Below are positions 1-64,000 of a stretch of 64,000 bases of DNA, piece after piece. The number at the start of each line of letters is the position of its first letter. The first letter of the stretch is position 1. A program made the position numbers and the translations under genes. This DNA comes from an uncultured Flammeovirgaceae bacterium. GTDB lineage: Bacteria; Bacteroidota; Bacteroidia; Cytophagales; Cyclobacteriaceae. The notes under the pieces are model-generated. The model searched no databases, was not told the DNA's origin, and saw only the letters and a list, made by a program, of their open reading frames with translations. The DNA lies in NCBI GenBank assembly GCA_937883755.1, contig CAKZYA010000011.1, positions 1 to 64,000 of the forward strand, in the 5' to 3' direction.

Positions 1-41
1 GCACTTGAGAACAAAACTACTTTTACAAATTTAACCCTTTT

Positions 42-2849
42 TCAGGGACGACTACTTAGCTCGGTCTGGATACGAAGGGGCGATAGAGTCCATAGTTCAC
101 GACCATTGGTTTCATCAAGCGCAGTGAAATAGAGAGCATCGTTGATATAACCTAATGGGCGAGGGGAGCTATCGTTGGGGCCAGCGAAAATATCCTGCAC
201 CATTCGGGTGCCTTCGGGAGTACCGTCGGTTCGCCAGAGTTCTCGTCCATGTTCATCATCAATCCCCGCAAAGAATAGGGTTCCATTAACATCAATGAGG
301 CCACCACCAGTTTCCATATCTATATATGGCTGAGTGCCTGCCTCGGTACCATCACTACGCCAGATTTTATATCCAGTACTATCCTGAGCAACAAATAATA
401 GAAGATCGTTGTATACGATGAGGTTGCTAGGGCTACCGTTCCGAATGGTGTTGCTATTACTACTTTTTGGATAAATATCCTTCACCATTTGGGTACCCGC
501 TTCAGTACCGTCACTTTTCCAAAGCTCTCGGCCGTTTACCCCATCACTGGCAGTAAAGAAAAGAGTACCCTGATAATTGATTAATTCGGCATTACTAGAT
601 AAACCGTCATCACCTTCATCCCCTACATAAATATCCTTCACCAGCACTGTACCATTGGTAGTACCATCCGTTTTCCAGAGTTCCCGTCCGGCCGTACCAT
701 CTTCAGCCGTAAAATAAATTGTTCCGTCGATCTCGGCGAAGCTGCGAGGAGCAGCACTACCAAATGGGTTAATATCACTAACGGGAACAGTACCCACTTC
801 GGTGCCATCGGTCTTCCACAGTTCCTGGCCTAATGTTTCGTCAGCAGCCGGAAAATAGAGTATATCGCTGGTAATGATAAAATCATCATTCTCGAAGGAG
901 TAGAATGAATCGCCATTACCCTCATTAATGTCTCTTACCATGCTCGTGCCTTCAGCAGTACCTTCGGTCTTCCAAAGCTCATAACCAAATTCGGTCTGGC
1001 GTCCACCGAAAAATAAGCTATTACCGATTTGCGGCTGATTGTCGCGAAAAATAAACGTTAGACCAGCACTCGCTGCCGAGTCAAGCAGAGGTTGGGTGCC
1101 TTCTTCGGTACCATTGCTACTCCAGAGCGTACGACTGCTACTGGAAGCCGGGGCATTGTAGATTAACTGTTCGCCCAGTACATTCAGACCGAAAGTAGAA
1201 AAGCTTTCCTGCAATAGAGTAGTACCCTCAGAGGTGCCATCGGTTTTCCAAACCCCCTCGTCAGTAGCGAAATAGGTTTGATTTTGATAGGCAACCGGAT
1301 TACTGTACAACCGAATATCCTCCGATTGAGTATTGATATCTTTTACTAACGTCGTGCCTGCTTTGGTACCATCGGTTTTCCAAAGTTCACGACCCTCAGC
1401 TTCGCTAAACCCCGCGAAAAATAGCTGATCGCCTAGAAAGTGAAAACTTACATCTTCGTAAGAGCGAAAGCCATCCTCTTCACCCGGTTTAGAATCGATA
1501 AGCATAAATGTACCCGCTTCGGTGCCATCGCTCGTCCAAAGTTCCCCACCAAACTCGTCAGTTTCAGCAATAAAGAACAGACGGTTATTGCCTGCGGTAA
1601 GGTGAGTAATATCCTGGTAACTGGCAGAGGTAATCTCTTTCATCAGACTGGTGCCTTCGGTGGTACCATCCGTCTTCCATATGCCGTTACCACCGCCACT
1701 TTCATTGGCAATGAAGTACAGAGAATCATTCAGGATGGCGAAATCTTCGCTGCCAATAAACTGGTCAACAGCTAGCTCTTCGGTAGTGCCATCGGCTTTC
1801 CATAGTTTGTTATTACCTCTGAAAAATAACTGATCCTGATACATAGTATGTCCGCGAACCCGAATGTTGTTTCCATCTCCGTCCAGCACGGGTTGCGTGC
1901 CTGCCTCCGTACCGTTGGATTTCCATAAATTTCGGAAGACTGACTCCTTCACGGTGAAGTACAGTACATTATTAACCAGCTCTAGTATTTCAATAACACT
2001 GCCCTCTTCCCCCTCGGTAATATCTTTGAGCATTCCGGTGGTTAGTAGCGAGCCGGTGGTGGCCCAAAGCTCGGTGCCGTGTACACCATCGTCAGCAGTG
2101 AAGATGAGCGTATTTCCTACGGCTTTAAATCGTCCAAAATTGGTTGAACCAGCCCCATCGGTTATATCAACAATCATGACCGTTCCGGCAGAAGTACCGT
2201 CAGTTCGCCAGAGCTCCTGACCGTTTTCTCCATCATTAGCCGTAAAATAGATAATATCTTGGGCTACCGTGAAGTTCTGGAGATTACTGCTAAATGGGAG
2301 ACCACTACCGGTTACATTAGGACTTATGTCTTTCACCAGCACAGTGCTGGCTTCGGTACCCTCGGAGCGATAAAGCTCCCGTCCTTTATCTCCGTTTCCG
2401 ACAAAATAGAGAACATCGTTTAGTACGGCATACCGAAGATTCGAAAAACCACTCTGAGGGCCTGGATTAAGGTCGGTCACCATTTGAGTACTAGAAGTAG
2501 TACCCTGGGTAGTCCAAAGCTCAAATCCAAACTCGGGAGTACTAGCGACGAAATAGACAGTATTTCCGATGGCAGTTAATAATCGTATATTCGAATTAGC
2601 TTCATTAGGGTTGATATCTTTCAAAAGTTGAGTGCCTACCGCCGTGCCATTGGAACGCCACAACTCCTTCCCATGTATGCCATCGTCGGCAGCGAAGTAG
2701 AACTGATTATCCGTAGTAATCCCTTCAATCTCTGGGTCAAAGTCGAAGGTACTAGCCCCACTAGTAGTGAAATCGTTGAGTAGTATGGGATCCTGAGCAA
2801 AAACTGTTGTGCTGAGAAGAGTTAGAAATATTAGAGACAATAGTTTCAT
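42..2849 (-). CDS. ELWxxDGT-repeat surface/secreted protein
   Basis: Signal peptide (MKLLSLIFLTLLSTTVFAQ) followed by about 18 tandem units of type GRELWKTDGTxxGTxLVKDI. Confidence 0.9.
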   Translation of the reverse strand: MKLLSLIFLTLLSTTVFAQDPILLNDFTTSGASTFDFDPEIEGITTDNQFYFAADDGIHGKELWRSNGTAVGTQLLKDINPNEANSNIRLLTAIGNTVYFVASTPEFGFELWTTQGTTSSTQMVTDLNPGPQSGFSNLRYAVLNDVLYFVGNGDKGRELYRSEGTEASTVLVKDISPNVTGSGLPFSSNLQNFTVAQDIIYFTANDGENGQELWRTDGTSAGTVMIVDITDGAGSTNFGRFKAVGNTLIFTADDGVHGTELWATTGSLLTTGMLKDITEGEEGSVIEILELVNNVLYFTVKESVFRNLWKSNGTEAGTQPVLDGDGNNIRVRGHTMYQDQLFFRGNNKLWKADGTTEELAVDQFIGSEDFAILNDSLYFIANESGGGNGIWKTDGTTEGTSLMKEITSASYQDITHLTAGNNRLFFIAETDEFGGELWTSDGTEAGTFMLIDSKPGEEDGFRSYEDVSFHFLGDQLFFAGFSEAEGRELWKTDGTKAGTTLVKDINTQSEDIRLYSNPVAYQNQTYFATDEGVWKTDGTSEGTTLLQESFSTFGLNVLGEQLIYNAPASSSSRTLWSSNGTEEGTQPLLDSAASAGLTFIFRDNQPQIGNSLFFGGRQTEFGYELWKTEGTAEGTSMVRDINEGNGDSFYSFENDDFIITSDILYFPAADETLGQELWKTDGTEVGTVPVSDINPFGSAAPRSFAEIDGTIYFTAEDGTAGRELWKTDGTTNGTVLVKDIYVGDEGDDGLSSNAELINYQGTLFFTASDGVNGRELWKSDGTEAGTQMVKDIYPKSSNSNTIRNGSPSNLIVYNDLLLFVAQDSTGYKIWRSDGTEAGTQPYIDMETGGGLIDVNGTLFFAGIDDEHGRELWRTDGTPEGTRMVQDIFAGPNDSSPRPLGYINDALYFTALDETNGRELWTLSPLRIQTELSSRP

Positions 2850-2890
2850 GGCTAGAAGGTTTAGTGCTAAAGCATAGTCCTAATATTTAT

Positions 2891-2942
2891 GCAAAAATAA
2901 ATCACGGTTTTCGGGTATATTGAAAAATCACGGAAAACCGTG
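2891..2942 (-). promoter_or_regulatory. 52-nt palindromic element, copy 1, 41 nt upstream of the ELWxxDGT gene
   Basis: Minus strand: CACGGTTTTCCGTGATTTTTCAATATACCCGAAAACCGTGATTTATTTTTGC. Inverted repeat CACGGTTTTC/GAAAACCGTG. Aligns without gaps to 5367..5418. Confidence 0.7.
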
Positions 2943-3022
2943 AGATGAATCTTATTGCTTGATCAATTTATCTCGTTTAAGATAAGGCCATTGGCTGAGC
3001 ACGACATAGTTCCATTAGACGA

Positions 3023-3532
3023 CTATTGCTTTACGACTTTGTAGGTCTTTGTCCATGATCCTCCTAGGTTAGCGATTAATAATGTATAAATACCGGGTGG
3101 CTGTTGGGTAAGATTAAGACGCTCTTGCCAAGAACCGTAAGCTTCTACTTTGTGATCAAAGGCTTTTAAGGAGCGACCGGTAGCATCATAAAGTGCTATA
3201 TAAAAACTTAAAGTCGCTCCTTTCATAGAAATTTCTAGTGTTTCACTGAAGGGATTAGGATAAACGCGAAGCGATACTGATATAGGCAACTCGTCAATCC
3301 CAGTGATGATACGTTCGCTCTGCTGAAAGCCTTGGGTAAGTACAATTTCCGGGCTTTCTAAAGAGATTACCGCAGCTTCTCCTACTGAAAAATCAAGCTG
3401 AATATTATTGGCCTCTACAGATGTTCCTGCTGAACCAATTGTAGAGCGTGCCAGTGACTGGGCAATAGCTGTATTCCCTCTGCATAATCCCAGAAATCCT
3501 ACGGCTAAGGTTATGAATACTATTCTACGCAT
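3023..3532 (-). CDS. T9SS type A sorting domain-containing protein
   Basis: Signal peptide; C-terminal VYPNPFSETLEISMKG...YDATGRSLKAF...GIYTLLI...KTYKVVKQ pattern typical of Por secretion tails. Confidence 0.85.
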   Translation of the reverse strand: MRRIVFITLAVGFLGLCRGNTAIAQSLARSTIGSAGTSVEANNIQLDFSVGEAAVISLESPEIVLTQGFQQSERIITGIDELPISVSLRVYPNPFSETLEISMKGATLSFYIALYDATGRSLKAFDHKVEAYGSWQERLNLTQQPPGIYTLLIANLGGSWTKTYKVVKQ

Positions 3533-3535
3533 GAC

Positions 3536-5326
3536 TTAGCGATTAGGGGTTTGTAGTACCTTTGCTTCCAAAGTTTCCAATCGCTTTAGAAGAGTGTTAA
3601 TGCTTTGCTGTTGCGCTTCAATAATGATTTGTTGTTCTTGAATGGCTTTGATGGCTACTACACTAAAGCCTACGTAATCAATGCCGTAAATATCATCAGC
3701 CTCTGAGTAGTGCACTAGCTCCGGGAATAAGGGGCTTACTTCTTGAGCCACAAACCCAATGGTTTTTTCGGAAGTACGAGCATTACGATAGCGATAGGTT
3801 AAGGGATGTAACTGCTTCAGTTGAGGAAGTACCTGATCTAAGTTCTCAGCACCCTGCTTCATACGTCCGTCGGAACTTTGGACATAGGCACCAGTATTTG
3901 CATTAAAAAAGCCTCGTAACTCACCTCCGTAGTGTAAGCGTAATGAGAATCCATGGGTGATATCCCAATCTTCATTAGCTGTACCGTCACTAAAGCGTAA
4001 CCCTCTACCCACTGACTGACCGCGCTGACCAATATGTAAGCGAGCAGTGGGGTTATCTACTCGTACCCCCACATTGCCATTGCCCTGGAAGGTCATGATA
4101 TTTCCAGTGGTGCTATGCAGTATATTTAACTGCTCAGCGTCAATATTAGAGGTATTGTACCCAGCGATAGACCAAGATCTAAAACCGGTATTACGAAAAG
4201 TAAGCCGGGCAAAGTCGTCTTCAGACTCGAAGAGGGTAAGCTGAGCACTATTAGCCGTACTATTATGGAAAATATCTAATCGTCCGCTCGGAGTTGCAAG
4301 TCCCCCAAGTGCAATTCGCCCATCCTGCCTCATGACTATTCGTGGAGTTCCGCTGTCACTACCACTTTCTTTACTAGAGAATATCAAAGCTTCTCCAGTG
4401 CTAGAACCAATATGCCACTGATCACCATTATTCGGAGCGCCAAGTTCTAAGCTTCCCTCAGAAGTATTGACGAATAAGTCTCCGTTTACGTGTAGTTGCT
4501 TTTCTGGATTCTCGGTGCCAATGCCAACGGAGCCGCCACGGGTAACTAGGGCTGGACCCAGTGTATCGCCATTGGTTTCAAATAGGCCTCCAATTCCTCC
4601 GGCCGAAGCACTCCCGTATATCCCGTAGCCTCCGGCTTGATCACTACTTCCCCAAACACCCGCCTCACCACTTTTACCCGAGCTAAACCCAACCACTCCG
4701 TGGCCAGTCTCCGCCGAACCCCAGATAGCTGCCCGGTTTACATCTTCTATACTAGAACCGTTTCCTTGGGTACCCGTCAACGCAAAACCATCGCCCGAAT
4801 TGGTATTAGCCACTCGAAGAGCAGTTTGACCTTCGTCGGCTACACTCCCCTCAAAAGGCAAGGTGAAGGTACTACTATCGTTGCTATCAGTAGTACTGCC
4901 GCTACTGGCAGCGTACAGTGCATAAGGAACCGAAAGGAAGGGGAAAGTTCCGAGATTGATAAAACCATCTCCTGCATCTAATTCTATACCAAGGTGATGA
5001 GTATCGCTCCCCCAACTAATATCAGTGAAGGTGCCAGTACCAGCTGTTCCATCCCCGATGGCCAACGTAAAGAGGCCAGTTGCGGTAGTCGTTACTTCGT
5101 GCTGCTCTTCGTATACGAGAGTGGTGGGCGTAGCTCCTTGGTAAATACCAATACGAATTATAATCTTTTGGTCAGTCAGCGGGTCGCCAGTTGCACTTCG
5201 GGCTACAGCCTGATAATTAATTGCTTGGGGGGCTTGCGCTAACAATGGAGTGATATTAAGTAGCCAGCCGAATACGATAAATAAAACAGTGAGGTATGAT
5301 TTAAGAAAGCGTAACATAGGATTCAT
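3536..5326 (-). CDS. Tail fiber domain-containing protein (S74 intramolecular chaperone)
   Basis: C-terminal SDGRMKQGAENLDQVLPQLKQLHPLTYRYRN...KTIGFVAQEVSPLFPELV...Y.IDYVGFSVVAIKAIQEQQ; signal peptide; 3 nt from the next gene. Confidence 0.88.
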   Translation of the reverse strand: MNPMLRFLKSYLTVLFIVFGWLLNITPLLAQAPQAINYQAVARSATGDPLTDQKIIIRIGIYQGATPTTLVYEEQHEVTTTATGLFTLAIGDGTAGTGTFTDISWGSDTHHLGIELDAGDGFINLGTFPFLSVPYALYAASSGSTTDSNDSSTFTLPFEGSVADEGQTALRVANTNSGDGFALTGTQGNGSSIEDVNRAAIWGSAETGHGVVGFSSGKSGEAGVWGSSDQAGGYGIYGSASAGGIGGLFETNGDTLGPALVTRGGSVGIGTENPEKQLHVNGDLFVNTSEGSLELGAPNNGDQWHIGSSTGEALIFSSKESGSDSGTPRIVMRQDGRIALGGLATPSGRLDIFHNSTANSAQLTLFESEDDFARLTFRNTGFRSWSIAGYNTSNIDAEQLNILHSTTGNIMTFQGNGNVGVRVDNPTARLHIGQRGQSVGRGLRFSDGTANEDWDITHGFSLRLHYGGELRGFFNANTGAYVQSSDGRMKQGAENLDQVLPQLKQLHPLTYRYRNARTSEKTIGFVAQEVSPLFPELVHYSEADDIYGIDYVGFSVVAIKAIQEQQIIIEAQQQSINTLLKRLETLEAKVLQTPNR

Positions 5327-5366
5327 CTTAGTGCTTGATTAGAATCCTAAAACTTCTAATTTCTGT

Positions 5367-5418
5367 GCAAGAATAAATCACGGTTTTCGGTGATTTATCA
5401 ATATCACCGAAAACTATG
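5367..5418 (-). promoter_or_regulatory. 52-nt palindromic element, copy 2, 40 nt upstream of the tail-fiber-domain gene
   Basis: Minus strand: CATAGTTTTCGGTGATATTGATAAATCACCGAAAACCGTGATTTATTCTTGC. Perfect 12-bp inverted repeat GTTTTCGGTGAT/ATCACCGAAAAC. Confidence 0.7.
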
Positions 5419-5479
5419 AGAAAAGTCCTAGTTTGTTTTCTGAGGCAAGAAAGAAGAGCTAAATAGCTGGGAATAACTA

Positions 5480-6139
5480 TTAATTGAGCAGCTTGTGCTC
5501 TACCGTGAAGCGTACTAGTCCGGCGGTATTGCGCACGTTGAGCTTGTGCAGTAAGTTTTTCCGGTGGGTTTCTACGGTATTTAGGCTGATGAAGAGCTTA
5601 TCGGCAATTTCCTGGGTCGTATACTCTTCTACAATTAGTGCCAACACCTCCTTTTCCCGACGGGTAAGTTTAGGAATATGGGTGTGAGATCGTTTGTTCT
5701 CGGGCATTATACCCTGAATAAGGGCTTGGGTGACTTCTTCGCCTAGAAAGGTTTCACCTTGGTGTACAGTTTTAATAGCCTGCTGTAAGGTTTCTTTATC
5801 GCTGTTTTTAAGCACGTAGCCTTTGGCCCCGTTACTTAGCATGCTACTAATAAAGCTGCCTTCGCTATGGGTGGTCAGGGCAATGACTTTAATGTCGGGG
5901 TGGGTGGCAGTTATTTTTTTACATACTTCTACCCCGTCCATATCAGGCAGGTTAATATCTAGCAATACCACCTGAGGATTCGCCATTTGACATTGCACTA
6001 GTGCTTCGGCACCGTTTAGGCACTTACCCACTACCTGGATTTCGTCGATATCAGAAAAAATAGCGGCAAGGCCGTCGATAAACATCTGGTGGTCGTCTAC
6101 CAGCAGGGTACGAATAGTTGGTTCCGAGGGCATTTCCAT
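5480..6139 (-). CDS. NarL/FixJ (LuxR-type HTH) response regulator
   Basis: Receiver (LLVDDHQMFIDGL...VVLLDINLPDMDGVEV...) plus LuxR HTH (LTRREKEVLALIVEEYTTQEIADKLFISLNTVETHRKNLLHKLNVRN). Confidence 0.95.
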   Translation of the reverse strand: MEMPSEPTIRTLLVDDHQMFIDGLAAIFSDIDEIQVVGKCLNGAEALVQCQMANPQVVLLDINLPDMDGVEVCKKITATHPDIKVIALTTHSEGSFISSMLSNGAKGYVLKNSDKETLQQAIKTVHQGETFLGEEVTQALIQGIMPENKRSHTHIPKLTRREKEVLALIVEEYTTQEIADKLFISLNTVETHRKNLLHKLNVRNTAGLVRFTVEHKLLN

Positions 6140-6154
6140 GATTTGGTAAACTGA

Positions 6155-8161
6155 TTATACTAAAGCGACTTCCTGCCTCACCGGAGCTTCTACGGTTACA
6201 GTGGTTCCCCGACTCGGTGCAGCGTCAATGCTCAGCATGCCATTAATGTACTTCACACGTGATTCTAAGCTACGCAAGCCGAGGCCGTCTTTCGCCCGGG
6301 CATTTGCTAGATCAAAACCTACTCCATCGTCTTCTACCACCAAGGTTAGTAATTCTTCGTGTACTGAAAGTTGTACAATAATTTCCTGAGCCTGGGCGTG
6401 CTTACGAATATTGCTCAGCAATTCCTGGACGATGCGATAAATAGTGATCTCTACTTTTTCTTCTAGTCGATCATTCATGTCGTACACCTGAAAATCTACG
6501 TGGATTCTGGTATTTTTTTCTAATGATGAGCAACTATCCTGAATGGCAGGGACAAGCCCGAACTTTACCAGCGCACCGGGCATCATATCGTGGGCAATCT
6601 TTCGTACTTCGTGGCAGGCTTCGTCTAACAAATCATTGGTGTGACGATAGGCGGATGACTTCTCCGTTTGAATAGAATCTTTCATAGAACTAAATCGCAT
6701 CTGTACGTTAGCCAGTAGGCTTCCCAGTCCATCGTGTAGGTCTTTGGCAATTCGCTTTCGTTCTTCCTCCTGTCCGGTGACCATCGCATCCATTGAGATA
6801 AGCTTCTGTCGCTGCTCTAATTCCTGAATCTTCCGTTGGTTGATCTCTTCATTTTTCTGGGTGATTAATGCCCGGCTTTTCATTCTAGAGCGATAGAACC
6901 CAATAGTTACCAATATTAAAGCACCTAATAATATGCATCCGATGATAGAAGCAATGAGAAAGGTGTTTTTACGATCTAGTTCGGCTTGTTGCACTTCCCA
7001 TTCCTGAGTGAGTAGAATAATCTCTTTCTCTTTCTTCTCAGTTTCGTAGCGGGTTTGCAGATCATTGATTTGTAGGGCAATTTCTTCGTTCACAATGCTA
7101 TCTCGTAGATCAGCGTAGGCTACGTGCGCTTGGTAGGCTTCCTGAAAATTCCCTAGCTGGTTTTGAATTTTAGAAAGTATCCAGTTAGTATCACGCAGTA
7201 CCTGCTTGGCATCAATTTCCTGACTTATCTGCTTCGCTCGCTGTGCGTAGGGCAATGCTGTATCTGCTTCGCCCGCCTGATTATGTAAAGACGCGACCCT
7301 AATTAAACTTTCAGCAATCTCTCTTTGATGCCCTATTTTTTCTCGTACTGCCAACCCCTTCGTTGCGTATTCCAATGATTGATCAGCCTCTCCTAACTCA
7401 TCGTACACCGCAGCTAAATTATTCAACTGATGGCCGATACCCCATTGGTTATCTAACACTTTGTCTGTTTCGTAAGCTCGCTGATAGTATACCAAAGCAC
7501 TATCAAACTGCTGCATTTCAAAATAGACACTACCTAAGTTCGATATACAGTTGGCTTGCTGAAGGGGCTTATCTAACTCCTCAAATATTTCTAGTGCTAC
7601 GTAAGTGAGCTCCAACGATTTCTGATAGTTTTTTAACTTTTTATGAATGATACCCATGCTATTCTGAATATCCGCTAGCATAAAGCGATCATTCTTCTGT
7701 TCAGCTAATTGCAAGGCTCTCACATAGTAAGCAAGACTGGTATAAAATTTCCCCTGAAAACTGCTAACCACTCCCATATTAAACAAAGCCTGTAAGGCAT
7801 TTTCTTCGTGACCAGTACGGGTATGGTAATTCACTGCTTCCTGAAAATAGTATAGCGATGAGTCATAGTTTCCTTCTAGCCGATGAATTAGCCCCCAGTA
7901 GTGATGAACTTTGTAAATACGAGCACTGTCTTGCATGTCATGGGCCAACGCTAGTGCTTCATTGGCATAGACATGGCATTTAGGTAGATCATTAAAAAAG
8001 TTCTCCCATAGTAACTTAGAATATACCTGAAAGCGGGTAGTGTCCGATATTTCTTGCTGAAGCAAATTTTGTAGGCTGTCAGTTTTAGTTTGAGCTTGGA
8101 TAAGTACAGAGCTTAAAACAAAATAAGTTGTCACCCCTAAGTAGCGTAATAGTTTTTTCAT
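6155..8161 (-). CDS. TPR-containing sensor histidine kinase (HisKA_3/NarX-like)
   Basis: Signal peptide, TPRs, TM segment, EEERKRIAKDLHDGLGSLLANVQ H-box, VVEDDGVGFD and GLGLRSLESRV ATPase motifs; adjacent to the response regulator. Confidence 0.95.
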   Translation of the reverse strand: MKKLLRYLGVTTYFVLSSVLIQAQTKTDSLQNLLQQEISDTTRFQVYSKLLWENFFNDLPKCHVYANEALALAHDMQDSARIYKVHHYWGLIHRLEGNYDSSLYYFQEAVNYHTRTGHEENALQALFNMGVVSSFQGKFYTSLAYYVRALQLAEQKNDRFMLADIQNSMGIIHKKLKNYQKSLELTYVALEIFEELDKPLQQANCISNLGSVYFEMQQFDSALVYYQRAYETDKVLDNQWGIGHQLNNLAAVYDELGEADQSLEYATKGLAVREKIGHQREIAESLIRVASLHNQAGEADTALPYAQRAKQISQEIDAKQVLRDTNWILSKIQNQLGNFQEAYQAHVAYADLRDSIVNEEIALQINDLQTRYETEKKEKEIILLTQEWEVQQAELDRKNTFLIASIIGCILLGALILVTIGFYRSRMKSRALITQKNEEINQRKIQELEQRQKLISMDAMVTGQEEERKRIAKDLHDGLGSLLANVQMRFSSMKDSIQTEKSSAYRHTNDLLDEACHEVRKIAHDMMPGALVKFGLVPAIQDSCSSLEKNTRIHVDFQVYDMNDRLEEKVEITIYRIVQELLSNIRKHAQAQEIIVQLSVHEELLTLVVEDDGVGFDLANARAKDGLGLRSLESRVKYINGMLSIDAAPSRGTTVTVEAPVRQEVALV

Positions 8162-8428
8162 AGTAGAAAAGCGTAGGTTAAAACTTACGCGCGTTGGTTG
8201 CGAATCAGCACTTTCGCTAGTCTCCCAATTTGGTGCTAAATTAGCGTACTTACTGAATATGACTAGATTGAGATTTTATATAAATATAGTGAATATTTAG
8301 CTGATACTGAGTAAGCGGCGCACGAAATGGATACTAAACGCATAATCAATCGGCTATATCCGGGAATTCTGGCAGTGAGAAACTAATTTTGTGCTGTCGT
8401 TGTAAAATAGGCGCATAGCAGAAAAGAA

Positions 8429-10024
8429 ATGAGCAAACTTACTGAAGAAATAGCTAAGCGGCGTACGTTTGGCATTATCAGTCACCCGGATGCGGGCAAG
8501 ACTACTCTTACCGAGAAACTATTATTGTTTGGCGGAGCCATTCAGACGGCTGGGGCCGTGAAGTCTAACAAAATTGACCGTCACGCTACCTCTGACTTTA
8601 TGGAGATTGAGAAACAGCGGGGCATCTCGGTAGCCACCTCCGTGATGGGTTTTATGTATAGAAACGGGGGCGATCCGGTAAAGATCAATCTACTGGATAC
8701 TCCCGGTCACCAGGATTTTGCCGAAGACACCTACCGCACTCTTACTGCCGTGGATAGCGTAGTGATGGTCATTGACTGTGTAAAGGGGGTGGAGATACAA
8801 ACGGAGAAGTTGATGGAAGTATGTCGGATGCGAAACACGCCGGTGATTGCCTTCATCAATAAACTCGACCGTGAAGGCCGTGACCCTTACGAACTACTGG
8901 ATGAGATTGAGGAAAAGCTAGATATTCAGGTGCGTCCGCTGAGTTGGCCGATTGGTATGGGTAAGTCATTTAAAGGGGTGTATAGCTTGTACAACAAGAG
9001 CTTATTTCTCTTTCAGCCTAGCAAACAGAAGTTGCAAGATGAGGGAGTGCAAATTAGCGACATCCATAGCGCAAAATTGGATCAATATATAGGTGAAGGC
9101 TTTGCTGAACAACTACGGGAAGACGAAGAGCTGATTACCGGAGTCTATCCGGAGTTTGATATGCAGGGTTATCTAAATGGCGAAATAGCCCCGGTATTTT
9201 TTGGTAGTGCAGTAAATAACTTTGGGGTGAAGGAAATGCTGGATACCTTTGTACATATTGCCCCACCGCCCAAAAGCCGAGAGACTGAAGAACGGGAAGT
9301 TGTACCTAACGAAGAGAAGTTTACCGGATTTATCTTCAAAATTCACGCGAACATTGACCCGCGCCACCGCAACCGTATTGCTTTCTTACGGATTTGTTCC
9401 GGAAAGTTTGAGCGTAATAAGCCTTACTACCACACCCGTTTGAAGAAAAAATTCAAGTTTTCCAGCGTGACCGCCTTTATGGCGCAGGATAAGGAAATCA
9501 TTGACGAAGCCTTCCCGGGTGATATTGTAGGATTGTACGATACTGGAAACCTGAAAATTGGTGATACGCTGACTGAAGGCGAAGAAGGCACGTTCAAAGG
9601 AATCCCTAGCTTCTCTCCTGAGATGTTCAAGGAGGTGATTAATCAAGATGCGATGAAAACCAAACAGCTGGACAAAGGCTTATCGCAACTGATGGACGAA
9701 GGTGTTGCCCAACTATTTTCTTACGAGCTAGGTTCTCGGAAGGTAGTCGGTACGGTAGGGGCACTTCAGTTTGAGGTAATTCAGCATCGGTTGAAGAACG
9801 AGTACGGCGCTAGTTGTACCTTCCAATCGATCAATCTATACAAGGCCTGCTGGATTAGCAGCAATGATCCGAAGAAGCTGCGGGAATTTATTGACTCTAA
9901 AGAACGACACATCGCCAAAGATAAGGACGGTAAGTACGTCTTCATGGCTGAAACTAAGGCTTGGCTGCAAATGGTACAGGATAATTTTCCCGACATCCAA
10001 TTCCATTTCACTTCTGAGTTTTAG
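8429..10024 (+). CDS. prfC: Peptide chain release factor 3
   Basis: [59 protein letters not shown]; full-length 531 aa. Confidence 0.97.
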
Positions 10025-10138
10025 TCGGTAAAATCCTTTTATGCTCTCTTAGCGAAAAGGGCTTTATGTGCTCTAAATCTTGATCGTGGCTACTTGTGAG
10101 AGAATTTCCGTAATTTTAGCAGCAAGCCACTTGAGTAA

Positions 10139-10954
10139 ATGACGTCTGAAATTCTAAGTAGAAAGGGAGCTAGAAAAATAGAGGAAATTCCTGATGAAGT
10201 ACTGGAGTTACTAAACCAGGGAAAAATAGAAACGGTCAACCTAACCGAATGGCTGGCTGTTGACCAAGCACTATTGGTTAAGAATACTTTTCCGGCACTA
10301 GGATTAGAAGAAACTGTGCAGCCTCTGAAGGAAGAGTTAGCTCTTCAAAAAAAGCCATCGACCATGAGCTCAGTAAAGTTGGTTGGTGAGGGTGTATATC
10401 GTTCAAGTCAAGAAAAAGGAAATACCGAAATTATTTTTCAAAATCTCTCTCAGCACTCTTCTGATACAATACGCTGCTACGCACCATTTCTGATAGCTTT
10501 AAATAATAGTTATCAGATAGAAGAAAAGCTCAACCGACTAAAGCCACTCGTAGCTGATAAGCATTTTGGTGTCCGGGAAGTAGTTTGGATAGCTATACGT
10601 CCGGTTATCACTCAGGAATTAAATCACTCCATTGAATTACTGAGCCATTGGACAAACAGTGAAGATGAAAATATAAGAAGGTTTGCGTCTGAGGTTACCC
10701 GTCCCCGGGGAGTCTGGTGCAAACACATTGAAAGTTTGAAGGAAAACCCTGATCAAGGACTGCCCATCTTGGAACCACTAAAGGCAGATTCATCAAAGTA
10801 CGTGCAAGACAGTGTAGGCAATTGGCTGAACGATGCCAGTAAATCAAAACCTGAATTTGTAGCTCAGCTCTGCGACCGATGGCAAACAGAGTCACCTAAG
10901 AAAGAAACCGCCAAAATTATAAAGCGAGCCCGAAGAACCATTGATAAGAAGTGA
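10139..10954 (+). CDS. DNA alkylation repair (AlkC/AlkD-like HEAT-repeat) protein
   Basis: LSRKGARKIEEIP start, HEAT-like helical repeats, FASEVTRPRGVWCKHIESLKENPDQGLPILEPLKADSSKYVQDSVGNWLNDASK. Confidence 0.75.
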   Translation: MTSEILSRKGARKIEEIPDEVLELLNQGKIETVNLTEWLAVDQALLVKNTFPALGLEETVQPLKEELALQKKPSTMSSVKLVGEGVYRSSQEKGNTEIIFQNLSQHSSDTIRCYAPFLIALNNSYQIEEKLNRLKPLVADKHFGVREVVWIAIRPVITQELNHSIELLSHWTNSEDENIRRFASEVTRPRGVWCKHIESLKENPDQGLPILEPLKADSSKYVQDSVGNWLNDASKSKPEFVAQLCDRWQTESPKKETAKIIKRARRTIDKK

Positions 10955-11601
10955 TTGTATATTTCATCAGTGGATTAGGAGCCGATGAGCGGGCGTTTCG
11001 GTATATTCGGTTACCAGAAGTAGAAACCCGCTTCATTCACTGGGTACCGCCCCAAAGGCAAGAGACTCTTCAACAATACGCATCCCGCTTACTTGATCAG
11101 ATTGATACAAACCAATCAGTGGTGTTGGTGGGTCTATCTTTTGGGGGGATTGTGGCGCAAGAGCTGGCGAATATGATTGACTGTACGCAATTATTTTTAA
11201 TTTCTAGTGTGAAGCACCCAAAAGAGCTTAGTCCGCTTTTACAAGTTATTAAACATATTCGAATATACAAATTACTACCTTTTCCCTGGGTAAAGCCAAT
11301 TTTAAGCTACGTGGCTCCTTATTGGTTCAATGCTGTATTAGATCGGCAACGAACCTTGCTTAGAAGCGTAATTAATGACACTGATAATCAGTTTGCTCAG
11401 TGGGCTATTAAAACCATTATGCAGTGGGAAGGAGAACCTTCTCAGACTCCGGTAGTACATTTACATGGCAACCAAGATCGCATTTTTCCTATCCGTTACA
11501 TACAAAACTGTATTGCGGTAGAAGGAGCAGGTCACTTCATGGTAGTTACCCACGCGAAGAAGATAAGCAAGCTGATACATAAATACTTAAACCAGCAATA
11601 A
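10951..11601 (+). CDS. Alpha/beta hydrolase
   Basis: VYFISGLGADERAF, VVLVGLSFGGIVAQELA nucleophile elbow, HLHGNQDRIFP, GAGHFMV; GTG start overlapping the upstream stop (GTGA). Confidence 0.85.
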   Translation: MIVYFISGLGADERAFRYIRLPEVETRFIHWVPPQRQETLQQYASRLLDQIDTNQSVVLVGLSFGGIVAQELANMIDCTQLFLISSVKHPKELSPLLQVIKHIRIYKLLPFPWVKPILSYVAPYWFNAVLDRQRTLLRSVINDTDNQFAQWAIKTIMQWEGEPSQTPVVHLHGNQDRIFPIRYIQNCIAVEGAGHFMVVTHAKKISKLIHKYLNQQ

Positions 11602-11603
11602 TC

Positions 11604-11972
11604 ATGAGTATGGAAGAACGTCACTGTCTGGAATGCGATACTCCTCTGCGCGGGCGTATGGATCAGAAGTTCTGCTCCGATCAGTGTCGCAACAGTTATC
11701 ATAACCGCCAAAATAGTGATGCCAATAAACTGATAAGAAATATTAATAATGCGCTACGAAAAAATCGACGCATTTTAGCTGAACTTAACCCAAATGGAAA
11801 AGCGCGAGTTCGCCGCGATGTACTAGCCCGAAAAGGTTTTAACTTCAATTATTACACCAACATCTATCAAACCAAAAGCGGCACTACTTACTATTTTTGC
11901 TACGATCAGGGCTACATCATTTCTGATGAAAAGTACTTCACACTAGTAAAAAAAGAAGAATACATTGACTAG
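11604..11972 (+). CDS. Zinc-ribbon hypothetical protein
   Basis: CLECDTPLRGRMDQKFCSDQCRNSYHNRQN Cys motif; 122 aa. Confidence 0.75.
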   Translation: MSMEERHCLECDTPLRGRMDQKFCSDQCRNSYHNRQNSDANKLIRNINNALRKNRRILAELNPNGKARVRRDVLARKGFNFNYYTNIYQTKSGTTYYFCYDQGYIISDEKYFTLVKKEEYID

Positions 11973-12024
11973 TTTTTTATACAGCTTGTTATTTTCTCAG
12001 TAATAAAATATGCTATAAAGAATA

Positions 12025-12072
12025 CTATCTTACTTGGTAAGATAGACGAACGCTTTTTATCGAAAAAGTGTT
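12025..12072. terminator. Tandem inverted repeats downstream of the zinc-ribbon gene
   Basis: CTATCTTAC-TTG-GTAAGATAG (12025..12045) then AACGCTTTTT-ATCG-AAAAAGTGTT (12049..12072, one G:T pair). Confidence 0.45.
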
Positions 12073-12577
12073 ATAGAAGTGGTTGTATAAATTCAGCAAA
12101 AAATAATTTTCATCTTGATTTAAGTAAGAGTTCATTTTTTAATTTTACTCTTCTTATTAACATTTTTTATTACATAAGTTATATTTTAATAAATACTTTG
12201 TTTTCTGCTGAATTTTTATGAAATTTAGAACTGAAAAGAGTTATATCTGAAAAATAAGTTATAGAACAGATTTTTTGTTATACTCTATTATTTACAGCAT
12301 TTTTCAGTATTAGGATTTTATAAGGGCAAAGTCGCTTGCCTAAGTTTCAAGTAAGGGGGTACCAGTGAAATTAATACTTCCCACCTCCTTTTTCTAGTAA
12401 TGTACTGTTTTCCGTTTTACGGAATGAATAGTATTAATGGTTAGCAAGTTATTTGCAACCATCTCAGTAACTGTGTAAAATATCAATTTATATGAATAAA
12501 TAAATAATATTTGATATTTTATAGAGTTATACTATAGAGTACACACTCACAAAACATATACTTATCTAGAATTACCT

Positions 12578-13729
12578 ATGAAAAAAACGATCCAGGGAAC
12601 GCTAATTACAATGTTATCGGTTGCATTGACTGCGATTAGCTGTGCCGAAAAGACTCAAATCATTACTACCGAAGAGGTTCAGAATCTGCCCGTTACTCAG
12701 ATTTTAATGCGGGATACTACCCTCCAACGGGAGTACGTTGCTGATATTCAGGCAATACAAAATGTTGAGTTGCGTGCTCGGGTTCCTGGTTTTTTGGAAA
12801 GAATATACGTCGATGAAGGACAGGAAGTAAAGAAAGGACAATTACTATTTAAGATAAACGATGAAGAATATAAAGCTGAATTAGCGAAAGCGAAAGCTTA
12901 TCTACAAAATACCATTGCTGAGGCTAAGGCAGTAGAGTTAGAAGTTGACCGCCTGAGAGTGCTGGTCGACAAGAATGTAATTTCTAAAACCGAATTGGAT
13001 GTAGCTCTGGCTAGGCACGATGCGGTAAAAGCTCGTATTGCTGAAGCCCGATCTGCCGAGACTAACGCTACCATGCGAGTTTCTTACACTAGTATCCGGG
13101 CTCCCTTTGATGGAATTATCGACCGTATTCCTCTAAAAACCGGGAGTTTAATTGAGCACGGCACATTATTAACTACTGCTTCGGATGTGAGCAACGTATT
13201 TGCCTATTTTTATGTATCAGAAAGTGAGTACTTGCAGTACATGAAAACCCGCGGGAATCCTGAAGCCAATTCAAATGAAGTACAACTTGTGTTAGCCGAT
13301 GGTTCTAATTACCCGCATACTGGTAAGATAGAGACGATGGAAGGAGAGTTTAAAGCCAGCACTGGTTCTATTGCTTTCCGGGCTCGCTTTCCTAATCCCG
13401 AGAAAATTCTAAAGCACCGAGCCACCGGGCGTATCAGTCTGTCCAGCACTATTGAAAATGCCGTGATTGTTCCCCAAAAATCGGTATTTGAAATACAGGA
13501 CAAGAATTATGTATTTATAGTCGACTCCCTCAATCAGGTGACTATGCAAAACTTCGTTCCGAAGACTCGCTTCTCTCATTACTACATAGTAGAGTCTGGT
13601 TTAAAGCCTGGCGATCGTATTGTGTTTGAAGGAATCCAGGATCTTCAAGAAGGCATGCAGATTGAACCTCAGCATGTAGGCTTGGATAGTATCATTGCCA
13701 TGACCAGGCAAGAGGCAGAGTTATTGTAG
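12578..13729 (+). CDS. Efflux RND transporter periplasmic adaptor subunit
   Basis: Lipoprotein signal (ALTAISCAEK), RARVPGFLERIYVDEGQEVKKGQLLFKIN, TSIRAPFDGIIDR barrel-sandwich motifs; followed by RND pump and TolC-like gene. Confidence 0.95.
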   Translation: MKKTIQGTLITMLSVALTAISCAEKTQIITTEEVQNLPVTQILMRDTTLQREYVADIQAIQNVELRARVPGFLERIYVDEGQEVKKGQLLFKINDEEYKAELAKAKAYLQNTIAEAKAVELEVDRLRVLVDKNVISKTELDVALARHDAVKARIAEARSAETNATMRVSYTSIRAPFDGIIDRIPLKTGSLIEHGTLLTTASDVSNVFAYFYVSESEYLQYMKTRGNPEANSNEVQLVLADGSNYPHTGKIETMEGEFKASTGSIAFRARFPNPEKILKHRATGRISLSSTIENAVIVPQKSVFEIQDKNYVFIVDSLNQVTMQNFVPKTRFSHYYIVESGLKPGDRIVFEGIQDLQEGMQIEPQHVGLDSIIAMTRQEAELL

Positions 13730-13835
13730 ATAAAGGTTTCATGTACTCGTGTGTTCGTTGAGAAACCTTCTAGATATACGAGTACAGTACAATCATGTCT
13801 TAACCACAATCAAAAGAGTCAGGAAATAAGCATAT

Positions 13836-16800
13836 ATGTTTGATATTTTCATTCGCCGACCAATTCTTTCGCTGGTCATCTCTCTATTCATAACCCTATT
13901 AGGAGCTCTTTCTTTCTTTACCCTCCCTATTGAGCTTTTTCCCGAAATCGCCCCACCTTCAATAAAGGTACGCGCTAAATATCGTGGTGCCAATGCTGAA
14001 GTAGGCTCCAATACTGTAGCCACTCCGTTAGAAAAAGTGATTAACGGAGTACCCGGCATGACTTACATGACCTCAGTTTCCAGTAACCGCGGAACCAACG
14101 TCATCAAAATATTTTTTGAGGAAGGTACTGATCCTGACTTGGCCGCCGTAGAAGTTCAAAATCGTGTATCTACGGTAGTGAATGATTTGCCCGAAGAGGT
14201 AATAAAGGCAGGGGTGACCACTGAGAAACAGGTGGAAGGCTTACTGATGTATATTAACATTGTGAGTGATGATGAGACTTTAGACGAGAAGTTCATCTAT
14301 AACTTTACTGATCTCAATGTACTTCAGGAATTACGCCGGGTAGAGGGTGTCGGCTTTGCCGAAATTATGAGTACGAAAGATTACTCAATGCGAATCTGGC
14401 TGAAGCCTGACCGGATGACGGCTTACGAAGTATCTACTGAAGAAATAGTTAAGGCGATTCAGAGTCAGAATATTGAAGCGGCTCCGGGACTTACCGGAAT
14501 CAGTAATGATCGGGCACCCCAGGTGCTTCAGTATGTTTTGCGCTATACCGGAAAGTTTTATGAACCTGCCCAATACGAGCAGTTGGTGATCAGGGCGAGT
14601 GATGATGGCTCTATTTTGCGGCTTAAAGATGTAGCTGACGTAGAATTGGGTAATCTTAATTATGGTAGAATTGCCCGTACCGATGGACAGCCCTCGGCTT
14701 CTATCATGATTATTCAGCAGCCAGGTTCCAATGCGAGTGCGGTTATCCAACGAGTGAAGGAAAAACTATCCAGCTTGAAAGCGAGTACGTTCCCGCCGGG
14801 TATGGAGTATAAAATTACGTATGATGTATCCCGCTTTTTAGATGCTTCTATCAACGAGGTAGTTCGTACGCTGGTTGAGGCGTTCCTTCTAGTGTTCTTA
14901 GTGGTATTCATCTTTCTTCAAGATTTCCGCTCTACGCTGATTCCAGCTTTGGCGGTTCCAGTGGCTCTTATCGGAACACTCTTCTTCATTCAGCAACTGG
15001 GTTTTTCTATCAACCTGCTTACATTATTTGCACTGGTGCTAGCCATCGGTATTGTGGTAGATAATGCCATTGTTGTAGTGGAAGCCGTGCACGCGAAGAT
15101 GGAAGAGGAGAACATGGGAGCCAAAGAAGCTACGTTTGCTGCCATGCATGAGATCAGTGGGGCGATTATCTCGATTACCTTGGTTATGTCAGCCGTATTT
15201 GTCCCAGTAGCATTTATGTCTGGCCCGGTCGGCATATTTTATCGGCAATTCTCGCTGACAATGGCGATTGCTATTGTGATTTCAGGAGTAAATGCACTCA
15301 CCCTTACGCCAGCTCTTTGCGCCTTAATGCTTCGCAATAATCACGGTAAGGAGAAGAAAAAGAATCCACTTCAGTGGTTCTTCAATAAATTTAATAAGGG
15401 TTATAATTCCTTTGCAAATGGTTACCGAGGTAGTGTTTCATATCTAGCAGGACGACGAGTGATTACGGTGCTAATATTAGTTGTTTTTTTTGCAGCTACT
15501 TGGGGAGTAAGTAGAGTACTACCTACGGGCTTTATCCCAACTGAAGATCAGGGGATGATCTACGTAAATGTAACTACTCCAGCGGGGGCTACCGTAGAAC
15601 GCACCAAACGAGTGCTAGATGATGTACAGCGCACAGCTAACCAGATTGGAGCAGTAAGCTCGGTGTCAACTCTAGCCGGATATAGTCTCACCAACGGACT
15701 TTCAGGGGCATCATACGGAATGGGTATGATCAACCTTAAGTCTTGGGAAGAACGAGAAGAAACCATTCAGGAGATTGTTCAGCATTTAGAAGAAAAGACC
15801 AAATACATCACTGATGCTAAGGTCGCCTTCTTTTTGCCACCTACTGTACCTGGTTTCGGTAACTCCAGTGGGTTTCAGATGAAAGTACTCGACCGTACCG
15901 GAAGTGGTAATCTACCCCGTACAGAGCAGGTAACCCTCAATTTTATTGAGAAATTGATCGAGACTCCAGAAATCGCTAACGCTTACACTGACTTTGACCC
16001 GAATTTTCCTCAGTACCTAGTGCGAGTTGACCAGGATATGGCAGCTAAGAAAGGGATTACCATTAATCGGGCTATGCGAACCATGCAAACCTTGGTAGGG
16101 GGGGTGTACGTTTCCGATTTTGTGCGCTTTGGTCAGATGTACGACGTCATGATTCAGGCTTCACCCGAGTACCGTACTAAGCCCGAAGATCTGCTCAAGT
16201 TAAATATCAAGAATGACCAAGGGGAGATGGTACCTTACTCTACCTTTATTTCGATGGAACGGGTATACGGACCTGAACAACTTACCCGGTTCAATATGTA
16301 TACTTCGGCTACGGTGAAAGGGGGGGCAGCTCCTGGGTATAGTAGTGGTGATGTAATTGCCGCCATCAACCGGGTAGCCACCGAAGAACTACCTCGAGGA
16401 TATGTACATGATTGGTACGGTATGACTCGTGAGGAAGTAGGTGCGGGAGACCAGTCACTCTACATTTTCTTAATTTGTTTATTGTTCGTGTACTTACTAT
16501 TGGCAGCTCAATACGAGAGCTTCTTACTCCCTCTTCCGGTAATCTTATCATTACCACTGGGAGTATTTGGTGCCTTCTTTTCTTTGTACCTATTAGACTT
16601 ACAAAATAACATTTATGCTCAGGTAGCACTAATCATGCTGATTGGTCTTCTCGGCAAGAACGCTATTCTGATTATAGAGTTTGCCATTCAGCGGCGGCAA
16701 GCCGGATATTCCGTATTACGAGCTGCCGTAGAAGGCTCTGTAGCGCGCCTTCGCCCAATTTTGATGACATCCTTTGCCTTCATCGTCGGTCTCATTCCGC

Positions 16801-17009
16801 TTTGTCTTGCTACTGGGGCTGGTGCTTTGGGGAATCGTTCTATTGGAACTGCTGCTGCCGGAGGTATGCTAATTGGAACTATTTTTGGGGTATTCATTAT
16901 TCCGGGATTGTACGTACTGTTTGCTTCATTTGTAGGCAAGAAGCACGATAAGAAAACGTATCGTCCGGAACCCAAGCCAGAGATAGATATGACTCTTTCT
17001 AGCAACTAA
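13836..17009 (+). CDS. Efflux RND transporter permease (HAE1/AcrB-like)
   Basis: 1057 aa; MFDIFIRRPILSLVISLFITLLGALSFFTLPIELFPEIAPP, GIVVDNAIVVVEAV, GLLGKNAILIIEFA. Confidence 0.97.
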   Translation: MFDIFIRRPILSLVISLFITLLGALSFFTLPIELFPEIAPPSIKVRAKYRGANAEVGSNTVATPLEKVINGVPGMTYMTSVSSNRGTNVIKIFFEEGTDPDLAAVEVQNRVSTVVNDLPEEVIKAGVTTEKQVEGLLMYINIVSDDETLDEKFIYNFTDLNVLQELRRVEGVGFAEIMSTKDYSMRIWLKPDRMTAYEVSTEEIVKAIQSQNIEAAPGLTGISNDRAPQVLQYVLRYTGKFYEPAQYEQLVIRASDDGSILRLKDVADVELGNLNYGRIARTDGQPSASIMIIQQPGSNASAVIQRVKEKLSSLKASTFPPGMEYKITYDVSRFLDASINEVVRTLVEAFLLVFLVVFIFLQDFRSTLIPALAVPVALIGTLFFIQQLGFSINLLTLFALVLAIGIVVDNAIVVVEAVHAKMEEENMGAKEATFAAMHEISGAIISITLVMSAVFVPVAFMSGPVGIFYRQFSLTMAIAIVISGVNALTLTPALCALMLRNNHGKEKKKNPLQWFFNKFNKGYNSFANGYRGSVSYLAGRRVITVLILVVFFAATWGVSRVLPTGFIPTEDQGMIYVNVTTPAGATVERTKRVLDDVQRTANQIGAVSSVSTLAGYSLTNGLSGASYGMGMINLKSWEEREETIQEIVQHLEEKTKYITDAKVAFFLPPTVPGFGNSSGFQMKVLDRTGSGNLPRTEQVTLNFIEKLIETPEIANAYTDFDPNFPQYLVRVDQDMAAKKGITINRAMRTMQTLVGGVYVSDFVRFGQMYDVMIQASPEYRTKPEDLLKLNIKNDQGEMVPYSTFISMERVYGPEQLTRFNMYTSATVKGGAAPGYSSGDVIAAINRVATEELPRGYVHDWYGMTREEVGAGDQSLYIFLICLLFVYLLLAAQYESFLLPLPVILSLPLGVFGAFFSLYLLDLQNNIYAQVALIMLIGLLGKNAILIIEFAIQRRQAGYSVLRAAVEGSVARLRPILMTSFAFIVGLIPLCLATGAGALGNRSIGTAAAGGMLIGTIFGVFIIPGLYVLFASFVGKKHDKKTYRPEPKPEIDMTLSSN

Positions 17010-17095
17010 TCCTAATCAAAATTTGGAAATAGGGAGGTGTATAGCGTGTCATCAGTGAGCGCACTGCACAATTTACTGATAGTATAAATTTTTAT

Positions 17096-18514
17096 ATGCC
17101 CGTTCAACAGATACTGATCAAATCGATTTATGGCCTTATTTTTTTGGCTATTGTTAGCAGTTGTAAAATCACTGAGCCTCAAATACCATCACTAACTCCA
17201 ATGCCCTCAGCATTTGAGGGTAGTACTGACTCGGTAAGTATTGGAGATATTTCCTGGCAAGACTTTTTCTCAGACCCGTATTTGGTAGCATTGATTGATA
17301 CGGGTATTAATCATAACCTGGATCTGAAGTCGGCAGTGCAGCGTATTGAAATTGCCCGAACTGAATACGATATTCGTCAGGGAGCACTGTTGCCCTCATT
17401 AGATGCCCGCTTCCGAGCCCGGTCAGGTGAGGCTCTTAGAAATAATGTACTGAGAGGGACAATTAACGGCGATCAGAATGGAGATGCTCAGCGAGAAAAC
17501 TATTTTTTAGGATTTCAAAGTACCTGGGAAGCTGATTTGTGGGGAAAACTGAGAAGCCGGAGAGAAGCAGCCTACGCCCGTTTCTTGGCTACTGAGAAAG
17601 GTAAGCACTTAGTCACTACGGCTTTAGTAGCCGAGATTGCTCGGTTATATTATGAGTTACTAGGGTTGGATTATGAGCTAGAAACCATTAGAAAAAACAT
17701 TGCGCTACAGGAAGTTGGGCAGGAAGTCATTCAGATTCAGAAATTGGGCGGACGGGCTACCGAACTAGCTGTGCAGCAGTTTCAGGCGCAACTATTGGGT
17801 ACCCGAAGTCTTCAGTACGAGCGACAGCAGCGGATTGTAGAAGTAGAAAATCAGCTAAACTTACTGTTAGGTCGCTACCCTCAACCAATTGAACGAGGCG
17901 ATTCTATTCTCAACCAGAGGTTACCCGAATTTGTTGAAGCGGGGATACCCTCCAATTTAATTCGCCGCCGCCCCGATATTCAGCAAGCAGAACTAGTGTT
18001 GACCGCAGCTCGAGCTGATGTAGATGCTGCTAAGGCTGCATTTCTACCGTCGCTTACCCTTACACCCTACTTGGGGTTTCAAACGCAATCATTCCCCTCT
18101 TTATTTACCACCCCTGAGTCATTAATATTGGGAATGCTAGGAGGTGTCACCGCGCCAATATTTCAGCAAAGGCAGCTCAAAGCCGACTACTCACGGATGG
18201 TAGCTCAAAATTTTCAAGCATTTTATAATTATCAGCAGTCAATCCTAACGGGCTATCAGGAAGTGCTCACTAGTTTACAGCGGGTAGAAAATTTTAAGCA
18301 GGCTTACGAACTGCGCGAGCAAGAAGCACAAGTGTTACTCAACGCAGTAAGTACTTCCAACGATTTATTTGCGGCTGGCTACGCAACGTATTTGGAAGTA
18401 ATTACCGCTCAAGAACGAGTGTTGGAGGCGGAATTGAATATGATTAATACTCGCAAAGAAATTTTTTTAGCACTCACCTCTCTCTATCAAGCGCTGGGTG
18501 GTGGCTGGCAGTAG
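17096..18514 (+). CDS. Efflux outer-membrane lipoprotein (TolC/NodT family)
   Basis: Lipoprotein signal; FQSTWEADLWGKLRSRREAAYARFLAT, IPSNLIRRRPDIQQAELVLTAARADVDAAKAAFLPSLTL. Confidence 0.95.
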   Translation: MPVQQILIKSIYGLIFLAIVSSCKITEPQIPSLTPMPSAFEGSTDSVSIGDISWQDFFSDPYLVALIDTGINHNLDLKSAVQRIEIARTEYDIRQGALLPSLDARFRARSGEALRNNVLRGTINGDQNGDAQRENYFLGFQSTWEADLWGKLRSRREAAYARFLATEKGKHLVTTALVAEIARLYYELLGLDYELETIRKNIALQEVGQEVIQIQKLGGRATELAVQQFQAQLLGTRSLQYERQQRIVEVENQLNLLLGRYPQPIERGDSILNQRLPEFVEAGIPSNLIRRRPDIQQAELVLTAARADVDAAKAAFLPSLTLTPYLGFQTQSFPSLFTTPESLILGMLGGVTAPIFQQRQLKADYSRMVAQNFQAFYNYQQSILTGYQEVLTSLQRVENFKQAYELREQEAQVLLNAVSTSNDLFAAGYATYLEVITAQERVLEAELNMINTRKEIFLALTSLYQALGGGWQ

Positions 18515-18646
18515 CTAGTTGTCATCAAGTTGCCAAATCCTCTCGTTAAGCGTATTCAAGGCAGGTTTTTGCTTTTGTAAGCTTTATATCTCTAGAAAAG
18601 GATAGTATCTTGCCTTGCTCAGTAACGTATTATCTAATCTATTTCT

Positions 18647-20650
18647 ATGAAACTACTAACAACCAGTTTCCTGCCCATACCGGTGGCTATCCTTCTAATT
18701 TCTCCGGTGCTAGCCCAATCTAATCATTCTCTTACTTCACCGAACGGTAAAATCCAGGTGGAAATAAACCTTGGTGACCAAATTACTTTTTCCATTAATC
18801 ATGAGTCTGACCCAGTAATCACACCAACTTCCATTGCTTTAATGCTGGAAGATGAAACCTTAGGTGAGAAGCCTCGCCTTAGAAATAAAAAGACAAATGA
18901 AGTAGACGAAACTGTGGAAGCTCCTTTTTATAAACGTAGCGAAATTCGCGACCATTACAATGAACTCACCCTCAACTTTCGAGGAAATTATAGTGTGATT
19001 TTTCGGGCTTACGATGAAGGTGCTGCTTACCGATTTGCTACTAACCGAAAGGGCGAACTCACAATCAAAAACGAACAGGCTGGGTTTAGTTTTGCTAATA
19101 ACGTCCAAACCTGGGCAGCTTACGCCAATGCCGAAGATTTTAGCAGCTTTGAACCACAGTTTGAGACATCTTTCGAGAATACCTATGAAAAAGAAACTAT
19201 TTCGCAGTTAGATGACCAACGGCTAGTGATTCTTCCCACTTTGGTGGACGTGGGCAACGGTAAGAAGGTCTGCATTACGGAGGCTGATTTAGAAGATTAT
19301 CCGGGTATGTATCTCAATATACGTGGTGAAGGAAACTCATTCCAGGGAGTGTTTGCGCCCTACCCTAAAAAAGAGGAGCAAGGTGGGCACAACAACTTGC
19401 AGATGCGCGTGGTAGAACGGGAAGAGTATATCGCCAAAGTCCCAGGTCAGCGATCGTACCCTTGGAGAGTAATGGTAATCTCGGAAGAAGACAAGCAGTT
19501 AGCGGATAGTGACTTGGTGTACTTACTGGCGTCTCCATCACGAGTAGAAGACATTTCCTGGATAAAACCGGGTAAAGTAGCCTGGGACTGGTGGAATGCC
19601 TGGAACCTATACGGAGTAGATTTTGAAGCAGGAATCAATAACGAGACCTATAAGTATTACATAGATTTTGCGGCTAAACAAGGCATCGGTTACGTCATCT
19701 TAGATGAAGGCTGGAACGTAACTGGTGCAGCTGACCTGATGCAGGTAATCCCAGAGATTGATCTAGAAGAGCTGGTAGCCTACGGAAGAGATAAAGGAGT
19801 AGACATTGTACTTTGGGCGGGTTATCAGGCTTTTGAGCCCGACATGGAAAACGTTTGTCGTCACTTTTCCGAAATGGGCGTGAAGGGTTTTAAAGTTGAC
19901 TTTATGGATCGGGACGATCAGGAAGTGGTGAACTTTTACTACAAAGCAGCTGAATTGGGAGCAAAATACCAGTTGTTCATGGACTTTCACGGAGCGTTTA
20001 AACCTACTGGACTCAACCGCACTTACCCTAATGTGCTCAACTTTGAAGGGGTACATGGTTTGGAGCAAATGAAGTGGGACACTCCCGATGTAGATCAAGT
20101 AACCTACGACGTAGAAATTCCCTTCATCCGGATGGTAGCTGGCCCAATGGACTACACCCAGGGAGCCATGCGTAACGCAATCAAAGAGAATTACTATCCG
20201 GCGTTTACCGAACCCATGAGCCAGGGCACCCGCTGCCGACAGTTGGCTGAGTACGTAATCTTCGAGTCTCCCTTTAATATGCTGTGTGATGACCCTACCG
20301 CTTACGAAGAAGAACCCGAATGCACCGACTTTATTGCGGCAGTACCAACTGTCTGGGACGAAACTGTGGTACTAGACGGAAAAGTAGGCGACTACGTAGC
20401 TATTGCCCGCCGTAGTAGAGATGAGTGGTACGTAGGTGTGTTAACGGACTGGGAGGCCCGCGAAATGACGCTAGATTTATCGTTCTTAGGAGAAGAAAGT
20501 TATCAGGCAGAAGTTTTTCAAGACGGTATTAACGCCCACAAAACAGCTCAGGATTACCAAAAAACATCTATGGAAGTGCCCGACAACCATCAAATTACTG
20601 TAAAAATGGCACCTGGTGGTGGCTACGCAGCCCGGATTTATTCGGAATAG
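18647..20650 (+). CDS. Glycoside hydrolase family 97 protein
   Basis: Signal peptide; SPNGKIQVEINL, WKxxGKVAWDWWNAWNLYGVDFEAGINNETYKYYIDFAAKQGIGYVILDEGW, KGFKVDFMDRDDQEVVNFYYKAAELGAKYQLFMDFHGAFKPTG. Confidence 0.95.
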   Translation: MKLLTTSFLPIPVAILLISPVLAQSNHSLTSPNGKIQVEINLGDQITFSINHESDPVITPTSIALMLEDETLGEKPRLRNKKTNEVDETVEAPFYKRSEIRDHYNELTLNFRGNYSVIFRAYDEGAAYRFATNRKGELTIKNEQAGFSFANNVQTWAAYANAEDFSSFEPQFETSFENTYEKETISQLDDQRLVILPTLVDVGNGKKVCITEADLEDYPGMYLNIRGEGNSFQGVFAPYPKKEEQGGHNNLQMRVVEREEYIAKVPGQRSYPWRVMVISEEDKQLADSDLVYLLASPSRVEDISWIKPGKVAWDWWNAWNLYGVDFEAGINNETYKYYIDFAAKQGIGYVILDEGWNVTGAADLMQVIPEIDLEELVAYGRDKGVDIVLWAGYQAFEPDMENVCRHFSEMGVKGFKVDFMDRDDQEVVNFYYKAAELGAKYQLFMDFHGAFKPTGLNRTYPNVLNFEGVHGLEQMKWDTPDVDQVTYDVEIPFIRMVAGPMDYTQGAMRNAIKENYYPAFTEPMSQGTRCRQLAEYVIFESPFNMLCDDPTAYEEEPECTDFIAAVPTVWDETVVLDGKVGDYVAIARRSRDEWYVGVLTDWEAREMTLDLSFLGEESYQAEVFQDGINAHKTAQDYQKTSMEVPDNHQITVKMAPGGGYAARIYSE

Positions 20651-20659
20651 TAATTCTCA

Positions 20660-20720
20660 TTCCCCCTTTTCCAAAAGGGTCGCTGCGACCGACGCCCGGT
20701 GGAACCGGGTAAGGGGGATT
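20660..20720. repeat. REP-like GC-rich compound palindrome (intergenic copy)
   Basis: TCCCCCTT.../...AAGGGGGA outer repeat with internal CCCTTTTCCAAAAGGG, GGTCGCTGCGACC and CCCGGTGGAACCGGG hairpins. Related sequence at 48938..48988. Confidence 0.65.
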
Positions 20721-20760
20721 TTCAGCAAGTACAATCTTACCTTTGTAAATAACCTGTCTT

Positions 20761-21186
20761 ATGAAAACACTCAGCATACTAATTATCAGTCTCATTTTCA
20801 CTCATATTCTCATTGCTCAATCCCAAGAAGAGCAAGCCGTAGCTGACGCCGTAGAAATACTACGTACGGCGATTGTAGATGCCGACGAAGCTGCCCTGAA
20901 AGAAATTACATTGAATGAACTCACTTACGGTCATTCTAGCGGATTACTAGAAAACAAGTCTGAGTTTGTAGAGGCTCTGGTCAGCGGAAAGTCTGATTTC
21001 AAGAATATGGATCTGATCAACCAAACTGTCACCATAGTGAATGAAACCGCTTTGGTTCGTCACGAGTTAAAGGCGGATGTAGTCGATAGTGGAAATCCGG
21101 CGAGTATCCACTTAGGAGTACTGCTCGTTTGGCAAAAACAAGAAAATGAATGGAAACTTCTGGCTCGACAAGCTTACAAGCTGTAA
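20761..21186 (+). CDS. NTF2-like/DUF4440 secreted protein
   Basis: Signal peptide; DAVEILRTAIVDADEAALKEIT...LTYGHSSG...VRHELKAD...LLVWQKQENEWKLLARQAYKL. Confidence 0.85.
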   Translation: MKTLSILIISLIFTHILIAQSQEEQAVADAVEILRTAIVDADEAALKEITLNELTYGHSSGLLENKSEFVEALVSGKSDFKNMDLINQTVTIVNETALVRHELKADVVDSGNPASIHLGVLLVWQKQENEWKLLARQAYKL

Positions 21187-21286
21187 TATTCACCCGATGT
21201 GGGTTTGAATGTGTCTTTGGCAGAATATTATCTTATCTTTACAATACTTCTCAGAAGTAAATTTCACAAACACTACAAACCTTGTT

Positions 21287-24200
21287 ATGAAAAGATTTTT
21301 CTCTTCCCTTCTAGCAATTGGGTTATTGCTAGTGATTATTCACGATAATTACGCCCAGCGGAGAAATCGCAATAGCGAAAGCAGTCCATCCAGTACGATG
21401 GCTGATTCTACATTTGCCGGACTTGAATTTCGTAGCCTTGGCCCAGGTTTTATGTCGGGGCGCATTGGCGATGTAGCCATTCATCCTGAAGACCCCAACA
21501 CCTGGTACGTCGCTGTCGGCTCCGGTGGTGTCTGGAAAACGACCAATGCAGGTGTCACTTTCGAGCCTATTTTTGACGGGCAGGGCTCCTACTCAATCGG
21601 CTGTGTAACGGTTGATCCGGTGAACCCCCACATTGTATGGGTAGGAACTGGAGAGAATGTCGGAGGCCGCCACGTGGGCTACGGTGACGGAATCTATCGT
21701 AGTGCCGATGGTGGGCAGACCTGGGAGAATATGGGACTAAAAGCATCGGAGCATATCTCTAAGATTATTGTTCACCCTGATAATTCGGATGTAGTTTGGG
21801 TAGCTGCTCAGGGTCCACTTTGGAATAAAGGTGGTGAAAGAGGTATATACAAATCTACCGACGGGGGTAAGACTTGGAACAAAACACTAGGCGACGACGA
21901 ATGGATTGGTGTAACCGATCTTATGATTGATCCTCGTAACCCCGATTGGATGTACGCCGCTACCTGGCAGCGTCACCGAACCGTTGCTTCCTACTTAGGT
22001 GGTGGCCCAGGTTCAGGCATTCACCGTAGCCAAGATGGGGGAGAAACTTGGGAAGAGTTGACTACTGGCTTGCCCGACGGCAATATGGGTAAAATTGGTT
22101 TAGCGATCTCGCCTCAGCAACCCGATGTTGTGTATGCTGCAATTGAGCTAGACCTCCGCGAAGGAGGGGTATATCGCTCGGCTGACCGAGGTAGCACTTG
22201 GGAGAAACGGTCAGATGCCGTAGCCGGAGCCACTGGGCCCCATTATTATCAAGAACTTTACGCCTCGCCCCATCAGTTTGAGCGGCTGTATCTGGTTGAT
22301 TCTCATATGCAGTACTCCGAAGACGGTGGAAAAACCTTTAAGCGGTTGAACAATGCTCACAAGCACGGTGATAACCACGCCGTCGCCTTCCGAGAAGATG
22401 ACCCTGAATATTTATTAGTTGGTACCGACGGTGGACTGTACGAAAGCTTTGACCTGGGAGCAAATTGGCGCTTTATGGAAAACCTACCAATTACGCAGTT
22501 CTATAAAATTGCTTTAGATGACGCTGAGCCGTTTTACAATATTTACGGTGGAACGCAGGACAATAGCACTCAGGGTGGCCCATCCCAAACTGATAACGTA
22601 CACGGCATTCAAAATTCTGATTGGCGAGTGGTGCTTAACTGGGATGGACATCAACCCGCCACTGAACCCGGTAATCCCGACATTGTGTACGCGGAACGGC
22701 AGGAAGGAACGCTGTCACGCATTGATATGACTACTGGTGAAGTGGTAGATATTCAGCCTCAGCCCGGTGTAGATGAAGACTACGAACGCTTCAACTGGGA
22801 CTCTCCGATTTTGGTAAGCCCCCACAATCCTAAGCGGATATACTTCGCTTCCCAACGAGTATGGCGGTCGGATAACCGGGGCGATGAGTGGCAAGCTATT
22901 TCCGGTGACCTTACCAAAGATCAGGAGCGCTTTGCTCTACCGATTATGGGGCGAACCCAGAGCTGGGAAGGTTCCTGGGACGTAGGTGCTATGTCTAATT
23001 ACAATACAATTACTTCGCTAGCTGAATCGCCTCAGCAAGAGGGTTTGATCTACGCCGGAACCGACGATGGAATTGTACAGGTGACTGAAGACGGGGGAGT
23101 TAACTGGCGAAAGATTGATGTGGGTAGTATGTCAGGCGTTCCAGCTACCGCTTTTGTAAACGATATTAAGGCTGACCTACATGACGCCAATACAGTTTAC
23201 GTAGTATTGGATAACCATAAGTACGGTGATTTTCAACCGTATCTGGTGAAGAGTACTGACCGAGGACGTACCTGGCAATTTATGGCAACTGACCTTCCAG
23301 ATCGCACGTTGTTGTGGCGTATTGTACAAGATCACGTAGATAAAAATCTCATGTTCCTAGCGACTGAATTCGGAATTTACTTTACTAACGACGGAGGGTC
23401 GCAGTGGACAGAACTGACCGGAGGCTTACCCACCATTTCGTTCCGGGACTTGGCGATTCAAAAACGAGAAAACGATTTGGTCGCGGCTTCTTTCGGTCGG
23501 GGAATCTTTATTCTAGACGATTATACTGCGCTACGAAACCTATCCGAAGAGCAACTGCTGGCTGAAGCCACACTGTTTGAACCTCAAGATGCCGACTGGT
23601 ACGTTCCCCGTTCTCACCTGAGTTTTGATGATGAAAAAGGTTCGCAAGGGGCTTCTCACTTTGTGGCTCCTAATCCGCCTTTCGGCGCGGTCTTTACCTA
23701 TCATCTGAAAGATGGGCTTACAACTCAGGAAGAGCAACGAATGAAGCGGGAAAAAACCTTGAACGCTCAGAATCAAAATGTGCCGTTCCCCGGCTGGGAG
23801 AACTTGGCAGCGGAGGTTAAGCAGGCAGCGCCTAAGGTTTGGATAGCCGTAAAAGACGGGCAAGGTAATGCAATACGGCGAGTAGAAGGATCAACCGAAA
23901 GTGGACTCCATCGGGTAGCCTGGGATCTGCGATATCCGTCGCCCTACCCTATTCATCTGGAGCAGCAATCCGGTAGCGATGAACAACCTCCACAAGGGAT
24001 GATGGTCGCCCCCGGTACCTACACTGCTACCCTGTACAAGCAGGTGGGCGGCGAGGTAACCGAACTCTCCGAGTCGGTGAACTTTGATGTGATTCCTCTG
24101 CGCGAAGGAGCACTGGAGGGTGCGCCAGCCCAAGAAGTAGCTCAATTCTGGCGATCGTACGAGGATGCACTTCGTTCGGCTACTGCACTGGAGGTTTCTC

Positions 24201-24604
24201 TAGATAATGCTCTTACTCGAGCCAATCGGATGCAGGTTGCTTTAGCTCAGGCTCCGGTCGTTCCGGGTTCATTAGATCAGCAACTTCATCAGGTGCAGCA
24301 AAGTCTGCTTACGCTGGAAGAGGAATTGCGAGGAAATCCGGCTAAGTTGAAAGTAGGTGAGAAAACGAAGCCAACCGTAGGGCAGCGTTTATTCTCGCTG
24401 GAAATCGGTATCGGTAACTCTACCTATGGCCCTACCGAAACCCACAAAGAACTAATGGCGATTGTCCAAGATCAGATAAAGGAGATACATTCAGAGCTGG
24501 AATCTACCAAAAATGAAATGACCGAAATAGCCAAAGCTCTAACGGAAGCCGGTGCCCCCTGGGTAGAAGGCGAACCCGTTCCACCCATCGGCCCGAATAG
24601 ATAA
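21287..24604 (+). CDS. VPS10/sortilin-like BNR-repeat exported protein
   Basis: ATG 21287 precedes a signal peptide (MKRFFSSLLAIGLLLVIIHDNYAQ); many SxDGGxTW Asp-box repeats (YRSADGGQTWENM, YKSTDGGKTWNK). Confidence 0.9.
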   Translation: MKRFFSSLLAIGLLLVIIHDNYAQRRNRNSESSPSSTMADSTFAGLEFRSLGPGFMSGRIGDVAIHPEDPNTWYVAVGSGGVWKTTNAGVTFEPIFDGQGSYSIGCVTVDPVNPHIVWVGTGENVGGRHVGYGDGIYRSADGGQTWENMGLKASEHISKIIVHPDNSDVVWVAAQGPLWNKGGERGIYKSTDGGKTWNKTLGDDEWIGVTDLMIDPRNPDWMYAATWQRHRTVASYLGGGPGSGIHRSQDGGETWEELTTGLPDGNMGKIGLAISPQQPDVVYAAIELDLREGGVYRSADRGSTWEKRSDAVAGATGPHYYQELYASPHQFERLYLVDSHMQYSEDGGKTFKRLNNAHKHGDNHAVAFREDDPEYLLVGTDGGLYESFDLGANWRFMENLPITQFYKIALDDAEPFYNIYGGTQDNSTQGGPSQTDNVHGIQNSDWRVVLNWDGHQPATEPGNPDIVYAERQEGTLSRIDMTTGEVVDIQPQPGVDEDYERFNWDSPILVSPHNPKRIYFASQRVWRSDNRGDEWQAISGDLTKDQERFALPIMGRTQSWEGSWDVGAMSNYNTITSLAESPQQEGLIYAGTDDGIVQVTEDGGVNWRKIDVGSMSGVPATAFVNDIKADLHDANTVYVVLDNHKYGDFQPYLVKSTDRGRTWQFMATDLPDRTLLWRIVQDHVDKNLMFLATEFGIYFTNDGGSQWTELTGGLPTISFRDLAIQKRENDLVAASFGRGIFILDDYTALRNLSEEQLLAEATLFEPQDADWYVPRSHLSFDDEKGSQGASHFVAPNPPFGAVFTYHLKDGLTTQEEQRMKREKTLNAQNQNVPFPGWENLAAEVKQAAPKVWIAVKDGQGNAIRRVEGSTESGLHRVAWDLRYPSPYPIHLEQQSGSDEQPPQGMMVAPGTYTATLYKQVGGEVTELSESVNFDVIPLREGALEGAPAQEVAQFWRSYEDALRSATALEVSLDNALTRANRMQVALAQAPVVPGSLDQQLHQVQQSLLTLEEELRGNPAKLKVGEKTKPTVGQRLFSLEIGIGNSTYGPTETHKELMAIVQDQIKEIHSELESTKNEMTEIAKALTEAGAPWVEGEPVPPIGPNR

Positions 24605-24628
24605 TCGGATAAACTAAGAGCTTGAAAG

Positions 24629-24665
24629 AAACCTGAGGAAAATGAATTCTTCAGGTTTTTATTTT
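24629..24665 (+). terminator. Intrinsic terminator after the VPS10-like gene
   Basis: AAACCTGA...TCAGGTTT followed by a T-rich tract. Confidence 0.65.
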
Positions 24666-24686
24666 TGTGATGGTTCTCTGTCCTCG

Positions 24687-25472
24687 TTAAAAAGTCACCG
24701 TCAATCCGCCATTGACCTCTAGGACGGAGCCCGTCATGTAGGATGCGTCGGGGCTAGCGAGGAACCAGGCGACTCCGGCTACCTCCTCCGGCTTACCGGC
24801 TCGCTTGAGCGGTAGATGATCATTTTTGATGTAGTTATTCTGGAACCATTCGGTCTCTATTTCATTTTTGCCGTCTTCCTTCACCGACATGGGAGTGTTA
24901 ATAAAACCGGGTGCAATAGCGTTGGTCAGGATATTTCGCGGAGCCAGTTCTACCGCCAGGACGCGAGTAAGTTGGGTAAGGGCTGCTTTGGCCATTCCGT
25001 AGGCAGAGCTGCCGTAAGCCACCCGGTCGTGGTGGATAGAGGTAATATTAATAATTCGTCCGCCATCCTGTAGCAGAGGAATTAGCGCCCGACAGACCTT
25101 TACTGTTCCGTACAGCATCACCTGGAGCAGATGATCCCACTTCTTGAAATCAGGGTCTAACAAAGGCACGCTTCGGGAGATGCCCGCGCAGTTGATCAGC
25201 GTATGAAAATCAGCGAATTGCTCCTGGGTCTGCTTCTTCAAATTCTCAGTCTGGGCATCGGAGGTAATGTCTACTTCTACGGCTATATGTCCGTCACCTT
25301 CTAGTTTGTCAATAACCTGTTGAGTAGCGGCCATTTCGGGAGCACCGACCATTACCTGCCAGCCTTCTTGGGCAAAGCGTTCCGCCGTGGCTTTACCAAT
25401 TCCGGATGAGCCTCCGATAATGATTACTTTTTTTCTCATAGCATGAAAGACGGATTGATGAGTTAGAAACAA
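24687..25472 (-). CDS. SDR family oxidoreductase
   Basis: VIIGGSSGIGKATAERFAQEG, NCAG, YGMAKAAL, TNAIAPGFINTPM, ASYMTGSVLEVNGG. Confidence 0.93.
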   Translation of the reverse strand: MFLTHQSVFHAMRKKVIIIGGSSGIGKATAERFAQEGWQVMVGAPEMAATQQVIDKLEGDGHIAVEVDITSDAQTENLKKQTQEQFADFHTLINCAGISRSVPLLDPDFKKWDHLLQVMLYGTVKVCRALIPLLQDGGRIINITSIHHDRVAYGSSAYGMAKAALTQLTRVLAVELAPRNILTNAIAPGFINTPMSVKEDGKNEIETEWFQNNYIKNDHLPLKRAGKPEEVAGVAWFLASPDASYMTGSVLEVNGGLTVTF

Positions 25473-25520
25473 TAATATGCATTATCACCCATATCTTTAT
25501 GATTAAGAGATAGACCTTCC

Positions 25521-25550
25521 TGTAGGAACATGATTAATCATGTTCCTACA
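25521..25550. repeat. Perfect 30-bp palindrome overlapping the nagA stop
   Basis: TGTAGGAACATGATTAATCATGTTCCTACA equals its own reverse complement. Confidence 0.85.
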
Positions 25551-26677
25551 CGTTCACCAATCTTCATCACCCTCTCAATCTCTATTTTCCCATTCTCAAA
25601 ATCAAACTGCACCAAGTCAGCCGGTTGCCCCTCCGATAGAAATATTTCTTCGCCTAAAAATCGGGCAGGATATACCGAAGCCATACTCCAGGCCTGGCTA
25701 AGCGAGGCTAGTTGTTCATCTAGCAGATACTGAACGTTCTCCAATAACGATTTGGCAGATCCGGCCAGTAAGCCCGAATCATCACTGATCGCTAAACGTC
25801 CATCAGTTTCCAGTACTACTTCTCCGCCAACGTGGGTGGTGTATTCTCCGGACGGCATGCCGCAGAACTGGGTAGCATCGCTCACCAGTAAAGTACGTTC
25901 GGGCTTCACCCGCATTACCACTTTCATAAAATTATTTGGTAGATGGAAGCCATCGGCGATAATACTGGCGTACAAGTCATCCTCAGCGAGTTGATCCCAT
26001 AGCAGATTGGGGTGGCGGGGAAGTTGCGTTGGAACCGCATTCCCCAGATGGGTAGCGAGGGTCGCCCCGGCGTCTACTGCCGAAGCTATCTGTTCAGAAT
26101 TAGCCAGCGTATGTCCTAAAGCAACCCGGATGCCCACCGCCCGGCATTGCTGAATAAAGGTAGTAGAGCCATCCCATTCGGGAGCTAGCGTAATCAGTTT
26201 AATCCGATGGGCTGAAGCCTGTTGAAAGCGTTGGAATAAGTCCCAGTTGGGGGCTTGAATGTATTCACGCGGGTGAGCGCCGCGAGCTCCGTCTTGATTA
26301 GAAATAAACGGACCTTCCAGGTGAACTCCACCAACGCAGGCATCCACCAGTGGGTAAGCCTCGCAGGCTTGCCGGATTACATTCAGCAGATGAAGCAGGT
26401 TTTCGTCTGAGTTAGTAATGAGCGTAGGAAAGAAATTGGTTACGCCCTGCTTTAGTAACAAATGGACGACATCCAGTATATCCGATGGGGTGAGGGAAAG
26501 ATCATTGAAGTCCACACCATGGATGCCATTAATCTGCAAGTCAATCAAACCTGGCCCGATGTAGGGTAAGTCTTCGGTTAATTCTTTAAGTTGATCGATC
26601 CGTCGGATAATTTCGCCTTCAAGCAGGTATTCTTCCGCCTGCCCGGTAAGGCAATTGATACCGCGAACACTGCTCAT
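25538..26677 (-). CDS. nagA: N-acetylglucosamine-6-phosphate deacetylase
   Basis: GPGLIDLQINGIHGVDFND, GGVHLEGPFISNQDGARGAHP, LGHTLANSEQ, TLLVSDATQFCGMPSGEY. Start set at 26677 (MSSVRG), forming an ATGA overlap with nagB. Confidence 0.9.
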   Translation of the reverse strand: MSSVRGINCLTGQAEEYLLEGEIIRRIDQLKELTEDLPYIGPGLIDLQINGIHGVDFNDLSLTPSDILDVVHLLLKQGVTNFFPTLITNSDENLLHLLNVIRQACEAYPLVDACVGGVHLEGPFISNQDGARGAHPREYIQAPNWDLFQRFQQASAHRIKLITLAPEWDGSTTFIQQCRAVGIRVALGHTLANSEQIASAVDAGATLATHLGNAVPTQLPRHPNLLWDQLAEDDLYASIIADGFHLPNNFMKVVMRVKPERTLLVSDATQFCGMPSGEYTTHVGGEVVLETDGRLAISDDSGLLAGSAKSLLENVQYLLDEQLASLSQAWSMASVYPARFLGEEIFLSEGQPADLVQFDFENGKIEIERVMKIGERVGT

Positions 26678-27429
26678 GATTTGAGAAAACCTTCCTTTTC
26701 CTCGGTACGAGCAGATTCGGCGTCTAGGTACAGTTGACAGTCTTGGTGCGTTCTGAGAATAGAAGCGGGGCAATCGGTGCTGATGGAGCCGTTCAGAGTA
26801 CTGTCTACTGCTTCTCGCTTGGTGGGGCCGGGCACTACACAGCACAGATATTTTCCGCTCATCAGCGTAGGAATAGTTAGGGTGATGGCCTGGGTAGGCA
26901 CAATATCCAGTGAAGCAAAGCAGCCATCGTTCACCTGCTGCTGCCGACAGCGCGCATCCAATTCTACTACCTTCACCATCTGAGAATCCTCAAAATCTGC
27001 TACTGGAGGATCGTTAAAGGCAATATGTCCATTTTCACCAATCCCAAGACAAACAATATCAATCGGTTTTTCCGCGAGCAAATCAGCATATCGTCGACAT
27101 TCCTGCTCAGGATTATCATCGCCGTTAATTAGATGAATGGCCTTGAGCTGAACCCGATCAAATATCTTCTCCCGCAGGAAATTAGCAAATCGTTGGGGAG
27201 CATCCGCCAGAAGGCCAATGTATTCGTCCATATGAAAAGCGGTAACTTTTGACCAGTCAATTTGGTCGGATTGAGCTAGATACTCCAGTACTTCATTCTG
27301 AGAAGGTGCCGCAGCGAATATCATTCGGAGCTCATCTTGCTCGCCAAGTAAAGCGTTTATCCTTTCTTCTACTGCGCTTCCGGCAGCTTGCCCCATTTTC
27401 TCTCGAGTACTAAATATATGAGTGTGCAT
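26674..27429 (-). CDS. nagB: Glucosamine-6-phosphate deaminase
   Basis: FHMDEYIGLLADAPQRFANFLREKIFD, DIVCLGIGENGHIAFNDPP, TLTIPTLMSGKYLCCVVPGPTKREAV. Confidence 0.93.
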   Translation of the reverse strand: MHTHIFSTREKMGQAAGSAVEERINALLGEQDELRMIFAAAPSQNEVLEYLAQSDQIDWSKVTAFHMDEYIGLLADAPQRFANFLREKIFDRVQLKAIHLINGDDNPEQECRRYADLLAEKPIDIVCLGIGENGHIAFNDPPVADFEDSQMVKVVELDARCRQQQVNDGCFASLDIVPTQAITLTIPTLMSGKYLCCVVPGPTKREAVDSTLNGSISTDCPASILRTHQDCQLYLDAESARTEEKEGFLKS

Positions 27430-27434
27430 GGTGA

Positions 27435-28898
27435 TTATTGATTAAGGGTGGTGAGCATTTCGTTGACGGGCTGAGAAGCAGTTTTCTGGGTCAGAAAACC
27501 AAAGGTTACGTATACAATAATTGAAATCAATAGTGGCAGACTAACTTCTAAAGCCAAACTGTTCAGTTCAACATTTTTGGTGATAATAAATGTAATTAGT
27601 CCGGAGGCGATAGAGGTAATGGCTGCTGTTGAACCGCAGCGCCGGAAGGCGGGCAATAATCCGAACAATACGGGTATAGCAATGGGACCAATCAAGGCTC
27701 CGAACCAGGTTACAATCAATCCGAATACCCCACCAAATTTTTCGTATTGCAGTGCCACCACAATAGTAAGTAGTGTAAACCCAAACGTAGTAATCCTGGC
27801 TACCCGCAGCGAGGCTCGGGCGGATTGAATCTTAGGGGAAACTGCCGGAAGAATATCGCGAGTAATCACTGCCGCAATGGTATTCACATCCGAAGAAGTC
27901 ATGGACAGAGTATTGGCAAACAATGAGGCTACTACTAAACCGATAAGACCCACCGGTAATAGTTCCAACGTGAGTAAGCCGTATGATTGGGTAGGGTCTT
28001 CCAAATCAGGCAGCAGCAGTGGAGCCGCCCAAAGTGGGAATAGCAAGATAAGTGGCCAAACCAGATAGAGGATACCCGAAAGGCGAGCCGCTTTTTTTGC
28101 CTCACTTTCATTAGCTGATGAAATGTAGCGGGTAGCCAGATTCCAGGTACCACCGTTATAGCTCAGAAAATTAATAAACAGAAAAGCCAGAGCGAAGCCA
28201 ACCGTATAGGGGTCATTGAATAAGTCGCCGTTACCTTCGGGAAGTCGATCCCACATACCAAAAATAGAATCCCAGCCTCCGAGCCGCATCACTACTACGA
28301 CGAACATCACGGTTCCGGCTACAATTTGCACAATGAACTGAGCAAAGTCAGTGATGATTACCGCCCACAGTCCACCAAAGGTAATGTAAATAAGCGATAC
28401 TCCCCCGGCAATCAGAATCCCAACGGGGATAGAAAGTCCGGTAAAAACTTCCAGCAAAATAGCAATAGCCGCCCACTTAGCTCCTACGTCAAATAGCTTG
28501 AGTAGCACTCCACTCCAGGCCATCAACTGCTGGGTAAATAGATTATAGCGAGTTTTTAGATATTCCAGTGGTGACTGAATACGAAACTGCTGCCGCAAAC
28601 GCACCCATAGTACCGGAAACACTCCCGCACTGGCAATGATGGTAAGTCCAATCGTAAACGCCCACCATACATAAAGCGAGAAGCCATGAGTGTAGGCCAG
28701 CCCGGCGTAGGCTACGAATACCGCCCCACTGTACCCCGATACATGATGCGAAATGCCCGATAACCACCAAGGCAAATTACCCCCCGCTACAAAATAGTCT
28801 TCTGAGTCCTGATTTTTGAAGTACGACCAGATGCCAATGACGACTAGCGTGAGAAAGAAGAGAACGACTACCAGCAGATCAAACGAGCTTAACTTCAT
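27435..28898 (-). CDS. Sodium:solute symporter (SSS family)
   Basis: DYFVAGGNLPWWLSGISHHVSGYSGAVFVAYAGLAYTHG; multiple TM helices; 487 aa. Confidence 0.93.
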   Translation of the reverse strand: MKLSSFDLLVVVLFFLTLVVIGIWSYFKNQDSEDYFVAGGNLPWWLSGISHHVSGYSGAVFVAYAGLAYTHGFSLYVWWAFTIGLTIIASAGVFPVLWVRLRQQFRIQSPLEYLKTRYNLFTQQLMAWSGVLLKLFDVGAKWAAIAILLEVFTGLSIPVGILIAGGVSLIYITFGGLWAVIITDFAQFIVQIVAGTVMFVVVVMRLGGWDSIFGMWDRLPEGNGDLFNDPYTVGFALAFLFINFLSYNGGTWNLATRYISSANESEAKKAARLSGILYLVWPLILLFPLWAAPLLLPDLEDPTQSYGLLTLELLPVGLIGLVVASLFANTLSMTSSDVNTIAAVITRDILPAVSPKIQSARASLRVARITTFGFTLLTIVVALQYEKFGGVFGLIVTWFGALIGPIAIPVLFGLLPAFRRCGSTAAITSIASGLITFIITKNVELNSLALEVSLPLLISIIVYVTFGFLTQKTASQPVNEMLTTLNQ

Positions 28899-28907
28899 AG
28901 TTTTTGG

Positions 28908-29957
28908 TTATAGCTCAGCTTTCTCTTTGGCTTCTGACATTACTTCTTCTAATATAACCAATTCGCCACCTCGCTGCTTGCTTACGTCCGCGGCAGTCAT
29001 AAAAGCAAAAATCTCCAGAGTTTCTTCCGCGCTTACCGGAGGCTTACCAGTTTTGAAAAAATTGACAATTTCTACTAATAGCGGACGGTAACCGTCGTAG
29101 GGGCCAAGAGGGGCAATTCCGGTTTCGCCGAAAGCAGTGCCACCGTAGCCGAGTTCGCCGCTTCGCATTCCCCGAAAGGTACCGATCCGGCCATCTTTCC
29201 ACTTACCAGTTACTACATCAACATTTTCGTTATGTTGGCGAGAAACACTTTGGCAGCCAGTGCCCATCACCGTAAATAGAGTTTCCACTCCGTGAATACC
29301 GTACCAATACAAGTCAGGGTGGGTAGGTTCCAGATGAGCCGGACTGTAGGTATCGGCCCCAAGCACTTTTCCAATACTTCCGTTGACAACTTCTTGCGCC
29401 GACTTCATATAGCGCAACGAAGAAGATGAGAACATCGGCACGCCGTATTTTTCAGCAGCGTTAAACAGGGCGATTGCATCCGGTAAAGAAGCAGCAATAG
29501 GCTTGTCAATAAATACTGGTTTTCCGGCCTCAAATACGGGTAAAGCTTGCTCCAGATGCCGCCTTCCGTCGTTGGTTTCTAGCAGCACAAAATCTACTTC
29601 GTCCAGTAGGGTAGCAACAGAATCTACAATCTTCACTCCTAGCTGCTGTATCTCTTCCGTATACTTCGGTATGCGGCTTACACTGGATTCAATATCTTTG
29701 CTACCGTACGGATAAGCCGCTACCACCGGACAGCCAGCTACATCAGATTCGGCATTGGCATCGTTCAGTACTTTGGTAAAGGCTACACTGTGGGAAGTAT
29801 CTAATCCGATAATCCCGACTTTTCCGATGACCTTTTGATCTGTTAGAGCAGCAATAGCTGAAGGCTGAGCCAACCCTAAAGCAGCTCCAGACAGTGAGAC
29901 AGATTTAATAAAATTACGTCGGTTGAGTGACTTCATAGTTAAGGTATTTCTAGACAC
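28908..29957 (-). CDS. Gfo/Idh/MocA family oxidoreductase with Tat-like signal
   Basis: NRRNFIKSVSLSGAALGLAQPSAIAAL; KVGIIGLDTSH; GKPVFIDKPIAASLPDAIALFNAAEKYGVP. Confidence 0.87.
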   Translation of the reverse strand: MSRNTLTMKSLNRRNFIKSVSLSGAALGLAQPSAIAALTDQKVIGKVGIIGLDTSHSVAFTKVLNDANAESDVAGCPVVAAYPYGSKDIESSVSRIPKYTEEIQQLGVKIVDSVATLLDEVDFVLLETNDGRRHLEQALPVFEAGKPVFIDKPIAASLPDAIALFNAAEKYGVPMFSSSSLRYMKSAQEVVNGSIGKVLGADTYSPAHLEPTHPDLYWYGIHGVETLFTVMGTGCQSVSRQHNENVDVVTGKWKDGRIGTFRGMRSGELGYGGTAFGETGIAPLGPYDGYRPLLVEIVNFFKTGKPPVSAEETLEIFAFMTAADVSKQRGGELVILEEVMSEAKEKAEL

Positions 29958-31272
29958 TAGGCTCCCAGCCAGGTTCGTATTCCCGTCCCCAAAGCTTCAT
30001 AGCTTCGGGGTCGTTTAGGATTTTCCCATTGCTAGGGTCGCAAGTAAGAGTGCGCTTAGTGCGGTGAGCAATATTTCCCAACTGGCATAGCAAAACACTT
30101 TTGTTTCCGTCTTCAATCTCTGAGTGTAGTTCCGCTCCATCGCGAATGCCTTGGTAGAAATTGGTCAGATGATCTACATCTAGGTCAAAGCCGGGACCAG
30201 TAGTATCCAATGCCTGGGCCGACTCATAAGTGACTCGTTTTATTTCTTTACCCTTATTGTCAAAGATGGCGTAGCCGTTACCCAAAATTACCACACTACC
30301 ATTTTCTCCGTGAAAAGAGGCACTAGCCGACATACCTTCAATCGGTTGTCCGTTGCAGCTTCGGCCTTCCCAAGCAATAGTTTTACCGTCCTCAAAATCA
30401 AAAGTAGTAATCTGGGTATCGGGCGTTTCCCAATCATCGTCGTAGGCGTAGCGTCCACCGCTAGAATTTACCTGGGTAGGATAATCCACCTCCAGTCCCC
30501 AGCGACACAAATCAATAAAGTGCGTACCGTTGTTGAGAATTTCACCAGTACCCCAGTGCCAGAACCAATGCCAGTTATAATGAATCAGATTATCTTGATA
30601 CGGGCGACGAGGAGCGGGGCCTTGCCACAATTCGTAATCCAGTTCGGCAGGAACAGGAGCCGGTTTTCCTTTACCAATAGATTCGCGGGTGTTTGCATAC
30701 CAGGCTCGAGCGTAGTAGGGGCGACCGATAGCTCCGTCTTTCACCGCCTGAATGCCTTCTACTACCAAAGGCCACGATCGTCGCTGGTTTCCCATCTGCA
30801 CCACTTTCCCGTAGCGTTTGGATGCTTCTACTAGCAATTCGCCTTCTTGGGGATTATGGCTACAGGGCTTTTCTACGTAAACGTGTTTACCCGCTTGCAA
30901 AGCCATTATCGCCGCTGGGGCGTGCCAGTGATCGGGTGAAGCAATCACCAAAGCATCCAATGACGGATCGTCTAGTGCCTGACGAAAGTCTTTAATTCCT
31001 TTAGGGGCATTTTTCTGCCCAGCCGCCGTAGCGGCTTCCACCCCCTTTGCCATCGCGGCATCATCTACGTCGCAGATGTAGGCTACTTCGGCCTGGGGCA
31101 AATTGGCAAATCCTTTAGAAAGGGCTGCGCCTCGGCTATTGGTACCCATAATGGCAACTGTAATTTTTTCGTTGGGTGATCTTTCTTTGAAGATGGTAAA
31201 CGGTTGAGGAGTGAATACGGCTGCCCCGATACTGGCAGCAGTAGCTTGTTTGATAAAATCTCTGCGATGCAT
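29950..31272 (-). CDS. Gfo/Idh/MocA family oxidoreductase with Tat-like signal
   Basis: MHRRDFIKQATAASIGAAVF; AIMGTNSRGAALSKGFA; ALVIASPDHWHAPAAIMALQAGKHVYVEKPCSHNPQEGELL. Confidence 0.92.
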   Translation of the reverse strand: MHRRDFIKQATAASIGAAVFTPQPFTIFKERSPNEKITVAIMGTNSRGAALSKGFANLPQAEVAYICDVDDAAMAKGVEAATAAGQKNAPKGIKDFRQALDDPSLDALVIASPDHWHAPAAIMALQAGKHVYVEKPCSHNPQEGELLVEASKRYGKVVQMGNQRRSWPLVVEGIQAVKDGAIGRPYYARAWYANTRESIGKGKPAPVPAELDYELWQGPAPRRPYQDNLIHYNWHWFWHWGTGEILNNGTHFIDLCRWGLEVDYPTQVNSSGGRYAYDDDWETPDTQITTFDFEDGKTIAWEGRSCNGQPIEGMSASASFHGENGSVVILGNGYAIFDNKGKEIKRVTYESAQALDTTGPGFDLDVDHLTNFYQGIRDGAELHSEIEDGNKSVLLCQLGNIAHRTKRTLTCDPSNGKILNDPEAMKLWGREYEPGWEPSV

Positions 31273-31504
31273 GATTGGTAGGTTGTTGTGTTATTACTCG
31301 TATGAACTTAAAGAAAATACCGATAAGATAGCGGGTTTGGCTGATTTTATCCTGTATGGTATACATACGTAAGTTAGTAACTGCTAGGAAATTTATTATC
31401 TATCCATGAATTTTTGATAAATTCAGGTGACAGCTTTGGTGTTAACTACGACTAACGTTTAACAGCAATTGCTATATCAGCTTCACTATCAATCGTCGCC
31501 TAAT

Positions 31505-33001
31505 ATGAAAACCCGTACTCGAGTTACCTGGAGTAATGTTATCAAAAAACATAAGGTAGAACCTTTCAAGTATTTAATCCCAGGTAGCTTACAAGATATA
31601 GTTTCAGCTGTGCGTGAAGCCGAGAAGTGTGGTCACCGGATTCGGGCAGTGGGTTCGGGGCACTCGTATTCGGATGTAGCTATCACCGATGGACATCTGG
31701 TAGATATGTCCCAGTTATGCCGTCAGTTAGAATTAGATAAGAACAAACTGCTGCGGGAACATCAGGAAAAATTCTTGGTGGAAGTAGAAGGAGGAATTAC
31801 GGTAGAAGCCCTGAACCGAAAGCTTGATCGCCAGAAATTAGCCCTAATAAATATGGGAGCGATTGATGAACAGACCATCTCGGGAGCAATTGCTACCGGA
31901 ACCCACGGGGCGGGACGTAACCTGCCTGCTTTATCAGGAATGGTTCGATCATTAGTATTGGTGGCGGCAGGAGGTAAAATATACCGAATTGAACCCAGAG
32001 CAGGATTTACTGATCCAGCTCAGCACAATGACTCCGATATTGAGCTAATTCAGGATGATGGTGTTTTCCACAGTGTGGTAGTTAGTTTAGGCTGTACAGG
32101 TATTGTATATTCTTACATTTTGGAGGTACGTCCGCGATACTGGCTGTACGAAAATCGTCAGCCTGCCAAATGGTCGGAGGTACGTCGGAAGCTAGCCGAT
32201 GGCTCTATGTTTGATGATTATCCCATAACTATCAATGGTCAGCAGGTAAAGCGTCCTATCCGTAGCTTGTTTATTGTGGTGAACCCTTACGAGCGAAATG
32301 GTGATCATACTTGTATGGTCGCCCGCACCTTTGAGATAGAAAAATTTCACTTCCGCACTATCCGCGATCGCACCCGAAATATACTGGCTACTATTGTCAG
32401 CAATATTCCGGTTGCTTATTGGATAACCTTATTGGTAGTAAATTATTTACCTCGCTTCATTCCGGCAGCACTCGAACGATCTATGACTGCCCTGAAAGAT
32501 GATACCTACGTCAATAAATCGCACAAAGTGCTTTTTCAAGGGTTTGAGTACGTGGCTAGCCAAGGACACGGATCAGAATTTGCTTACAACCGATACGAGA
32601 ATACGTACCTAGATGTAATGAATGTTATTTTTGCTAAGGTAAAGCAACTCTCGGAGAAATATAATGTGTACCCTAGCTCAGCACCTACGCTACGCTTTGT
32701 AAAAGCCTCACCAATGTACTTGACTCCCGAACACGAGATGGATGTATGCTACATTGGCAATCCGGTACTGGTAAAGCAAAAAGGAGCTAGTTTAATATTA
32801 AACGAATACCAGGATATTCATCTGAAAGCTGGCGGTAAACCTCACTGGGGCAAAATCACCAACCGATTGGAAGGTCGTACCGAACTAATTCGCAAGTGGT
32901 ATAATAAATTTGAAACCTGGCGCAAGGTGATGCTGCGTTTTAACCCTGATCGAACCTTTCTCAATAGTTTTGCTGAACGCATGCGCCTGGATGAGCCATA
33001 G
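31505..33001 (+). CDS. D-arabinono-1,4-lactone oxidase-type FAD-binding oxidoreductase
   Basis: VSAVREAEKCGHRIRAVGSGHSYSDVAITDGHLVDMSQL, GAIDEQTISGAIATGTHGAG; C-terminal KPHWGKI. Confidence 0.9.
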   Translation: MKTRTRVTWSNVIKKHKVEPFKYLIPGSLQDIVSAVREAEKCGHRIRAVGSGHSYSDVAITDGHLVDMSQLCRQLELDKNKLLREHQEKFLVEVEGGITVEALNRKLDRQKLALINMGAIDEQTISGAIATGTHGAGRNLPALSGMVRSLVLVAAGGKIYRIEPRAGFTDPAQHNDSDIELIQDDGVFHSVVVSLGCTGIVYSYILEVRPRYWLYENRQPAKWSEVRRKLADGSMFDDYPITINGQQVKRPIRSLFIVVNPYERNGDHTCMVARTFEIEKFHFRTIRDRTRNILATIVSNIPVAYWITLLVVNYLPRFIPAALERSMTALKDDTYVNKSHKVLFQGFEYVASQGHGSEFAYNRYENTYLDVMNVIFAKVKQLSEKYNVYPSSAPTLRFVKASPMYLTPEHEMDVCYIGNPVLVKQKGASLILNEYQDIHLKAGGKPHWGKITNRLEGRTELIRKWYNKFETWRKVMLRFNPDRTFLNSFAERMRLDEP

Positions 33002-33131
33002 GCAGGAGATAATGACACAGCAGGGAATTTCCAGGTTGGCTTTTTCGTTTTAAAAACAATACGAGCTAGTTGCTCGATGACACTATACTCCCTTCTCCTT
33101 TAAAAGTTTAAGCTATTTCTAAAAATTCCTT

Positions 33132-33419
33132 ATGACAAAGGCATCTGGTTATAGTAAAATTCTCTGGAAAGCAACTACCCTTATTGTCTGGTTGGGAGTT
33201 ATAGGAATGGTAGGCGGGGTAGCTATCTATCTATGGTCTAAAGCAGAGACTAGTCAGATTGAGCAGGTACAACAGTTGCGAAAAGAAATGAATGCCCTCA
33301 CCGACCGAGATTATCAACTTCAGCATAAAATTGATAGCCTCAATCGGTTAGGAGTAGCGGATTTAGAACTTTTGGAAGACACCACGTCGGTTAATACAGT
33401 GGCAGCCTCGCCTCGATAA
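33132..33419 (+). CDS. Small membrane-anchored coiled-coil hypothetical protein
   Basis: Single TM helix (TLIVWLGVIGMVGGVAIYLW) then a helical region; 95 aa. Confidence 0.5.
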   Translation: MTKASGYSKILWKATTLIVWLGVIGMVGGVAIYLWSKAETSQIEQVQQLRKEMNALTDRDYQLQHKIDSLNRLGVADLELLEDTTSVNTVAASPR

Positions 33420-33535
33420 CTCTGACACTACCCACGTAACTAACTATTTTGTTTGTCTTACGTGAATCGTTTTTCCTGCTATATTGAAGAGTTAAAGAGA
33501 AAGGTCAAAAGACTGACCTCCCCCGTAAGTATCAA

Positions 33536-34120
33536 TTAATGCTTCTTCTTTTTCTTCAAAATCAACGTACCAGTCCAGATATGGTCGGTGCGGTCACCGC
33601 CTTCTTCCAGAAATTGTACTTTGCTATCAGTTATGCCTTCTCCGCTCGCTCCTTCAAACCGACCCGTTCCACCTGTAAACACAAAGGGATCCATAAAAAA
33701 TGCCCCGTACACTGGGTCATCTTCCAACGGCAATACTTTTCCACTGACAGTAAAGTATAATTCGTCTCCATTGTTAAAAGCAAATACTCCTTCGCCATCG
33801 ACATACTCTAGGTAAGTAGGGCTTTCGGGGTCAACATCCACGCAGAAGGTAATTTTGGTAGTGAAGCTTCCTAGTTTTTTGGCTACTCCTTCCCCCTCCT
33901 GATTATTGAAGAAAGTGTAGGGGGCTGCACAACCTTTTTCTTCCTCTTCGCCTTCATCGGTAGGAGTTAAAGAGGTATGGAAGTCCGCTTCAAGTTTTAT
34001 CTCCCGTTCTTTGTCTCTATCTCTTTCGGTATCCTTCAGAATATCCTCCAGGAGTTTCTGGCAGGAGAAAAGCATGATGGCACTTAGGGCAATGGTGGTT
34101 AGATTGAATGTAGTTTTCAT
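33536..34120 (-). CDS. Hypothetical lipoprotein
   Basis: Lipoprotein signal MKTTFNLTTIALSAIMLFSCQK; FTGGTGRFEGASGEG motif. Confidence 0.7.
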   Translation of the reverse strand: MKTTFNLTTIALSAIMLFSCQKLLEDILKDTERDRDKEREIKLEADFHTSLTPTDEGEEEEKGCAAPYTFFNNQEGEGVAKKLGSFTTKITFCVDVDPESPTYLEYVDGEGVFAFNNGDELYFTVSGKVLPLEDDPVYGAFFMDPFVFTGGTGRFEGASGEGITDSKVQFLEEGGDRTDHIWTGTLILKKKKKH

Positions 34121-34342
34121 GGTAATTATTGATTAGGTGAAACAACAATTTATCAGTAGGTAAGCACTAAGGTTGGTTAACGATTACTAGCTCTTTGAGA
34201 GGTTAAGCTACCTAGTTTATAGATTAAGATTCTTAACAGAAAGTTAGCCCCGTTGGCAGCAAAAATGCTAGCCGATTTGTTGCAACTTTTGGCTTATTTG
34301 TTTCAGTGAGGAATTTTTTATGGAATATTTATCAGACACATC

Positions 34343-36841
34343 CTAATGCCGGACTTCGGAGGGGGAGTAGCCAAACTCCTGGGCAAAAGATCGGCTGAAG
34401 TGGGAGAAATCTTTGTAGCCCACCTGTACGGCAATCTCACCGATGGGATCATCAGTACTTTGAAGTAAGGATTTTGCTCGCTGAAGCCGGTGAGTGCGAA
34501 TATAGCTGGCGGTAGAAGTATCGGTCAGTGCCTTTAGCTTGCGGTGCAATTGAGTACGGCTCATACCAACCTCTCGGCAAAGGTGAAGGGTATCAAACTC
34601 CGGTTTGTTCAGATGGTCTTCAATAGTATTGTTGATCTCCTGAAGAAATTGAGCTTCCTGCTGGCTTAATGCATTTAGTTGCTCATCTGGCTCCTCCTCT
34701 CCTTTTAACTGGTTTCGTAGCCGTTGGCTCAATGTCGTCAGGTTGGCTAATCGCAGTAGCAATTCTTCCTGATGGAATGGTTTGGTCAGATAGGCATCAG
34801 CGCCCTGCCGGAATCCGGTCAGTCGATCTTCTTGGGTGGCTTTGGCCGTCAGCATCATGACGGGAATATGGCTGCTACGGCGATCTTCTTTTAGCTTTTG
34901 GCAAACGGCAAAACCGTCCATTTCGGGCATCATTACATCGCAGATAACGACATCAGGAATAGTCTCCCAGGCTTTCTCTAAACCGGCTTTGCCGTTGGCT
35001 GCTGTTTGTACTACAAAATCCGGCTGAAGGTAGGAAATGATATACTCTCTTACATCGGCATTATCTTCAATTAGCAGTACGATGGGGAGGCTGCCATTAT
35101 CCGACTCAGCATTGGGAGCAGTTACTGTTTCTACTGAATTGGACTTTGCTTCTGGCCAAGCAAGGGACGAAGGTATACTATCCTGCGTTACCTCGGCCTG
35201 ATGATGAATCGGTAGATAGACTGTAAACGTAGTTCCTTTCCCCACTTCGCTATCTACCTCAATACACCCTTCTAGTAAGTGCACTAACTCTTTCACCAAG
35301 GCTAGCCCAATGCCGGAGCCTTCCGCCTGACGGATATCAGAGTTATCCACTTGGTAGAAACGATCAAAAACGTGAGATAGCTGATCTTCCGATATTCCTT
35401 TTCCTGTATCAGCTATTTGTAGTTGAAGATACTCATCGCCCCGCTCGGTAATTGATGAAGCTGCTACCCTGACACTACCCTGCTCGGGGGTGAATTTAAT
35501 AGCGTTGGACAATAAATTAATCAGAATTTGCTGCAATTTGGAAGCATCATAATCCATTTGCAACTCTTGGTGCGTAGAGAAGAAAGTCAGGTCAATTTGT
35601 TTGCTGTTTGCTAGTGAAGAACAGGATTCGGTGAGGTAGCGTAAAAAACTAATGATGTCTCCTTGCACCCAATCAATCGACAGGCTATTGGTTTCTAATC
35701 GGGATAGCTCCAGCAATTGATTAACCAGATTCAGTAGTCGCTGATTGCTACGTTGAATCAATGCTTTTTCTTTTTCGTGCCCCGCAATTTGTTCGGCTAC
35801 GCCTCCAATTACAGTCAATGGAGTCCGGAACTCGTGAGTGAAGTTGGTGTAGAATTGACTCTTGAAGTGATCCAGCTCCTGTAGCTGCTGGGTTTTTTGC
35901 TCCAGCCGCACCTTTTCCCCTTTTACCCGATTATTACGAACACCGAGGATCACTCCGAATAGTAGCAGCGTGAGGAAGAAACCTGAAATGAGAATTAGAC
36001 TTTCAATATCCGACTCTGAGTAATGCCCTAAAAACACGAAGCTCAGAGCGTAGTAAAACATACTAAGCATAAAGGGGGCAAAAGCCAGTAACAGAACCCC
36101 GCTGTACTTTACTTTCTTAATGGCAGCCCAGATACAGATGAATAGGATGTAAATCACCAGTAGCAGTGCCCCCACCCGCAAGTAGGGAAGATAACTACCG
36201 TACACTTCTAGCTGAAACAGGGAAGGAAAGATGAAAGGTGTCAAAATGACGATAGAGAAACCTCCAATTAACCAGTGCCCTACTTTACGCAGCAGCGGAA
36301 AACAAACCTTAATGTCCAGTAGATAGTGAATATACTTGACTAAACCTGCTAGCGTTAGATAAACACTTATTACGAAGAAGCGTTGAAGGACACCCATTGA
36401 GGGTACAACCTTGGGACTATGCTCGAAGTAAGGAGTGGCATCCAATATGGTAATCAGGTTCAAGGCCGCCCCCAACAGAAAAACCCAATAGGCAAAGTTA
36501 ACACGCTCTCGTTCTACTAGCCACTGAGCAAAAAAGAAGCACACCGGAAAAATAATAACCCCCAGAGTGAAGTATTTATAAATGGTTCGTACCTCTAACT
36601 GCTGGGTCTCTTCAGTCGCTGGCTCCTGTACATTCGGTGATGGAGAATATGCCAGCACAATGCTGATTGAAGAGGGTTTTGTATTAGTATTCTCCATTGA
36701 CATACTATCATTCTCATCAGCCAGTATCTCAATGAATCTAGGTAATTCGTGATCTCGAGTAAGAACATCTAAGACATGAGTACACTGAACCCACAGTAGT
36801 ACAGTCAGGAGATTAAGTGTTGACTGAAGAAATATACCCAT
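34343..36841 (-). CDS. Hybrid two-component regulator: multi-TM sensor, HisKA/HATPase, receiver, AraC HTH
   Basis: About 7 TM helices; NFTHEFRTPLTVI H-box; DTGKGIS; SGIGLALVKELV; VVICDVMMPEMDGFAV; AraC HTH PIGEIAVQVGYKDFSHFSRSFAQEFGYSPSEVR. Confidence 0.93.
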   Translation of the reverse strand: MGIFLQSTLNLLTVLLWVQCTHVLDVLTRDHELPRFIEILADENDSMSMENTNTKPSSISIVLAYSPSPNVQEPATEETQQLEVRTIYKYFTLGVIIFPVCFFFAQWLVERERVNFAYWVFLLGAALNLITILDATPYFEHSPKVVPSMGVLQRFFVISVYLTLAGLVKYIHYLLDIKVCFPLLRKVGHWLIGGFSIVILTPFIFPSLFQLEVYGSYLPYLRVGALLLVIYILFICIWAAIKKVKYSGVLLLAFAPFMLSMFYYALSFVFLGHYSESDIESLILISGFFLTLLLFGVILGVRNNRVKGEKVRLEQKTQQLQELDHFKSQFYTNFTHEFRTPLTVIGGVAEQIAGHEKEKALIQRSNQRLLNLVNQLLELSRLETNSLSIDWVQGDIISFLRYLTESCSSLANSKQIDLTFFSTHQELQMDYDASKLQQILINLLSNAIKFTPEQGSVRVAASSITERGDEYLQLQIADTGKGISEDQLSHVFDRFYQVDNSDIRQAEGSGIGLALVKELVHLLEGCIEVDSEVGKGTTFTVYLPIHHQAEVTQDSIPSSLAWPEAKSNSVETVTAPNAESDNGSLPIVLLIEDNADVREYIISYLQPDFVVQTAANGKAGLEKAWETIPDVVICDVMMPEMDGFAVCQKLKEDRRSSHIPVMMLTAKATQEDRLTGFRQGADAYLTKPFHQEELLLRLANLTTLSQRLRNQLKGEEEPDEQLNALSQQEAQFLQEINNTIEDHLNKPEFDTLHLCREVGMSRTQLHRKLKALTDTSTASYIRTHRLQRAKSLLQSTDDPIGEIAVQVGYKDFSHFSRSFAQEFGYSPSEVRH

Positions 36842-37145
36842 GCTTATGAGAATGATCTCTTTTCTCCAAACATAGTAAATTTTATGCAGTCAATCCTGGA
36901 TCTTAATTGTGGTTCATCTTCCGAAAAGTCCAACTATTGGAGTTCCATTGAAGTGGTACTTTTGGCGCTTTAACTATTTCTGCTAAATAAGGTCTTTTAA
37001 TATGCGTATTAGACTAACAGCCTGGTAAACATGACTTGTAACAAAATTACTAGTATTTGAAACATCTGTCCTGTCCGGGAATAGTAGGTAATAGTTAGCT
37101 TGCTTGAAATTAACCTATCCATGTTTTATCAGGAGTTTGTTCCAC

Positions 37146-37194
37146 CTCCTGCTCTGAGACCGTATATTCATTTATACGGTGTGCTCAAGGAGGC
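37146..37194. repeat. Compound inverted repeat in a gene-poor interval
   Basis: ACCGTATA-TTCATT-TATACGGT nested within GAG/CTC and CCTCC/GGAGG. Confidence 0.5.
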
Positions 37195-37362
37195 AACCGT
37201 TTCTACCGAACCCATTACTACTTGAATTCCGCTTTTTCCAATCTCAATCTAACCGAGCTCGAGTGAGCACTGAATTCACAATCAAACACTGATCAACTCA
37301 TCCACAGCTCGTAGTATTTCCAGATCTTTGAGAACCTATCTAAATATCTGATATTCATATAC

Positions 37363-37905
37363 TTATTGAGATGTTTTATTAACCTGCTTAGCATACTTTT
37401 CTTTGATAGTATCCGTATAGTGCCCGTTATGAAAGGCAGTAAAGTACAGCATCTCTTGCACAGTAAGTACGCCTAATAGCGGGTGATTCCAGACAGTATA
37501 CTGTCCCTACTCAGATTCTGACCAGGCTCTGATGCTTTTTAGTAAAGCTTGGCTGGCTTTATTCCACTCTGCCTCTAAAGTAAATTTATCTACTAAAGCA
37601 TCGCCATTAGGCTGCGTGCTTTGAGGGCCACGAGGGGTTTCCGCCTGAGCGTATTTTTCTTTGTACTCCCGAACGACTTCTTTATAAGAGCGGGAAGGTT
37701 GCTCGGCTTCTCTCAATTGCTCTGGTGGCTGACTAAGTAAGCGAGCGGTTCCCATATTGGATTTAGTCAGATGGAAAAGTTCTTCACCAATCGTCCAGCG
37801 ATTATCTGGCGACTGATGAAGATAAGCTGATGGTAATTCTTCTAGAAAACTACTAACTCGTTGAATGTTTTCAGCTAGTTGGTCTTGCAAAACTTCTAGA
37901 GTCAT
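37363..37905 (-). pseudogene. DinB-family protein interrupted by one in-frame TAG (37507..37509)
   Basis: ORF ...KSIRAWSESE* continues in the same frame as GQYTVWNHPLLGVLTVQEMLYFTAFHNGHYTDTIKEKYAKQVNKTSQ*, which matches the expected DinB C-terminus. Confidence 0.8.
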
Positions 37906-38736
37906 CTAGGTAATCGCCTTAATCTGATCCATCACGTTGTCCCACTCAAATACATCTTTCCAGTCGTCTTTGAAAATACGCGGAATTCCGTAGACAATGG
38001 CTTTCTGAGCGGCATCAGAAAATACTCCGCCGGGTAGTTGATCGAATAACAATGCCAACTCAATGTTGATATGACCCAGGAAGAAATCGTAAGCAGCTTC
38101 TTTAGGCACTCCCTTGGCTACTACAGTATCTACGGCTTCTTTCATCACAGTAACCACGGCTGCCCCGAAGGTTTCGGACAAAGCGGGTTCCAGAATGCCC
38201 ATTTGCTCGATTGTGATGCGGTGAGCTTTGGTCACAGGTTTATACATTTCTTTGGCTAATGCTTCACCGACAGTATAATCTTCTTCCGGCCCCTGAATCA
38301 AGGCGCACACAATGGTTTGCTTAGCGGCAATGCCCCCGAAGTAGTCGTAGTGGGCTTCCTCGTTGGGTTCCCAGTTAAATACTGATGGATGAGAAGGATG
38401 AGCCGCGAAGTAGGTTACATCCTCTCGTGTAGGTAGATGTCCGGCACAGGGAGCGGCTGGGTCGAGGGTCACTGCCATTGCCCCGGGCTTCATTTGGGGA
38501 ACGATCTTCGCCGATACACTTTGTATAGCGACATCGGGAATAGCCAGAATAACAATATCGGCTTCAGGAAGTACATTTTCAGGTTGAGAAACGCTAACGC
38601 CCTTTTCCTGCAAACGGGCAATACCCGCCTCGCTTACTTCTAGATAAGAAACATCATAATTCGCATTTCCTTGAAGGTTGGCGGTGGTTCGCATTCCCAT
38701 CTTTCCTCCCGCGCCGACTAAAACAGTTTTTTTCAT
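37906..38736 (-). CDS. NAD-binding/PGDH C-terminal-type dehydrogenase, ApnO-like (D-apionate oxidoisomerase family) candidate
   Basis: VLVGAGGKMGMRTTANL Rossmann motif; TYFAAHPSHPSVFN; DYFGGIAAKQTIVCALIQGPEEDY; ITIEQMGILEPALSET; family recognised from memory. Confidence 0.7.
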   Translation of the reverse strand: MKKTVLVGAGGKMGMRTTANLQGNANYDVSYLEVSEAGIARLQEKGVSVSQPENVLPEADIVILAIPDVAIQSVSAKIVPQMKPGAMAVTLDPAAPCAGHLPTREDVTYFAAHPSHPSVFNWEPNEEAHYDYFGGIAAKQTIVCALIQGPEEDYTVGEALAKEMYKPVTKAHRITIEQMGILEPALSETFGAAVVTVMKEAVDTVVAKGVPKEAAYDFFLGHINIELALLFDQLPGGVFSDAAQKAIVYGIPRIFKDDWKDVFEWDNVMDQIKAIT

Positions 38737-38857
38737 AGTGTGTAATGTTAAAGTGTTATTTATTGTATTTGTACGCTAATGGCGTGATTAAAATAAGTTA
38801 TGACTTCATCTTAGATATCCCAGATATACTTACTTTGTTATTAGCTTTTTCAAGTCT

Positions 38858-39658
38858 CTAAATTTCAAGTACTAATGGGCAATGGTCAGATACCTCGGGT
38901 TCAAATACTACGTTGAAATCTAAAACTTTGACATGCTCATTGACTAGCATGTAGTCTGCATATTTATTGGTTTTTTTGTAATGAGAGGTGCGTGTTCCTT
39001 TTGTGGTTCGAGTAGTAACTAGATCGGTCAATCCGGCTTGAGACAGTATTTTTAATGTTTCGCTGTTTGGCTCTACATTGAAGTCTCCACAAACTATTAA
39101 GGGGTCATTATTTTCTGCTACACCTCTAGTAATTGAAACTAGTTTACGAGCTTGTGTAGCTCTTTCTGGGGTATCCATTTTTCCATTCAAGTCACGTAAA
39201 CCATGCATATGTGCAATAACGATTGGGTTATCTTCATCATAATCAAACACTTTTACCGCATGTGCACTCCGAGATCGGGGATGGTCTCCGTATTCGTGAG
39301 CAGAATAAGATTTATGTACAAACCCTTGTGACTGTGCTATAATTGGAAAAGATGTTCGGACAAAAGTGGCAATACCCCATTGAGAAGGAACCTCGCAATC
39401 TTCATCCCATAACACCCCTTGGGCAGCCGGACAAAAAATAGCTACATGATCTGGCAATGCAACTTTAACATCCTGAAAAAAATTAGCACGTTGAGGCAAC
39501 ACATGATCGCCATCTTGATAAGTAAGCCAGTCTTTATTTGTCTTGGGACTATGTACAACCTCCTGAAGGCAAAGAATGTCAGGGTCGTCTAGCTTTAAAT
39601 AAGCAAGTAACTTATCGCATAGTTTTCCTCCCCACCCGTTGAGGCACATGATTTTCAT
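38858..39658 (-). CDS. Endonuclease/exonuclease/phosphatase family protein
   Basis: MKIMCLNGWGG, DDPDILCLQEV, NDPLIVCGDFNVEPNSE, VSDHCPLVLEI. Confidence 0.93.
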   Translation of the reverse strand: MKIMCLNGWGGKLCDKLLAYLKLDDPDILCLQEVVHSPKTNKDWLTYQDGDHVLPQRANFFQDVKVALPDHVAIFCPAAQGVLWDEDCEVPSQWGIATFVRTSFPIIAQSQGFVHKSYSAHEYGDHPRSRSAHAVKVFDYDEDNPIVIAHMHGLRDLNGKMDTPERATQARKLVSITRGVAENNDPLIVCGDFNVEPNSETLKILSQAGLTDLVTTRTTKGTRTSHYKKTNKYADYMLVNEHVKVLDFNVVFEPEVSDHCPLVLEI

Positions 39659-39738
39659 GTTATTTTAAAAAATAATAGATTTTTCGATGGAAGCAGTCCA
39701 ATGCCTTGCTAATAACTATTGAAGACATTAACACCTGA

Positions 39739-41154
39739 TTAGGCATTTCCATTTACAATAGAGGCAAAGTAATCGATTTTTCCGTTTTGTCCTCCCTTCA
39801 TGGCTATTTGTAATCCATCGAAACGATCATCGTGAGCGTGAGCCGTACATAGCGGAACTCCAGGAGCAATCGGCATTAGCGTTTCCAACGCGTAGATTCC
39901 CAGTTCCTGGGCAATATAACCTGATGTATCTCCTCCGGCACTCACTACTCGTTTTACTGAGGTTTTTTCTAATAATGATTTCAGTATTTTCCCTTGCGCT
40001 CCGGCGAGCAAGGCACTGGTAGGCGTTTGGTCTAATCCAAGTGTTTGCTTACGTTCGTTGGTAGTAGCAATACTGGGGTCGTCTGATCCCAAGGCAGTAT
40101 ACATAGCAACGGGTTGTTTTTTACCTAGTGCTTCTAGAGCCAACGTTTCTACTCGTTGTATCTCAGCATCACGCTCATCCGAGTGAACCAATTTCTCACT
40201 CCGAATTCGGATGTCGGCAAACCCCTGCTGGATAATCCATCTTAACTGCTTCCCTGTAGTGGGCGAACAGCTACCCGCCATCACAATAATCGGCTCAGCC
40301 TTTCCGGGTGAATGGGGTGGTAAAGGTTTTTCTAATAATCCTTGCTGCTGCAGGTAGTTGCAGATAGCATATTCTGTACCCGATGCCCCAACAAGTAACT
40401 GCTGATGTTCAGCTCGATTATTCCACAAAACCCGTCCTACAGCTAGTAAGTGCTCTTCATTGTAGGTATCAAAGAGTAGGTAGTCGCCCGATTGTTTCGT
40501 TAGTTCGTTCAACTTGGCTTGCTGAGTAGCTTCATCGACCTCCAGCGTAAATAAATCCATCAATTGTACCGGACGCTTAGTTTGTTTTCCCAGATGAAGG
40601 CGCAAATCACTTTCATGCATGGGGGTTACCGGATGACGAGCCATAGTAGGGTGACGATCTAACCGATAGGTCACCCCATCTACCCGCGCGAATAGGTTAC
40701 CGAAGATACAAAAGCGATTGAGCGAGGGCGCACCTACCAGTAGCGGGATATAGTCCGAAGGAAAATGAGAATACGCCAAATCAGTAGCGTGCCCAATGCT
40801 GCCCACCTGGGGGGATGAATCGAAAGTAGAGCAGATTTTGTAGTGGAAGAATGCGCTATCAATTTGGCTTAGCTGCTCAAATATGGGTGGAAGATAGTCA
40901 TCCATTTCTGTCGGAGATAGACTACGACTGATGCCCGCTACACCCACAGCTGATAGTCTTCTTTCAGATCCACTTACGGTATTTTTCAGGCGAAACTCTC
41001 GAATTTCTTCTGGGCTGGGTGGTGATAGAAATAGCGCGGTAGGAATCCCATTCAACGCTAATGCTTCCATCACATCGGTTGAGCCAGTAAAATCGTCGCC
41101 GTAGAAGCTCAAAAAAATAGGGTGCTGATCAGTAATAGATGAATGAAGTGACAT
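39739..41154 (-). CDS. Four-carbon acid sugar kinase family protein (DUF1537)
   Basis: FYGDDFTGSTDVMEALALNGIPTALF; VMAGSCSPTTGKQLRW; VVSAGGDTSGYIAQELGI; 471 aa. Confidence 0.93.
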   Translation of the reverse strand: MSLHSSITDQHPIFLSFYGDDFTGSTDVMEALALNGIPTALFLSPPSPEEIREFRLKNTVSGSERRLSAVGVAGISRSLSPTEMDDYLPPIFEQLSQIDSAFFHYKICSTFDSSPQVGSIGHATDLAYSHFPSDYIPLLVGAPSLNRFCIFGNLFARVDGVTYRLDRHPTMARHPVTPMHESDLRLHLGKQTKRPVQLMDLFTLEVDEATQQAKLNELTKQSGDYLLFDTYNEEHLLAVGRVLWNNRAEHQQLLVGASGTEYAICNYLQQQGLLEKPLPPHSPGKAEPIIVMAGSCSPTTGKQLRWIIQQGFADIRIRSEKLVHSDERDAEIQRVETLALEALGKKQPVAMYTALGSDDPSIATTNERKQTLGLDQTPTSALLAGAQGKILKSLLEKTSVKRVVSAGGDTSGYIAQELGIYALETLMPIAPGVPLCTAHAHDDRFDGLQIAMKGGQNGKIDYFASIVNGNA

Positions 41155-41522
41155 AGGCTATTGTCTTGCTTGGTCTAATTTAAACAGCTTGCGTGAGATT
41201 GAAACTAGAAAGTGTGTTTTTTGATACCACCTACCCCTGAACTTATTCATTTTCTGCTCAATTCTAGGTCAACATTAACACCAGAACAAAATCTTTTCTG
41301 ATTGGGTGGTGATAAAGCTACTCCGGTAAAATCCGAGTGGTAGATAGTATCATTGCATCACAGTGCCAGTTCGGGCAGATAGAAAACCTGAAGTAAATCG
41401 GTTTTTGGAGTAATGAAACCCTACGTAGGGAATACAGAAAGATCTGATGACCAGAGCTAGAGTGAGGTGACACTAGATGCTATACACAATATCCATTCAG
41501 TTTTAATTAATACAAATCAATA

Positions 41523-41786
41523 ATGAAAACACGATTGAACATACTAGGTATTACCAGCGGTATCATGCTGCTGGTAAGCTGCGGTGAAGTACGAGAGCAG
41601 GCCAGTGAGAAATGGAATCTACTGGACGACAAAGTTAATAAACTAGATTCTGTCATCAATTATGAAATAGAAAAAGTAGAGCAATTGGACTCTATAATCA
41701 ACCATGAAATGGAAAAAGTAAATAAGCTAGATTCTCTGATCGAAGATAAATCCTCAAGAGTAGATTCTATTTTGCGAAGGAACTAG
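41523..41786 (+). CDS. Small Lpp-like coiled-coil lipoprotein
   Basis: Lipoprotein signal (ITSGIMLLVSCGE); 14-residue repeats DKVNKLDSVINYEI/EKVEQLDSIINHEM/EKVNKLDSLIEDKS. Confidence 0.7.
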   Translation: MKTRLNILGITSGIMLLVSCGEVREQASEKWNLLDDKVNKLDSVINYEIEKVEQLDSIINHEMEKVNKLDSLIEDKSSRVDSILRRN

Positions 41787-41845
41787 CAGTCTCTTGAAAG
41801 AAGATCGACTCAATTACTTAATCACACAATAGTCAACCTGAACCT

Positions 41846-42607
41846 ATGGAGACAGTAATCAAATCAATATTTCTTTTTGGTATCGTTACCAGTGTTATTG
41901 CCTGTAATAATCAAAGCAATCAGGCCAAAGAACCAGCAGATGGGGTAGTGTCAGATGCGCTGCCAGACATAGAGCCGCTAGTAGAAGAAGTGCTTACTGC
42001 CGAGGAGCAAGCGGCTCTCACTCCCGACGAAGTAATTAGTCTCTTCCGAGAGGGAAATCAACGGTTTATGAGCAACGATTTAACTGCCCGAAACCACTCG
42101 GAGCAAGTAAGAAAAAGCACTTATGCCCAGTATCCCAAAGCAATAGTCTTATCCTGTGTGGACAGTAGAGTGCCAGTGGAAGATGTTCTTGATCGTGGAA
42201 TTGGTGATATTTTCGTAGCAAGGGTAGCCGGTAATTTTGTGAATGAAGATATACTAGGCAGTATGGAATTTGCCTGCAAGGTCTCTGGGTCAAAGCTCAT
42301 TTTGGTCATGGGGCACGAACACTGCGGAGCAGTGAAAGCAGCGATAGATGATGTCAAGTTAGGTAATATTACTTCCATGCTTACCAAAATAAAACCAGCC
42401 GTTGAGATGGTAGACTATACGGGCGAAAAGAATTCAGAAAATCCCGAATTTGTCCATGAGGTATGCGAGAACAATGTTAAAAATACCATCAATCAAATTC
42501 AGGAAAAGAGTCCAATTCTGAAGGAAATGCAGAATAATGGAGAAATTAAGATACTAGGAGCAATCTATGACATGGATACGGGCAAGGTCTCGTTTCTGGA
42601 AGACTAA
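41846..42607 (+). CDS. Beta-carbonic anhydrase with lipoprotein signal
   Basis: GIVTSVIACNN lipobox; AIVLSCVDSRVPVEDVLDRGIGDIFVARVAGN; VMGHEHCGAVKAA zinc ligands. Confidence 0.95.
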   Translation: METVIKSIFLFGIVTSVIACNNQSNQAKEPADGVVSDALPDIEPLVEEVLTAEEQAALTPDEVISLFREGNQRFMSNDLTARNHSEQVRKSTYAQYPKAIVLSCVDSRVPVEDVLDRGIGDIFVARVAGNFVNEDILGSMEFACKVSGSKLILVMGHEHCGAVKAAIDDVKLGNITSMLTKIKPAVEMVDYTGEKNSENPEFVHEVCENNVKNTINQIQEKSPILKEMQNNGEIKILGAIYDMDTGKVSFLED

Positions 42608-42704
42608 CCGCACTCTAATTCATGTGAACTATCGGTGTAAAAGTAATAAGTTGGGTACGACTATTTTCGCACTCACAATGTCTTCATCATGATGACTTAG
42701 CTAC

Positions 42705-42971
42705 TTATATCGCCCGCCTGTTTAGTAATGGTTTCTTCTTAAAACCTAGAAAAAGCTTTCCTTCCTCCTCGTATACGTAGGAGCGACTAGTAGGACAATA
42801 TCTGACAGGAGCTGACAACACACTCCGCATAATATCCATATACTCGTAAACGGTACTAGGTGAAACTCTCAACCGAGCGGCCAATTCGTGAGGTTGTCCG
42901 GTCGCTCTCATACGAATAAGTTGATCTATTCTATACAGCTTATCAATCATTTTTGAGAACAGCTTGCTCAT
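42705..42971 (-). CDS. Small HTH-domain protein
   Basis: IDQLIRMRATGQPHELAARLRVSPSTVYEYMDIMRS, resembling the N-terminal HTH of WYL/DeoR-type regulators without an effector domain. Confidence 0.65.
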   Translation of the reverse strand: MSKLFSKMIDKLYRIDQLIRMRATGQPHELAARLRVSPSTVYEYMDIMRSVLSAPVRYCPTSRSYVYEEEGKLFLGFKKKPLLNRRAI

Positions 42972-43363
42972 TCTAGTAGTATTTGAGGTTCTTTATTGGT
43001 TGTGCCTTCTATCGTATGCTTTTCTCGATCTAGAGATTACAGATGTATAAATCAAAAGGTTAATTAATAGTAATACTTCTTTATTTAGTTGCTATACTAT
43101 TATACGTAAGAAACACTTAACTTGTTCAATCTTGCCTAGCGGTTGGAACGCTTAACCAATATGATTAGGCTGGCACTGAGCTTGGAACGTCTTCTAATTT
43201 ACTATCAGGGCGGACGGCGTATCTTTCTCTCCATCTAATGATGACGGCTTTATGTAAGGGTTACAGAGACCAACAGTCGGCTTAAAATACTACCCAAAAG
43301 TCTTCCAGGCAGTTGAACAGAAGTGAACGTAGGGGGTTCTTTAACCGGAAAGAACTATTCACT

Positions 43364-44275
43364 ATGAACGCTAAAGTACTTATCACGGGTGGAACCGGTC
43401 TGGTTGGCACTCGTCTTACGCAATTGCTGCAAGAAAAAGGTTATACCGTCACTCATCTCAGTCGCTCAGTTTCGGGTAATGAGAACGTAAAGACCTACCA
43501 GTGGAATATTGAGAAAAAAGAGCTAGATCTGGAAGCACTCATCGGGGTAGACTATATCATTCATCTGGCGGGAGCGGGTATCGCTGATAAACGCTGGACG
43601 GATCAACGGAAAGAACTCATTCTCAAAAGCCGCACTGAGTCTACTAAATTGCTTCAGAACTCCATTTTAAAGCTAGATAATCATACTATCAAAGCCTTCA
43701 TATCGGCTTCAGCAGTAGGCTACTACGGAATAGATACCGGAGATACTTGGATGACTGAAGAGATTCCTTCGGGCGATGGGTTTGCGGCGGAAGTAACTCG
43801 CCAGTGGGAAGCGGCGGTAGACGAGATTAACCAACTAAATTTACGCGTGGTGAAAATCCGTATCGGTATCGTACTAAGTGAAAAGGGAGGAGCGCTAGTC
43901 AAAATTATGCAGCCAATCAAGTTTGGAGTAGGATCACCCTTAGGTCGGGGTAGACAATACCTGAGTTGGATTCATCTGGATGATCTCTGCCAACTATTTA
44001 TTTTTGCACTAGAACAGAACGATATGCAGGGCGTATACAATGGAGTAGCACCGCATCCAGTTACTAATCAGGAGCTTACAAAAAAGACGGCTGATGTACT
44101 AAATAGACCGCTATTTCTGCCAAACGTTCCGACATTTGTCCTAAAATTGATGCTAGGAGAGATGTCCCAAGTTGTAACAGGAGGAAACCGGGTGAGCAAT
44201 AAAAAGATTCAAGAAGCAGGATTTGAATTCAAGTATACTGAGTTACGCCCTGCACTGGTTGATTTACTGAAATAG
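43364..44275 (+). CDS. TIGR01777-type epimerase (NAD-dependent, SDR39U1-like)
   Basis: VLITGGTGLVGTRLTQLL; YIIHLAGAGIADKRWTDQRKELILKSRTESTKLL; SASAVGYYG; ISWIHLDDL-type SWIHLDDLCQLF. Confidence 0.93.
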   Translation: MNAKVLITGGTGLVGTRLTQLLQEKGYTVTHLSRSVSGNENVKTYQWNIEKKELDLEALIGVDYIIHLAGAGIADKRWTDQRKELILKSRTESTKLLQNSILKLDNHTIKAFISASAVGYYGIDTGDTWMTEEIPSGDGFAAEVTRQWEAAVDEINQLNLRVVKIRIGIVLSEKGGALVKIMQPIKFGVGSPLGRGRQYLSWIHLDDLCQLFIFALEQNDMQGVYNGVAPHPVTNQELTKKTADVLNRPLFLPNVPTFVLKLMLGEMSQVVTGGNRVSNKKIQEAGFEFKYTELRPALVDLLK

Positions 44276-44338
44276 AAGTAAGTACCTCGAACGCATTTTT
44301 TGCGTTATAGGAAAAGGCAATAATAAAACCGCAAAGAA

Positions 44339-45100
44339 ATGATAACAGAAAGTAACAACGGAGCACCTGAAAAACTACCGGAGAAGAAGATTACCGAAGA
44401 AGAATCCCGGATTAAGCAGGCCTTTATGGATCGTGACTGGAATGAGATCAAAACCAACGATTCCTGGGCAGTTTTCAAGATAATGTCGGAATTTGTCGAG
44501 GGCTTTGAGAAATTATCGAAGATTGGCCCCTGCGTGACCATTTTCGGTTCAGCCCGCACCCAAGACAACCATCCGTATTACAAAATGGCAGAAGAAATTG
44601 CCGCTCTGATTGTGCAGCATGGCTATGGAGTGATTACCGGTGGTGGCCCCGGTATTATGGAAGCTGGAAATAAAGGAGCGAAAAAAGAAGGGGGAAAGTC
44701 AGTAGGGGTTAATATTGTGTTACCCTTCGAACAAACCAGCAATATCTACATCGATCCGGATAAACTCATCACCTTCGATTATTTCTTTGTTCGCAAAGTG
44801 ATGTTCATGAAGTATTCCCAGGGCTTTATTGTCATGCCCGGCGGATTCGGCACGTTGGACGAACTGTTTGAAGCCCTCACTCTCATCCAAACCAAAAAAG
44901 TAGGTCGCTTCCCTATTGTATTGGTAGGTAGTGACTACTGGAAAGGACTGCTGCACTGGATTGAAGAAATTATGCTGAAACAGGAAAAAAATGTGAGTCC
45001 TAAAGACTTAGAATTGATTAATGTAGTAGATTCAGCCGCTGATGCGGTAGAAGTGATTGATAACTTCTATTCTAAGTACTTACTATCCCCTAACTTCTAA
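44339..45100 (+). CDS. LOG-family protein (TIGR00730; lysine-decarboxylase-like)
   Basis: VTIFGSARTQ; YGVITGGGPGIMEAGNKGAKKEGG; VMPGGFGTLDELFEALTLIQTKK (PGGxGTxxE). Confidence 0.95.
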   Translation: MITESNNGAPEKLPEKKITEEESRIKQAFMDRDWNEIKTNDSWAVFKIMSEFVEGFEKLSKIGPCVTIFGSARTQDNHPYYKMAEEIAALIVQHGYGVITGGGPGIMEAGNKGAKKEGGKSVGVNIVLPFEQTSNIYIDPDKLITFDYFFVRKVMFMKYSQGFIVMPGGFGTLDELFEALTLIQTKKVGRFPIVLVGSDYWKGLLHWIEEIMLKQEKNVSPKDLELINVVDSAADAVEVIDNFYSKYLLSPNF

Positions 45101-46119
45101 TGAAGAAAATTCAAACTCAGGTCGCTATTCAATCAGTACTTATTGTAGGTTTGCTCATTTACATTGGCTGGCAAGAGTTTGTGGATAATGGGCAAGATGA
45201 CGTTAAGCTTGCCAATGTAGGCAATGCTCCCTCAGTCACGACTGCTCCCAAAAACCTGAACGGCACTCCCGAAGTGATCGTAGCCCCCAGCTATAAAGCG
45301 TTTACCATTCCCATTCCTCAGAAAGTAGAGTTTGTAGGCGAAACTATTTCGCTAGAAGAGCCGGATTTACGAGAGCGCCTGGATCGCGAGATGCACGTAA
45401 ATGCCAACTGGCACTCCAATACTATCCTGATGATTAAACGGGCACAACGCTGGTTACCAACAATTGAAAAGATTCTGAAGGAAAACGATGTACCCACCGA
45501 TTTTAAGTACTTGCCCGTAATTGAAAGTGGTTTGGTAGAGTACGCCCGTTCACCTAAAGATGCTATTGGTTTCTGGCAATTGTTAAAAGGTACTGCTAAA
45601 GATTTTGGCTTGGAAGTGAACCGAGAGGTAGACGAACGTTATGACCCAGTAAAATCTACCGAAGCCGCTTGTAAATATCTGAAAAAAGCTCACGCTAAAT
45701 TCGGCAACTGGGTCAATGTAGCTGCGTCCTACAATATCGGGATGCGCGGATTTGAACGTCGTTTGGAAGAACAAAAGATTGATTCCTACTTTGATATGTT
45801 TCTCAATGATGAAACGGCTCGCTACTTCTTTCGACTGGTTTCTATGAAGATGATTCTGGAGAATCCTGAGGCTTACGGTTTTTACATTGATGAGCAGGAA
45901 CGCTACTACCAACCCGAGTTCAAAACGGTTACGGTTACTGAAACCATTGACGACTTAGTAGATTTCGCCCATACCCATGGGGTGAGTTATAAAATTCTGA
46001 AGCGGTACAATCCCTGGTTGCGGAAACCCAAACTCACCGTAAAGAAGAATACCTACCAAATTCTTATCTCCCAAGACCCCGCCGAGCGGCACGATTCTAC
46101 CAACCAAATTAGTGACTAA
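45100..46119 (+). CDS. Lytic transglycosylase (MltD-like) with LysM-like tail
   Basis: VPTDFKYLPVIESGL; AIGFWQLLKGTAKDFGLEVN..VDERYDPVKSTEAACKYLKK; start codon overlaps the previous stop (TAATG). Confidence 0.9.
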   Translation: MKKIQTQVAIQSVLIVGLLIYIGWQEFVDNGQDDVKLANVGNAPSVTTAPKNLNGTPEVIVAPSYKAFTIPIPQKVEFVGETISLEEPDLRERLDREMHVNANWHSNTILMIKRAQRWLPTIEKILKENDVPTDFKYLPVIESGLVEYARSPKDAIGFWQLLKGTAKDFGLEVNREVDERYDPVKSTEAACKYLKKAHAKFGNWVNVAASYNIGMRGFERRLEEQKIDSYFDMFLNDETARYFFRLVSMKMILENPEAYGFYIDEQERYYQPEFKTVTVTETIDDLVDFAHTHGVSYKILKRYNPWLRKPKLTVKKNTYQILISQDPAERHDSTNQISD

Positions 46120-46223
46120 GCTTACTTCTTAAGTCAGTAGTACAAATTCTTGGTTGAGTGGCACTTCGTGTTGCGCGTACTACTACCCTTATTTGTGAGA
46201 ATTCGCTATATTGAGAGTAGTAG

Positions 46224-47363
46224 TTGAAGAAGTATATGCAAGAGCCATCCTTAGACCACTGGACATTTATTTTTCTACTTGCTGGGGCGAACGGGCTGTT
46301 TTTATCGCTGGTGCTTTTTCGGCAAAACAAAGGGAATTATCAGGCTAATCGTCTGCTAGCGGTTATTATGTTGATGTTTGGTATTTCTTTATTCTACTAC
46401 GTAGCCTACTGGACAGGATACATTAAGGTGCTGCCCTCGATATTGCAAGTCATTTTCATCCTGCCTCTCACTTTCGCTCCATTATTCTTGTTTTACTTTA
46501 AACGGCTGTATCGGAAAAGTATCCCTTGGCGTGATACTTGGCATTTTCTACCGTTTGTAGTATTGTTCATCTACTATTTTCCTCACTACATTGGGTGGGA
46601 GCCACCCTACTCAGAAATTCTTTATAGTAATGTATCTTATCTATTACGTGTAATTCTTTTTAACCTTGTCATGCTGGCTTACGCTGCTTATCTGTTTTAT
46701 TATCTGAAGCAGCAGAATAAGAGCGCAACGCTACTTTCCACCCAGTATCGGTGGATGCAAAAAGCTGCGGCTTGTTACGCTGGATTTGCCATTAGTTTGG
46801 CTACGTACTACATTCTATACCTAACCATTGATTTTGACATTACCCATGACTATGCTGTATCGTTCTTCATGGCAGTATTTATCTATTTGGCCGGATACCT
46901 AGGGTATCGCCAGCCGGAAATACTATCCGGTCAAATTCCTGAACCGAAGAAAAAAGTCCCTAAGTACGCCAAGTCGGGTTTGTCCTCGGCAGAAGCAGCC
47001 TTTCATCTGAAAAATATTACTCGGTACATGGAAGAAAAGCAGCCTTTTTTGGATTGTGAGCTAAGAATGGAAGACTTGGCTCATCAGCTAAACTTATCCA
47101 AGCATACCTTTTCGCAAATTATCAACGAAAGGTTGCAGCAGAACTTTTCCGATTTTATTAATCATTATCGGGTGAAAGAAGCCCAACGCCTGCTAGGGGA
47201 ATCGCATAATCAGGACGAAAAAATTATCAGTATTGCCTACGATGCTGGTTTTCGTAATAAAGCTTCATTCTATAATGCTTTCAAAAAGCATACGGGCATA
47301 TCACCCACCGAGTACCGCGATCAGGTTCGGTCAACGCTGGAACAAAAGAAAAGAATTGCTTGA
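46224..47363 (+). CDS. Membrane-anchored AraC-family transcriptional regulator
   Basis: About 7 TM helices; C-terminal LAHQLNLSKHTFSQIINERLQQNFSDFINHYRVKEAQRLL...IISIAYDAGFRNKASFYNAFKKHTGISPTEYR. Confidence 0.92.
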   Translation: MKKYMQEPSLDHWTFIFLLAGANGLFLSLVLFRQNKGNYQANRLLAVIMLMFGISLFYYVAYWTGYIKVLPSILQVIFILPLTFAPLFLFYFKRLYRKSIPWRDTWHFLPFVVLFIYYFPHYIGWEPPYSEILYSNVSYLLRVILFNLVMLAYAAYLFYYLKQQNKSATLLSTQYRWMQKAAACYAGFAISLATYYILYLTIDFDITHDYAVSFFMAVFIYLAGYLGYRQPEILSGQIPEPKKKVPKYAKSGLSSAEAAFHLKNITRYMEEKQPFLDCELRMEDLAHQLNLSKHTFSQIINERLQQNFSDFINHYRVKEAQRLLGESHNQDEKIISIAYDAGFRNKASFYNAFKKHTGISPTEYRDQVRSTLEQKKRIA

Positions 47364-47448
47364 TTTTTTGAGTCTAAATTTATCGGATTAGCCTTTCAAA
47401 CCAGTTAGGAGGGTGATTTTGCACTCAACCTGACTAATTCCGATAACA

Positions 47449-47955
47449 ATGACACTACTCTCTATTTTCCTGTTCCTCTTTACTCCCTCTCCCCATTTAT
47501 CCGACACCGCCCCCGAAAATCTATTTGATTTCTGGGTCGGTGAATGGGAGCTCACCTGGACCGATGCTCAGGGTAACTCTAAGAAAGGCTATAATCGAAT
47601 TGTCAAGATTCTAGATGAGCAAGTAATACAAGAAAACTTTGAGGCTGTCCCAGCTTCAGAAGGCACAACTGCTTTTAAAGGAATGAGCCTATCAGTCTAT
47701 AATCCTCGAAGCAAACAATGGCATCAAGCCTGGGCTGACAGTCAAGGTGGGTATTACGATTTTACCGGACAGTTTGAGGGCGATAAACGAATGTTTGTTA
47801 CTACGGTGACCAATCAGCAAGGGAAAGAAGTAGAACTACGAATGGTTTTCCGGGATATTTCGCAGGATGCTTTTATTTGGGACTGGGAGTCATCAACTGA
47901 CGGAGGAAAAACCTGGAACCTTAACTGGCAAATACACTACCAGCGTAAAAAATAA
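47449..47955 (+). CDS. DUF1579-like hypothetical protein (paralog 1)
   Basis: FDFWVGEWELTWTDAQGN; YNPRSKQWHQAWADSQGGYYDFTGQFEG; signal peptide. Confidence 0.75.
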   Translation: MTLLSIFLFLFTPSPHLSDTAPENLFDFWVGEWELTWTDAQGNSKKGYNRIVKILDEQVIQENFEAVPASEGTTAFKGMSLSVYNPRSKQWHQAWADSQGGYYDFTGQFEGDKRMFVTTVTNQQGKEVELRMVFRDISQDAFIWDWESSTDGGKTWNLNWQIHYQRKK

Positions 47956-47963
47956 CAGGGTCT

Positions 47964-48437
47964 ATGGTAAATGTTTCATTTCTATTCCCGGCTATTGCGA
48001 ATCAGGCTAGTCGAGTCGCAGCTATGTCACGTTGGCTAGGTAAGTGGCAGGTATATTGGAAAAATAGTCTGGGTGAGCAATTCGTAGGTAGCAGTCTATT
48101 GTCCTGCCCTCGGGAGGATGGTTTGTTGAAAGAAGAACTGAACGTAGAAGTTCCAGGAAACTGGTACGGCTGGCAGGGCACTACATGGGCTAAGTATAAC
48201 CCCAAAAATAAGACCTGGCACTACACTTGGCAGGATAACCGTGGTAGCTATTGTGATTTTATCGGTGAGTTCACTAATCGGATTTTCTCACTACAATTTA
48301 TGGATGCCAGTGGTAATCAAGTAAAGCAACGAATGGTCGTCCGATTGCTCAATAGCAAACAACTCATTTGGGAGTGCGAAAAGTACGAAGGCAAAAATTG
48401 GCGAAAAAGTTGGCAAGTCGAGTATCGACGGAATTAA
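47964..48437 (+). CDS. DUF1579-like hypothetical protein (paralog 2)
   Basis: RWLGKWQVYWKNSLG; YNPKNKTWHYTWQDNRGSYCDFIGEFTN; parallels the preceding gene. Confidence 0.7.
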   Translation: MVNVSFLFPAIANQASRVAAMSRWLGKWQVYWKNSLGEQFVGSSLLSCPREDGLLKEELNVEVPGNWYGWQGTTWAKYNPKNKTWHYTWQDNRGSYCDFIGEFTNRIFSLQFMDASGNQVKQRMVVRLLNSKQLIWECEKYEGKNWRKSWQVEYRRN

Positions 48438-48458
48438 AATATTAATTTTGGCAAGCTG

Positions 48459-48497
48459 GAGAACATTCTGTCATAAGATGGAATGTTCTTTTTATTT
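48459..48497 (+). terminator. Intrinsic terminator
   Basis: AGAACATTC...GAATGTTCT followed by TTTTATTTTT. Confidence 0.75.
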
Positions 48498-48504
48498 TTG
48501 CCCC

Positions 48505-49245
48505 ATGCCTCAAAATCCCCAAATAATCTACGAAGACAATCACCTGCTAATCATCCATAAACCTGCCGGATGGCTAGTGCAAGGCGATCGGACAGGAGAT
48601 AGACCGTTGGTGGACTGGGGAAAAGCCTACTTGAAGAAAAAGTACAATAAACCTGGAAACGTATTTTTGGGAGTAGTACATCGGCTCGATCGTCCGGTGA
48701 GTGGAGTAGTGGCGATGGCGCGAACTTCGAAGGCGTTAGCCCGCATGAACCAGATATTTAAAACTCGAGAAGTAGTCAAAATCTACTGGGCAATCGTGCA
48801 AAACCCACCCGTTCAGTCAGAGGGTACTTTGGTTCATTGGTTAATTAAAGATTCAACTAAGAATAGAACTAATGCATTTACTGCTGAAAAAGTGGGTAGT
48901 AAACGGGCTGAGCTATCGTATCGTTTGCTGACGCAGGGAAATCCCCCTAATCCTGTTCCACAGCGGCTCCTTGGGAAAAGGGGGATATATTTATTAGAAG
49001 TAAAACCACTAACGGGTCGCCCACATCAGATTCGGGTGCAACTGGCAGCGCTGGGTTGTCCAATTATAGGGGATGTAAAGTACGGTGCTGCGGAACCCCT
49101 ATCAGATGCTAGTATTGCGTTGCACGCCCAAAAGCTGTCGTTCATTCATCCAGTGAAAAAGGAGTCTGTTAGCTTTTGTGCTGATATTCCTGTACAAGAT
49201 ATCTGGCAGCCTTTTGTATTAGTTCAGGAACCGAAACCCAATTAG
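48505..49245 (+). CDS. RluA-family pseudouridine synthase
   Basis: GVVHRLDRPVSGVVAMARTSKALARMN; LLEVKPLTGRPHQIRVQLAALGCPIIGDVKYG. Start at 48505 (MPQNPQIIYED), just after the terminator. Confidence 0.93.
   Translation: MPQNPQIIYEDNHLLIIHKPAGWLVQGDRTGDRPLVDWGKAYLKKKYNKPGNVFLGVVHRLDRPVSGVVAMARTSKALARMNQIFKTREVVKIYWAIVQNPPVQSEGTLVHWLIKDSTKNRTNAFTAEKVGSKRAELSYRLLTQGNPPNPVPQRLLGKRGIYLLEVKPLTGRPHQIRVQLAALGCPIIGDVKYGAAEPLSDASIALHAQKLSFIHPVKKESVSFCADIPVQDIWQPFVLVQEPKPN
48938..48988. repeat. REP-like palindrome embedded in frame in the RluA gene
   Basis: ATCCCCCT (48941..48948) / AGGGGGAT (48979..48986); encodes GNPPNPVPQRLLGKRGI; related to 20660..20720. Confidence 0.6.
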
Positions 49246-49258
49246 TTACCGTTGATAC

Positions 49259-49564
49259 TTGCGTATGAGCTGGATAGAAAAACTGAAAGATCGCTGGGAA
49301 GTGAGAAGTGCCTGGCAAGTGATTGTTATTCTAATCGTATTTGCTTGCACTGGGTTTTCAGTACTTTATCTAAAGCAGCCACTCTATAATCTGGCGGGTA
49401 TCACCCCCGAAACCTCCGCCTGGATTCGTGTTCCTTTCTATTTATTAACCATTTTGCCCGCCTACCAAATACTATTGCTGGGCTACGGATTCATCTTTGG
49501 TCAGTTCCGCTTTTTCTGGAATTTTGAGAAGAAAATGCTAAGCCGCCTTAAAAAAATTGGATAG
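49259..49564 (+). CDS. Small membrane hypothetical protein (two TM helices)
   Basis: 101 aa; WEVRSAWQVIVILIVFACTGFSVLYL and IRVPFYLLTILPAYQILLLGYGFIFGQFRFFWNFEKKM. Confidence 0.75.
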   Translation: MRMSWIEKLKDRWEVRSAWQVIVILIVFACTGFSVLYLKQPLYNLAGITPETSAWIRVPFYLLTILPAYQILLLGYGFIFGQFRFFWNFEKKMLSRLKKIG

Positions 49565-49606
49565 CCAATAAAAAAAGGCAAATCTAATGATCTGCCTTTT
49601 ATTGGT
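49565..49606. terminator. Bidirectional terminator between converging genes
   Basis: CCAATAAAAAAAGGCAAATCTAATGATCTGCCTTTTATTGG hairpin. Confidence 0.75.
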
Positions 49607-49616
49607 GCAGAAAGAT

Positions 49617-49865
49617 CTAATTTTCCAGTACCCGTTCAGCCAGTACGGTAATCGTATTGTTGAGCACTTCAACGACGCCCCCTTCTACAGTAACGTTGCC
49701 TTCGCCTGCACTGCCACGGTAGCTGATATCACCTTTTCCTAGTGAGCTAACCAATGGAGCGTGATTGCGTAGCACCTGAAAGGATCCGTCGCTACCCGGA
49801 AAAGTAGCTGACTCTACTTCACCTTCGAAAACCTGCTGATCGGGAGTAATTATTGTTAGTTGCAT
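49617..49865 (-). CDS. atpC: F0F1 ATP synthase subunit epsilon
   Basis: MQLTIITPDQQVFEGEVESATFPGSDGSFQVLRNHAPLVSSLGKG. Confidence 0.93.
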   Translation of the reverse strand: MQLTIITPDQQVFEGEVESATFPGSDGSFQVLRNHAPLVSSLGKGDISYRGSAGEGNVTVEGGVVEVLNNTITVLAERVLEN

Positions 49866-49894
49866 GAGTTCTGGGGTTTAGGTCTTAGGATTTA

Positions 49895-49927
49895 GGTTTT
49901 GGGTTAGAACCTCTAATCCCCAAAACC
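49895..49927. repeat. Imperfect hairpin between atpD and atpC
   Basis: GGTTTTGGGTTAGA-ACC-TCTAATCCCCAAAACC within G-rich/C-rich low-complexity DNA. Confidence 0.5.
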
Positions 49928-49940
49928 CAACACCCAATTT

Positions 49941-51458
<1,518 letters not shown>

Positions 51459-51639
51459 TTAAGAATATGCGTTGGATTAAGCGGTTGCAAAAATAGGGCA
51501 TCCACGGCGGTATTGCAATGAAGGAAGATAGAAAATTGCGATGGGTGTTAATGTGTTCTGGTACTCATGAATAAGAGATAACTTTGAACGCTAGGCGTCA
51601 GGCGCTCGAACACCATTCCACGGCGGCTTGAACACTTAG

Positions 51640-52195
51640 CTATTCCATTCGGAACTTCCAAGTGTATAAGCTACGAGTCAATACAGCCAGCAGATAAACT
51701 CCACTAGCGGGTGAACTAAACGGTAACAAGAAGGTAGAAATACCCTCAGTGGTTCTCATGGGTGACTCCGCCAGAATATTACCTACCATATCAGTAATCT
51801 GAACCCAATATTGCCCGGTAGATATCTGTTGAGTAAATAGCTGAATGGTACCGCTCTCAGCATCGGCGTACAGACGTAGGTCGCTATCGGAAGAAAGGGG
51901 CACCGCGAGAATATCGGAGTACTCATAAGATGCATCGAAATCAACCATTCGTAAGCAATAATGAAGCGTACCACTGAGTCAGTTGGCGATACCCTCGTCA
52001 ATGTATCGGTAGTTGAGAAGGCTATTGGATTCTCCCGCTGCCTGGTTGCGGGCGATTTCCTCAAATGATAGTGCGTCAGTGCTACACTCAATATTAAAAA
52101 AAGTCAGCGTTAGTCTCCGAAGCAGTAGCCCACTTCAATTGTATACTAGGACAATCTAGTTGAGCATTAAAGGTAGTGAGAGTAACTGGTAAATG
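51640..52195 (-). pseudogene. Decayed T9SS-type C-terminal region remnant
   Basis: Minus strand: HLPVTLTTFNAQLDCPSIQLKWATASETNADFF [+1 in a T7 run] NIECSTDALSFEEIARNQAAGESNSLLNYRYIDEGIAN*LSGTLHYCLRMVDFDASYEYSDILAV...; in-frame TGA and no upstream gene body. Confidence 0.8.
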
Positions 52196-52473
52196 AATAA
52201 AAATTTACGACTAGGATTATTAACTTTTGTAAGGACATGAGCCACAGGACAGGTGGGCAAATTCATAAGGAATAATATGATTTAGTTAAATTACTAAGAG
52301 TCAAGCAAATTGTACTTTTCCAGAAAAGTGGCATATAAGAAGACAATTTCATGGATAATTTCAGAACGGGAAACTTCTGGATAGCTAGGCGATGTTACAC
52401 CCATTAAAATAAGATGTCTCTAGATAAACCAAGGGAATACTTGGCTTTACTGAAAATCAAACTCTGTGAAAAT

Positions 52474-53829
52474 ATGCTACTAATGAATTTTACTACAAAC
52501 CGTTTTTTGGTAGTGATATTAGGGCTAGCTACATTGGCTTGCCAGAAAAAGGTGGATGAAAACTTTGTGGCGGATGACCCCGAATATATTCACCAATCAA
52601 TGCAGAAGCTGACCGACGTAATTGTTTATGATATTTTCTCTCCGCCCGTTGCCAGCCGTATTTATGTATACCCTAGCATTGCTGCCTACGAGACACTTCT
52701 GCATCAATATCCGGAACATCAATCATTGGCAGGGCAACTCAACAACTTACAGCCTGTGCCTGCGCCCGATACTACCCAAGCTATATCCTTACCGTTAGCC
52801 AGTATCCACGCTTTTTTAACCGCTGGTAAGCACTTCATTTTTTCGGAAGAACGTATTGATGATTATCAGCAGTCACTCTACCAGCAATTCCAGGATGCTT
52901 TTCCACAAGATATGTACGATAACTCGCTAGCTTATGGTAACCAGGTAGCTCAACATATTTTGGAGTGGGCTGAGCAAGATAATTATAAGCAGTCGCGATC
53001 ATTTCCTAAGTTTACGGTAAACGATGCACCAGGGCGTTGGCAACCTACTCCTCCTGATTATATGGATGGTATTGAACCTCACTGGAGCCGTATTCGCCCG
53101 TTAGTCATTGATTCGGCTAATCAGTTTGTGCCCATTCCACCTACACCATTTTCTATGGAAGAGGGCAGTCTATTTTACCAAGAGGTGATGGAGGTATACG
53201 AAACTGGGAATAATCTAGATGAAGAGCAGGCTGAAATTGCCAGTTTCTGGGATTGCAACCCCTACGTCTCTCACCATCAGGGGCATGTAATGTTTGCTAC
53301 TAAAAAGATTACTCCAGGAGGGCACTGGATTGGCATTGCTAAGATTGCTGCCCAGCAGTCAGGAGCCGACCTGATGAAGTCGCTAGAGACCTACACCTTC
53401 ACGGCTATTGCCCTATTCGATGCTTTCATCAGTTGTTGGGATGAAAAATATCGTAGTAGCCTGATTCGTCCTGAAACGGTGATTAACCAACATATTGATG
53501 AAGATTGGATGCCCCTGCTACAAACTCCTCCGTTTCCGGAGTATACTAGTGGGCATAGTGTAATCTCTGCGTCAGCCGCTACCGCTCTTACTGAGCTATA
53601 TGGCGAACCTTTTCCTTTCGTAGATTCTACTGAAGTAGTCTATGGGTTACCACCTCGTGAGTTCGAGTCATTTAAGGCTGCTTCGGAAGAAGCTGCCATC
53701 AGTCGGTTGTACGGAGGTATTCACTATATGCCGGCCATCTCAAACGGTGTAGAACAAGGAAGAATGGTTGGAAACTTTGTAGTTGCCAACGTTGATACTC
53801 GTAAGGAGAAGGCTCTGGCCGATAATTAG
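52474..53829 (+). CDS. Vanadium-dependent haloperoxidase/PAP2-superfamily lipoprotein
   Basis: VILGLATLACQKK lipobox; FPEYTSGHSVISASAATALTELYG; SRLYGGIHYMPAISNGVEQGRMVG. Confidence 0.87.
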   Translation: MLLMNFTTNRFLVVILGLATLACQKKVDENFVADDPEYIHQSMQKLTDVIVYDIFSPPVASRIYVYPSIAAYETLLHQYPEHQSLAGQLNNLQPVPAPDTTQAISLPLASIHAFLTAGKHFIFSEERIDDYQQSLYQQFQDAFPQDMYDNSLAYGNQVAQHILEWAEQDNYKQSRSFPKFTVNDAPGRWQPTPPDYMDGIEPHWSRIRPLVIDSANQFVPIPPTPFSMEEGSLFYQEVMEVYETGNNLDEEQAEIASFWDCNPYVSHHQGHVMFATKKITPGGHWIGIAKIAAQQSGADLMKSLETYTFTAIALFDAFISCWDEKYRSSLIRPETVINQHIDEDWMPLLQTPPFPEYTSGHSVISASAATALTELYGEPFPFVDSTEVVYGLPPREFESFKAASEEAAISRLYGGIHYMPAISNGVEQGRMVGNFVVANVDTRKEKALADN

Positions 53830-54103
53830 CTATGCCGCCAGATAAGCATTATCAATTACAGGAATGGTAAGCTACTTTGCTTTGTCATTTAGCTTACATT
53901 TTATGCAACCGATTTAAGTCAACTAGATTTTATTTTTGTTTAAGATCATAGACTCTTTATTTCTACGTAGCCGTATCTTCGCTTATTTGGCTGAGAAGGC
54001 TATTTATTATAAAAAGTTGGAAAATGTCGCATTCAGTACATATTCATATATAGCTGGTTAATGTTGTATATCATTTTTTTTGTTATTTAATTGCGAAAAT
54101 TTT

Positions 54104-54135
54104 AAACTAACTACAGTATTCTCGGTTAGTTTTTT
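54104..54135 (+). promoter_or_regulatory. Hairpin plus T-run in the susC-like leader (attenuator-like)
   Basis: AAACTAAC-TACAGTATTCTCG-GTTAGTTT followed by TTT, ending 26 nt before ATG 54162. Confidence 0.4.
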
Positions 54136-54161
54136 ACTATTTATTAATACTGCTATTGCTT

Positions 54162-57100
54162 ATGAGAATTTTTACACAATTTGCTTACGTCATGTTCATG
54201 GCGACGGCAGTGCTATGGAGCGGAACGGCCTTAGCACAGGAAAAAACAGTTTCAGGGACAGTGACATCAGATGCGGAAGGTCCTCTTCCGGGAGTAAACG
54301 TACTCGTTAAAGGCACCTCTTCGGGTACCGTTACCGACTTAGATGGTAATTATCGCTTAACAATACCCGAAGGCAATAACACTCTAGTATTTTCATCCAT
54401 TGGTTACGCTAATCAAGAAGTTGAAGTTGGAAGCCAGACGACTATTGATATTGTGATGGCTGAGGATGTTCAGGCATTGAGCGAGGTCGTAGTGATTGGT
54501 TACGGAACCCAAGAAGCCCGTGATGCTACTGGGGCAGTAGCTTCAGTGAAGGCAGAAGATTTTAACGGTGGGGTAATTGCATCTCCGGAGCAACTTATTC
54601 AGGGAAAAGCTGCTGGGGTACAAATCACCCAATCAAGCGGCGAACCAGGTGCTGGAATCAACATCCGTATTCGGGGGACATCTTCAGTACGAAGTGGCAA
54701 CAACCCACTCTTTGTAGTAGATGGAGTGCCTCTAGCAGGTGATGATGTAAGCGGTGGCGGAGCTGATACCGGATTCGGTACTTCTTCAGCTCGAAACCCA
54801 CTTAACTTCATTAATCCTCAGGATATTGCTAGTATTGACGTTCTAAAGGATGCTTCAGCCACTGCAATTTATGGTTCACGGGGGGCAAACGGAGTAGTAA
54901 TTATTACTACCAAAACTGGAAAATCAGGAGAAAGTAAGCTTAATTATTCGGGTAATATAGGAGTTAGCAACATTACCAAGAAGTACGATTTGCTAAATGC
55001 CAGTGAATTTGTAGATGCTTACGCACAGGTTAACGGTTTATCAGCTGGTGATCCTGCGTTACAGACTCTAGATTTAGGAAGTGATACTGACTGGCAGGAC
55101 GAAATTTTCCGTACTGCTATCTCTCAAAACCATAACCTTTCGTACAGTGGCGGTAATGAAAACGGACAATACCGTCTATCGCTCGGCTACACCGATCAAG
55201 AAGGTATTGTAGAGCGAAGTAGTTTGAGAAGGCTAACGGCTCGTTTTAATGGTTCGTCTAGCTTTCTCAATGATCGCCTGAATGTGACTACCCAGGTGAC
55301 TATTTCGGATATTCGCGATAGCTTTGCACCCATTTCTGATAACGCTGGGGCGACTGGTGACTTATTAGGTATGGCATTGAAACTTAACCCTACTTATCCG
55401 GTAAGAAATCCTGACGGAACGCTGTTTCAACGAAGTGTTACCGAGGCTAGTCCGGTAGCCTTTTTGGAATTAGGGCAAGACAATGCTAATACCGTTCGGG
55501 CACTGGGTAACATCACCTTCGATCTTTCGATTACCGACGACTTATCATTCAAGACTATTCTAGGCGGTGATCGATCGGCATCTAGCCGTAGCGCAGCGTA
55601 CTCTGGCGACTTGTTAATTCAGGGCATTGAAGAACAAGGGCGGGCAGCTTTCAGCGATATTACGACCATCAACACTTTGATGGAGAATTACTTTAACTAC
55701 AACAAAGAACTTAGTTCTAATGTCCGCATGGAAGCCGTATTGGGATACTCTTATCAGCGTTTTCAGCGGGAAACTAGCAACATCCAAGCAGCTGGATTTA
55801 GATCTACTGATATAGACGTTATGCTAAATAACTTAGCAGCAGTGGATTTAACCACTGGTAACGGAGCTATCATAGGTAATTCTACCTCCCGAGTAGATGA
55901 ACTACAATCTTTCTTCGGGCGGGTAAATTTTGATATATCCGACAAATACTTGCTTACTGCTACTCTAAGAGCGGATGGATCGACCCGTTTCGGTGATAAT
56001 AACAAGTACGGAGTCTTTCCTGCTTTTGCTGGTGCCTGGCGATTATCTGACGAAGCCTTTGTACCGGATGGGCTAACGGATCTGAAACTTCGGGCTGGAT
56101 ACGGAGTAACGGGTAATCAAGAGATACCGAGCAATTTGTATACTAATCGTCAACGTTACAGTTTTGATGATAACAATGTTAGTAATGGGTTGAACGTCTC
56201 ACCAACTGGAGTAACCATTAACAACGGTGCTCTGAGTAATGTGGCTTTTGCTAATCCTGACCTACAGTGGGAGTCAACTACCCAAATCAACATAGGGGTT
56301 GACTGGGGGATACTCAATAACCGACTACGTGGTTCAATAGACTATTACCGAAAAAATACTAACGATCTATTATTCCAAGTGTTCAGTGCTCAACCGGCTC
56401 CTCAGGAGTTCTTCTGGGAGAACTTAGATGCTGATGTAATTAATGAGGGTGTCGAGGTAACCTTGAATGCCAACATTGCCGACAGCGAAACATTCGCTTG
56501 GGATATATCAGCTAACGCCGCCTATAACGATAACCGGGTTGAGAACTTTGATGGGCTAATAAATACAGGAAGTATTAGTGGGCAAGGGCTATCAGGAGCT
56601 TTTGCTCAACGAATTGCCGATGGTCAACCACTATTTGCCTATTTTCTGCGACCCTTTAGTGGGTTCGACGATGCCGGACAATCTATCTATCCGCAGGGAG
56701 ATGTACAACAGTTTGTTGGGCGCGCACCATTACCGAAGTGGAACCTTGGTGTAACCAATAACTTCTACATTGGTAACTTTGACCTGAGCGTATTCTTTGC
56801 TGGACAACTTGGGCAGTACGTATATAACAATACTCAGAATGCTTTCTTTACTGCCGGTGCCCTAGCGGGTGGGAACAACGTAACCCAAGATGTTGTTGGA
56901 AATGGAGAGTCTCGAGGAAATGCTCCGGAAGTTTCTACTCGCTTTTTAGAGGACGCCTCTTTTGTGCGGTTACAGAACTTTACACTGGGATATAACTTTG
57001 ATACCGATGGTATTGAGTTTTTATCATCGCTCAGGTTGTATCTAACCGGACAGAACCTGTTCGTTATTACGAACTACAATGGTCAAGACCCTGAAGTTAA

Positions 57101-57200
57101 TATTAATAAAGCTATTGATAACATTCCATCTTTTGGAATCGATTATACTCCTTTTCCGCAGGCTAGAACCTTCTTATTAGGTTTAAACGTGTCATTTTAA
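54162..57200 (+). CDS. SusC/RagA-family TonB-linked outer membrane protein
   Basis: Carboxypeptidase-like repeat (VSGTVTSDAEGPLPGVNVLVKGTSSGTVTDLDGNY); LSEVVVIGYGTQEARDATGAVASV; IDVLKDASATAIYGSRGANGVVIITTK. Confidence 0.97.
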   Translation: MRIFTQFAYVMFMATAVLWSGTALAQEKTVSGTVTSDAEGPLPGVNVLVKGTSSGTVTDLDGNYRLTIPEGNNTLVFSSIGYANQEVEVGSQTTIDIVMAEDVQALSEVVVIGYGTQEARDATGAVASVKAEDFNGGVIASPEQLIQGKAAGVQITQSSGEPGAGINIRIRGTSSVRSGNNPLFVVDGVPLAGDDVSGGGADTGFGTSSARNPLNFINPQDIASIDVLKDASATAIYGSRGANGVVIITTKTGKSGESKLNYSGNIGVSNITKKYDLLNASEFVDAYAQVNGLSAGDPALQTLDLGSDTDWQDEIFRTAISQNHNLSYSGGNENGQYRLSLGYTDQEGIVERSSLRRLTARFNGSSSFLNDRLNVTTQVTISDIRDSFAPISDNAGATGDLLGMALKLNPTYPVRNPDGTLFQRSVTEASPVAFLELGQDNANTVRALGNITFDLSITDDLSFKTILGGDRSASSRSAAYSGDLLIQGIEEQGRAAFSDITTINTLMENYFNYNKELSSNVRMEAVLGYSYQRFQRETSNIQAAGFRSTDIDVMLNNLAAVDLTTGNGAIIGNSTSRVDELQSFFGRVNFDISDKYLLTATLRADGSTRFGDNNKYGVFPAFAGAWRLSDEAFVPDGLTDLKLRAGYGVTGNQEIPSNLYTNRQRYSFDDNNVSNGLNVSPTGVTINNGALSNVAFANPDLQWESTTQINIGVDWGILNNRLRGSIDYYRKNTNDLLFQVFSAQPAPQEFFWENLDADVINEGVEVTLNANIADSETFAWDISANAAYNDNRVENFDGLINTGSISGQGLSGAFAQRIADGQPLFAYFLRPFSGFDDAGQSIYPQGDVQQFVGRAPLPKWNLGVTNNFYIGNFDLSVFFAGQLGQYVYNNTQNAFFTAGALAGGNNVTQDVVGNGESRGNAPEVSTRFLEDASFVRLQNFTLGYNFDTDGIEFLSSLRLYLTGQNLFVITNYNGQDPEVNINKAIDNIPSFGIDYTPFPQARTFLLGLNVSF

Positions 57201-57217
57201 TCTTAAATTAGTTTACA

Positions 57218-58735
57218 ATGAGTTATAATACATTATTTAGAAGTTTATCCTTCCTCTTGGTACTTGGCTTAGTCTTTACAGCCTGTACTGACTTGGAAGT
57301 AGAAGAAGTTGAATCGGTCGTAATTGAAGACGAAGCAGGAGGGTTTTCTGGTGATGCGGGAGCTTTATTGGAAACTGCGTACAATCAGTTAGGAGCTTTA
57401 ACTGCCCAACAGAACACATACTCTCTTTTGGTGCATACCTCAGATGAAATGATCCCCCCTACTAGAGGTACTGATTGGGGTGATAATGGAGTATGGCGAT
57501 TGCTCCACTCTCATAACTGGGATCCCACCCACCAGTACATACTAGATGCTTGGAACGAACTGAATAGCCGAGTATTCACTACTAATCAGGTGTTAGCCTC
57601 AACCAATCCTGCCCCTAATCCGCAGCAGACCGCTGAAGCCAAATTCTTACGTGCATTTTATATGTGGCACGTGATGGACTTATATGGGCAAGTACCGTTC
57701 CGAGAAGTGAATGAAGGAGTTGATGTAGACCCTCGGGTGTTAACTCGTGCTGAGGCATTCGACTTTATCGTAAGAGATTTGGAAGAAGCTCTTCCTGATC
57801 TTCCAACAGCCGGCCCGTCAGCCACTAATGATCGGGCTTCTCAAGCCGCAGCCAATGCCCTATTAGCCCGATTATACCTAAATAGAGGAGTGTACAACGC
57901 TACAGTTAACGAACAGGGTGCGCTTAGCCCAACATTTGATCAAGCTGATATGACCAGAGTCATTGAGCATGCTGATGCAGTTATCGCTGATGGTTATACA
58001 TTGGAAGAAAATTATTACAATAATTTCAGTACTAATGCTCAGAGCGAGTTGATTTTGGTAAACGCAGAGGGTGCAGGCGATGCTGAAACCCGTTTCTACA
58101 TGACACTGCACTATGATCACAACCCAAGTGGTTGGAACGGCTTTGCTACATTAGCAGATTTCTATGCTAAGTTTGAAGACGGTGATGTACGAAAAGGTGT
58201 TGCAGCCACTCCTGACGGAAGTGATTTTTCGGGTATTGGTCGGGGCTTTCTGGTAGGTCAACAGTTTAACGATAATGGTGAGCCCATTACTAATAGTCGA
58301 AGTAATTCGCCTCTAGTGTATGAGCCAGATGTACCGTTGATTGGGGCTGATACTGATGATGGTTACCGTGCCATTAAGTACCACCCAGAAGATAAAGGAC
58401 GATACGTCCAACTACGTTACGGCGACGTACATTTGATGAAAGCAGAAGCTCTACTTCGTAATGGTCAAAATGCTGAAGCATTAGCAATGGTCAATGAGTT
58501 ACGAGCGGTAAGGGGAGCAAGCCCACTAGCTAGCCTAGACGAGGCATCTATGTTAGATGAGCGAGGTCGTGAGCTGTACTGGGAGGGTACTCGCCGGATA
58601 GACCAGATTCGTTTTGGAACTTTTGCCGACACTTGGGCAGAGAAGACCACGACTGACCCATTCCGTATCATATATCCTATTCCGCAGCAAGCAATAGATT
58701 CTAACCCTAATTTGGAACAGAATCCTGGATACTAG
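57218..58735 (+). CDS. SusD/RagB-family nutrient-binding outer membrane lipoprotein
   Basis: LVFTACTDLEVEE lipobox; AEAKFLRAFYMWHVMDLYGQVPFREV; LMKAEALLRNGQNAEALAMVNELRAVRG. Confidence 0.96.
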   Translation: MSYNTLFRSLSFLLVLGLVFTACTDLEVEEVESVVIEDEAGGFSGDAGALLETAYNQLGALTAQQNTYSLLVHTSDEMIPPTRGTDWGDNGVWRLLHSHNWDPTHQYILDAWNELNSRVFTTNQVLASTNPAPNPQQTAEAKFLRAFYMWHVMDLYGQVPFREVNEGVDVDPRVLTRAEAFDFIVRDLEEALPDLPTAGPSATNDRASQAAANALLARLYLNRGVYNATVNEQGALSPTFDQADMTRVIEHADAVIADGYTLEENYYNNFSTNAQSELILVNAEGAGDAETRFYMTLHYDHNPSGWNGFATLADFYAKFEDGDVRKGVAATPDGSDFSGIGRGFLVGQQFNDNGEPITNSRSNSPLVYEPDVPLIGADTDDGYRAIKYHPEDKGRYVQLRYGDVHLMKAEALLRNGQNAEALAMVNELRAVRGASPLASLDEASMLDERGRELYWEGTRRIDQIRFGTFADTWAEKTTTDPFRIIYPIPQQAIDSNPNLEQNPGY

Positions 58736-58758
58736 ATAGCTATCCGCTTCTTTTGAAG

Positions 58759-58797
58759 GAGAGCAAGCAGCAAACATGTTGCTTGCTCTCTTTGTTT
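58759..58797 (+). terminator. Intrinsic terminator after susD-like gene
   Basis: GAGAGCAAGCA-GCAAACATGT-TGCTTGCTCTC followed by TTTGTTT. Confidence 0.8.
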
Positions 58798-58876
58798 CCA
58801 CGTTTCTACCAATAGAGATTATTGGTATTTTTTGATGTTAATGAGCTAACAAAGATAACTTCCAGGAAGGTTATTG

Positions 58877-61800
58877 ATGGGAATTAAAAACAAGAAGAGA
58901 CTTATAGGAATATTAGGGGTGTTAGTCATTTTGGTAGTAGCCTGTGAAGAAAAGCCTACCCAAATGTTTTCAGCACTTTCTCCTCAAGAAAGTGGTATTG
59001 ATTTTACTAACGAACTTACCCTTAGTGCAGACTTTGATGTATTTCGCTACCGCAATTACTACAATGGAGGCGGAGTAGCTATTGGCGATATCAATAACGA
59101 TGGTCTATCCGATGTGTACCTGACGGCTAATATGGCTCAGAACAAGCTGCACCTAAATAAAGGGGACTTCCAATTTGAAGATATTACCGAATCAGCTGGG
59201 GTAGGTGGTAACAAAGTCTGGGCTACCGGAGTGGCGATGGCTGATATAAATGGGGATGGCTTACTGGATATTTATGTCTGTAATTCAGGTGATGTAATGG
59301 GAGGTAAGCGAGAAAATGAGCTATTTATCAACAATGGAGATCTAACCTTTAGCGAACAAGCTGCTGATTATGGGTTAGATGATAAAGGTTTTAGTACTCA
59401 TGTCGTTTTCTTTGACTACGACCAGGACGGCGACCTGGATGCTTATGTACTAAACAATTCTTTCCGCCCGGTCTCAACGCTGGGTTACGAGAATATTCGT
59501 CATGTCCGGGACAGTACCGGGGGAGATAAACTTTACCGACACGATATTTCGCCAAAGGGTAAGTCATTTTTTACCGATATATCGGAGGAAGCGGGGATTT
59601 ACGGTAGTGTAGTAGGCTTTGGTTTAGGCGTAACAATCACGGATGTGAACCAGGACGGTTGGTTGGATATCTACGTGTCCAACGATTTCTTCGAGCGAGA
59701 TTATCTGTATATCAATCAAGCTGACGGTACTGGCCGGCATTCCGGATTTCGCGATGAACTTCCCCAGCGGATGGGACATATCAGCCATTTTTCTATGGGA
59801 GCGGATGCGGCGGATCTGAACAACGACGGTTATCCTGAAATTTTTGTTACTGATATGCTCCCTGATACCGATGAGCGGCTGAAGACCATGACGAACTTCG
59901 AGTCTTATGATGTACATCAGCGTAAACTTACCAACGATTATTACGAGCAGTACATGCGGAATACGCTGCAACTCAATAATCAGCAAGGTCGCTTTCAGGA
60001 GATCGGACAACTAGCGGGTGTGCATGCCACCGACTGGAGTTGGGGGGCACTGATTGCCGATTTTGATAACGACCTGAACAAAGAAATTTTTGTTAGCAAT
60101 GGCGTATACAAAGATGTAACCAACCAAGACTTTATTGCCTACATTGGTAGTGATGAATCCATTCTGGAAGCCATGCGAAAAGAGTCTGTCGACTTTCAGG
60201 AGCTGGTTGACCGGATGCCCTCCAATAAACTAAGTAATTATCTTTTTAAGCAAGATGGAAGCCTGACCTACGAAAATCAGGCAGCCGAGTGGGGCTTATC
60301 TACCCCGTCTTTTTCAAATGGTTCTGCCTACGGCGATTTGGATAACGATGGTGATCTTGATCTGGTGGTGAACAACGTAAATCAAAAATCTTTTATTTAT
60401 CGTAACAACAGCCGCCAACTCACCCAAAAAAATTACCTGAAACTATCTTTTGTAGGGCCTGATAAGAACTCCTATGGTGTAGGAGCTAGGGTACATATTT
60501 ATGCTCAAGGCAACCATATTATGCAAGAGAATATTCCGACAAAAGGCTTTCAATCGTCAGTAGATTACACTATGGTGCTAGGACTAGATAGTTTGGAAAC
60601 CGTTGACAGTCTGATTGTTTATTGGGGCTACGAAAGTAAAATTCAGAAACTGTATAATGTTACTGTAAACCAGCACGATACATTATTTTTTACAAATGCT
60701 AAGCCTGCCTATGATAACGACTCAAATGATGGAGACTTGATGTTTGCCCGTCAGGAAAATATACTCAACCCACCTTTCCAGCATCAAGAAAACACCTTTG
60801 TTGACTTTAACTACGAACGACTAGTGTATCATATGCTTTCTCGAGAAGGCCCGGCACTCGCTGTAGCCGATGTTAACGCTGATGGACTGGACGATTTTTA
60901 TATTGGGGGAGCCGCCGGAAACGCAGGATCTTTGTATTTGCAAAATGAAAATGGAGCATTTAATCAAGCAGAAGTTTCTGCCTTTGCCCAGGATATTAAG
61001 TTTGAAGACGTAGACGCTGCTTTTTTTGATGCTGATGGTGACAACGATCTGGATCTATACATAGTAAGCGGCGGCAATCACCAACGCGAAAATGCTACTG
61101 AATACCAGGATCGTTTATATCTGCTCATCGAATTCCGTCAGGGTGAACCAGTGTACGAACGAGCTGAGCGAGCATTGCCTCTTGATCGGACGATGGGAGC
61201 TTGTGTAAAACCTGCAGATTTTGATCAGGATGGTGACGTAGATTTGTTCGTTGGGGCAAGGGCAGTTCCGTTAAAATACGGCTTGCCTGCTAGCAGCACT
61301 ATTTTAGAAAATGATGGTACTGGTAAATTTACTGATGTTACGGTGAAGGTATCACCTCGTCTTCGTAACCTGGGTATGGTAACTGATGCCGAATGGGTTG
61401 ATTTTGATAACGACCAGGATTTAGATTTGGTTATTGTGGGCGACTGGATGCCGATTACGCTCTTAAAAAACAACGGAGCTAATTTAGAACGACTAAACAA
61501 TGTGCCAGGGCTGGAAAAAACGAACGGTTGGTGGCGGGAGATCATCATTAACGATGTGAATCAGGACGGGGAAATGGATTTTATCCTTGGTAACTGGGGG
61601 CTGAATTCCACTTTTAAGGCTAGCCCCGATAAACCCGTGATGCTCTACATTAGCGATTTTGATGAGAACCAGACCATCGATCAGATATTTACCTACTATG
61701 AAGACGATAGCCTCTACCCAATGGCGCTTCGGCACGATTTAGTGATGCAACTTAATTACCTAAAAAAAGACTTTACTCACTACGAAGATTATGCAGGCAA

Positions 61801-62263
61801 GACCATCAACCAAGTATTGGGAGAGGAAGCACTTAGTAACGCTTTAGTAAACCGGGTGTACCGATTACAATCATCCGTAGTAATGAATCAGGGTGATGGC
61901 TCGTATCAAGTAGATGAATTACCCATCGAGGCTCAGTTCTCTCCCATTTTTTCTATGATCGCGGGAAATTTTCAGGACAATAATACCCCCAAAATAATAG
62001 TCGCGGGAAATTTCTCAGGAGTAAAACCGGAAGAAGGACGATACGATGCTAACTCTGGATTAGTACTAGAGCAAAAGAACGAGAGCTTTGCAACAGTCAA
62101 CCAAAACACCGGATTACGCATTGATGGCGAAGTTCGCCAGATGGCGGTTGCCCGAACCATAAACGGCAAGAGTTTACTAATCGTGGCGAAAAATGACGAT
62201 GAACCAGAATTTTACTTATATCAGAATCAGTCGGGCAATAGTAGCGAGCTTACTTATCGTTAG
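58877..62263 (+). CDS. FG-GAP/VCBS-repeat lipoprotein with ASPIC/UnbV-like region (CRTAC1-like)
   Basis: LVVACEEK lipobox; many DxNxDGxxD loops (DINNDGLSD, DVNQDGWLD, DLDNDGDLD); NHIMQENIPTKGFQSSVDYTMVLGLDSLETVDSLIVYWG. Confidence 0.93.
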   Translation: MGIKNKKRLIGILGVLVILVVACEEKPTQMFSALSPQESGIDFTNELTLSADFDVFRYRNYYNGGGVAIGDINNDGLSDVYLTANMAQNKLHLNKGDFQFEDITESAGVGGNKVWATGVAMADINGDGLLDIYVCNSGDVMGGKRENELFINNGDLTFSEQAADYGLDDKGFSTHVVFFDYDQDGDLDAYVLNNSFRPVSTLGYENIRHVRDSTGGDKLYRHDISPKGKSFFTDISEEAGIYGSVVGFGLGVTITDVNQDGWLDIYVSNDFFERDYLYINQADGTGRHSGFRDELPQRMGHISHFSMGADAADLNNDGYPEIFVTDMLPDTDERLKTMTNFESYDVHQRKLTNDYYEQYMRNTLQLNNQQGRFQEIGQLAGVHATDWSWGALIADFDNDLNKEIFVSNGVYKDVTNQDFIAYIGSDESILEAMRKESVDFQELVDRMPSNKLSNYLFKQDGSLTYENQAAEWGLSTPSFSNGSAYGDLDNDGDLDLVVNNVNQKSFIYRNNSRQLTQKNYLKLSFVGPDKNSYGVGARVHIYAQGNHIMQENIPTKGFQSSVDYTMVLGLDSLETVDSLIVYWGYESKIQKLYNVTVNQHDTLFFTNAKPAYDNDSNDGDLMFARQENILNPPFQHQENTFVDFNYERLVYHMLSREGPALAVADVNADGLDDFYIGGAAGNAGSLYLQNENGAFNQAEVSAFAQDIKFEDVDAAFFDADGDNDLDLYIVSGGNHQRENATEYQDRLYLLIEFRQGEPVYERAERALPLDRTMGACVKPADFDQDGDVDLFVGARAVPLKYGLPASSTILENDGTGKFTDVTVKVSPRLRNLGMVTDAEWVDFDNDQDLDLVIVGDWMPITLLKNNGANLERLNNVPGLEKTNGWWREIIINDVNQDGEMDFILGNWGLNSTFKASPDKPVMLYISDFDENQTIDQIFTYYEDDSLYPMALRHDLVMQLNYLKKDFTHYEDYAGKTINQVLGEEALSNALVNRVYRLQSSVVMNQGDGSYQVDELPIEAQFSPIFSMIAGNFQDNNTPKIIVAGNFSGVKPEEGRYDANSGLVLEQKNESFATVNQNTGLRIDGEVRQMAVARTINGKSLLIVAKNDDEPEFYLYQNQSGNSSELTYR

Positions 62264-64000
62264 TGCTGCTTGCCGTTCTGGGTCAAATACTCCCCCACTG
62301 TTTGAGTTACTTTCGGCGGAAGCTACGGGTATTAACTTTCAGAATACCCTATCGGAAACCCCGCAGATGAATATTTTCAGCTACCTTTACTTTTACAATG
62401 GTGGAGGGGTAGCCGCTGGAGATTTGAATGGTGATGACCTACCTGATCTGTACTTCACTTCTAACCTTGAAGAAAACAAACTGTACATTAATCAAGGAGG
62501 TTTTGTTTTTCAGGATATAACCGAAACTACTGGAATGGAAGGAAAAGGCGGTTGGACAGCTGGAGTAACCATGGCAGACGTGAACGGAGATGGCAAGTTA
62601 GATATTTATGTCAGTCAATTGGGTGACTACCAAAATATCAGAGGGAAAAATCAATTATACATTAACCAGGGAAACGATGAGCAAGGAAACCCGATGTTTG
62701 AAAATCAGGCTGAAGCCTATGGATTAGATTTAGTCGGCTTCAGTACTCAAGCGGCTTTCTTCGATTACGATCTGGACGGTGACCTAGACATGTATATGCT
62801 CAACCACTCCACCCACGCTAACGGTACGTTTGGACGGGCTACACTACGCCAGGAAAATCATCCGCTGGCGGGTGATAAGTTGCTTCGCAATGATGGTGGA
62901 ACGTTTACTGATGTGACCGATAGTAGTGGGATTTATAGTAGTACGTTGGGCTACGGGTTAGGCATTACAGTAGGTGATATTAATTGGGACGGTTATCCCG
63001 ATGTGTACATTGGCAATGATTTCCACGAGAATGATTATTTGTACATCAACCAGGGCGATGGCACATTTACAGAACAACTGCAAGAATATATTCGCCATAC
63101 TAGTCGCTTCTCTATGGGTAACGATATTGGTGATATTAATAATGATGGTTTACCCGATATCCTCTCACTCGATATGCTTCCCTCTGACCCAGTAATGCTA
63201 AAAATGTCAGCTGGAGAAGATGCTTACGATGTGTATAATTATAAACTCAAGTACGGTTATAATCATCAGTTTGCCCGCAACACGCTTCAACTCAATATGG
63301 GTAACGGTCATTTTAGCGAAATTGGATTGCTCACTGACATCTACGCTACCGACTGGAGTTGGTCGGGATTGATAGCTGATTTTAATCTAGACGGATACAA
63401 AGACCTCTACATTGCCAATGGCATCAAGCGACGTTCCAATGATCTGGACTATATCAAGTACATCTCCAATGACGCAGTGCAGTATCAACTAGAAGGTGAC
63501 CTTACCGAAGAGGATATGGCACTCATTGAACAGTTACCTATCGTAAAAATTCCGAACGCTGCCTTTATGAACCAGGGTGGGCTTCAGTTCAGTAACGTAT
63601 CTCAAAGCTGGGGGCTGAATCAGGAATCGTTCTCTAATGGAGCAGTCTACGCTGATTTAGACAACGATGGCGACCTGGATTTGGTGACTAATAATATTGA
63701 TCAACCTGCTTTTGTCTACCGCAACCGAGCAGCAGAGAATAGCCAAGGTGAGAGCAATTATTTAAAAATAAAGCTATCGGGGAAAGGAGCTAATCCGTTG
63801 GGTATTGGAACCAAGATAATTATTCCGTTAGATACTCAGACCTTGGTACAGGAAATGTATAGTACCCGAGGTTATCAGTCTGCCGTTCCTGCCGAGCTGA
63901 TTATTGGATTAGGCAAAAGAACCCAAGTTGACTCCCTAATTGTGGTTTGGCCCGATCATCGTTTTCAACTATTGCAAAACGTAACGGTTAATCAGACAAT
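62193..64000 (+). CDS. Second FG-GAP/VCBS-repeat ASPIC/UnbV-like lipoprotein, partial (runs off window)
   Basis: Read manually: MTMNQNFTYIRISRAIVASLLIVSAACRSGSNTPPLFELLSAEATGINFQNTLSETPQMNIFSYLYFYNGGGVAAGDLNGDDLPDLYFTSNL... No stop found to 64000; missing from the ORF track because it has no stop in the window. Confidence 0.9.
   Translation, partial: MTMNQNFTYIRISRAIVASLLIVSAACRSGSNTPPLFELLSAEATGINFQNTLSETPQMNIFSYLYFYNGGGVAAGDLNGDDLPDLYFTSNLEENKLYINQGGFVFQDITETTGMEGKGGWTAGVTMADVNGDGKLDIYVSQLGDYQNIRGKNQLYINQGNDEQGNPMFENQAEAYGLDLVGFSTQAAFFDYDLDGDLDMYMLNHSTHANGTFGRATLRQENHPLAGDKLLRNDGGTFTDVTDSSGIYSSTLGYGLGITVGDINWDGYPDVYIGNDFHENDYLYINQGDGTFTEQLQEYIRHTSRFSMGNDIGDINNDGLPDILSLDMLPSDPVMLKMSAGEDAYDVYNYKLKYGYNHQFARNTLQLNMGNGHFSEIGLLTDIYATDWSWSGLIADFNLDGYKDLYIANGIKRRSNDLDYIKYISNDAVQYQLEGDLTEEDMALIEQLPIVKIPNAAFMNQGGLQFSNVSQSWGLNQESFSNGAVYADLDNDGDLDLVTNNIDQPAFVYRNRAAENSQGESNYLKIKLSGKGANPLGIGTKIIIPLDTQTLVQEMYSTRGYQSAVPAELIIGLGKRTQVDSLIVVWPDHRFQLLQNVTVNQT

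Follow-up and report, generated by a model that had tools for sequence, protein, structure and literature searches.

Paired palindromes upstream of surface-protein genes as candidate operators of an adjacent NarL-type response regulator in a Flammeovirgaceae bacterium

RESULTS

Gene content of the surface-protein cluster

The window, i.e., the whole 64,000-nt stretch of DNA that was analyzed (contig CAKZYA010000011.1, positions 1 to 64,000), carries near its start a set of minus-strand genes for surface proteins, a response regulator, and a sensor kinase, together with two copies of a palindromic element (Table 1). The regulator combines a receiver domain (PF00072, E 3.9e-26) with a GerE (LuxR) helix-turn-helix domain (PF00196, E 5.3e-19), its closest solved relatives being VraR, DevR, and NarL. 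As in a NarL/LuxR-type two-component system, this receiver-GerE protein is encoded next to a histidine kinase of the HisKA_3 type. At its N-terminus, the fiber-like protein weakly matches (37.6 bits, below the cut-off of 60) the model named "mosaic adhesive trimer family chimeric fiber protein." A contig break runs through the ELWxxDGT gene (window 1-60; contig C61, locus L093, 1-978), whose stop at position 42 is probably an assembly artefact. Based on synteny with contig C447 of the sister species described below, the fragment with which C61 begins probably represents the C-terminal part of this gene (Ig-like, T9SS tail).

Table 1. Features of the cluster, in window coordinates
Feature	Position	Strand	Remarks
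ELWxxDGT-repeat surface protein, 935 aa as read	42..2849	-	TIGR04534, E 2.5e-237
TTTA of possible -7 box, ELW gene	2868..2871	-	+30 after palindrome, out of +26 register
Candidate operator, copy 1	2901..2944	-	upstream of ELWxxDGT gene
Copy 1 proximal palindrome	2918..2901	-	ATACCCGAAAACCGTGAT
Copy 1 spacer between palindromes		-	TTTTCAAT
Copy 1 distal palindrome	2944..2927	-	CTCACGGTTTTCCGTGAT
169-aa protein, T9SS type A sorting domain	3023..3532	-	PF18962, TIGR04183
Fiber-like protein, 596 aa, Peptidase_S74 (endosialidase chaperone) domain	3536..5326	-	PF13884, E 2.3e-9
TTTA of putative -7 box, fiber-like gene	5348..5351	-	+26 after palindrome
Candidate operator, copy 2	5377..5420	-	upstream of fiber-like gene
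Copy 2 proximal palindrome	5394..5377	-	ATCACCGAAAACCGTGAT
Copy 2 spacer between palindromes		-	ATTGATAA
Copy 2 distal palindrome	5420..5403	-	CTCATAGTTTTCGGTGAT
NarL/LuxR-family response regulator, candidate binder of the element	5480..6139	-	PF00072 + PF00196
TPR-containing sensor histidine kinase, presumed partner of the regulator	6155..8161	-	HisKA_3 PF07730 + HATPase_c PF02518

Structure of the element

A first-pass annotation of this DNA had reported an ungapped 52-nt similarity with an identical core between two palindromic stretches, and these observations are confirmed. On the minus strand, 2942..2891 (copy 1) and 5418..5367 (copy 2) align without gaps with 41/52 identical positions, and the longest identical run, CCGAAAACCGTGATTTATT, comprises 19 nt, one base more than claimed. 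Both copies contain the inverted repeat (arms 2902-2921/2924-2943, 80% complementary, in copy 1; arms 5378-5394/5403-5419, 88% complementary, in copy 2), and the direct repeat C(C/G)GTGAT, given earlier with a spacing of about 26 nt, is present in both at 26 bp. Each element is better described as two imperfect 18-bp palindromes, ATCACSG-TTTT-CSGTGAT, positioned 26 bp apart and separated by an 8-bp spacer. When up to three mismatches were allowed, this 18-mer pattern matched the window four times, exactly at the palindromes of copies 1 and 2; shuffled sequences gave an expectation of 0.14 matches, and none of 100 shuffles reached four.

Extent within the genome and the genus

A pattern search of the whole genome (G000) located a third copy on contig C61 (3467-3510). 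It has the same 26-bp palindrome spacing and is flanked by a minus-strand TPR histidine kinase gene and the gene for a 302-aa secreted protein. This second TPR kinase (L093:1438-3411, minus strand) has no adjacent response regulator and no counterpart at this place in the sister species G002, a Flammeovirgaceae MAG (contigs CAKZYJ01...). Of the two elements in G002, one separates a regulator with 89% identity from an ELWxxDGT gene, and the other separates the 169-aa T9SS orthologue from a second ELWxxDGT gene. By BLASTN, the ends of the window and of C61 meet at C447:3592/3587 of G002; therefore, all three copies are probably located in one cluster, for which synteny suggests the order kinase, regulator, copy 2, fiber-like, T9SS, copy 1, ELW, lipocalin-like, second TPR kinase, copy 3, and 302-aa gene.

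A model built from the five elements of the two species was used to search G000 to G003, all of the same genus. It recovered these five with E values of 5.5e-13 or better, as expected for its training set, and nothing else convincing in the four genomes; the next loci had E values of 0.13 (G002) and 0.38 (G000). Neither the 302-aa gene nor the element is present in G001 or G003, whose best matches to the regulator are only distant paralogues (47% identity or less). Within the genus, the element is thus restricted to the two genomes with an orthologous regulator. Pattern searches in relatives returned mostly chance single sites, at counts similar to those of a reversed control.

The idea of a genome-wide regulon, put forward in the first-pass annotation, was abandoned: pattern and model searches of the whole genome yield only three copies, all in this cluster, so the element is local. 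What stands of that proposal is that the copies are promoter-proximal. The seven generic palindromes of the class in the genome comprise three in the cluster, three intragenic ones (C36, C52, and C63), and one on C58 near a paralogous system. The latter, ATCCCTAAATTTGGGGAT (L216:5212-5229; C58:203211-203228), lies 354 bp upstream of a TPR-kinase/NarL pair and may be that pair's own operator.

Related palindromes beside homologous regulators

Homologues of the regulator were collected from contigs of other genomes with flanks of up to 10 kb (1.32 Mb in total). Homologues accompanied by a palindrome of this class occur in about ten Cytophagales genera at about 45-50% identity. The pattern ATCMC-N2-W4-N2-GKGAT had 62 exact matches in the 1.32 Mb, of which 37 fall within 500 bp of the regulator gene, a region covering 6% of the bases; a broader palindrome pattern gave 72 matches versus 0 for its reversed control. 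Near matches concentrate in one well-supported clade (25/26 rows, which are not independent because many represent close relatives), in addition to the window pair and a few others. The clade includes Algoriphagus, Echinicola, Belliella, Litoribacter, Chryseosolibacter, Fulvivirga, and others, and in four such genomes the strong matches fall at or near the regulator's own locus. The related sites are mostly found 60-150 bp before start codons, and the genes behind them encode TonB receptors, BadF-type kinases, a GHL10 and other glycosidases, and amidases.

A site within 4 kb accompanies 34/57 regulators with the recognition helix TVE[TS]HRKN[LM][LIM], versus 1/17 of the others (raw counts, relatedness ignored). 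The helix of the window regulator, NTVETHRKNLL, is of the type of the site-bearing clade, and the nearest site-less relatives carry TVESHRSxLL. In the tree, the window regulator falls outside the Cytophagales clade. No such site was found near its nearest full-length relatives (L131 and L133), and a palindrome search based on symmetry alone around the closest regulators, including these two, gave nothing consistent.

At L144, L150, L163, and L166, the regulator is followed by genes for a BadF-type kinase, a GHL10 protein, and a TonB receptor, and these Cytophagales loci look like amino-sugar utilisation loci under a NarL-type two-component system. Another type of regulator locus in Bacteroidota is seen at L155:3716, L161:6642, L172:6818, and L192:6234, where a small gene of 126-136 aa near a TPR kinase/NarL pair is preceded by related palindromes, each having a partner unit 26 bp away.

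Register between palindrome and -7 box

Among 60 non-redundant related sites, a complete GKGAT half-site is located exactly at -26 in 36, with no other offset exceeding 2, and TTTG starts exactly +26 after the palindrome in 41, the next-best offset accounting for 4. The Flavobacterium -7 box, TAnnTTTG, spans -12 to -5 (PMC9723704); combined with the +26 register, this would place the center of the palindrome near -42.5. The proximal palindrome would accordingly occupy a class-II activator position over the -33 region, with the upstream unit near -68.5.

Within the window genus, TTTA is found at +26 in four of the five elements (copies 2 and 3 and both sister copies). Here the register reads nAnnTTTA (4/5; TAGCTTTA at copy 3), compared to the consensus TAnnTTTG of Flavobacterium (PMC9723704). 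Copy 1 is the exception: relative to the sister species, its leader has lost 9 bp (AAATTTTAG) between TTAG repeats, shortening the distance from the end of the proximal palindrome to the ATG from 60 to 51 nt and shifting the TTTA off register to +30. The first-pass annotation had read the 41 and 40 nt between the 52-nt copies 1 and 2 and the respective start codons (ATG 2849 and ATG 5326) as a meaningful fixed spacing. The figures are correct, but a conserved distance to the ATG was rejected in view of the 60 nt in the sister species and the 9-nt deletion, which makes the near-equality coincidental; the conserved spacing is that from palindrome to -7 box.

A model trained outside the genus

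An independent model was trained on 44 sites, all from outside the window genus and including no window or sister sequence. In 92.6 kb searched, its four best matches were the cluster elements in the window and at L090, L091, and L093 (E 0.0097-0.14), all in register. The window match is copy 2, on the plus strand, with a spacer (TTATCAAT) identical to that of the Algoriphagus sites L151 and L170; copy 1 is absent from these four. Copy 3 is matched without gaps from the half-site through the -7 box. When the whole genome was searched, the window element still ranked first, at an E value of only 0.79, so that the result is supportive rather than decisive. A class-wide scan of 295 genomes with the Cytophagales model (E<=1e-5) gave one match, which is intragenic, and no further true site under a severe filter, which scored only 16 candidates in each genome and failed to pick up the genome of the window itself.

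DISCUSSION

The elements are likely to be operators of the adjacent regulator (5480..6139), with both palindromes bound and this one cluster activated. The shared operator postulated in the first-pass annotation thus survives as a promoter-proximal element common to the genes of the cluster, and the neighboring NarL/LuxR regulator, named there as the obvious candidate binder, is the best candidate, judging from the grammar beside homologous regulators, the joint presence and absence of element and regulator in the genus, and the recognition helix. Presumably, the TPR histidine kinase (6155..8161) phosphorylates the regulator, dimers of which would bind the two palindromes with their 26-bp offset. 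The center of the proximal one would lie about 42 bp before the transcription start, over the position of the -33 box, and that of the distal one 26 bp further upstream; the bound regulator would activate, rather than repress, promoters within this single cluster that have a putative sigma-A-type -7 box. Expected targets are the fiber-like and T9SS genes, the ELWxxDGT gene, and the gene for the 302-aa secreted protein. Weighing against this reading are the position of the window regulator outside the Cytophagales clade, the absence of such sites near L131 and L133, the E value of only 0.79 on the whole genome, TTTA instead of TTTG in the -7 box of this genus, the lost register of copy 1, and the lack of further true sites in the class-wide scan.

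The other explanations considered, i.e., a different regulator, an RNA hairpin, and plain duplication, are less likely. The first of these assigns the operator to a different DNA-binding protein, such as any of at least seven further NarL-type regulators of the genome (E <= 1e-30), the adjacent regulator being a bystander. The kinase beside copy 3 that lacks a regulator of its own would fit this, as would the half-site TCACGG, which differs from the mostly ATCCCTG half-sites of the Cytophagales clade. We nevertheless regard it as unlikely, since in many genera sites of this class accompany members of this regulator family at their own loci and, among the genomes of the genus, only the two with an orthologous regulator carry the element.

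A role as RNA, either as intrinsic terminators of the upstream genes or as structured leaders, is more improbable still. Copies 1 and 2 fold well (z -4.5 and -6.7), fit a simple terminator pattern, and follow gene ends, copy 2 at 60 nt past the stop codon of the regulator gene and copy 1 at about 80 nt past that of the 169-aa gene; perfect palindromes, however, fold well regardless of function. Copy 3 lies between divergent genes, where there is no gene end to terminate, and its palindromes fold separately rather than as one hairpin. Moreover, related sites often have no more than a half-site as their upstream unit, which is incapable of forming a hairpin, and the -7 box register places them upstream of the transcription start. 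The terminator or RNA reading is therefore disfavored. Least probable is that the similarity merely traces a recent duplication of promoter regions: copies 1 and 2 do have a common sequence just downstream (TTTATTYTTGCA), and the two ELW genes of the sister species have near-identical leaders, but the genes behind the elements (ELW, fiber-like, and 302 aa) are unrelated, copy 3 diverges outside the sites yet retains both palindromes and the 26-bp spacing, and the same grammar recurs at unrelated genes in other genera.

Beyond operator function in this cluster, the chances seem about even that NarL-type regulators of several Bacteroidota lineages share one grammar, namely, a half-site or palindrome, exactly 26 bp, a palindrome, exactly 25 bp, and TTTR, with the regulator replacing the -33 box; the surface-protein cluster of the window and the sugar-utilisation loci of Cytophagales would then be two branches. 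Few operators of Bacteroidota NarL-type two-component systems have, to our knowledge, been described. With the distances from the motif to a half-site and to a -7 box being fixed, targets can be predicted from sequence. None of six site sequences looked for turned up in the literature searched, most subscription papers being outside its scope. The candidate operators next to homologous NarL-type regulators in Cytophagales were found here, and no description of them was met in that literature.

These candidate operators of Cytophagales (Algoriphagus, Echinicola, Belliella, and others) resemble the window elements in palindrome class, the upstream half-site at 26 bp, promoter-proximal position, and confinement to the regulator's own locus. 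They differ in the half-site (mostly ATCCCTG versus ATCACGG in the window), in the distal site, which is usually a half-site only and in the window a full palindrome, and in their targets, which are TonB receptors, BadF-type kinases, glycosidases, and amidases instead of surface proteins. The operator of ComA, a NarL/LuxR-family response regulator of Bacillus subtilis, is the inverted repeat TTGCGG-N4-CCGCAA (PMC4797271). It shares with the window motif, TCACGG-TTTT-CCGTGA, the arrangement of two hexamers around 4 nt, a likeness of geometry only, as well as the location upstream of the RNA polymerase site and an additional, more degenerate recognition unit nearby (PMC4797271). The half-sites differ (TTGCGG versus TCACGG/CCGTGA), and the extra unit of ComA is a direct repeat with a 5-nt spacer on the downstream side, whereas here a palindrome or half-site takes this role at exactly 26 bp on the upstream side (PMC4797271).

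In FimS/FimR of Porphyromonas gingivalis, FimR activates the surface-adhesin gene mfa1 by direct promoter binding (PMC1974823, PMC5706477). This system belongs to the same phylum and likewise pairs a TPR sensor kinase with a response regulator (PMC1974823, PMC5706477), but its target genes differ, and the FimR paper, in which a binding motif was sought, yielded none, so that the sites are not comparable with those of the window. The window kinase contains TPR domains and scores 109.7 bits against the FimS equivalog NF053520, for which the curated cut-off is 600, and hence is not orthologous by the NCBIfam cut-off. By the tests made, the window system is a member of neither the ComA nor the FimS/FimR system. 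Through the proposed operator, a group of T9SS-type surface proteins is connected with a TPR-kinase/NarL pair, a logic comparable to the control of fimbriae by FimS/FimR.
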